A stretch of 30,594 bases of DNA, taken from the IMG/VR virus record IMGVR_UViG_3300048833_000102, positions 1 through 30,594 of that record. One strand, written 5' to 3'. The stretch's first letter is position 1. Each line of letters starts with the position of its first letter. The notes below the pieces were generated by a model, which worked only from the letters and a program-made list of their open reading frames with translations, was not told the DNA's origin and searched no databases. This stretch comes from a virus. Positions 1-30,594 of this stretch are shown piece after piece. The position numbers were made by a program, and so were the translations under genes.

Positions 1-75
1 CCAGAGTGTTTGTGGACGGCATCCCACGCTACCGGGCGGCGGCTTCGCAGAATTCTTTCAAGGGGACATTCATGA
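1..75 (+). CDS. 3' end of a possible upstream early gene (partial)
   Basis: Frame 1 is open from the window edge to a TGA at 73-75. That stop overlaps the ATG of the next gene at 72 in the ATGA arrangement used throughout this operon. Only 24 residues are visible, basic and ending LSRGHS, and no family can be named. All three plus frames are open at this edge, so the call rests mainly on the coupled stop/start and is weak. Confidence 0.3.
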   Translation, partial: PECLWTASHATGRRLRRILSRGHS

Positions 76-398
76 CAGCTACAGCTGAAAAACTTGCCGA
101 CGCCGAGCCTGTCGCTCTCGGCCGTCCTGTTCTTGTCACCACTGAGTACCGCGGCGTTTTCTTTGGCTATGCCGATGAAACCTCCGGCGATGTCATCACG
201 CTGAAGAACGCACGCAACTGCATCTACTGGCCGTCCGGCAATGGTGGTTTTGGTGGCCTTGCTTCGGAAGGCCCCGCGAGCGGCGCGCGCATCGGATCGC
301 GCGTTTCGCAGATCGAACTTCGCAAGATCACGGCTGTTGCAGAAGTGACGGCGGATGCTGTCGCGAAGTGGGAGGCCGCGAATGTCTATCGCGGTTGA
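72..398 (+). CDS. Small conserved early phage protein (DUF6948-like)
   Basis: A 108-residue soluble protein. The ATG at 72 was chosen over an in-frame start at 6 because an AGGGGA Shine-Dalgarno lies at 61-66 and the ATG overlaps an upstream TGA. The core reads TEYRGVFFGYADE, then ITLKNARNCIYW, GGLASEGP and a C-terminal acidic helix. I associate this pattern from memory with the DUF6948 family of small phage and prophage proteins; that assignment is unchecked and no biochemical function is known to me. The last 17 bases overlap the next gene, whose ribosome-binding site lies inside this one, so the two are probably translationally coupled. Confidence 0.7.
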   Translation: MTATAEKLADAEPVALGRPVLVTTEYRGVFFGYADETSGDVITLKNARNCIYWPSGNGGFGGLASEGPASGARIGSRVSQIELRKITAVAEVTADAVAKWEAANVYRG

Positions 399-693
399 TA
401 GCTACGGCTCCGGCTCCGGCTCCGGCTACGGCTACGGCTCCGGCTACGGCTCCGGCTACGGCTACGGCGACGGCTACGGCTACGGCGACGGCTACGGCTA
501 CGGCTCCGGCTACGGCTACGGCTACGGCTACGGCTACGGCGACGGCTACGGCTACGGCTCCGGCTACGGCTCCGGCTCCGGCTACGGCTCCGGCTACGGC
601 TACGGCTCCGGCTACGGCTACGGCGACGGCTACGGCTACGGCTCCGGCTACGGCTCCGGCTCCGGCGACGGCTACGGCTACGGCTCTACCTAA
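382..693 (+). CDS. Gly-Tyr/Ser/Asp dipeptide-repeat protein
   Basis: A 103-residue protein starting at the ATG at 382, seven bases after a perfect GGAGG at 371-375. After MSIAVDS it is almost entirely Gly-X dipeptides in which X is Tyr, Ser or Asp, ending GYGYGST. It contains no hydrophobic aliphatic residue, Cys, Lys or Arg after residue 7. Each dipeptide is a hexamer, GGC plus TAC, TCC or GAC, so the composition comes from hexanucleotide expansion. There is no signal peptide or membrane segment. It overlaps the upstream gene by 17 bases. I cannot assign a function; low-complexity Gly/Tyr chains are typically disordered and can self-associate. The strong ribosome-binding site and intact frame argue that it is translated. 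Confidence 0.7.
   Translation: MSIAVDSYGSGSGSGYGYGSGYGSGYGYGDGYGYGDGYGYGSGYGYGYGYGYGDGYGYGSGYGSGSGYGSGYGYGSGYGYGDGYGYGSGYGSGSGDGYGYGST
405..688 (+). repeat. Hexanucleotide tandem repeat (GGC-TAC / GGC-TCC / GGC-GAC)
   Basis: About 47 imperfect tandem hexamers of the form GGCNNC, varying only at the TA/TC/GA pair. All three plus frames and a long minus frame stay open through the array because no hexamer variant makes a stop. Length change by whole hexamers would not shift the reading frame of the gene it encodes. Confidence 0.9.
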
Positions 694-753
694 TCGCAAA
701 CCATTCCAATCTCGTGCCGTGCGTATCCAAGCGGGGGCGGTACGAGCATCGAA

Positions 754-801
754 GCCGGGTGAGATCGGGGAAGAGGGACACAGTCCTCTGTCTCGCCCGG
801 C
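754..801 (+). promoter_or_regulatory. Long imperfect RNA stem-loop upstream of the 820 gene
   Basis: The outer arms GCCGGGTGAGA (754-764) and TCTCGCCCGGC (791-801) pair over 11 positions with a single T-G wobble. Inside, AGAGGGAC (772-779) pairs with GTCCTCT (783-789) around an ACA loop with one bulged G. The element ends 18 bases before the ATG at 820, just upstream of the AGGGGGA ribosome-binding site. No T-run follows, so it does not look like a simple intrinsic terminator. It could be a leader regulatory structure, an RNA-processing site or part of a small RNA. The 126-base gap 694-819 holds nothing else I can identify. Confidence 0.6.
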
Positions 802-819
802 ACTTAGGGGGATTACAAA

Positions 820-1236
820 ATGCGCGACACTGGAATTATCGATTTCGATTTTGAGGAGATCGGTCTATCGATCGCCGGCGCCGAAGTCGGAATGTTCTCC
901 GGCACAGCGTCCATCAATCAGGACGGTGCCGTCGTCGGGCTCTATCTCGACGCTTACGTCACAGACCGGGCAGCGCCGCTCGGCATGCCAAAGAAGATCA
1001 CGCGCTATCTCAAAGTTCCGCTTCGTCACCACATCCCATTTGTTTTCGAGAGCTACCTCGCCCGGGAGCTTGCCACGGCAATTGAAACCGGTTGCGAGCC
1101 TGAGATCACCGACAAGCTGAACGACTGGAGCGTTTCGATTGCCGAGCAATCGTTCGAGCCTGTGGCAAGCATTGCCGACGGTTTCGAAGCCATCCGCGAG
1201 GATATCCGTGCGATCTGCCAGGGAGCCGAGCAATGA
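820..1236 (+). CDS. Hypothetical early protein, 138 aa
   Basis: An acidic soluble protein preceded by AGGGGGA at 805-811 and the hairpin at 754-801. The N-terminus MRDTGIIDFDFEEIGLSI and the following alternating segments suggest a beta-rich first half. The C-terminal third (around SIADGFEAIREDIRAICQG) looks helical. No catalytic motif, cysteine cluster or membrane segment was seen. Its stop is overlapped by the next gene's start (ATGA at 1233-1236), so it heads the coupled run that continues to 2191. Function unknown. Confidence 0.7.
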   Translation: MRDTGIIDFDFEEIGLSIAGAEVGMFSGTASINQDGAVVGLYLDAYVTDRAAPLGMPKKITRYLKVPLRHHIPFVFESYLARELATAIETGCEPEITDKLNDWSVSIAEQSFEPVASIADGFEAIREDIRAICQGAEQ

Positions 1237-1490
1237 TCCCGTCGGACGATCTTGAGAAATATCTCGTGGACCTTAACGACCACGGTGGGCCGACCTTTCC
1301 AGTCCTCGTTCCTGAAAACGTTGAGGGGTTTGTGTCTCTCGGCATGTCACTGAGAGATTATTTCGCTGCGCAAGCGCTCTTGGGGATCATCGCACATCCG
1401 GATGGCGGCGGTAGCTTCGATAGCCTTGCTGGGTACGCCTACAAATATGCCGACGCGATGCTGAAAGCCCGTGAGGTTAAGCATGTCTGA
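1233..1490 (+). CDS. Small conserved phage protein, 85 aa
   Basis: Starts at the ATG of an ATGA overlap with the upstream stop; GGGAG lies nine bases upstream. It contains LGMSLRDYFAAQALLGIIA followed by an AYKYADAMLKARE helix. The combination GM-(S/T)-LRDYFAAQAL...YADAM-xxARE is, from memory, a recurrent signature of small early or prophage proteins in many proteobacteria. No biochemical function is established for it that I know of. The protein appears soluble and helical. Confidence 0.75.
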   Translation: MIPSDDLEKYLVDLNDHGGPTFPVLVPENVEGFVSLGMSLRDYFAAQALLGIIAHPDGGGSFDSLAGYAYKYADAMLKAREVKHV

Positions 1491-1992
1491 CTCTGACAGA
1501 CTTTCAAAAGAGACGACCTGCAAAACATGCGCGTCTTGCAAATTCATAGGGCGCAGCTACTGGGGCCACGATAGCGACGACGGCGGGCGTGTCCATTCTT
1601 GCCATAAGGAAGCGGAGCGGCGCAGGGACACCATGAAGCCTACCGGCGATTTTGCCGAAGACTTCATGCGAAATTTTCGCACGTTTTTCGACGCGCGTGC
1701 CCAGCAGAAAGCCTGCCGGTACTACGAAGAACGACCTCTTGTTTCCGATGAGGAAGCGGCTCTGCTTTTGGCGATGTCAGAGACGGGAGGTAAGGGCGCA
1801 TTCGCTTTTTTCAGCAGCGAAAACAGGTTGGCTAGCCAGATGGAGGGCAAGTTTACCGAGCCCGATGATTGGACCCGTCACCAACGCAAGTCTTCGGACG
1901 GAACCCGCGACTACATCCTTTCGCATGTCGGACGCGCGGAGGTTGCTCGGATCAAAGCCCGTGGAGAGGATCGCTCTCATGAAGGGAAGTGA
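1483..1992 (+). CDS. Cys-rich, probable zinc-binding early protein, 169 aa
   Basis: The ATG at 1483 was preferred over the in-frame GTG at 1471. It follows a GAGG at 1473 and overlaps the previous stop by eight bases. The N-terminal third carries CKTCASCKF, then SCHKE, then ACRYYEERP. This Cys/His set could bind one or two zinc ions. The remainder is charged and helical, with GRAEVARIKAR near the C-terminus. No nuclease or DNA-binding fold is recognised, so zinc binding is an inference. Its 3' end contains the GGAGAGGA ribosome-binding site of the next gene. Confidence 0.7.
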   Translation: MSDSDRLSKETTCKTCASCKFIGRSYWGHDSDDGGRVHSCHKEAERRRDTMKPTGDFAEDFMRNFRTFFDARAQQKACRYYEERPLVSDEEAALLLAMSETGGKGAFAFFSSENRLASQMEGKFTEPDDWTRHQRKSSDGTRDYILSHVGRAEVARIKARGEDRSHEGK

Positions 1993-2191
1993 AATCACAA
2001 TCACGGCCGCTGATCTTGTGCGGGCGCAGCGCGCAGCAGCCTTCCTGTCTCGTTGCCTGAGTAGCGCAACGTCAGCCGTAATGGCGCCTATGAACATTAG
2101 AGAAGACATCATCGCGCTGCGGAAGTGCCTCTGTCAGTTGGAGCCATTTGTTGACGCCGCTTCCCTCTCTAAAGAACGTGAGGGAGCGTAG
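1979..2191 (+). CDS. Hypothetical helical protein, 70 aa
   Basis: The ATG at 1979 lies eight bases after GGAGAGGA and overlaps the upstream gene by 14 bases. The frame extends upstream without a stop, but that extension is a shadow of the Cys-rich gene. Two predicted helices (AADLVRAQRAAAFLSRCL and IREDIIALRKCLCQLEPFV) contain three cysteines. No family recognised. Confidence 0.6.
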   Translation: MKGSEITITAADLVRAQRAAAFLSRCLSSATSAVMAPMNIREDIIALRKCLCQLEPFVDAASLSKEREGA

Positions 2192-2314
2192 ATGCTCGAA
2201 CACTTCCTCGAATTCGTCCGTCAGAACCCTGGCTTCTCGATCTTCACCACGGTCGCTCACACCATGGCGTTCTGTTGGGCTGTCGCGATCTTCATCAACC
2301 GCGGTCGTCGCTGA
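2192..2314 (+). CDS. Mini membrane protein, 40 aa
   Basis: The ATG at 2192 follows AGGGAGC at 2181-2187, directly after the upstream stop. The 40-residue product has a polar N-terminus (MLEHFLEFVRQNPG) followed by one hydrophobic stretch, FSIFTTVAHTMAFCWAVAIF, and a basic tail ending NRGRR. This fits a single-pass inner-membrane peptide with a cytoplasmic positive end. It is the first of three consecutive membrane mini-genes. Function unknown. Confidence 0.55.
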   Translation: MLEHFLEFVRQNPGFSIFTTVAHTMAFCWAVAIFINRGRR

Positions 2315-2333
2315 GTTCAATGTGGAGTCTGTC

Positions 2334-2420
2334 ATGCTTTCAAAGTTCGATCTCGGAATAACACTGCTCGTGCTCTGGGCCGTCGGTGTCATGGCGATGG
2401 CCCTCTACTACTCAGGATAA
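2334..2420 (+). CDS. Mini membrane protein, 28 aa
   Basis: The ATG at 2334 lies seven bases after GGAG. After MLSKFD comes one hydrophobic segment, LGITLLVLWAVGVMAMAL, then YYSG and the stop. The frame also runs upstream to 2148, but that extension reads Ser/Arg-rich and is a shadow. It is the second of three adjacent single-helix peptides. Confidence 0.5.
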   Translation: MLSKFDLGITLLVLWAVGVMAMALYYSG

Positions 2421-2421
2421 A

Positions 2422-2517
2422 ATGATCGACCGCCGCTTTCTTGAGGCTCTTGGCCTCGCAATCGTCGCGAGTGGATTTGGACTGTTGGCGTTGGGTGTTC
2501 TGTACGTTTCCGGGTGA
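2422..2517 (+). CDS. Mini membrane protein, 31 aa
   Basis: The ATG at 2422 is two bases after the previous stop, so coupling by ribosome re-initiation is likely; the only nearby ribosome-binding sequence is a weak AGGATAA. The product has a charged start (MIDRRFLEAL), a hydrophobic helix (GLAIVASGFGLLALGVLYV) and ends SG. It is the third single-helix peptide in a row. Confidence 0.5.
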   Translation: MIDRRFLEALGLAIVASGFGLLALGVLYVSG

Positions 2518-2528
2518 GGGGGAATTCA

Positions 2529-2813
2529 ATGAAATTTCGCAAGAAGCCTGTCGTGATCGAGGCGTGGCCGTTCTACGGAAACCGTACAGATGTTGTTCAT
2601 TGCCTAATGCCAGATTGGCTAATCGACGCCATCTTGGATGGCCGCGTCTGTTACTCGGGCGGCGACGATCCCTATTACATTGTCGACACTCTCGAAGGCG
2701 AGCATCGCGCGAGAGTCAACGATTGGATCATCCGTGGCATTAAGGGGGAACTCTACCCCTGCAAACCAGACATATTCGATGCCACCTACGATCCCGTCTC
2801 GGAGGACGCATGA
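2529..2813 (+). CDS. Conserved phage protein of the KFRKKPVVIEA type, 94 aa
   Basis: The ATG at 2529 follows GAGGGGGAA and is preferred over the in-frame start at 2514. The protein begins MKFRKKPVVIEAWPF and ends with GELYPCKPDIFDATY after a DWIIRG segment. I know this as a very common small phage/prophage protein with fixed N- and C-terminal motifs and no proven activity. The middle (LMPDWLIDAILDG) is helical. The next gene's GGAGG lies at 2801-2805 within its last codons, and the stop is overlapped by ATGA. Confidence 0.8.
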   Translation: MKFRKKPVVIEAWPFYGNRTDVVHCLMPDWLIDAILDGRVCYSGGDDPYYIVDTLEGEHRARVNDWIIRGIKGELYPCKPDIFDATYDPVSEDA

Positions 2814-3223
2814 TGCTGCAATCATTCGCAAAGTCATCGTTTCGAGAACTGCTCGATCGCGCATCCAAGACGCAGCCGACAAGCAATATACGTCCGCTGC
2901 ATTCTCTCGACAGCCTTGCACGCGCCGCACTCGATTCAACGCCAACCGTCGTCGATCTCGAATGCCAGTGTGACCGCCTGAAGAAGGCTTACCAAGATGC
3001 GAAGGCGGAAGCTGAAGCTTACCTCGAAACTCTCAAAACCGAGTTCGAAGCAGAGATTACCAAGGCTGAAGTTGCCCTGGCGAAGGCCAAGGATGAGCGG
3101 CTGCGGGCTCAGCATCGCACGCTTCGCCAAATGGTCGATCTTGGCGTGTTCGAGGGCGTGAGAAGCCTCGACGAACTCGTTCGCAACAAAGACCTGAAAG
3201 AGGCCGCCAATGGCACTGACTGA
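2810..3223 (+). CDS. Coiled-coil early protein, 137 aa
   Basis: Two adjacent ATGs (2810 and 2813) follow GGAGG at 2801-2805. The first forms an ATGA overlap and the second has better spacing, so the start is uncertain by one codon. Residues 45-105 are a long Lys/Glu/Ala-rich helix, including CDRLKKAYQDAKAEAEAY and AEVALAKAKDERLRAQ, that should form a coiled coil. The N-terminal 40 residues are basic and Ser-rich. No enzymatic motif is seen. It sits two genes upstream of the ERF annealing protein. Confidence 0.7.
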   Translation: MMLQSFAKSSFRELLDRASKTQPTSNIRPLHSLDSLARAALDSTPTVVDLECQCDRLKKAYQDAKAEAEAYLETLKTEFEAEITKAEVALAKAKDERLRAQHRTLRQMVDLGVFEGVRSLDELVRNKDLKEAANGTD

Positions 3224-3380
3224 CTACGCCAAGAACATGCAATCCAACTTCGAACTCCGGCGCGAGATCGAGCGAATGTTCACTGAGTTGAAACGTCGAA
3301 GCTCCGCTGAAGCAACCGTCGTCGTTCAGCGTCTCTCGAACATCAATCGGCAAACCAGGGTCGGAAGGAACGTAGGCTGA
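3210..3380 (+). CDS. Small basic protein just upstream of the ERF gene, 56 aa
   Basis: The ATG at 3210 lies inside the 3' end of the coiled-coil gene, 7 bases after AGAGG. The frame runs 56 residues to a TGA whose last base is the first base of the next ATG (TGATG at 3378-3382). The product is helical and basic, with FELRREIERMFTELKRRS and VVVQRLSNINRQ. The exact coupling to the ERF start supports real translation. No family recognised. Confidence 0.55.
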   Translation: MALTDYAKNMQSNFELRREIERMFTELKRRSSAEATVVVQRLSNINRQTRVGRNVG

Positions 3381-4117
3381 TGGACAGCGAAACAATCGAC
3401 ATCCCGGCGCCTTCTATTCTCCCCACGACGCCCGTCATTCACGGTTCCATCGTCAAGGCGATCAGCCGGATCATGAGTGCCGTGCAATCGGTTCCAAAAT
3501 CTCAGAAGAACCAGCACGGCGGATATATGTTCGCGTCGACTGACGATATCTACGCGGCGACCACCCACAAGATGGGTGAGTGCGGCTTGGTTATTATCAC
3601 CCGCGAAGATAGTTGCGAAATTGTCAGGGTCGAAAAGGAGGGAAAGACGTCGCAGTGGGCGCGCATCACGTTTTCATTCGTGCTCGCCACTTCTGAAGGA
3701 ACATGGGCCGATCCAGGCGCGCGCCGGACGCTCTACATTCAGGTTACCGGTGCCCAGACTTTCCAGGCGGCCCAATCCTACGCCGAAAAATCCTTCATGC
3801 GCTCCCTGTTCAAGCTCCCGACGGGCGATATGGACCTTGACGGGATGCCGCAAGGCGAAACCGAAGAAGATCAGATCGGCCTCAACCAGCCCGCTAAACG
3901 CAAATCGTCATCGGGCGCCAAGAAGGATGGGTCCGACAAGACGTTCAACGAAATCCGCCGCGCCATCGCGGATGCGCCGAGCGGCGATTACCTGCAGCAG
4001 GTCCGAACGATCTATGCCGATGAGTGGGCGGCGATGCCGAACCGCTGGGTCGAAATCCTGAACGATGAGTACGAAGACAAGATGTCTGGCTTTGGAATTC
4101 GGGAGGCCGCAGAATGA
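3380..4117 (+). CDS. erf: ERF-family single-strand DNA annealing protein
   Basis: A 245-residue recombinase of the ERF superfamily (PF04404; P22 Erf type). This family binds single-stranded DNA and anneals complementary strands during phage recombination and genome circularisation. The N-terminal domain shows AISRIMSAVQSVPKSQKN, then GGYMFASTDDIYAA (about residues 47-60) and MGECGLVI. The family core helix follows as QAAQSYAEKSFMRSLFKL and TGDMDLDG (about 128-155). After residue 160 comes a Lys/Ser-rich linker and a separate C-terminal helical region. The start shares one base with the upstream stop. The downstream HNH-type protein suggests a two-part recombination module. Confidence 0.9.
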   Translation: MDSETIDIPAPSILPTTPVIHGSIVKAISRIMSAVQSVPKSQKNQHGGYMFASTDDIYAATTHKMGECGLVIITREDSCEIVRVEKEGKTSQWARITFSFVLATSEGTWADPGARRTLYIQVTGAQTFQAAQSYAEKSFMRSLFKLPTGDMDLDGMPQGETEEDQIGLNQPAKRKSSSGAKKDGSDKTFNEIRRAIADAPSGDYLQQVRTIYADEWAAMPNRWVEILNDEYEDKMSGFGIREAAE

Positions 4118-4272
4118 CCTTCGAGGCTAGGGGCATATGCCTGCTCTTTCTCATCTTCGTTGTGGCTGCGGTTCTTATCTCACAAGCCGTAGCGCCTCAG
4201 AACGAATCCGAAATCAGACCAAGGATCGTGAAGACGATTGCGGTCAATGTGAATGAGGAAGCAGGGCTGTGA
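4114..4272 (+). CDS. Small single-pass membrane or secreted protein, 52 aa
   Basis: The ATG at 4114 overlaps the ERF stop (ATGA), with GGGAGG at 4101-4106. After MTFEARG comes a hydrophobic stretch, ICLLFLIFVVAAVLISQAVA, then a polar tail ending NVNEEAGL. It could be a single-pass membrane protein or a protein with an uncleaved signal. The stop shares one base with the next start (TGATG). It sits between two recombination genes, but a membrane peptide has no obvious role in that step. Confidence 0.6.
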   Translation: MTFEARGICLLFLIFVVAAVLISQAVAPQNESEIRPRIVKTIAVNVNEEAGL

Positions 4273-4703
4273 TGTCGCTTCACGATCACCAGTACGGCAA
4301 CTGGAAGCCCAAGCGCATCGAGCGCTTCAAGGCCAAGAAGTCGCCAGCAGACAAGCGCAAGAAGCTGCCGGGTAACTCCGAAGAACACCTGAAGATGCTG
4401 CGCACTTTGCCGTGCTGCATTCCAGGATGCCCTCACACTGCGAATACCGTGCACCATCTGAAGACGACCGGAGAACGCGGCGCGGCTCTGCGCTCACCCG
4501 ACAAGTACGGCCTGCCCATTTGCTGGAACCCACACCATGAAGACGCTGAACGCGCTGGTTCAAAGAACGAACTGAAATGGTTTTCAGATCGAGGAATAGA
4601 AGCCCTCGAACTCGCAGCAGCACTCTGGGCTGTCTCACCTAATCCTCAAGCAATGTATCGCGTATTGATGGCACACAAGAACAGTCTGAGGGACGAGAAA
4701 TGA
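4272..4703 (+). CDS. DUF968/Ref-like zinc HNH protein
   Basis: A 143-residue protein; the ATG at 4272 overlaps the previous stop by one base, and an in-frame GTG sits one codon earlier. A basic N-terminus (WKPKRIERFKAKKSPADKRK) leads to the core LPCCIPGCPHTANTVHHL, GERGAALRSPDKYGLPICW and NPHHEDAE. It ends with a helix carrying FSDRGIEALELAAALW. Paired Cys plus HH...C..HH with a Gly-rich turn resembles the HNH fold of DUF968 and the phage P1 Ref recombination nuclease. Ref is a RecA-dependent DNA nuclease. Position beside ERF supports a recombination role. Family assignment is by motif only. Confidence 0.65.
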   Translation: MSLHDHQYGNWKPKRIERFKAKKSPADKRKKLPGNSEEHLKMLRTLPCCIPGCPHTANTVHHLKTTGERGAALRSPDKYGLPICWNPHHEDAERAGSKNELKWFSDRGIEALELAAALWAVSPNPQAMYRVLMAHKNSLRDEK

Positions 4704-5233
4704 GCACATCTAACATCATAACCGATCAGAGAAACGATTTGAGCGACGCTTTGGACAAAGCTCTCGACGGCGAGAGTATGAAGAAGCTGAAAAAGGAAGC
4801 GATGGACCTCGCACAATCCGTCGTCGATGAGATCGATTGGTCGCTCAAGCACAATCTCGCCGAAAGCCTCTCAAGCCATGTCGCATCAATGGCAAACCGG
4901 GTAATTGAGGCTCTGCTGGCAGGCAACGAAAGCGAGATGATCCGGTGGCTGCAATGCGACAAGCGCGGATATAACGGCCGCTCTGACGGGTATACAGGTC
5001 CAAATTCTCCTATCGAGAGACAGCACCCGATTATTCACGGGTTACTGCACGAAAACCAGAGCGTGGCGCTTCGCCGTAAGATGTTCGAAGCCCATCGCGA
5101 CATGATCGTCAACGAGCGCATCGCAGATCTCGAAGACCAGGTGAAGTCACTCATTGCTCAGGTAAATGAAGCCAATCGCCAGAAAGATGCGATGTGGGAG
5201 CGTGTGCGTGATGCGGAAGGAAGATACGCATGA
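4700..5233 (+). CDS. Hypothetical early protein with C-terminal coiled coil, 177 aa
   Basis: Starts at the ATG of an ATGA overlap with the upstream stop. The N-terminal half is helical and acidic (SDALDKALDGESMKKLKKEA, then VVDEIDWSLKHNLAESL). The middle contains MIRWLQCDKRGYNG and PIERQHPIIHGL. The C-terminal 45 residues (IADLEDQVKSLIAQVNEAN) form a coiled coil. No enzymatic motif is recognised. The stop overlaps the next start by ATGA. Confidence 0.7.
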   Translation: MSTSNIITDQRNDLSDALDKALDGESMKKLKKEAMDLAQSVVDEIDWSLKHNLAESLSSHVASMANRVIEALLAGNESEMIRWLQCDKRGYNGRSDGYTGPNSPIERQHPIIHGLLHENQSVALRRKMFEAHRDMIVNERIADLEDQVKSLIAQVNEANRQKDAMWERVRDAEGRYA

Positions 5234-5694
5234 CCACACCCGATAAAGAAGAAATGCCGACAGATAAGGCTGCGGGACCTTGGATCGTCCATTATGGCGA
5301 AGCCGTGAAGATCAAAGATGCGAACGGGTACACGGTCGCCTCTCTATCACAAATTCATCTTCACGGGCGACGCAGCAAGAATGAAGTCGAAAAGACGGCT
5401 CAATTCATCGTCGCCGCCTGCAACGCCTATGAGCCAATGAGAGAGGCGCTCCAAGGCTACATCGATAATTGCACCAACGAGCAATGTGAGCACTGCATCG
5501 CGGCCCGTGCCGCTCTTAAAGGCGTGAGCGACACCAACGCGAAAAGCCGGATCATCTGCGCTCTGCACGAATTCTCGCCTGACGGTCCCATCGCGGAAGG
5601 AACAGACCTTTCGAAGATGGCGGACAGCATTCTGCAAAGTCTGACGTCAGACGGAGCAATCACAATCGCGCCTGCAACGACGGAGGCGAAGTAG
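5230..5694 (+). CDS. Hypothetical early protein, 154 aa
   Basis: ATGA overlap start. The segment GPWIVHYGEAVKIKDANGYT followed by a beta strand and FIVAACNAYEPMREAL is, from memory, a common pattern in small phage proteins with no known function. A Cys-rich loop (NCTNEQCEHCIAA) sits in the middle and may bind a metal. The C-terminal 50 residues look separate and end in a low-complexity APATTEAK. The stop is followed at once by the start of the Lar-like gene. Confidence 0.7.
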   Translation: MTTPDKEEMPTDKAAGPWIVHYGEAVKIKDANGYTVASLSQIHLHGRRSKNEVEKTAQFIVAACNAYEPMREALQGYIDNCTNEQCEHCIAARAALKGVSDTNAKSRIICALHEFSPDGPIAEGTDLSKMADSILQSLTSDGAITIAPATTEAK

Positions 5695-5695
5695 A

Positions 5696-5977
5696 ATGGC
5701 AACCAATCCAAAAATGAAACCGTGCCCAAAGTGCGGGCTCACCGAGTTTCTTGAAATCTACGACTACGACGGCGCGAGGTACGTTGAGTGCAATAACGGG
5801 TTCAACAGCACGCCCACACCGCCCGCGAAGGAGCCTTGCCACTATCGCAGCTATCCGGCCGCAACGTCTGCACGATACGCGATCAAATTCCACAATGAAG
5901 CAGTGGATAGGAAACGCGCCAGCGCCGCTCAGCCTGCAAGCGAAGCGGGGAAGCTCAGCAGCGAGGTGGCGAAATGA
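5696..5977 (+). CDS. Lar-like zinc-ribbon protein, 93 aa
   Basis: Begins MATNPKMKPCPKCG, followed about 20 residues later by YVECNNG and then PCHYRS and a helix, SARYAIKFHNEAVDRK. One CPxCG knuckle, a second Cys group and a downstream helix with an aromatic followed by N is the layout of Lar/DUF restriction-alleviation proteins (PF14354). Some members modulate host type I restriction. The second knuckle here is spread out (C, then C 20 residues later), so the match is partial. The start has GGAGG 13 bases upstream. The 3' end overlaps the next gene by four bases. Confidence 0.55.
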   Translation: MATNPKMKPCPKCGLTEFLEIYDYDGARYVECNNGFNSTPTPPAKEPCHYRSYPAATSARYAIKFHNEAVDRKRASAAQPASEAGKLSSEVAK

Positions 5978-6339
5978 GCGCGGCCGAAACGATTGATCCT
6001 TGGGATACAGACGGGCCGACGCCGTGGGATATTGATCCGAAGTTTCGCGATTGGATACGCGAGCTGGATGAGGACGTGATCCAGGGCGAATACGGCTATG
6101 AGCGCGGCGAGTTCACCGTATACGCCGAAGCTTGGCATCCGCACTACCTCGAAGGGCTGACGCCTCAGCAATCCTTCAAACGCGCGCTCGATGCGTTCGC
6201 CGAAGACCGCAAGGAACGCGGGCGCGAGCGGCTGGAAAATTGGGAGCGCATCAAGGCAGCCGACGCAGCCGCGTTGGCCGGAGCGAAGCTCAGCACTGAT
6301 GAGCTGGCGTACAACCATCGCGACGAGGCGGACCAATGA
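5974..6339 (+). CDS. Hypothetical acidic protein, 121 aa
   Basis: ATGA overlap start. The N-terminus is rich in Trp and Asp (TIDPWDTDGPTPWDIDPKF). The middle, GEFTVYAEAWHPHYLEGLTP, is followed by a long charged helix (RALDAFAEDRKERGRERLEN). No cysteine cluster or membrane segment. Strong negative charge at the N-terminus could mimic DNA, but nothing proves it. The stop overlaps the HNH gene start by ATGA. Confidence 0.65.
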   Translation: MSAAETIDPWDTDGPTPWDIDPKFRDWIRELDEDVIQGEYGYERGEFTVYAEAWHPHYLEGLTPQQSFKRALDAFAEDRKERGRERLENWERIKAADAAALAGAKLSTDELAYNHRDEADQ

Positions 6340-6860
6340 TAACTCCAGAGCGGTTACGCGAGGTGTTGCAGTATGATGCAGAAACGGGCGAGTTCACTTG
6401 GAAAGTTTCTTGTCGGAATAGCTGCAAGCCTGGAAGGGTCGCAGGCCGGATACACAAAGGTTACCGACAAATATGTGTCGGTCGCCGCCTCTATTTTGCG
6501 CACCGCCTGGCGTGGCTATATCAAACCGGAGAATGGCCGAAACACCAAATCGATGACATAAACGGTGTCTCCAGTGACAATCGCTTCTGCAATCTTCGCG
6601 AAGCAACTAACCGGCAGAACCAGAGGAACCGTCGACAGTTGCAGAGCAACACCTCGGGTTTCAAAGGGGTAACACGGACTAAGGGTGGACGCTGGCAGGC
6701 CCAGATAGGGGCGAACGGCCGATCGAATTATCTAGGCCTCTTCGCCACACCAGAAGAGGCCTACGCCAAATATTGCGATGCCGCCGAAAGATTGCACGGA
6801 GCGTTCGCAAACTTGGGTGTGATCTCTAGCGCCCCCTCTACAGAAAAGGGGCGGGGATGA
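6336..6860 (+). CDS. HNH + AP2 homing-endonuclease-like protein with altered HNH motif
   Basis: A 174-residue protein of the free-standing phage HNH_3/AP2 type: an N-terminal recognition part (LREVLQYDAETGEFTW), the HNH core with AHRLAWLY (about residues 56-62) and QIDDINGVSSDNRFCNLREA (71-90), and a C-terminal AP2 DNA-binding domain (SGFKGVTRTKGGRW to about 160). In the usual motif the residue after ID is His; here codon GAC gives Asp at residue 74, one base from CAC. That His is part of the active site, so cleavage may be lost. The related gene at 19552 keeps His. The last 12 residues (ISSAPSTEKGRG) are an added tail. It overlaps both neighbours by ATGA. Confidence 0.85.
   Translation: MITPERLREVLQYDAETGEFTWKVSCRNSCKPGRVAGRIHKGYRQICVGRRLYFAHRLAWLYQTGEWPKHQIDDINGVSSDNRFCNLREATNRQNQRNRRQLQSNTSGFKGVTRTKGGRWQAQIGANGRSNYLGLFATPEEAYAKYCDAAERLHGAFANLGVISSAPSTEKGRG
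6828..6841 (+). repeat. 14-bp near-identical direct repeat, copy 1
   Basis: AGCGCCCCCTCTAC matches 7058-7071 (AGCGCCCCGTCTAC) at 13 of 14 positions. Each copy encodes SAPST near the C-terminus of its own gene. The copies flank the gene at 6857-7090. Confidence 0.6.
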
Positions 6861-7090
6861 TGCGGCGCGCTGAAGGTTTTCGCAACGAAGATGGCACCTA
6901 TGGCTTTTGGGGTGACTGGCAGCGCCTCTGCAAATGCGGCCACCCGCTCGCTGTGCATGTTGCTGGCGGCTTTGAGTGCCTGAACGAAAACAAAGCCGTT
7001 GGCCCAGAATGCACGGGCGAGGCGTGCGATTGCGCAAAGTTTCGGCCGGTCAAATCGAGCGCCCCGTCTACTAATGGAGCGGTGAAGTGA
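6857..7090 (+). CDS. Cys-rich small protein, 77 aa
   Basis: ATGA overlap start with a second ATG one codon later. The body is LCKCGHPLAVHVAGGFECLN and then ECTGEACDCAKFRP, giving seven Cys and two His in about 40 residues. This is a likely zinc-binding miniprotein. It ends SSAPSTNGAVK, and SSAPST also occurs at the end of the HNH gene just upstream. The stop is overlapped by a GTG start (GTGA). No named family. Confidence 0.65.
   Translation: MMRRAEGFRNEDGTYGFWGDWQRLCKCGHPLAVHVAGGFECLNENKAVGPECTGEACDCAKFRPVKSSAPSTNGAVK
7058..7071 (+). repeat. 14-bp near-identical direct repeat, copy 2
   Basis: AGCGCCCCGTCTAC, 13/14 identical to 6828-6841. It lies in the last codons of the Cys-rich 77-residue gene. 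Confidence 0.6.
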
Positions 7091-7365
7091 GCGAGACAGC
7101 CTTATTTGATCGACTTTTTATCGGCGACGGCGAATACGTGCGTGCGGACACTGCAATAAAGACGGTTGGCGCGCTTAACGCCGAGATCGCGTCCCTTCGC
7201 GCTCAACTCGATGAGGCGCGAGCGGCATTTACGCAAATTCGAGAGCACACAAAAAACGTGTTCGATGACGATCTGATTGTTGTGATCGACATGATTGCGG
7301 AAGATTTCCTTGACCCTTCCAAACGCGCACCGCTCCGCGCCCTTCTTTCGGAGAGCAAGACATGA
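7087..7365 (+). CDS. Hypothetical coiled-coil protein, 92 aa (GTG start)
   Basis: The start is GTG at 7087 in a GTGA overlap with the previous stop; no nearer ATG exists in frame. The central helix, VGALNAEIASLRAQLDEARA, has clear heptad spacing. A second part, FDDDLIVVIDMIAEDFLDP, is acidic and hydrophobic. The overall layout resembles small early phage proteins with one coiled coil. The stop overlaps the next start by ATGA. Confidence 0.65.
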   Translation: MSETALFDRLFIGDGEYVRADTAIKTVGALNAEIASLRAQLDEARAAFTQIREHTKNVFDDDLIVVIDMIAEDFLDPSKRAPLRALLSESKT

Positions 7366-7607
7366 GCAGCGCTGACGACTTCCCCCATTTCGACACAACT
7401 CCGAGCACTCCAAACGCACCGCCCGAGGTGGCGCGAGAAAAAGCCGCCGAACTCTTGGCACTTAAAGAGCCGAACCCACGCCATCGGGAGCAAGACGTGC
7501 GGCGCTGGCGATCGGAATACCTCGACACCTATTCGAGCTTGGGTGTTCGCGGATTCCAGTTGCCATATGACACGCGCAAGCCGGTTACTCGCGAATATTT
7601 GGGCTGA
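7362..7607 (+). CDS. Hypothetical protein, 81 aa
   Basis: ATGA overlap start. The N-terminal third is Pro/Thr-rich and probably disordered (FDTTPSTPNAPPEVAREKAA). The rest is basic, with RHREQDVRRWRSEYLDTY and LPYDTRKPVTREYLG. No recognisable domain. Confidence 0.6.
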   Translation: MSSADDFPHFDTTPSTPNAPPEVAREKAAELLALKEPNPRHREQDVRRWRSEYLDTYSSLGVRGFQLPYDTRKPVTREYLG

Positions 7608-7612
7608 TAAAA

Positions 7613-7933
7613 ATGACCGATCTCCCCACACTCAAATCTTTGCGTCAGCGCGATGATATCGTTGCTCTGCGGCTTTACCGGATCGCACGCGAAAAACTTA
7701 TCGCCTGCGATGTCGTCCAATTCCGGAATGGCTGGACTGCTATCGATACCGTCCTGCGCCGCGCATCCGTGGCTGGACGTGTCGAAGTGGACGGCGAAAT
7801 CAAGAACCATTTTGCTGATCTTCTAAGCGACAACGGCGACTTGGTCGAAACCGTGGCGCTCGACAGCCGATCCTACGCCGCCCTCAAAAACCGCTGGGCG
7901 CGTTGCAAGATTGACCGGGAGCTTCACCCATGA
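7613..7933 (+). CDS. Hypothetical protein, 106 aa
   Basis: The ATG at 7613 comes five bases after the previous stop, with no strong ribosome-binding site visible. The N-terminal helices (LKSLRQRDDIVALRLYRIA) and the later segment ALDSRSYAALKNRWARCK are basic. No domain recognised. Its stop overlaps the start of a 21-codon reading frame (ATGA at 7930). Confidence 0.6.
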   Translation: MTDLPTLKSLRQRDDIVALRLYRIAREKLIACDVVQFRNGWTAIDTVLRRASVAGRVEVDGEIKNHFADLLSDNGDLVETVALDSRSYAALKNRWARCKIDRELHP

Positions 7934-7995
7934 ACCTCGAATCCCTCCGCTCCCTACAGAAGCGCTTACGTGAGGCGAAAAATGACAGCAAGTGA
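7930..7995 (+). CDS. 21-residue peptide, possible gene remnant
   Basis: ATG at 7930 in an ATGA overlap, with GGGAG eight bases upstream. The product reads MNLESLRSLQKRLREAKND and ends SK. Its start resembles, from memory, the N-terminus of a longer small phage protein, after which the frame stops. It may be a truncated gene or a coupling leader for the gene at 7982, whose start lies inside it. Confidence 0.35.
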   Translation: MNLESLRSLQKRLREAKNDSK

Positions 7996-8407
7996 AATGG
8001 TTCAAGCTGACGCCGGTGCACCTGCTCTGTCCGAGAAAGTCAACGGTGCAGGGGAGATGCGGCGCTGGCCTGATTACATCTATGATCCAGATGATTGGGA
8101 ATATACGTGCAATTGGGATGACGTCACATATCTCACGGAGGACGCGGATATTTTTATCGGTGATATCCGTGAGTTTGCAACATTGACCGAAGGTCCGAGG
8201 ATCTATGCGACGCTCGTCCCTCTCTCGTTCGATGAGAACGGGGACGCTGACGAAACAGAAATTCAATGGTTCTGGACACGCGAAGAAGCCCAGGCAGCCA
8301 CCAATCGCCAACCCGCCTGTGCTGAGTTGAATTTCTCGAACGACGCAGAGCGCGATGGCGTCAGCTTGAACCAATCACTTCATCACACCCAGTCTAAGGA
8401 AGGGTAG
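7982..8407 (+). CDS. Hypothetical acidic protein, 141 aa
   Basis: The ATG at 7982 follows TGAGGCG at 7971-7977. The in-frame start at 7970 is less likely because it overlaps that site. The protein is strongly acidic and aromatic-rich in its middle (YIYDPDDWEYTCNWDDVTYL, then ENGDADETEIQWFWT). There is no metal-binding cluster or membrane segment. High negative charge is the only striking property; function unknown. Confidence 0.6.
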   Translation: MTASEMVQADAGAPALSEKVNGAGEMRRWPDYIYDPDDWEYTCNWDDVTYLTEDADIFIGDIREFATLTEGPRIYATLVPLSFDENGDADETEIQWFWTREEAQAATNRQPACAELNFSNDAERDGVSLNQSLHHTQSKEG

Positions 8408-8410
8408 AGA

Positions 8411-8647
8411 ATGGCATTCAACGCTCGATTTTTAGTAGAGAACCCCGACGACATCATCTTCACGATGAAGATAACGATGACGGCCAGAGAGTGGTGCGAT
8501 CTCCGCGACGCGATGCAGAAGGATAGTAGCTATAGCGATGGCGGTTATCTCGTGACGCGTCTCTCGCAGAGAATAACGGATCTGTTGGCGGACGCTCGCA
8601 AGACATTCTGGAAAAGCGACGACGAGCCAGAGCCGGTGAAGGACTAA
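8411..8647 (+). CDS. Hypothetical protein, 78 aa
   Basis: The ATG at 8411 follows GGAAGGG at 8399-8405. The sequence contains FTMKITMTAREWCDLRDAM and a helix, VTRLSQRITDLLADARKTF, ending in an acidic tail. I recall similar short phage proteins in which a beta strand is followed by AREW...LRDAL, but no function is attached to them. Confidence 0.65.
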   Translation: MAFNARFLVENPDDIIFTMKITMTAREWCDLRDAMQKDSSYSDGGYLVTRLSQRITDLLADARKTFWKSDDEPEPVKD

Positions 8648-8652
8648 GCCCA

Positions 8653-8985
8653 ATGCAAGAAGCGACGATAGTAGAACGACTACGCGGCCTTGGCCGAACG
8701 GAGGACGATCAAACGTTGATAGTCTCAACCAAAGGCAATCATACGTCGATCCTATCGAAAATTGATCACGAAGCCGCCTCTCTCATCGAGCGCCAGCAGC
8801 AAGTCATAGACCTACTGATGAAAGCGGTAGAGCCGTTTGCTGAGCAGTGTGACGTCGTTATCGAGAGGGTGTGTCCGGAGATCATTTTAATCATCGAAGT
8901 ACGGGTCATGGATCTCCGTCGTGCTCGTGAAGCAAAGGTAGAAGCAGAACGTATTTTGAATTCAACACCGAGCACGGCTCTTTGA
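8653..8985 (+). CDS. Hypothetical protein, 110 aa
   Basis: The ATG at 8653 has AAGGA about ten bases upstream. The protein is mainly helical: EATIVERLRGLG, HEAASLIERQQQVIDLLMKA, and a C-terminal RRAREAKVEAERIL. The IERQQQVIDLLMKAVEP stretch is typical of small phage proteins with one amphipathic helix. The moderately hydrophobic stretch CPEIILIIEVRVM is too short for a confident membrane span. Confidence 0.6.
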   Translation: MQEATIVERLRGLGRTEDDQTLIVSTKGNHTSILSKIDHEAASLIERQQQVIDLLMKAVEPFAEQCDVVIERVCPEIILIIEVRVMDLRRAREAKVEAERILNSTPSTAL

Positions 8986-9021
8986 GCCGCAAGTGCGATC
9001 ACCATTTCAGCGGAGGGTTTG

Positions 9022-9357
9022 ATGAGAGGAATTTCGATTTCCGAGAATGACGCAAAAGCCGTCGCTCAGATCCTTCGTGAGGATTGTGGGTGGTTCGCTG
9101 ACGATCGCGACGAGTGGGAATTCGTCCACCATGTGACGAAGGGCTGTGACGAGTATCGCTTCATTGGCGCGCTCGGCTTCGGCGGAAAATTTCGCAACAA
9201 CGGCAATCGCGACGATACACCGTATGTCGATTTCTACCCGGAAGACGCAACGCCAGAGCGAGAGCGCCGAGCACTTCGTGCGAACAAAAAACTTGCCGAA
9301 CTATTCCGGCGACAGGGTGAACGCACACACGAGCATTCGGACAAGGACAGTGGTTGA
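9022..9357 (+). CDS. Hypothetical protein, 111 aa
   Basis: The ATG at 9022 is placed by GGAGGG at 9012-9017; a TTG one codon earlier is less likely. It begins MRGISISENDAKAVAQIL and has a mixed charged body (CGWFADDRDEWEFVHHVTKG, later DDTPYVDFYPED). The C-terminal helix, ERRALRANKKLAELFRRQ, is basic. No domain recognised. The 58-base gap to the excisionase gene holds only that gene's AAGGGGAG ribosome-binding site. Confidence 0.6.
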   Translation: MRGISISENDAKAVAQILREDCGWFADDRDEWEFVHHVTKGCDEYRFIGALGFGGKFRNNGNRDDTPYVDFYPEDATPERERRALRANKKLAELFRRQGERTHEHSDKDSG

Positions 9358-9415
9358 AACCAATTCACTACACCACTCACATCCAGGACTTGAGAGGGAG
9401 AAGGAGTAAGGGGAG

Positions 9416-9682
9416 ATGACGAAATCTCGCGCTGATCGCCTGAGCAGATTGCCGGCCAATCTGGCGCCGCGCGGGTTGTCGCGCGAGGAAGCCGCGACTT
9501 ACATCGGCATAAGTCCCGGTAAGTTCGACAAAATGGTCGATGACGGATTAATGCCGAAGCCCAAACCTATAGGGGGCCGCCGCGTCTGGGATCTTCGCAA
9601 GCTTGACTCTTACTTCGATGCTCTGCCCGATACCGATGGGCAGGGCGACGATGAGAATCAGTGGAGGCACGTCGCCGTATGA
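9416..9682 (+). CDS. xis: AlpA/excisionase-type helix-turn-helix protein
   Basis: An 88-residue protein with AAGGGGAG just before its ATG. It carries a winged helix-turn-helix of the MerR/HTH_17 class: LSREEAATYIGISPGKFDKM (helix-turn-helix, about residues 19-38), VDDGLMPKPKPIGGRRVWD (wing) and LRKLDSYFDALP. Proteins of this class immediately upstream of tyrosine integrases act as excisionases or directionality factors, and some as AlpA-like regulators. The four-base ATGA overlap with the integrase supports a joint role. Direction of control cannot be seen from sequence. Confidence 0.8.
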   Translation: MTKSRADRLSRLPANLAPRGLSREEAATYIGISPGKFDKMVDDGLMPKPKPIGGRRVWDLRKLDSYFDALPDTDGQGDDENQWRHVAV

Positions 9683-10788
9683 CGGGGGGTCATATGCTGA
9701 CGATCAAGCTACGCTACATCCTGCAGGATACCGACCGACACGGGAATGTGCGCATTTATTTTCGCAAACGTGGCCAACCCATGGTTCGGCTGCGAGAGTC
9801 GCTCGGTAGCGCAGAGTTTATGGCGCACTATCAGCGGTGCATGCGAGGCGAGAGCGAAGAACAAACCCACGCAAGACTTCCCGCAAGCAAGCCGTCTCCC
9901 GGTTCATTCCGCGCCCTGTGTATCGAATACTTTTCGTCGGTTGATTTCACGCAATTGGACGTTACGACCCAGGGCCGCCGCCGTCGCATATTCGATGAGA
10001 TGTTCGCGGAACCAATAGCCCCGAACTCGAACCGATTGTTTGGCGATATGCCGATATCGGACTTGACCTCCAAAGCCGTGCGTGTACTCCGCGATCGGAA
10101 GGCGACGACGCCGGAATCTGCCAACATGCGGCTGAAGGCGCTCCGCGGCATCTTCAAATGGGCGCTGAAGGTCGAGTGCAAAGACGTTAAATCGAACCCT
10201 GTCCGCGATATCGAAAAGCTGAAATCCTTCTCGGATGGGTTCTATGCGTGGACCGTCGACGATGTCGCACAATATGAAAAGCGGCACGCCATCGGCACGA
10301 AAGCTCGGTTAGCAGAATCTCTGATGCTCTTTACTGGCGTCCGGCGGTCGGATGTCGTGAGGCTCGGCAAGCAGCACGTCAAAGACGGGTGGCTTCATTT
10401 TACCGCGTTCAAAGGACGGCGCCGAAGTCCATCCCGCCTTTCTCTACCGATACTTCCGGAACTCCAGCGCATCATAGACCGCAGTCCCTGCGGAGATCTC
10501 ACGTTCCTCGTGAACGATTATGGAAAGCCATTCACGGCCAAGGGTTTTGGCAACCGAATGAAAAAGTGGTGCTTGGAAGCTGACCTGCCGGAGTGCTCAT
10601 CACATGGCCTGCGCAAGGTCGGCGCCACCATCGCCGCGGAGAATGGCGCGACCGACCATCAGCTGATGGCAATCTTCGGATGGAAGTCTATTGCCGAAGC
10701 GCAGCGATATACGAAGAAGGCTAGGCAGGAACGTCTGGCTGGGTCCGGCATGCACCTGCTGCGCAGAAGGAAAGAGAAACAAAAGTGA
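9679..10788 (+). CDS. int: Tyrosine-recombinase integrase
   Basis: A 369-residue integrase; the ATG at 9679 overlaps the excisionase stop, and the longer frame from 9661 is less likely. Residues about 75-170 form the core-binding domain (a SAM-like helical fold, with RALCIEYFSSVDF). The catalytic domain shows Arg in LFTGVRRSDVV (R222), HGLRK (H309 and R312), GWKS (W335, in the His/Trp position) and the nucleophile Tyr in AQRYTKKA (Y344). All expected residues are present, so it should be active. It would join attP to a bacterial attB site. It is the last plus-strand early gene, and late genes converge on it. Confidence 0.92.
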   Translation: MTGGHMLTIKLRYILQDTDRHGNVRIYFRKRGQPMVRLRESLGSAEFMAHYQRCMRGESEEQTHARLPASKPSPGSFRALCIEYFSSVDFTQLDVTTQGRRRRIFDEMFAEPIAPNSNRLFGDMPISDLTSKAVRVLRDRKATTPESANMRLKALRGIFKWALKVECKDVKSNPVRDIEKLKSFSDGFYAWTVDDVAQYEKRHAIGTKARLAESLMLFTGVRRSDVVRLGKQHVKDGWLHFTAFKGRRRSPSRLSLPILPELQRIIDRSPCGDLTFLVNDYGKPFTAKGFGNRMKKWCLEADLPECSSHGLRKVGATIAAENGATDHQLMAIFGWKSIAEAQRYTKKARQERLAGSGMHLLRRRKEKQK

Positions 10789-10977
10789 CTCACCTTTTGG
10801 TGGGGTGTCATCAAGTGCGACTTAAAAGATGTATTTACCGAATTAAATCAACGCCATTGCTTAATGGTGGTGTTCCCCTACGGGGCGCCAATTTTCAATA
10901 AAAACATAGCTTTATCGCTCGGTGCGACCGGTTTCTTGCCCAGTGTTTTGTGCTGTTTCTCATGGGCGAGTGTCGCA
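10789..10977 (+). other. Convergent intergenic region, possible attP/terminator zone
   Basis: A 189-base gap between integrase (plus) and the last late gene (minus). Short inverted repeats are present: CCATT/AATGG at 10854-10867 with a 4-base loop and CCCC/GGGG at 10875-10885. AAGTGCGACTT at 10814-10824 is also palindromic. The stretch 10886-10914 is AT-rich. A phage attachment site commonly lies next to the integrase, but no core can be identified without the host junction. No stem is followed by a convincing T-run on either strand. Confidence 0.4.
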
Positions 10978-11052
10978 CTAAACCACCACAATGAACGTCG
11001 CTATGGCGAGGCAGACGCAGAACACCCTCGTCCCAGGGCAGAGCGCAGCCAT
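10978..11052 (-). CDS. 24-residue hydrophobic peptide after the holin-like gene
   Basis: The ATG at 11052-11050 shares one base with the stop of the upstream gene (TGATG). The product is MAALCPGTRVFCVCLAIATF and then IVVV, a single hydrophobic helix with three cysteines. The frame extends upstream to 11346, but that part reads as a shadow of the gene at 11052-11306. Its position at the end of a lysis block suggests a small membrane partner of the holin. This is inference from position and hydrophobicity only. Confidence 0.3.
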   Translation of the reverse strand: MAALCPGTRVFCVCLAIATFIVVV

Positions 11053-11306
11053 CACCTGCTGCCATAGAGCTTGACCAGGGAAGCTGCGAGGGTCGTCCAT
11101 CCGATCTTGTCCGCGATCGCGGCCAGCACCATCACCACCCCAGCCGAGGCCATCATGAGATCGCGCGGGTTCCACCGCCGGCCGTCGTCTTTGGGGGCCG
11201 TAGTCTTGGCTCCAAGCTGCCGGACCCGGCACTCGAGGCGGATAAGCCGACGCTCGATAGCCAGCATCCATTGCCAGTTCGGCGGCAACTCTGGAGAGTT
11301 GTGCAT
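11052..11306 (-). CDS. Holin-like small membrane protein, 84 aa
   Basis: An 84-residue protein with an N-terminal amphipathic basic helix (NWQWMLAIERRLIRLECRVR), a polar linker (AKTTAPKDDGRRWNP) and one C-terminal hydrophobic segment (LMMASAGVVMVLAAIADKIG), ending LVKLYGSR. One membrane span with a cytoplasmic helix and a basic tail fits a small holin. It lies in the late operon beyond the endolysin and spanins, and no better holin candidate is on the minus strand. A stem-loop (CGTTCC/GGAACG, 11321-11339) precedes it. Nothing here proves pore formation. It could be another membrane protein. Confidence 0.5.
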   Translation of the reverse strand: MHNSPELPPNWQWMLAIERRLIRLECRVRQLGAKTTAPKDDGRRWNPRDLMMASAGVVMVLAAIADKIGWTTLAASLVKLYGSR

Positions 11307-11345
11307 CTGTCATTTGCTTTCGTTCCGGTTGTTGGAACGCGGGCA

Positions 11346-12755
11346 CTAGTAGTTCAGGAGAGCGTTACGGGGTTCGTCTTGATAGGGTGCAAGAGCGTTG
11401 CCCCAGATCGAGGGGAGGTTGTCGGAGTACAGTGTAAGGTTGGGCGTATCCGACTTCCGAGATGCTCGCGACCGCAACGCGCGGTTAAACATTAGCGCCT
11501 GATCGTCAAAGTTCCCAACGCCCATCCGCGCGAAGGCATCACGCATCATTTCTGGATCGCGCTTGGCATAGAGGTTCATGAAATCCTGCGTCATGCTCGT
11601 GTCTCCGGGATGAAGGATAGCCCCGGCGCTCTTCAGATCGTTTTCCGCCACGTCGAGCAAACTGGAAGCGATACCTTTTCCCTTATGTCCTTCATTCACT
11701 TCGATGCGGGTAATAGTTCCCGCAAGAGGCTGCGCGCGCTCCAGCTTCTCGAAGCTGCTCGCGGTCGCCATATCGAACGGCGTCGGTGACAGCCTCCTTG
11801 GCGCATCAATCATTAAACTGGCTATGGGGTCGCTGCCGTTGAAAAGATCATACTTCATGCCTCCCCTGTTGGATGTGGCGGAACGCCGGAGATCAAAATC
11901 GCCCAGCGTCTCCGTTGGCTTGTCTTTTGCAATTTGATTGTACGACCTTGCAACGGCCTCATCCGGATAGCGCCAGTCTCTATACCTGGCCTGAAGATTA
12001 TCTCGTGCTCCTGCGATCGCGCTTCCAAAAAGGGAGGGCTTTCCGGTGTCGGAGTAGAGGGTTTCACCCGTCAAAGGTGATGAGACTGTCCCTCGTTTCA
12101 AAGCAACGACGGTATCGGCTGGCGCAACAGAGCCAGGCGCCCCGAGATGGTCGGTGACGTTCTTGATGACGAGGCCGTCGTGACCTGCATCCCGCGCCCA
12201 ATAGGTCAGAGCGTTTGAATCGATCCAGTTCCCGTTGAAAGGGATGTCATTCCAGGCACGGCCCTGTGCATCGACGACCATGGGATTGACGAAGTTGGCT
12301 TGCGCAGGAGAAACCGACCCAACACCCGGCCCATCGGGAACCATTCCGGCGTAGGTCCCTGCGACCTCTGGAGATGACGACATGAAGAGCGGACGATCGG
12401 TCGGAAACAGACCGTCGGCGTTCGGTGCGCCGCGGTACATGGCATAAGGCGCTTCGCGAGCGGCTTCCGGCGCTGCCTTCGCGGCCGCCCCTTTCATCAG
12501 TCGTCCCGGGTTCATTGCGTTCCCGCCGTACATCGACAGAAGCCCCGTCAGAACGTCCTCCCGATTTTGCGCGTTGTCAGGATTGGGGATACCTAACCGT
12601 CCGTCTGGAAATCTGCTGTTCTCAGCCAAGCGCATGAGGGCGTTGATCGGCTCTTGGATCATTCCAGGCACAGCAAGCCCGAGAGATTCCGTTCCGTCCG
12701 GGTTTGCATAGGTCCCGAACGGCAAAAACGACATGCGATAGGTTGGCTCTGCCAT
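11346..12755 (-). CDS. Polyvalent-type protein: ADP-ribosyltransferase-like + GNAT-like domains
   Basis: A 469-residue late protein; the ATG at 12755 follows GAGG with good spacing, and a GTG sits one codon earlier. Residues 1-100 are a Pro/Gly-rich leader (FLPFGTYANPDG, then LAVPGMIQEPINALMRL). Residues about 105-222 resemble the ART fold of phage polyvalent proteins: MYRG, FMSSSPEVAGTYAG, ANFVNPMVVDAQGRAWNDIP and GHDGLVIKNVTDH. Residues about 300-430 contain a GNAT-like acetyl-CoA motif (ITRIEVNEGHKGKGIASSLL) with flanking helices. Each half ends in a similar tag: TLYSDTGKPSLFGSAIA and TLYSDNLPSIWGNALA. ART domains transfer ADP-ribose from NAD+ and GNATs transfer acetyl groups. Lying between spanins and holin, it may be packaged and injected as an effector. 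Targets unknown. Confidence 0.65.
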   Translation of the reverse strand: MAEPTYRMSFLPFGTYANPDGTESLGLAVPGMIQEPINALMRLAENSRFPDGRLGIPNPDNAQNREDVLTGLLSMYGGNAMNPGRLMKGAAAKAAPEAAREAPYAMYRGAPNADGLFPTDRPLFMSSSPEVAGTYAGMVPDGPGVGSVSPAQANFVNPMVVDAQGRAWNDIPFNGNWIDSNALTYWARDAGHDGLVIKNVTDHLGAPGSVAPADTVVALKRGTVSSPLTGETLYSDTGKPSLFGSAIAGARDNLQARYRDWRYPDEAVARSYNQIAKDKPTETLGDFDLRRSATSNRGGMKYDLFNGSDPIASLMIDAPRRLSPTPFDMATASSFEKLERAQPLAGTITRIEVNEGHKGKGIASSLLDVAENDLKSAGAILHPGDTSMTQDFMNLYAKRDPEMMRDAFARMGVGNFDDQALMFNRALRSRASRKSDTPNLTLYSDNLPSIWGNALAPYQDEPRNALLNY

Positions 12756-12764
12756 CACTCAACC

Positions 12765-12986
12765 TCACGAGTTCGGGCAAATGGCGTCGAAGACTTTGTT
12801 GTGAGCGACGACCGCGCGCTTCGTCGGCTCAGTGTCCGCCTTGCTCCAGCCTATGGGCTTGAAGGACCGGCAGCCGGAATCGACCGGCACGCTCGAGCAG
12901 CCGCTAATCCCTACGGTAGCGATCAGTAAGCCTGTCAGCAGGAAGGGTTTCGACCGAGCGGCGAGCGGCTTGGGCTTTTTCGACAT
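12765..12986 (-). CDS. Rz1: Rz1-like outer-membrane spanin lipoprotein (nested)
   Basis: A 73-residue lipoprotein. The basic N-terminus and hydrophobic segment FLLTGLLIATVGISGC carry a lipobox (ISGC), giving lipid attachment at Cys30. The mature part has SVPVDSGCRSFKPIGWSK and KRAVVAHNKVFDAICPN, a pattern I recall from alphaproteobacterial Rz1-like proteins. Its start lies inside the Rz gene in another frame (83-base overlap), the classic overlapping spanin arrangement. With Rz it would fuse inner and outer membranes in the last step of lysis. Confidence 0.8.
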   Translation of the reverse strand: MSKKPKPLAARSKPFLLTGLLIATVGISGCSSVPVDSGCRSFKPIGWSKADTEPTKRAVVAHNKVFDAICPNS

Positions 12987-13149
12987 TGATCGTCGTCCTC
13001 TGTTCTATTTTCTGAAGGACGCGAGACTCTCCTTGTTGACGGTAGTGGTGGGCAAAGCCTGCCCAGGCCGTGATGAGTGCAGCGAGGATGCCGCCGGCCA
13101 CGGCCACGCGACCCCAGAGCGTGCCGAAGAACGCAATCAGACCGATCAT
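12904..13149 (-). CDS. Rz: Rz-like inner-membrane spanin
   Basis: An 81-residue protein with a short N-terminus and one membrane helix (VAVAGGILAALITAWAGFA), followed by a charged periplasmic helix (RVLQKIEQRTTINVEKAQAA). This is the i-spanin topology. It starts in an ATGA overlap with the endolysin stop and contains the start of the Rz1-like lipoprotein in another frame. It is shorter than lambda Rz (153 residues) but of the usual size for compact spanins. Confidence 0.75.
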   Translation of the reverse strand: MIGLIAFFGTLWGRVAVAGGILAALITAWAGFAHHYRQQGESRVLQKIEQRTTINVEKAQAARRSVETLPADRLTDRYRRD

Positions 13150-13922
13150 GTTGCCTCCTGCTTGCTCGGGAGATGATGGCAGAGCAGATAGTAGAGGCCT
13201 CCACCGGCTAGGACGGCTGCGAGCACATAAGGCCAGCCAGCAAATGAGAACGCCCAGGCTCCGAGTTCATGGCCTCTCTGGCCGACACCTCGAACGCGCT
13301 GGCCCGTGTTGAGGACTTGCTCTGCTGTTCCGAGTGGATCAGAGGGCATGAGTTGCGCAACGCCGGTTGCTGTCGTCGCAACCACGGCGGCAATTGTTTT
13401 TCGGGATGGAGGCTCGGCGGATTTCTCGACTGTCTGCGGCATGGCGGGTTCGTCGGGAGCCTCGACAGGCTTCAGGAACAGCGCCTGCTCGCGCGCGCGG
13501 CGAGAGACGAGACCTGGCAACGTCCGCCCCTGAGCCTTCACATAGAGCGGGAACTTTTTCGCGGTGCCCATACGGTCGCCCTTGTTCAAGGGCGCGATCA
13601 GCTTCTTCAGATTTCCGGGACCGCAGTTATTACAGAACAGCGTCAGAGCGCCTTTCTCGTTCTCGTTGATCGGCACCGTGACGTAGCGCGTAACATAGCC
13701 CTCGGCTTCTTCCAGGTCCTCCATCATGCGCTTCGACGCTTCGGCTTCGGTCAGCACCATTCCCATCTTGACGCCCATCGTGGTGCCGTAACCGATGGTG
13801 GGAATGTCGTATTTTCCATTACCGAGATTTGTCTGGTATGCGGTGCAGTCTCCGTTCGACAGCCTCTTGTGATAACCCTCGAAAGATTTGTTGAGACGAA
13901 CCGTCTCGTCGTTGACGCTCAT
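13146..13922 (-). CDS. GH24 phage lysozyme endolysin with C-terminal membrane segment
   Basis: A 258-residue endolysin. Residues 1-150 are a T4-type lysozyme (GH24) with catalytic Glu15 in KSFEG and Thr42 in PTIGYGTT, and a C-terminal domain helix, GLVSRRAREQALFL. The second acidic catalytic position, usually Asp before GxxT, is occupied by Thr31 in AYQTN; some GH24 members vary here. There is no N-terminal signal or SAR helix. Residues about 151-220 are a Pro/Ala-rich linker with a mildly hydrophobic stretch, and residues 224-247 form a strong membrane segment (FAGWPYVLAAVLAGGGLYYL). It cleaves peptidoglycan. ATGA overlaps join it to both neighbours. Confidence 0.85.
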   Translation of the reverse strand: MSVNDETVRLNKSFEGYHKRLSNGDCTAYQTNLGNGKYDIPTIGYGTTMGVKMGMVLTEAEASKRMMEDLEEAEGYVTRYVTVPINENEKGALTLFCNNCGPGNLKKLIAPLNKGDRMGTAKKFPLYVKAQGRTLPGLVSRRAREQALFLKPVEAPDEPAMPQTVEKSAEPPSRKTIAAVVATTATGVAQLMPSDPLGTAEQVLNTGQRVRGVGQRGHELGAWAFSFAGWPYVLAAVLAGGGLYYLLCHHLPSKQEAT

Positions 13923-14266
13923 TCCATCTTCTCCCCCGTGAGGCGCTCCGTCATATCGGTGACAGCGCCTTCAACGCGTTCAACCTGACTGGTGATGGCT
14001 TCGAGCTTTTCCGTGTGGGCGATTGACTCTTCGCTGAGAGCATCGAGGCGCGCGTGAATGCTGGAAAGGTCGACGTCGGCCGCCGGTGCTGACGGCGCCG
14101 GGTCGTCCCCGCGCTCGATCCGGAGCGCCGCCGATATCGCCCGCGCTTCCTGTTCACTGATTGGTCGCGCGTGTTCCGGAGCGCGAGCAACAGCCGCGTG
14201 CATCACGCGTTCCGATCCGTCGTCAACCGTCACGGCGTACCAGCCCATCTCTTCAGGCTCTCGCAT
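13919..14266 (-). CDS. Hypothetical acidic coiled-coil protein, 115 aa
   Basis: The ATG at 14266, with GGAGAG about ten bases upstream, was chosen over a start at 14401 that overlaps too far. It begins MREPEEMGWYAVTVDDGSER and includes ARPISEQEARAISAALRIE. The C-terminal part, SIHARLDALSEESIAHTEKL followed by VERVEGAVTDMTERL, forms a coiled coil. It may be a chaperone for the adjacent fibre or a lysis-region accessory, but no family is recognised. The stop overlaps the endolysin start by ATGA. Confidence 0.6.
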   Translation of the reverse strand: MREPEEMGWYAVTVDDGSERVMHAAVARAPEHARPISEQEARAISAALRIERGDDPAPSAPAADVDLSSIHARLDALSEESIAHTEKLEAITSQVERVEGAVTDMTERLTGEKME

Positions 14267-14696
14267 CAAAGTCTCTCCACATGCGCTCTTCATCGATTTG
14301 CTGGGCGCGGTCCTCATCCACCCAGACAGGCCCACCGTTTGGGCTTCTCCGCCAGGCGGCGCGGTAGGTCCGGTCTTTCGGAAGGTCGTCGATGTCGACA
14401 ATCTCGATCGCCGTCCCCAAATGTCCGCAGTCGCGTTCCGCGATGATCTCGATCGCCTGCCGCCGGTTGCACCCGCCGGTCATCATCATCCGGGCGTATC
14501 GATAAGCGGCTCCTGGCTTCACGCCGCGCGCCAGCATCCGGTTGAACTGGACGATCCAGAACCACCATCCCCGCCCGTGCCAGGGATGGAACGGATCGGA
14601 GGCGCCGCGCATCAGATAGCTGATCCCGCATTCGGCAGGGCAGGTGATGGCAACCCGACCGTTAGGCCGGGTGTCGAGAATCCGTTCCCGGGTCAC
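14253..14696 (-). CDS. Hypothetical protein downstream of tail fibre, 147 aa
   Basis: GTG at 14696 makes a GTGA overlap with the tail-fibre stop. An in-frame ATG at 14717 gives a longer overlap. The protein has ITCPAECGISYLMRG, a Trp-rich segment (FHPWHGRGWWFWIVQFNRM), then TGGCNRRQAIEIIAERDCGH and a C-terminal acidic part. Four Cys may bind a metal. I recall similar proteins next to tail genes in Rhizobiales phages, but none with a known activity. Confidence 0.65.
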   Translation of the reverse strand: MTRERILDTRPNGRVAITCPAECGISYLMRGASDPFHPWHGRGWWFWIVQFNRMLARGVKPGAAYRYARMMMTGGCNRRQAIEIIAERDCGHLGTAIEIVDIDDLPKDRTYRAAWRRSPNGGPVWVDEDRAQQIDEERMWRDFDARA

Positions 14697-16036
14697 TGAT
14701 CGCCGAGCCCGGTCCAATGCCAGGCGTTTGGGTCAGACGGATTGGACGAATCGTTTTTTGTCATGGTCTGGAATTCAACTGTCCCGGACGCCTGACCACC
14801 GCTGATGATCTCAACCATCCGGTCTCCGTTCGCGGAGCTGGTCGTTTCCACCGTCGCGAGACAAGCCCAGTTCGCAGAGGAAAAGTCGGTGGCAATCGTC
14901 ACGGTTATATCACCTTGTCCGGTATCGGTGATCGAGGTGTTGTTGTAGGAGGCTGAGAGGGCTGGAACGCCAGCCGAGACCGTGGCTTTACCCCAAACTT
15001 TCGGCGCGCTCGGATGAAACTGTTGAGTGGCCGGTGTTACCGCGGTATCGGTCGCCGTTGAGGTTTCCTGAGCGGATTGCGATGCGGTCTTGACCGTTCC
15101 GGCAAACGAGTTCGTCGCCGTTTCGACAACCCAGGCGGAATCCTGGAATTGATAGTTCAGGTTTTCGTCCTGGACGTAGGCGCGCCATCCACTATCCGTG
15201 TAGGGCGTGAAGTTGACCCAACCTGCCCCGGTGTACTGCACCACGTCGTGCTGGGAGAATGTCGACCATGCACCGGACGGAGATGCGGTGAGGAGATAGA
15301 GCGCCCCATGCTGCGGAGAGACCGGCGGCGCCGAAAGCCTATCCGTGATCGGAATGATACCCTGAGAAACTTTGACGAACGGCGAGGTGTGGGAAACGAC
15401 GTTCCAGTTTCCACCATCCGACCTGAGTTCGATGTCCTCGCCATTCAAAGCCAGCGCATATCCGGTCGAGAACGATTTCGAGCCTTCGGAGATGAGCTGC
15501 GAGGATACAGTTGCAAGGATTGCTTGATTTGCCGATCCGGCGTGCTGGACCCGAATGCACCAGCCGTTCCCCATTGCGACCGCAGACGGCAAGGTGAGCG
15601 TCACGTCGCCTGATGAGCAATTGATTTTGAACAGGCTGTTCTGATCGTCTTTGACGACCGTGTAGTTCAGGGATTTCGTAACGACTGGAAACGCTGCGGT
15701 GACCGCAACATCGCTGGACGATGCAGAAACGACGGCGCCGGGAATATTATCGTGCGTCGCAATGGTGTTGCCGGTGCTGTCCTTGATGACGATCTTATAC
15801 GGTGCCGTCCCGACATAGATCAGGGTCCGGGTGATGCCGTTGGTTGTCGGATAGCCTTGGGAATCCGTGACAACCGAAGTCCCGAGACTTGCGGTCAGAT
15901 CGGCATCGGCATAGACCGTTTTAGGGTTCGTGGTCTGAGCGTCATAGAAATAGATCGTCGCTCCCGAGATCGGAGCACCGGTTGAATCATCTGTGATGCG
16001 TTCCCCAGGGGGGAACACATAGGTTGAGTCAGTCAT
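14693..16036 (-). CDS. Tail fibre/spike protein with DUF2793 region
   Basis: A 447-residue receptor-binding-type protein. Residues 1-100 form a beta-rich N-terminal head- or tail-binding domain (PISGATIYFYDAQT, TRTLIYVGTAPYKIVIKDS). Residues about 115-220 are a repetitive beta region. Residues 230-305 match the DUF2793 pattern (SAPPVSPQHGALYLLTASPS, TGAGWVNFTPYTDSGWRAY). The C-terminal 100 residues carry SYNNTSITDTGQGDITVTIA and WACLATVE, a fibre tip domain I recall from alphaproteobacterial phages. Its position after the ejection proteins matches P22 gp9, but no glycosidase motif is seen. It starts just across from the divergent gene at 16052. Confidence 0.8.
   Translation of the reverse strand: MTDSTYVFPPGERITDDSTGAPISGATIYFYDAQTTNPKTVYADADLTASLGTSVVTDSQGYPTTNGITRTLIYVGTAPYKIVIKDSTGNTIATHDNIPGAVVSASSSDVAVTAAFPVVTKSLNYTVVKDDQNSLFKINCSSGDVTLTLPSAVAMGNGWCIRVQHAGSANQAILATVSSQLISEGSKSFSTGYALALNGEDIELRSDGGNWNVVSHTSPFVKVSQGIIPITDRLSAPPVSPQHGALYLLTASPSGAWSTFSQHDVVQYTGAGWVNFTPYTDSGWRAYVQDENLNYQFQDSAWVVETATNSFAGTVKTASQSAQETSTATDTAVTPATQQFHPSAPKVWGKATVSAGVPALSASYNNTSITDTGQGDITVTIATDFSSANWACLATVETTSSANGDRMVEIISGGQASGTVEFQTMTKNDSSNPSDPNAWHWTGLGDQ
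16000..16016 (-). repeat. Short perfect inverted repeat in the tail-fibre 5' end
   Basis: GTTCCCC at 16000-16006 and GGGGAAC at 16010-16016 around a 3-base loop. It lies within the first dozen codons of the fibre gene and 36 bases before the opposing gene at 16052. It could be an operator or an RNA hairpin. Confidence 0.4.
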
Positions 16037-16051
16037 GCGGGGGATTCCTAG

Positions 16052-16294
16052 ATGCGAGAGCCGGTCTTCAATCCGGGCGGCATTGCCGCCTTGATCGTGA
16101 TTGTGGGTACGGTTGCGTTTTGCTTTTGGTACGGGACTTGGGTCAAAGCCGTGATCGAGTCTGGATCGTGGCTACTATTCGGGCTGCTGTTTCTTGCGCC
16201 GTTCGTGGCTGGGTATTTCATCGGTGATGAGCGCGATCGCGCCGACTATCACAAGCTCTTCAGTTGGCTCGCGCGGAAGTTTGGTGTTCGATAA
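16052..16294 (+). CDS. Two-helix membrane protein on the opposite strand of the late operon (moron candidate)
   Basis: An 80-residue protein with GGGGGA about nine bases before its ATG. The first membrane helix is IAALIVIVGTVAFCFWYGTW and the second is SWLLFGLLFLAPFVAGYFIG. The short loop and charged C-terminus (DERDRADYHKLFSWLARKF) suggest both ends are cytoplasmic. It is the only plus-strand gene inside the late region. It fills 16037-16259, where the minus strand has no gene, and overlaps the end of the 704-residue ejection gene by 35 bases. Lone reversed membrane genes in late operons are often lysogenic-conversion genes such as superinfection exclusion. That role is inferred from position alone. 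Confidence 0.65.
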   Translation: MREPVFNPGGIAALIVIVGTVAFCFWYGTWVKAVIESGSWLLFGLLFLAPFVAGYFIGDERDRADYHKLFSWLARKFGVR

Positions 16295-18374
16295 CCGGCT
16301 GGCGTGTGTTTTGGCCTATCGCGTTCAGGATGCGAACGATCGCATCACGCTGAGCGCCGGTTGTCTGCCGATGGTTTGCAAGCTGCATCAGAGCATTGAC
16401 GTAGGTCTCGCGATCTATGCCGCGTGCGGTCAGCAACCGGGCCTGATCTGCCATGATGCGGCCGGCACGTTCTCCAAGCGCATTGTTCATGAGAGCGTTG
16501 ACGCCGCGCCGCGCGATTGCGAACACGAGTTCTCCGGTTGAACGAGGCGCTTCGGTGTTGACGGGCGCTCCGGCTCCGACCGGCAAACGGCTCTGCCCTG
16601 CTTGTCGCCTGGCCGTCGCCGAGTTGCGCATGATCTCGTTGAAGCTTTCCGCCATCGTGTTTTCGGCGTCGACGAGCCGTGCAAGATGGTTCGCACGCGG
16701 TCCTCCGGCGATCTGCGCCACATTCTGCCGCGCAAATTCGCTGTTGAGCGTTCGGCGCGCCGTCGCATCTCCATTGGTACCGAAGTTCGTCGCCGCCCTC
16801 CCCATGATCTGACGCAGATCGTTCCGGGCGCCATGCCGGTACATTGTTTGTCCTGCCTGAGACATATTGGAAAGCTCATCCGCAACGATGTTGGGATCGC
16901 GCTTGGATGAGAAAACGGTAGAGCCCAGTTCCGCGGCTTCCCGGCCTTCCAACCCATCTCCAGCAATCGAGCGGGCGATCGCCCAAGCGCTTTGCGTCGG
17001 ATCGTTCGGACTGAGATGCGTGTCGATAGTTGTGCGCAACTGACGAGCGAGGTTGCCATAGATCCGAGCCTCGTTACTGCCACGCTCCGCGCCGCGCGCG
17101 AGATCGTCGACGGCTCTCTTGAGGTAATCGTACTCAAGTCCGGTCGGAACCGCCTCGCGCGCCGTGCGCTGCACGCCAGTCATGGCCTGCATCGGATCAT
17201 TGACGGGGCGCAAGCGGAACTGTTGCCGATAGCCGTCGGCGCGGGCGAGCGTCTGAGCACGGTTGAACGCCGAAGCTGGTATGCTATCCAGCACATTCCG
17301 GATTTCTGGCGTTACCGGGATCGACGTGGCATGGAACTGATCATAATAGGGTGCAGCCTGCTGCCGGGTTCCGCGCGTTACCGTATCGACAAACTGTCCG
17401 AGGTTTCGTTCAGGTCCGAGCGCTCGATCAACCCCGGCTCTAATTCGGTCCGGCGCATCGGCACGCCGGGCATTGAGCTCGCCCCGAACTATGGGAAGCT
17501 GCGGACCGTGCGTGTTGGCAAGCGTTTCGGCTGAACCGCGAAGATCCTCGCCCATATCCAGCAACATGCCTTGCGGACCGAGTTCTTGCGATTGCCTCGC
17601 ATATTGACCTGGCGTGAGCCCAGATGACGTCATGTCGTCGGCTACACGGTTCACAGCGCCGCGCTCGAATGGTTGCAGAGCTGCAGGCAATGGAGCACGC
17701 CAATTGGAGAAAGAATTGACAGCATTCCCAACGCCGCGCGCTACCGCCGGCGCAGCGGCCCCGATCGCGCCGCCCCAGCCAGCCCCTTCCAGCGCATTCC
17801 AAATGCGATTTGTGTCCTCGCCTTCACCGGCGCCGTACATCGCGCCGTAACCAACGCCCGTCAGTGCAGCATTTCCGGCCTCCGGGAGCAACGATGCTCC
17901 GCGGAACACGCGCGCTGCTCCGAACGGCGCGCTAGCGGCGACGCCCCCGACGACTGCCAACCCTTTGGTGACGTCACCAAGCACACTTGAATCTTTGTCG
18001 ATGTACCGCTGACGAGCGTTCTGATAGGCCTTCGCTTCGTCGTATGGCTGCCCGACCCTGCCGCCGCTGATCTTGTTCAGGCCTGCGTCAATGCCCGCTG
18101 ATGCTTCATCCAGCCATGACCCAAATGGGAGGTATTGTGCCGGGCTCGCATGCGGCGCGAACCCTCCAGCAGCTTCCTTTGCCACGCGCGCGTCTGCGGC
18201 CTTATCGATATCAGACAGTTGCGGTCCGGCGTCGACAACTGGCGTCTTCGGATCTGCCGGTTGCTTCGCAAATGTTTGGCTCGCAAATGTCTCAATTTGC
18301 TGCGGCGTTGCATCGTCCGGCCCCTCAAAAACATGGCGGGCGCCGTCGGGTCCTTCAACAACGTATTTGGCCAT
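16260..18374 (-). CDS. Large putative DNA-ejection (internal virion) protein, 704 aa
   Basis: Begins MAKYVVEGPDGARHVFEGPD and continues DATPQQIETFASQTF, a short N-terminal module I associate with phage internal virion proteins. Residues about 130-225 are Gly/Ala-rich with several possible membrane-active helices (GLAVVGGVAASAPFGAARVF, then WGGAIGAAAPAVARGVG). The remaining 470 residues are helical and rich in Arg and Gln. It is in the position of P22 gp16, an ejection protein that helps DNA cross the inner membrane. No lytic-transglycosylase motif was seen. Its ATG shares one base with the upstream stop (TAATG). Confidence 0.75.
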   Translation of the reverse strand: MAKYVVEGPDGARHVFEGPDDATPQQIETFASQTFAKQPADPKTPVVDAGPQLSDIDKAADARVAKEAAGGFAPHASPAQYLPFGSWLDEASAGIDAGLNKISGGRVGQPYDEAKAYQNARQRYIDKDSSVLGDVTKGLAVVGGVAASAPFGAARVFRGASLLPEAGNAALTGVGYGAMYGAGEGEDTNRIWNALEGAGWGGAIGAAAPAVARGVGNAVNSFSNWRAPLPAALQPFERGAVNRVADDMTSSGLTPGQYARQSQELGPQGMLLDMGEDLRGSAETLANTHGPQLPIVRGELNARRADAPDRIRAGVDRALGPERNLGQFVDTVTRGTRQQAAPYYDQFHATSIPVTPEIRNVLDSIPASAFNRAQTLARADGYRQQFRLRPVNDPMQAMTGVQRTAREAVPTGLEYDYLKRAVDDLARGAERGSNEARIYGNLARQLRTTIDTHLSPNDPTQSAWAIARSIAGDGLEGREAAELGSTVFSSKRDPNIVADELSNMSQAGQTMYRHGARNDLRQIMGRAATNFGTNGDATARRTLNSEFARQNVAQIAGGPRANHLARLVDAENTMAESFNEIMRNSATARRQAGQSRLPVGAGAPVNTEAPRSTGELVFAIARRGVNALMNNALGERAGRIMADQARLLTARGIDRETYVNALMQLANHRQTTGAQRDAIVRILNAIGQNTRQPVIEHQTSARAN

Positions 18375-19552
18375 TATTCCACCCTACCGAGGTATTTGAA
18401 CCCCGACGCACCCGAGGATGCTTCCGGTTGCAATGCTGCGGGATTGCCGCCCCTTGCCCGATCGCGAGCTATGTCACGAAGCTTGACGACCTCGCTGCGG
18501 AATTCCGCCAGGGCTTTCTTATAAGACTCGGTTCCGAGTTGCTGAGAGCGTAGGCGATTGTACGCCGCCTGGGCGGCTTCGCCTTCTTTCTCCGTGATGG
18601 CACCCGCTCCGCGCAAGTCATTATATGCCTGCAAAAAGGTGTTGCCGTTGATATAATCAATCTGGGATTGCGCGTTCTTTGCTTCTTCCGAGGTGTTCGT
18701 CCATTCAGGAAGACGCCCGTACACCGTGCCAGTCACGCGCTCCAAGCCGGAATTGGGCGACAGCAACGTATCGATAGCACCGATCATTCGCTGGGCCGAA
18801 TTTTCGGCTAGAGGGAGATTGATCGCCGCCTTGCCCTGCGCCTCACCTTGCACAGCGGCAGACTTTCCAGCCGCAATATTCGCCCCGACATTCCGAATAG
18901 GCTGGCCGGTAGCCTTGTCGATCAACTCATCACCGACGGTCTCAACGCCCTTCGATGGCGTTAGACCTCCAAGCTCTGTGCGCTTGACCTGTCCGCGGCC
19001 GCCGAACTGCACCGCCTCATAGCGGCCCGTCTCGGGATTGAGGAAGATCGCTCCTGTCTTGCCGTAGGCTTCGCCGCCGTTCTGCGCTTCGACGTTGAGC
19101 TTGTTGATCTTGGCCCGCGTTTCCTGAAGCGCTAGATCCTTCGCTTGGCTGTCTCGCGGATCGAGGTACATCCCAGCTTGTGCGGCCATAAGCTTTGGAC
19201 CATTGGCGGGGTCCAGTTCTTCCTCGGTCAATGTCTGACCCGGAAACATCTTTTGATGAGTTGAAATCAAGTTCTGATAGGCTTGCGCCCGGCGGGGATC
19301 GCCTACTGGGAACGCCTGATCAATCGCCGTGGCCCGTTTCCCGAACAATTCGACGTTCTGACGGTCCGCTGCTTGTTTGGCCTGGCCTTGCTCAAATGCA
19401 AATTGCTGATCGGCTCTGTCAGAAGCCCGTTGTTGAAGGCCGAACTGCCGGTTCTGATTGTTCTGCTGTTGAATGGAATCGAGTGCAGCGTTGACCGGCT
19501 CGAGGTTAATCCCTGGACCGGTGCGGTAAGCTGGGAGTGGAATGTAAGCCAT
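18374..19552 (-). CDS. Putative ejection/internal virion protein, 392 aa
   Basis: The ATG at 19552 follows the HNH stop in a TGATG overlap; an upstream TTG is less likely. The N-terminal 120 residues are Gln/Ala-rich helix (ALDSIQQQNNQNRQFGLQQR). The C-terminal 140 residues read SAQRMIGAIDTLLSPNSGLE, TFLQAYNDLRGAGAITEKEG and ALAEFRSEVVKLRDIARDR. The latter is a pattern I recall from many phage internal or tail-accessory proteins. It sits where P22 has gp20, an ejection protein. It is coupled to both neighbours. Confidence 0.75.
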   Translation of the reverse strand: MAYIPLPAYRTGPGINLEPVNAALDSIQQQNNQNRQFGLQQRASDRADQQFAFEQGQAKQAADRQNVELFGKRATAIDQAFPVGDPRRAQAYQNLISTHQKMFPGQTLTEEELDPANGPKLMAAQAGMYLDPRDSQAKDLALQETRAKINKLNVEAQNGGEAYGKTGAIFLNPETGRYEAVQFGGRGQVKRTELGGLTPSKGVETVGDELIDKATGQPIRNVGANIAAGKSAAVQGEAQGKAAINLPLAENSAQRMIGAIDTLLSPNSGLERVTGTVYGRLPEWTNTSEEAKNAQSQIDYINGNTFLQAYNDLRGAGAITEKEGEAAQAAYNRLRSQQLGTESYKKALAEFRSEVVKLRDIARDRARGGNPAALQPEASSGASGFKYLGRVE

Positions 19553-20043
19553 CAATCAACCCTCGCAAACGCACCAAAAAGGCTGCGAGCGGCACGGTTA
19601 TATGCGCCGCGAGCTTCTTCCTTAGTTTTAAAGTTTCCGAGAAAATGATTACGTCCATTCTTCATAATGGATGCGGAAAACATGGCGCCACGACTGTTTT
19701 TTCTAACGCCTCGATATCCGGTCTTCGACTTGCGAATTACACTGTTGGCGACATTTTCTCCGTAATTCGCCTCTCGCAAGTTCGCCATCCGATTGTCAGA
19801 TGGATCGCGATTACAGTGGTCGATCAGAAGTTTTGGAAATTCGCCATGAACATACAGCCACGCCAACCGATGCGCGTAATGGCAGACGCCATCTATCTTA
19901 ATCTTGCGATAGCGTTTGGCGTCGAGAGAACCGGCAACGGCTCCTTTCTTTCTCGTTCTGTCAGTCGGAGCAATCCAACGAAACTCCCCGATCTCTGGAT
20001 CATATGAGAGAAGTTGCTTGAGACGTTCTTGATCCAGCATCAC
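19552..20043 (-). CDS. HNH + AP2 homing endonuclease inside the ejection-gene block
   Basis: A 163-residue protein from GTG 20043 (GTGA overlap) or 162 from ATG 20040. It has the same layout as the gene at 6336: an N-terminal part (LKQLLSYDPEIGEFRW), the HNH core with YAHRLAWLY and LIDHCNRDPSDNRMANLREA, then an AP2 domain (GYRGVRKNSRGAMFSASI, HFLGNFKTKEEARGAYN). The catalytic His is present, so it should be active. By eye it is about 40% identical to the left-arm protein. A manual count gives about 50% G+C across 19561-19980, against 59% in two 60-base lines of the next gene. Free-standing homing endonucleases of this type spread by cutting phage lacking them. Confidence 0.9.
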   Translation of the reverse strand: MMLDQERLKQLLSYDPEIGEFRWIAPTDRTRKKGAVAGSLDAKRYRKIKIDGVCHYAHRLAWLYVHGEFPKLLIDHCNRDPSDNRMANLREANYGENVANSVIRKSKTGYRGVRKNSRGAMFSASIMKNGRNHFLGNFKTKEEARGAYNRAARSLFGAFARVD

Positions 20044-20645
20044 TTTACTCCGTTGAATGCGCCGTAAGCTTTGGCGCCGGTTCCGAGCACAGCGAGCACG
20101 TTGTTCAGGCCAGCGTTACGCGTGCCAGCCATCGCGTTTCCGAAATTTATCGCATTGCCTGCTTTGGTCGCGCCGTAATCAAACGCGTTTTGGCCCTGTG
20201 CCGTTCGAACACCGGCCTGCTGTCCCGTGGCGGAGAGGCCCGTCTGGCCCATCCCCTGATATCGGTCGAGCACGTTGTTGTAGTTTTGAAGCAGAACACG
20301 TTGACCGGCGAGCGCCGCGGTGCCGGAAGCACCCATGCCCCGAGCATTGAGGTTTTTCAGGACAGCGTTGGTGTCTTCACCAAGCTTTCCGGACCAGAGC
20401 GGATCGGACGTAATGATGCCTTGAGCCGATGACCTCGCGTCGGTGCCATTGAGCCCGAGAAGATCGCCGTACATCTTCTGACCGGCGGTTCCTGACGACA
20501 CATACGGATCGAAAGAGCTTGCCGCCTGATCGTAGTACCCCTGCGAGGTGTTGTAGCCCTGATCGAGAGCCGCATTAGCGTTCTTGTTGGCCTTGTTGAT
20601 ATCGGAGCGCGCGGAGGCGCCCGTGAAGTCCGAAAAGAACCCCAT
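20040..20645 (-). CDS. Putative ejection protein (gp7 position), 201 aa
   Basis: The N-terminus MGFFSDFTGASARSDINKAN leads into Ala/Asn/Gly-rich helices (ANAALDQGYNTSQGYYDQAA). The C-terminal half is Gly-rich and amphipathic (ARGMGASGTAALAGQRVLLQ, then AGLNNVLAVLGTGAKAYGAF), as in membrane-active ejection proteins. AAGGAAAT precedes its ATG. Order and size fit P22 gp7 (about 229 residues), but sequence similarity cannot be judged. It stops four bases into the HNH gene start. Confidence 0.65.
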   Translation of the reverse strand: MGFFSDFTGASARSDINKANKNANAALDQGYNTSQGYYDQAASSFDPYVSSGTAGQKMYGDLLGLNGTDARSSAQGIITSDPLWSGKLGEDTNAVLKNLNARGMGASGTAALAGQRVLLQNYNNVLDRYQGMGQTGLSATGQQAGVRTAQGQNAFDYGATKAGNAINFGNAMAGTRNAGLNNVLAVLGTGAKAYGAFNGVK

Positions 20646-20676
20646 GGGATTTCCTTATTCAGTCAGAGGGAGACGG

Positions 20677-21333
20677 CTAGCGGAGAGAAATCGCAGCACA
20701 CGAAAAAGCGTTCGTTCCGGAGAGCGTGACCGACAGGCTCTTGCTCCCGCTTGACGTCACGATGAGTTGGCCGGCTGAATGCTGCTGAGCACCCCCGCCG
20801 AACTGCTTGTTGAGATCGACCGTCGTCAGGCCCGTCCAAGCTGCCGTCGCGCCCGGCGAACCCGACATGTACGCAGACGCCAGAATGAAGCCGCCGTTGG
20901 TTCCGTTCAGGCTCATGCTGAGCGGTGACGATCCGAAGTTCGAGGCCGTTGCGACCGGAGTGGGGCTCTGCAGGTTGACGACGCTGTAGAGCGCAACAGA
21001 CGAAACGCCGCCACTCCCCGCATTGACCGTCACATCCCCGCTTGTCCCGGTCGGAACGGCAGCGATGAAGAACGCCGTGCGCACGCTGCCGAAGCTGCTG
21101 ACGACAGCGACCAGCTGTGTTGCCGTAACACCGCCAATGGTGACGGATGTTATCGCCGAGCTCGAACTGACGATTCCGATTGCCGCGATCAGATAGCGTT
21201 TCGGGTTCGCGGGCCCGAAGTTCATGTTGGGATGCGTGGCACCCGCGCCGACCGTATTCTGCTGGTTGTCGACGTAGGTCAGAATGAGCGGCGGGCTGCC
21301 GCTATAGTTGATCGAGCGCCGTCTGACACTCAC
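20677..21333 (-). CDS. Beta-rich tail-region protein, 218 aa
   Basis: GTG at 21333 makes a GTGA overlap with the upstream stop. An ATG at 21372 gives a longer, less likely overlap. The sequence is Gly/Ser/Thr/Val-rich with regular short strands (YLIAAIGIVSSSSAITSVTI, TQLVAVVSSFGSVRTAFFIA, SLSVTLSGTNAFSCAAISLR). I recall similar repeated-strand proteins in alphaproteobacterial phage tail regions. It lies between the gp10-like hub block and the ejection genes. It could be a fibre accessory or decoration-type protein. No catalytic motif. Confidence 0.65.
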   Translation of the reverse strand: MSVRRRSINYSGSPPLILTYVDNQQNTVGAGATHPNMNFGPANPKRYLIAAIGIVSSSSAITSVTIGGVTATQLVAVVSSFGSVRTAFFIAAVPTGTSGDVTVNAGSGGVSSVALYSVVNLQSPTPVATASNFGSSPLSMSLNGTNGGFILASAYMSGSPGATAAWTGLTTVDLNKQFGGGAQQHSAGQLIVTSSGSKSLSVTLSGTNAFSCAAISLR

Positions 21334-21782
21334 GTGCGGGTAATCCAGAACGTCAAACGAAGACCGGCACAACTGCTATTGGATGAGATCGTAACGACCG
21401 ATGTTCCTGCCGCTGCAATGACGTTGGCCGAAGTGTGCGTCTTCGTCTGCAGCGTCGTCGAGACTGAATTTGCTCCGCCTCCCAGAGGCGTGGTGCCGAT
21501 CTTCGTTGTCGCCGTACAGGTTCCAGACCGGCATTTGCTGTCAACCTGAGTGATCTTGTATCCGAACGGGCAATCGATCTCGAAAAGATAGTCCTGGTTA
21601 TCCGGGCTCTCGATCGTGAAGTCGATGGCTTCCTGCTGAGCGTTGATTTCTCCAATGCCCGAGAACGCCCCAGAAATCCCTTTCTGCAGACTCCCAAGCC
21701 ACTGATAGAACCGGTCACTGACGTTTCCGTTCGGATCGAGCAAGGCCCGTGGTGGCGGCGGAGCGAGCGGTGTTCCGGTCAT
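21330..21782 (-). CDS. Tail-region protein, 150 aa
   Basis: The N-terminus MTGTPLAPPPPRALLDPNGN followed by VSDRFYQWLGSLQKG is typical of small phage tail proteins, by memory. The C-terminal 90 residues are beta-rich with four Cys (DCPFGYKITQVDSKCRSGTC, NSSCAGLRLTFWITRT). The gene is in the slot of the P22 tail needle (gp26), but lacks the long coiled coil of that protein. ATGA overlap with the hub gene; GTGA overlap with the next gene. Confidence 0.65.
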   Translation of the reverse strand: MTGTPLAPPPPRALLDPNGNVSDRFYQWLGSLQKGISGAFSGIGEINAQQEAIDFTIESPDNQDYLFEIDCPFGYKITQVDSKCRSGTCTATTKIGTTPLGGGANSVSTTLQTKTHTSANVIAAAGTSVVTISSNSSCAGLRLTFWITRT

Positions 21783-23200
21783 GCCGCATCCATTTCAAGA
21801 TCAGCAGAAGCGGCATAGAGCGCCCGGTCGACCTTTGCCGACCACGAGAACCGGTACACCCGGCCATTTTCCGGGGCCTGTCCGAGCCGATGCGTACGGA
21901 TGCGAGTCAGGTTCCTACCCTGCTGTCCGAGCTTGATCATCCGTTGCGTGCTGAACGTCTGCCCACCGTCGTGCGACCATTCCAGCATGATCTCCGGATC
22001 AACGTCCTGCGGATCGCCTTGGCCCGTTCCAACACCCCTCTGCACATCGAGATAGAGCGCGTTATGCGTCACTCTCTGTGGGAAGGCGTGAACCGTCGGC
22101 GGAATGACGGATGATACCAGCGGATCGCCTGCATCGTCCTTGAACTGCGGTCCCATTTCAAAGAGCGCGCCGGTGTCGGCGTCTCCTGCGATGAGTTTTG
22201 TGCCGAACGGAACAACGAAGGCAATACGCCAATTCCCCCGGCTGTAGGTCTGTCGCTCATGCCACCGCTGCATTCTCGTGTCGTAGACGTGCGTCCACTG
22301 AGGGCAGGTCAGAGCATAGAACGTATGACCTCGCGACGACCAGGACGCGGCCCGGATCGTTGACGGGTCTTCGACTTCCTGAATGTCGCTTTCGACCTTC
22401 GGTGTGGAGATCACTTGCGCGCTGTCGCCTGAGCCCAGCAATCGGACCGTGCGATCATGGGCAACCCAGGCAAATGTTTCGGCAACCGTCGCAACCGAAT
22501 TCGATGCAAGCAACCCGATGGGAATGACGAAGGAACGGGCATAAGGAAAGTCCGCGCCACCGCTGTCCTGCCAAACCTCGATTGTCTTCTCGCCAAAAAG
22601 ATAGAACTGCGCCTGCAGCGCCGCGATGCGGATCAGAGCATCGGGATCGCCATCGGCCGTGGCAAAGTCCAGTCCATCCCAAGCGCTGGCGTCATCAATC
22701 GCGCCAATCTGCCATTTGTTCTGCGCCGTGGTGATCCCGAAATACCCATCAGAGAATGCGAGCGTGATCGGCGCGAACAGATCGGGGTCGGTCACCTGCG
22801 CCAGCACGTCGCCCCGGCAGTAGAACATCAGGCCATCGCACACGATCGCGATGTCGGGCACCGCTCTGCGGTTTCGTTCCATGAATACTGGAGCGGTCTT
22901 GGAAATGTTCATCGAACCGATGAGGGTCTGAACGCCGGTCGTTGTCACCTTGTAGAGCGACACGCCTGCGACGACGTACAGGGCGCCTTCCACCACGATA
23001 CCGGCCCGGCATCCCTGCCCCGCCGCCACGCCTTGAAGCAGCGCGAAACCTTGCAACCCATCAGAGGAATAGATTGCGTTCTTGACCTTCCCCTCCTCGC
23101 CAATGGGTGAGAGATAGCAGTTGATGAGTTGCGCCGAGCCACCCTGGTTGAACCGGGCCTGGCTTGATCCGGACGGAAGCGCGAGAGGAACGATGCCCAT
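21779..23200 (-). CDS. P22 gp10-like tail hub / packaged-DNA stabilisation protein
   Basis: A 473-residue protein close to P22 gp10 in length (472). It shows the family start GIVPLALPSGSSQARFNQGG and LINCYLSPIGEEGKVKNAIY, then a beta-propeller-like middle (EGALYVVAGVSLYKVTTTG, SFVIPIGLLASNSVATVAE, AWVAHDRTVRLLGSGDSAQ) and a C-terminal part with HNALYLDVQRGVGTG and EWSHDGGQTFS. Such proteins sit at the portal/connector ring and seal the head after packaging. Its start shares one base with the connector stop (TAATG). Confidence 0.85.
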   Translation of the reverse strand: MGIVPLALPSGSSQARFNQGGSAQLINCYLSPIGEEGKVKNAIYSSDGLQGFALLQGVAAGQGCRAGIVVEGALYVVAGVSLYKVTTTGVQTLIGSMNISKTAPVFMERNRRAVPDIAIVCDGLMFYCRGDVLAQVTDPDLFAPITLAFSDGYFGITTAQNKWQIGAIDDASAWDGLDFATADGDPDALIRIAALQAQFYLFGEKTIEVWQDSGGADFPYARSFVIPIGLLASNSVATVAETFAWVAHDRTVRLLGSGDSAQVISTPKVESDIQEVEDPSTIRAASWSSRGHTFYALTCPQWTHVYDTRMQRWHERQTYSRGNWRIAFVVPFGTKLIAGDADTGALFEMGPQFKDDAGDPLVSSVIPPTVHAFPQRVTHNALYLDVQRGVGTGQGDPQDVDPEIMLEWSHDGGQTFSTQRMIKLGQQGRNLTRIRTHRLGQAPENGRVYRFSWSAKVDRALYAASADLEMDAA

Positions 23201-23571
23201 TAGAAATCATCCGCATAGGTTGGCATCTCGGCCGAGCGCACGTTGACCGTTCGGCGAAGCCTCCGCCGCAAGATGCGCAGCCCTTCATCCAGGCTGCGGG
23301 CATAGTCAGCAGGCGGCATCGCGGCCGCTTTCCCGAACGCCTTCTCGACCGTCAGGGCGACCATCTGGGTGAGCGGCTCGAAGATTTCCGCCGGCACCTG
23401 CCCGATGTTCCAGTACGTCTCGTCGTTCAACGTCATCTCGTTGAACAGGTCGCGATAGCGGCCGATGACGTACGTACTGTCGCTAGCCGAGGGCGACTCT
23501 TCCGCTGCGATGATGTTGAAATGCAGCAGGACATTCGTCGCCAGCTCGAGCTCAGTTCGCGTCGTCGCCAT
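23200..23571 (-). CDS. P22 gp4-like head-tail connector
   Basis: A 123-residue helical protein. RTELELATNVLLHFNIIAAE and YVIGRYRDLFNEMTLNDETY are followed by LTQMVALTVEKAFG and RSLDEGLRILRRRLRRTV. The helical layout and size suit tail accessory factor gp4 (166 residues in P22). It lies directly before the gp10-like hub, the P22 order. The first 20 bases overlap the upstream gene. Confidence 0.65.
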   Translation of the reverse strand: MATTRTELELATNVLLHFNIIAAEESPSASDSTYVIGRYRDLFNEMTLNDETYWNIGQVPAEIFEPLTQMVALTVEKAFGKAAAMPPADYARSLDEGLRILRRRLRRTVNVRSAEMPTYADDF

Positions 23572-23767
23572 TGTCGCTCACGGGTTGAGCGGGCTTGGCA
23601 CCGCGCTTCTTCGGCTCTTTATTCGCTTCCGTTCCGTCTTTCTCAAACAGGACGCTGTTGGAAAGCTTCCGGATTGCGTGATCGTCCGTCACGTCATGCT
23701 CGGTTCCGGGATACCACTGGAACCCCATGAACTCAGACGGCTCGCTACCGATAAATTTGAATTTCAT
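23552..23767 (-). CDS. Small structural-region protein, 71 aa
   Basis: GAGGAGAT is six bases before the ATG, one of the best ribosome-binding sites in the window. The first 45 residues (MKFKFIGSEPSEFMGFQWYP, then VTDDHAIRKLSNSVLFEKDG) read as a compact beta-type domain common next to phage capsid genes. The C-terminus is Lys/Pro-rich and acidic. Function unknown. A terminator-like hairpin separates it from the decoration-like gene. Confidence 0.65.
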   Translation of the reverse strand: MKFKFIGSEPSEFMGFQWYPGTEHDVTDDHAIRKLSNSVLFEKDGTEANKEPKKRGAKPAQPVSDNGDDAN

Positions 23768-23779
23768 CTGATCTCCTCA

Positions 23780-23811
23780 AAGAGAAAGAGCGGCAGTTGC
23801 CCGCCGCCCTT
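23780..23811 (-). terminator. Terminator/attenuator-like hairpin after the coat cassette
   Basis: On the transcribed minus strand AAGGGCGGC pairs with GCCGCTCTT over nine positions (one G-U) around an 8-base loop, followed by TCTCTTT and a GAGGAG ribosome-binding site. It lies 8 bases downstream of the decoration-like gene stop. It probably ends part of the transcripts so that coat and decoration genes are expressed above downstream tail genes. Confidence 0.6.
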
Positions 23812-23818
23812 GCGTTTA

Positions 23819-24274
23819 TCAGGATGCAACCAGCGGCGTGGTGTCGAACTCTTCGTCGACGATGCCTTTGAGCACGACCTTCAGCGTACCGGTGGCCGGC
23901 GTGGTCGAGGCCGTATTGACGAAGGCCTTGATCAGCGTCCGGGCTGTGTACTTGTAGAGCAGCCCCGTGGTCGCAAGGACCGACTGCGTGCCCGCGGCTT
24001 GACCGGAGAACGCGGCAATAAGCCGGTTCTCGTCGCCGTCGCTGCCGACGTCCCACAGAAGGCCGGTAGAGCCATCCATGTCCGTCGTGTTGAAAACGAT
24101 GCTGGTCGGGATGAACCCTTTTGGCACCCAGAACAGGCCGACCTCGTCGTTGGCATTATCGATCATAGCCGTGGTTACAGCGATGATCGCGGTTATGACG
24201 ACTTCCTGCGAGGAAGCGCCCGGACCTTTGGTCTTGCCGCCAGGAAGCGACTGAGATGTTGCGTAAATAGCCAT
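23819..24274 (-). CDS. Probable head decoration/structural protein, 151 aa
   Basis: AAGGAG lies right after the coat stop and 9 bases before this ATG. The sequence is beta-rich: MAIYATSQSLPGGKTKGPGA, VGLFWVPKGFIPTSIVFNTT, GLLWDVGSDGDENRLIAAFS and TGTLKVVLKGIVDEEF. Size, beta content and position right after the coat gene fit a capsid decoration or stabilising protein. There is no helical scaffold-type segment. No family name can be given with confidence. Confidence 0.6.
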   Translation of the reverse strand: MAIYATSQSLPGGKTKGPGASSQEVVITAIIAVTTAMIDNANDEVGLFWVPKGFIPTSIVFNTTDMDGSTGLLWDVGSDGDENRLIAAFSGQAAGTQSVLATTGLLYKYTARTLIKAFVNTASTTPATGTLKVVLKGIVDEEFDTTPLVAS

Positions 24275-24288
24275 TGTTCGGGTTCTCC

Positions 24289-25401
24289 TTAGGCCACGGC
24301 CGCGTGGTAGACGGTGACGATGCCAACGTCCTTGCCGTTGTTGATGCCCTGCGGGTTGTTGTTCCAGCGCAGCTTGTCGATGCCGTCCGCAAACTCGATG
24401 CCGACGCCTTTCAGGAAGCCGTAGTCATCGTCTGCACGGGTCGTCGGGATCGCGGCCTGCTTGTTGACGAAGCCGATCGCCTGAGAGCCGCACAGGAACG
24501 AAACACCGCACTGAATGGTGCCGTTCGAGAACGTCGTCTCAGGGTTCGGAGCGTCCGCCGTGTCCTTGCCCTGATAGAACTCAGGGATTTCACGATAGAT
24601 GACGCCGTCGTAGATCAGGTCGCCGTCCTGGAAGAGCGGGTTAGAGTCTACGTCACGAGGGCGCGCGTCTCGATTGGCCTGCTGCATGACCGGGTCCGCT
24701 TTGAGATCGCGGAAGCCGAGCGGATGGCAGAACATCACGTAGAACTCGCGGCCCTGCGTTCCGGTCTTGTAGGGCCGGATCATCGGACGCGCCTGACGGG
24801 CCATGAAGCGCGCCAGCGAGCCAACCTTGGTCGACAGCTTGTCGTCCGTGTTGTCGATCGCGGTCAGGCCGGTCGCATGCGTGCCTGAGTAGTTCGCCTG
24901 CGTGCTGCCATAGAGGATGCGATCCTTGTTCTTGGCAGAGAACGCGTTTCGCGTGGTCGCATCGGCTGCTGAGAACGGCGTGCCATCCGACATTTTATGG
25001 AAGCACTCGATCAGCCGGTATTTGACGTTCTCGGTCGACCATTCTTTGAGGCGCGGGCGCGCCTGGGCCATGAAATCGACGGCGGACTTTTCTCGGTCCT
25101 TCTTCGTCGCGAGCACGGCCTGTCGCCGAAACTCCCAGGTGATGTCCTGGTAATACTGATCAAGCTGCTGTTCGTTACCGGTCAATGAGGTGTTGCCGGT
25201 GACGCCAGAGCCGCCGAGCTTGCCCATCAGAGGGATGCGGATCGTATATCCGTCCGTCTGCAGGTCGTTCACCACGTGAATGATGTCGGTGTCGGCATCG
25301 CCCATGTAGGTGTCAAAGCCGGTGTCACGGATGTACTCCGTGATGAACTTCGAGCGCCATTTGGTAAGCTCGAGCCCGGAAAGGGTCGGAGTGGTTGCCA
25401 T
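24289..25401 (-). CDS. Major capsid protein, N4-gp56 / DUF4043-like
   Basis: A 370-residue coat protein. Key segments are FITEYIRDTGFDTYMGDADT, YTIRIPLMGKLGGSGVTGNT, YYQDITWEFRRQAVLATKKD, FYVMFCHPLGFRDLKADP and a C-terminal FLKGVGIEFADGIDKLRWNN. The opening pattern with a conserved RIPL...G and the late GxGIExxDGI region match, from memory, the N4-gp56/DUF4043 (Phage_capsid_3) group rather than P22 gp5. HK97-fold subunits of this group build the icosahedral head. A perfect 9-bp hairpin lies upstream of its start. Confidence 0.82.
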   Translation of the reverse strand: MATTPTLSGLELTKWRSKFITEYIRDTGFDTYMGDADTDIIHVVNDLQTDGYTIRIPLMGKLGGSGVTGNTSLTGNEQQLDQYYQDITWEFRRQAVLATKKDREKSAVDFMAQARPRLKEWSTENVKYRLIECFHKMSDGTPFSAADATTRNAFSAKNKDRILYGSTQANYSGTHATGLTAIDNTDDKLSTKVGSLARFMARQARPMIRPYKTGTQGREFYVMFCHPLGFRDLKADPVMQQANRDARPRDVDSNPLFQDGDLIYDGVIYREIPEFYQGKDTADAPNPETTFSNGTIQCGVSFLCGSQAIGFVNKQAAIPTTRADDDYGFLKGVGIEFADGIDKLRWNNNPQGINNGKDVGIVTVYHAAVA

Positions 25402-25413
25402 GTTGGATGATCT

Positions 25414-25441
25414 TTCGTGATCAGGGGTTGGGGATCACGAA
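25414..25441 (-). promoter_or_regulatory. Perfect 9-bp inverted repeat before the coat gene
   Basis: TTCGTGATC (25414-25422) and GATCACGAA (25433-25441) are exact inverted repeats around a 10-base loop. In the minus-strand RNA the hairpin ends 12 bases before the coat ATG. There is no T-run. It may protect or process the coat mRNA, or be a protein-binding site. The 56-base gap 25402-25457 holds nothing else. Confidence 0.6.
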
Positions 25442-25457
25442 GCGCGTCTGATGCGGC

Positions 25458-26336
25458 TTACTTTCGCTTCCGGTTTGAACCGAAAACGTTGCCCATGATG
25501 GCTTCGTCGCTAACGGGCACAACAGCGTTCGATCCCGTTCCGGTCGCGTCTGCGAGGGAGCCAGGAAACTGCTGTACTGGGGGCGGCGTCTGTCCCGGCA
25601 TCACTGCCCGGTTTCCGGTCTTCAATTCTTCCAGCACCTTGGCGCGGATCTTGTCCTCAAGCGTCTTCTCGTAGGCGTCAGGGTCTTCGCCTACCCGGGC
25701 CAAGACCTGCTGATGACGGTGCCATTTCACCAGCTCGCCGTAGCAATCTCTGCTGCCGACGAAGGATCTGAGAACACCGGCCTGTTGCGCTGCCTGAAAC
25801 GCGGCGTCGACGATCTGATCGCCGTGCTTGTTCCGGGCAAACATCTCGGAGGTGTTCAAGCGCTGGTTGAGGAGAGCCTGTTGGAATTGTTCCTGCTGGA
25901 ACGCCATGGCGCCGGCCGGATCGAGGTTCGGATCGGGCGGCGGTTGATGCGGTTGGGCTTGCGCCTGAATTCTGCGCTGGATTTCTTCAACCTGGGCCTG
26001 AGTGCGGCGCCAGTTGTCCTCGGCATCCTTGCGCAGACGAGCCTCTTCATCGCGTGCTTTTTCCGCCGATTGGCGTTTTTCACGTTCTGAGGTCAGCTCT
26101 TTGAGAGGGACAAATCTCCCTGTTGATGGATCGCGGTATCCTTGCGGCTTTGCGCCATCGTCTTGACCTTCCGCCTTGGCATCGGGCTCACTCGGTTGAT
26201 CCGGCTCAGCCTTCGCTTCGGGCGCCTTGTCCTCGACGGGTGGTTCAATGGGAGCGGCGGTATCTGCCCCCCTCTCGCGGCCACTCGAAAACACGTCATT
26301 CAAAAGGGTATCGTCTGCCGACTGTTCAGTCGTCAT
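25458..26336 (-). CDS. Scaffolding protein
   Basis: A 292-residue acidic, Gln/Glu/Lys-rich, almost wholly helical protein between portal and coat, the position of P22 gp8. GGAGAG precedes its ATG. The N-terminal third is disordered and acidic (PEAKAEPDQPSEPDAKAEGQ). The middle is a long coiled coil (LTSEREKRQSAEKARDEEAR, then AQVEEIQRRIQAQAQ). The C-terminus contains DPDAYEKTLEDKIRAKVLEE and ends basic (GSNRKRK), as scaffolds that bind coat do. It directs procapsid assembly and is then lost. Confidence 0.85.
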   Translation of the reverse strand: MTTEQSADDTLLNDVFSSGRERGADTAAPIEPPVEDKAPEAKAEPDQPSEPDAKAEGQDDGAKPQGYRDPSTGRFVPLKELTSEREKRQSAEKARDEEARLRKDAEDNWRRTQAQVEEIQRRIQAQAQPHQPPPDPNLDPAGAMAFQQEQFQQALLNQRLNTSEMFARNKHGDQIVDAAFQAAQQAGVLRSFVGSRDCYGELVKWHRHQQVLARVGEDPDAYEKTLEDKIRAKVLEELKTGNRAVMPGQTPPPVQQFPGSLADATGTGSNAVVPVSDEAIMGNVFGSNRKRK

Positions 26337-26431
26337 TGTCTCTCTCCGCAGTATCGTTGCTGGTCACGAAAGCAGCCGATGTCGCCCGGCTGGTGCGAGG
26401 TTCATCCGATTACGCGCGGATGGTCGCGAAA

Positions 26432-26448
26432 CGCCGCTTGAGGCGGCG
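26432..26448 (-). repeat. GC-rich hairpin before the scaffold gene
   Basis: CGCCGC (26432-26437) and GCGGCG (26443-26448) pair around a 5-base loop, followed on the minus strand by TTTC. It begins four bases after the 57-residue gene stop. It may be a weak terminator or RNA-stability element. The rest of 26337-26452 shows no gene. Confidence 0.5.
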
Positions 26449-26452
26449 AGTC

Positions 26453-26626
26453 TTACGCACGAATGTAATCCTTGAAGAGACGGTCGCCGTCCTTGACCTC
26501 GTTCTGGCCGCGGCCCTTGAGAAAATCGAACAGCCGCTGAGCTTCCGTAGTGAGATCGGAACCATAACTGCCGGTTTCGCGCGCCATCTTGAGGCATTCG
26601 AGTTTCAGAAGTTCATCGTCCATCAT
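26453..26626 (-). CDS. Small late protein between portal and scaffold, 57 aa
   Basis: ATG at 26626 in an ATGA overlap with the portal stop; a second ATG follows at once, and AGGGA lies seven bases upstream. The product is MMDDELLKLECLKMARETGS, then LTTEAQRLFDFLKGRG and a charged end (DRLFKDYIRA). It is helical and acidic. The coupling and coherent amphipathic helices support a real gene. I recall comparable small proteins next to portals in other podoviruses, without known function. Confidence 0.65.
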   Translation of the reverse strand: MMDDELLKLECLKMARETGSYGSDLTTEAQRLFDFLKGRGQNEVKDGDRLFKDYIRA

Positions 26627-28662
26627 TGCATCCCTGCAAGCTGTTGGTTGACGGGTAATCCGCCCGGCATTCCTGACGGAGGCGGTAAGGCTGCGTTCTG
26701 TTGCGGCAACGGTTGCCCTGGTTGCCGCTGATCGTCTGGATCAGGCGGCGCCTGGGGCGGTGACGCGTTCTCTGCGTATTGCTCGATTGTCGGTTGCCGA
26801 TATTGCAGCGGGAACATGTTCAACGCCTGCATCGCAGCCATCATGTCCGGCGCCGCTGGCGGTGCTTGCGGGATGGTGTTGCCCATCTCGTCCATCATCG
26901 GCTTCTGCTGCTGTGGCGTGAACGCCTTGGCGAGCGCCGCAACAGCCTGGGCTCTCTGATACTCGGCTTGCGCCACGTTCTTGTCGACCGTCGATGCCTG
27001 AACCAGTTGTTCAAGCCGCGCCATGCGCTGCTGCATCTGCTGCACAACCGGGTCCGGCTGTGTCGCCTCGTCGATCATCTTGAACAAACGTTCCTTGTTC
27101 GGTGCGTTCGAGAGTTCGATCAGCACTTTCGGCGGAACCGCATTCGGACCAAGCTGCGAAAGCGTCTGCAACAGCTCCTCGTTCATCGTGATAACGTCCG
27201 GGCCTTCCTCCATGATGATGTCGACATCGATCATGGCGACGACGTTCTGGCTCACAGCCTGCCCGGTCTGCGGGTCGATGTTATACTGGTTGAGCCCGAT
27301 GAACTGCGGCGCGTCGTTCTCGTCCGTGATCCTGATCCACTTCTCTGCGGTCCAGGACTGTTTGATGCGCGACCAGAGCTTGCGATAGACGCGGAGCTTC
27401 CAATCCCTATTGCGCTCGAACACGGGAGATAACTCAGTCATGCCCGAGTCACGTTGAGCGAGGATCGCCCGTCCCGACTGATCCGCGACGCCGCCACCCT
27501 TGCCGATCAGGCCAGGGTTGGGCCCGAGGTTTTCAAGTGATGCCTGCGCCTGCTCGAGCAATTGCAACTGCCCGGCAACGTCCATCGAGTGGTCGACAAT
27601 GCCGACCTCATTGCCCCAATCTCCGTCGTGCTCGATCATGCCGTCGGGCTTCGCGAGTTCCGATCGCGTCTTGTCGACGTCTTCGAGCGTGCCACGGCGG
27701 AAGTGAAGTTGCTTGGTCGTGAACAGGTGCAAAGCCTTGGACCGGCGATGGTTCGCCTCGTCCTGCATCGGCTTCATGCTACGGATCGGGCCGTAACGGT
27801 TGCCCTTCTCGTCGACATACGGAGACCAGGCGGCGTAAGGGCAATCCGGCTTTCCTTCATCATCGAGATACGGCGAAACTCCGCCGTCGAGCATCACTTC
27901 GCCGACGAAGTAACAGTACGTCCAACCGCGCGGTGTCTTCTCCCAGAACTCGACGACGCGAACGCGGCGGCTTTCGAACTCAGCCCAAGCGATTTCCTGG
28001 TTCTGATCGACACGGGAGAGGATGCCGCCGGCTGCGACACTGTCGATGATCTGCTGGAGCTGTTGCGCCTTGTCCGGCCATTTCTCCTTGGCATCGTCGA
28101 TGTCCATCCAAAGATGCAGGCCCATGTAGCGCGCATCTTCGAAGTCTGGACGTTTCGAGCGAGGGTCGTAGAAGAAGCGATCGCTCTGAACGGATTTGAT
28201 CTCGGGATCAGGTCCGGTCATGCCCTGCTTGATGCCGACGAAGCAGACACCGATCCCCCGCACGAGACCGTCATGCGTTCCGGCCGACCCTACGAACTCC
28301 CAACGGTTGATGTCGCAGGCATACCGCATGCCTGCCGTCGCAACGTCCGCGGATTGCTCATCATTCGGCGTTCGCGGATAGCCTTTTGGGTCACGGCGCA
28401 TGCGCTGCTCTACGCCAACGAGGAAATCAATCTTGCGCGCAATGCGATTGTCGAAGATCGGCGCCTGACCGCGCTTTCTGAGCTTCCGGGCTTCTTCCTC
28501 TGTCCAGTGCCCCGTGCTGTTGTAGTAGCCCTCGTGGACAAGCTGCTCGTTGATTTCAAACTGCTTGTTCGTCTCGTAGGCTGTGAACCATTTGCGGTAT
28601 CGGCCAAGGTCGGGCGTGAACGCTTGCGCCTCTGCCGGAACAAGGGCGGTGCTTGGAGTCAT
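26623..28662 (-). CDS. P22-type portal protein
   Basis: A 679-residue portal close to P22 gp1 (725). The ATG at 28662 gives an ATGA overlap with the terminase stop; an ATG at 28674 is also possible. Key segments: RYRKWFTAYETNKQFEINEQ, GQAPIFDNRIARKIDFLVGV, VRGIGVCFVGIKQG, GPIRSMKPMQDEANHRRSKA, and DRDWKLRV-type helices around NRDWKLRVYRKLWSRIKQSW. The last 100 residues are a Gln/Pro-rich tail (QQQKPMMDEMGNTIPQAPPA) where P22 has its barrel helix. Twelve subunits form the DNA entry/exit ring. Confidence 0.9.
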   Translation of the reverse strand: MTPSTALVPAEAQAFTPDLGRYRKWFTAYETNKQFEINEQLVHEGYYNSTGHWTEEEARKLRKRGQAPIFDNRIARKIDFLVGVEQRMRRDPKGYPRTPNDEQSADVATAGMRYACDINRWEFVGSAGTHDGLVRGIGVCFVGIKQGMTGPDPEIKSVQSDRFFYDPRSKRPDFEDARYMGLHLWMDIDDAKEKWPDKAQQLQQIIDSVAAGGILSRVDQNQEIAWAEFESRRVRVVEFWEKTPRGWTYCYFVGEVMLDGGVSPYLDDEGKPDCPYAAWSPYVDEKGNRYGPIRSMKPMQDEANHRRSKALHLFTTKQLHFRRGTLEDVDKTRSELAKPDGMIEHDGDWGNEVGIVDHSMDVAGQLQLLEQAQASLENLGPNPGLIGKGGGVADQSGRAILAQRDSGMTELSPVFERNRDWKLRVYRKLWSRIKQSWTAEKWIRITDENDAPQFIGLNQYNIDPQTGQAVSQNVVAMIDVDIIMEEGPDVITMNEELLQTLSQLGPNAVPPKVLIELSNAPNKERLFKMIDEATQPDPVVQQMQQRMARLEQLVQASTVDKNVAQAEYQRAQAVAALAKAFTPQQQKPMMDEMGNTIPQAPPAAPDMMAAMQALNMFPLQYRQPTIEQYAENASPPQAPPDPDDQRQPGQPLPQQNAALPPPSGMPGGLPVNQQLAGMQ

Positions 28663-30161
28663 CGAGACTTCCATCCGTCGCTATTCCTATCCTCGTTCAA
28701 TCTCTTGTAGCCGCTGGCTTGGGCCGTCGTGGGTGCTGGCGCCTTCCGAGACCATGGACGTGACATGCAGGCGTACCGCCCCTCGTCGCCCGCGTGGTCC
28801 TCGCCGTCCGTATCGATGTCTTCCGGCCTTGTTTGGTCGTGTTGCAGAGCCGGCACCGTCCGTATGAAGTCAAGACAGTTCGAGAAGACCGCCATCATTG
28901 GCCGTCCCTCCCCGTCGCCGATCATCCGTTGTCGAACCTGATCCCAACCGCCCATTGCTCCGCGAGCCGGAACTCGCGCATTGTCGGCGCGCCGGAAGAC
29001 CAACGACCTGGTCTTCGTTCTCGCTGCATCACGCATACGATCTGCTATCGACGGTCCGCCGTCGGCTGTGAACGCTGCCGGATCAAGGACGCGGTAATCG
29101 ATCTTCTCCGTTGTCGGCTCGCGGTCGAGCAAGCCAAGAGCGACCTGCTCCGCCGTAAGCTTTAAGCCTGTGTTCGGCTTCCCTGGCTGCATCCCGTACC
29201 ATTCGCGGTAACGCACAAGGCATCCGCGCGGCAGAACGATCTTGCGCCCCAATGCAGTCTCGGCCTCGAAGTCGTCGCTTACGACGGTCCACCATCCGAA
29301 GCTGAACGGCTTTGCTGATCCCCAGTCACCAGACATCAGCTTCGTCCAAAGCTCAGGCACGGCAAACGGCCGGATCACGTGCCGTTCAGTTGCCCAGCAA
29401 TCGAAGAACGCGCCTTCAATGACGTCCCAGTCGCCAAATCGCATCGCCTGGACGAGTGATTTTGACCCCAGTCCCGACAGCTTCTGCTCGTATCCGGGAT
29501 CGTCCGTCGTCATTGACGGGTTGTCTTCGAGAACGGCGCGTATGAACTGGCGCTTCATGCCGCCGTCTTCCGGCTCCATGTCCCTTACGGCATAGCTTTC
29601 GGCACCATCAACGAAGGTCGACTTCACCCAGAGATGACCGACGTTCCCAGGATTGGCGCCCGCGAGAATACGGGGAAATCTGCGCTTCCAAGCCTCTTGG
29701 AGCTTAAGGCCCACCATGCGAACGCGAGAGCGGAGAAAGCGATACATGCTTTCGGTGAAGTGCGTGAGTTCGTCGATCAGCAGGACGTGTATTTCGGCGC
29801 CCTGATATTTGTAGATGTCCTTCTCATCCTTGCAGTGGCAGAGATAGATCTTCGATCCGTTCCAAAATCTAATCTCATCATCAACAATGCGGACGAACCC
29901 GCACAGAACCCACGGGGCCAGCATAGCGCGAAAGCCTTTCGGGCCTTCCATATGGTTCTTGATCAAGTCTTCACGAACGCGGCGGAACAGATAGACCTGC
30001 AATCCTGGTATCGCAGAGCACCAGAGCGTTGCCGCGACACGCATAAGGTGCGATTTACCTCCGCCTGCAGCACCCCCGTACAGAACCTCTGTCGCATCCG
30101 TTTCAAGCGCTAAGGCTTGCTTCGGATGGAGTTCAAGGTTGATTTCGGGAGAGACTGACAT
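28659..30161 (-). CDS. terL: Terminase large subunit
   Basis: A 500-residue packaging motor. The ATPase domain has Walker A GGAAGGGKS (residues 29-37), Walker B VLLIDE (126-131) and a coupling motif AGANPGN (167-173). The nuclease domain starts near MSGDWGSAKPFSFG (first acidic residue D279), with a second acidic site in YRVLDPAAF (about 345-353). It translocates DNA into the procapsid through the portal and cuts the concatemer. Length equals that of P22 gp2 (499). It overlaps terS by 29 bases and the portal gene by four. Confidence 0.95.
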   Translation of the reverse strand: MSVSPEINLELHPKQALALETDATEVLYGGAAGGGKSHLMRVAATLWCSAIPGLQVYLFRRVREDLIKNHMEGPKGFRAMLAPWVLCGFVRIVDDEIRFWNGSKIYLCHCKDEKDIYKYQGAEIHVLLIDELTHFTESMYRFLRSRVRMVGLKLQEAWKRRFPRILAGANPGNVGHLWVKSTFVDGAESYAVRDMEPEDGGMKRQFIRAVLEDNPSMTTDDPGYEQKLSGLGSKSLVQAMRFGDWDVIEGAFFDCWATERHVIRPFAVPELWTKLMSGDWGSAKPFSFGWWTVVSDDFEAETALGRKIVLPRGCLVRYREWYGMQPGKPNTGLKLTAEQVALGLLDREPTTEKIDYRVLDPAAFTADGGPSIADRMRDAARTKTRSLVFRRADNARVPARGAMGGWDQVRQRMIGDGEGRPMMAVFSNCLDFIRTVPALQHDQTRPEDIDTDGEDHAGDEGRYACMSRPWSRKAPAPTTAQASGYKRLNEDRNSDGWKSR

Positions 30162-30540
30162 TCAACACGGGGACTAGCGGGGCGCCGTCTTTGCCAGTCA
30201 GTTCGTTCTTGTCGACGACCAACCCATGAAGCTTGGCTTTGCCCATAGTTGCCGACACGGCGGCGCTGGCTTGGCCTTCCTGCTTTGCCAAGTTGCGGGC
30301 CTCTTCGAGCTCTATCGTGAGACTTTCAATCGTCACGTTGTGCTTTTCGCGGGCTTCTGCCTGAAGTTCATGAAGCCTTGTCTGAACCTTGTCTTCAGCC
30401 AGCATCTTTGATGCCCTCGGATGAACGGTCGTGTCCTTCCAATTCACCGCTGCGGGCTTCGCCCTGCGGAAGGCCTCGGACGCATTCCCGGTCGCGTGAT
30501 ATTCTTGGACAAACCGCTCTCTAGCGGGGTCGAGCATCAT
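30133..30540 (-). CDS. terS: Terminase small subunit
   Basis: A 135-residue protein from ATG 30540 (AGGGA six bases upstream); a second ATG follows. The N-terminal helix-turn-helix region is DPARERFVQEYHATGNASEA and FRRAKP, the Terminase_2-type DNA-binding start. A helical core (KVQTRLHELQAEAREKHNVT, LTIELEEARNLAKQEG) and MGKAKLHGLVVDKNELTG follow. The small subunit recognises the packaging site and recruits TerL. It is the first gene of the late operon visible here; the remaining 54 bases to the window end show no clear promoter. Confidence 0.88.
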   Translation of the reverse strand: MMLDPARERFVQEYHATGNASEAFRRAKPAAVNWKDTTVHPRASKMLAEDKVQTRLHELQAEAREKHNVTIESLTIELEEARNLAKQEGQASAAVSATMGKAKLHGLVVDKNELTGKDGAPLVPVLNVSLSRNQP

Positions 30541-30594
30541 CTGTAATCCCTGCAGCAACAATCATGGTCCACAAAGCGCGAGGCCTGGACGTTG

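What the first reader, a model, noticed from the sequence alone, without database searches (positions are those of the whole stretch)
16052..16294. Reversed two-helix membrane gene embedded in the late operon
It is the only plus-strand gene in 19 kb of minus-strand late genes and fills a gap with no minus gene. It carries its own GGGGGA site and overlaps the end of the gp16-position gene. Prophage-expressed morons with this topology often block superinfection. The short inverted repeat at 16000-16016 just upstream may be an operator.
Basis: partly seen in the sequence, partly recalled or inferred. Interest (0 to 1): 0.65.

Follow-up and report, generated by a model that had tools for sequence, protein, structure and literature searches.

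The report
Reversed membrane gene beside ejection genes
A small gene reading backwards inside this bacterial virus's late genes encodes a real two-helix membrane protein, and it sits exactly where the Salmonella virus P22 keeps the gene that stops rival viruses injecting DNA, so it probably lets cells carrying the dormant virus shut out related viruses.

Summary
ORF 16052-16294 (+) is an 80-aa, two-helix membrane ORF, antisense in a P22-like late operon and overlapping the gp16-position gene by 35 b. It is real: a diverged phage (L084) has a 39%-identical homologue, same slot and orientation, dN/dS ~0.37. The slot is a hotspot: of 19 relatives with a gap of at least 100 b, 15 carry a reverse-strand membrane ORF there (2.9 expected); about 20 others have no gap. 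Many filled slots hold a hairpin with a 5-11 aa loop. One lies in a prophage on a 3.44-Mb chromosomal contig. The slot gene is inherited with the gp16-position gene, not the fibre: window and L004 are ~94% alike up to the gp7-like gene and ~88% alike in the fibre, but differ from the C-terminal half of the gp20-like protein to codon 3 of the slot gene. P22 keeps sieA in this slot and orientation, and SieA-escape mutations map to gp16 and gp20 C-termini (PMC10883804). Best reading: a miniature, SieA-analogous injection blocker carried with its target. It is not a SieA family member (no homology; 2 helices, not 3). The 16000-16016 repeat is mostly fibre FPPGE codons. No function or transcript was shown.

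The parts
16052..16294 (+). slot gene (ORF80): 80-aa two-helix membrane hairpin with amphipathic C-terminal helix, motif GDxxDRADxHK
   Evidence: homologue in L084, same slot and strand, dN/dS ~0.37; AF2 hairpin
16037..16051 (.). 15-b divergent start block CAT-gcgggggattcctag-ATG: GGGGGA before the slot gene, AGGAA (minus strand) before the fibre gene; recombination boundary
   Evidence: near-identical block in window, L019, L021, L022, L023, L069 and G178, before mostly unrelated slot genes
16260..18374 (-). gp16-position gene, 704 aa (PHROG 5880, function unknown); tail-to-tail with and overlapping the slot gene by 35 b; inherited with it
18374..19555 (-). gp20-like ejection protein (PHROG 2534); its C-terminal half is part of the swapped unit
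20040..20645 (-). gp7-like DNA ejection protein (PHROG 598)
14693..16036 (-). tail fibre gene; its conserved N-terminal coding DNA lies just upstream of the slot gene
16000..16016 (.). inverted repeat formed by FPPGE fibre codons; not conserved as an operator
9661..10788 (+). tyrosine integrase: the phage is temperate
   Evidence: PF00589, E 4.8e-16

Best explanation
ORF80 is a prophage-expressed moron in the slot that P22-like phages keep between the gp16 ejection gene and the tail fibre/spike gene. It makes an inner-membrane hairpin (probably N-in, C-in) that blocks superinfection at DNA injection by hindering assembly or function of the incoming virion's ejection-protein conduit (gp20-like and gp16-position proteins) at the inner membrane. 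Because the blocker must fit that conduit, it travels in one recombination cassette with the gp16-position gene and the C-terminal half of the gp20-like gene. Shown here: real gene, membrane hairpin, fixed slot and orientation, presence in a prophage, turnover, joint inheritance with the gp16-position gene. Inferred: expression in the lysogen, inner-membrane location, target, and the exclusion itself.
For: Homologue under purifying selection in a diverged phage, same slot and overlap. Reverse-strand membrane ORFs fill 15 of 19 slots against 2.9 expected (P ~2e-10 if loci were independent, which they are not fully; forward strand 1, expected 1.7). Recurrent hairpin plan with a 5-11 aa loop. Same slot and strand as P22 sieA, 22 b after gene 16. 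A further reversed 99-aa hairpin is tail-to-tail with a gp16-like gene on a 465-kb bacterial contig, G439. Seven of seven clearly homologous slot pairs share the gp16 type; L022 and L023 have nearly identical fibre N-termini, different gp16 types and unrelated slot genes. Swap unit runs from the gp20-like C-terminal half to codon 3 of the slot gene. [quoted passage not shown]
Against: No expression or phenotype data. No homology to SieA or to any defence, Pfam, NCBIfam or PDB family. The gp16-position protein has no detectable similarity to P22 gp16, so its ejection role rests on synteny. Joint inheritance could be plain linkage of overlapping genes; the Mantel correlation is weak (gp16 r 0.24, P 0.006; fibre r 0.22, P 0.08). 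No promoter seen. P22 SieA types are not strictly matched to ejection-protein type: two very different SieA proteins have the same target range (PMC10883804).
Confidence: 0.58

Rival explanations
1. Moron with another envelope function in the lysogen (receptor or surface change, membrane stress, host fitness) that shares the slot only because it is a tolerated insertion site and shares inheritance with gp16 only by linkage.
For: Slot contents are heterogeneous: 29-aa single helices, hairpins, a signal-peptide Cys-rich protein in L013, a soluble 69-aa ORF in L036, a 299-aa membrane protein in L041. The P22 slot also holds non-exclusion genes (PMC2629481).
Against: Recurrence of a small hairpin design, and swaps that include the gp20-like C-terminal half.
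Confidence: 0.22
2. A class II type holin or antiholin: size and probable N-in/C-in hairpin topology resemble such holins, and no annotated two-helix holin is in the lysis cassette (endolysin 13146-13922, spanins 12765-13149).
For: Topology; no clear holin.
Against: Opposite strand to the lysis genes; about 20 relatives lack a slot gene; fillers range from one to four helices; another membrane candidate, 11052-11306 (-), lies in the late operon; the endolysin has its own C-terminal hydrophobic segment.
Confidence: 0.1
3. Lytic-cycle partner of the ejection proteins (chaperone or membrane factor) or an antisense regulator of the fibre and gp16-position genes.
For: Tail-to-tail overlap and joint inheritance with the gp16-position gene.
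Against: Dispensable in relatives without a slot gene; protein-level conservation argues against a purely RNA role.
Confidence: 0.07
4. Spurious antisense ORF.
For: High-GC DNA yields many antisense ORFs; weak codon-usage signal.
Against: L084 homologue, open only in this frame in both phages, dN/dS ~0.37; recurrence in the slot.
Confidence: 0.03

Closest known systems
SieA of Salmonella phage P22
   Same: Slot between gene 16 and the tailspike gene, reverse strand, tail-to-tail with gene 16; small membrane protein; temperate P22-like phage
   Different: 80 aa and 2 helices against about 162 aa and 3; no sequence similarity; no FxRYPxEAxxFNK motif; function untested
'ant moron' hotspot of P22-like phages (PMC2629481)
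   Same: Variable, sometimes empty gene set between the gene 16 and gene 9 homologues; non-morphogenetic genes
   Different: Here usually a single small reversed membrane gene; no ant/arc/mnt genes recognised
T4 Imm and HK97 gp15
   Same: Small membrane proteins that block phage DNA injection (PMC11436027, PMC10883804; the small size of Imm is from general knowledge)
   Different: Different phage types; no homology test made
Class II holins (such as pinholin S21; general knowledge)
   Same: Short two-helix hairpin
   Different: Opposite strand to and away from the lysis cassette; absent in many relatives

Membership tests
P22 SieA | Sequence homology to SieA types A-C | tested here: not met
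   hhalign with P22 SieA (type A): probability 0.3%; types B and C were not compared
P22 SieA | About 162 aa, three or more predicted TM helices | tested here: not met
   80 aa, two TM helices
P22 SieA | Conserved FxRYPxEAxxFNK motif | tested here: not met
   absent from the translation; motif from PMC10883804
P22 SieA | Reverse-strand gene directly after gene 16, before the tailspike/fibre gene | tested here: met
P22 SieA | Blocks DNA injection from the prophage | not testable with these tools
   needs plating and potassium-release assays
P22-like ant-moron slot | Variable non-morphogenetic gene(s) between gp16 and fibre/spike genes, absent in some relatives | tested here: met
P22-like ant-moron slot | Independent expression, from the prophage | not testable with these tools
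   no RNA data; no E. coli type promoter found
Class II holin | Two-helix hairpin | tested here: met
Class II holin | Late-expressed with the lysis cassette | tested here: not met
   opposite strand; lysis genes at 12765-13922 (-)

The most novel reading that the evidence does not exclude
A widespread cassette in distant P22-like phages joins a miniature two-helix injection blocker to the ejection proteins that it recognises (gp20-like C-terminal half plus gp16-position gene), so that conduit type and self-exclusion type are exchanged as one unit.
Probability: 0.35. Interest if true: 0.7.

Novelty: new variant of a known kind. Interest (0 to 1): 0.5.

Why it matters
How SieA recognises very diverse ejection proteins is an open question (PMC10883804). 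If these 55-100 aa hairpins do the same job, they are minimal injection blockers, with natural swaps (window/L004, L022/L023) that make target specificity directly testable. It would also extend the P22 moron hotspot to distant phages, among them ones in alphaproteobacterial genomes.

Tried and rejected
Operator reading of 16000-16016: largely FPPGE codons (3.6 of 6 pairs expected from the amino acids); over 23 distinct loci 51 pairs observed against 44 expected; high (5-6 of 6) only in the window type, L021, L069 and L084, so a local role is not excluded. Sigma-70 promoter: none. ORF80 alone: no phage hit by tblastn, no Pfam; PHROG 36785 at E 0.007 only. ORF80-profile hits in bacterial genomes (E about 1e-3) lie in 169-566 aa frames and look like chance membrane matches. 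Common ancestry of the two hairpin families: hhalign 5.6%, unresolved. The three gp16-position types: no convincing similarity to one another or to P22 gp16. A fold search with the hairpin model was not run because such models match anything. G357 and G369: neighbourhood rearranged; G033 and G562: slot empty.

Full report
Setting. The window is an IMG/VR virus record of 30,594 b. Genes on the minus strand from 30.5 to about 11 kb form a P22-like late operon: TerS, TerL, portal (PHROG 156), coat protein (334), head closure (578), gp7-like ejection protein (598), an HNH endonuclease, gp20-like protein (2534), a gp16-position protein (5880), tail fibre, endolysin and spanins. The left 10.8 kb reads plus and ends with a tyrosine integrase. 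The phage is temperate.

The ORF. 16052-16294 (+) fills the only gap between the gp16-position and fibre genes and overlaps the former by 35 b. A single near-identical contig has the same gene (99.99% DNA identity over 12 kb), which says nothing about selection. The informative relative is L084 (coat protein 53% identical): reverse ORF 8827-9036, in the same slot, overlapping its gp16-position gene by 38 b; 39% identity over 67 residues, E 1e-20, with GDxxDRADxHK shared. In the aligned DNA only this frame is open in both; dN 0.54, dS 1.44. This is a gene.

The slot. Using the fibre N-terminus I collected 46 viral loci and one bacterial contig, and later more through the coat protein and genome searches. 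About 20 loci have no room between the two genes. Of 19 distinct loci with a gap of at least 100 b, 15 hold a reverse-strand ORF with a strongly hydrophobic segment (19-residue Kyte-Doolittle mean at least 1.8); controls at random places on the reverse strand of the same loci predict 2.9; the forward strand has 1, with 1.7 predicted. Several loci are related, so the P value of 2e-10 is too small, but the fillers form many unrelated families. A second homologous family (L022, L025, L048, G178, probably L064) has pairwise dN well below saturated dS. Many fillers share one plan: helix, loop of 5-11 residues, helix, short tail. Others are single helices of about 29 aa (L019, L069, L032), a signal-peptide protein (L013) or a 299-aa membrane protein (L041).

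Prophage. G178 is a 3.4-Mb genome in which the module lies at about 450 kb of a 3.44-Mb contig, with chromosomal genes (MdoG, tRNA-Gly, nitronate monooxygenase, TonB receptor) on one side and an integrase match at 487 kb on the other. It carries a slot gene with GGGGGA before its ATG. The exact prophage ends were not mapped.

Inheritance. The gp16-position genes fall into unrelated types. All seven clearly homologous slot pairs (shuffle z above 10) share the gp16 type; fibres do not predict the slot. Two natural experiments are sharper. L022 and L023 have nearly identical fibre N-termini, different gp16 types and unrelated slot genes; DNA identity begins at the slot gene's start codon. Window and L004 are about 94% identical from the coat gene through the gp7-like gene, 96% in the middle of the gp20-like gene, then unalignable until window 16060, codon 3 of ORF80, then about 88% through the fibre. 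The exchanged unit is thus the gp20-like C-terminal half, the gp16-position gene and the slot gene; the 15-b divergent start block is its border.

Mechanism. P22 sieA lies 22 b beyond gene 16 on the opposite strand. [quoted passage not shown] escape mutations lie in the C-terminal regions of gp16 and gp20 (PMC10883804). The region between genes 16 and 9 is a known moron hotspot (PMC2629481). By position, orientation, membrane nature and swap boundaries ORF80 is best read as a SieA-like injection blocker. It is not a member of the SieA family: homology, helix number and motif all fail. Expression and function remain untested, and linkage alone could explain joint inheritance.

The inverted repeat is the fibre codons TTC CCC CCT GGG GAA with one more pair at either side; relatives with slot genes of the second family lack it or keep it only in part. 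GGGGGA is conserved in the start block of most near relatives, where it may serve the slot gene while AGGAA on the other strand serves the fibre.

Noticed in passing
window 401-685: 47 copies of a 6-b tandem repeat (GCTACG) within ORF 368-1120 (+), a possible phase-variable or low-complexity tract
   Followed up: no
window 19552-20043 (-): HNH endonuclease gene (PHROG 99) inserted between the gp7-like and gp20-like ejection genes; absent there in L004, a homologue in L007
   Followed up: no
L041:3942-4841 (-): 299-aa reversed membrane ORF in the same slot, with no PHROG or PADLOC match
   Followed up: partly
L013:19013-19225 (-): Reversed 70-aa Cys-rich ORF with a signal-peptide-like start in the same slot
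   Followed up: partly
L054:4463-4883 (-): Two small reversed single-helix ORFs in tandem in the slot
   Followed up: no
window 11052-11306 (-): 84-aa ORF with a C-terminal hydrophobic segment at the end of the late operon, a possible holin; no family match
   Followed up: partly
L178 (G439:C12:114000-119000): Reversed 99-aa hairpin tail-to-tail with a gp16-like gene, followed by a second reversed ORF of 199 aa with a signal-like segment
   Followed up: partly
window 16000-16016 and the same codons in L069, L021, L084: Fibre codons keep a 5-6 of 6 inverted repeat despite amino-acid changes (e.g. TTCGCC-CCT-GGCGAA in L069); a hairpin or local operator role is not excluded
   Followed up: partly
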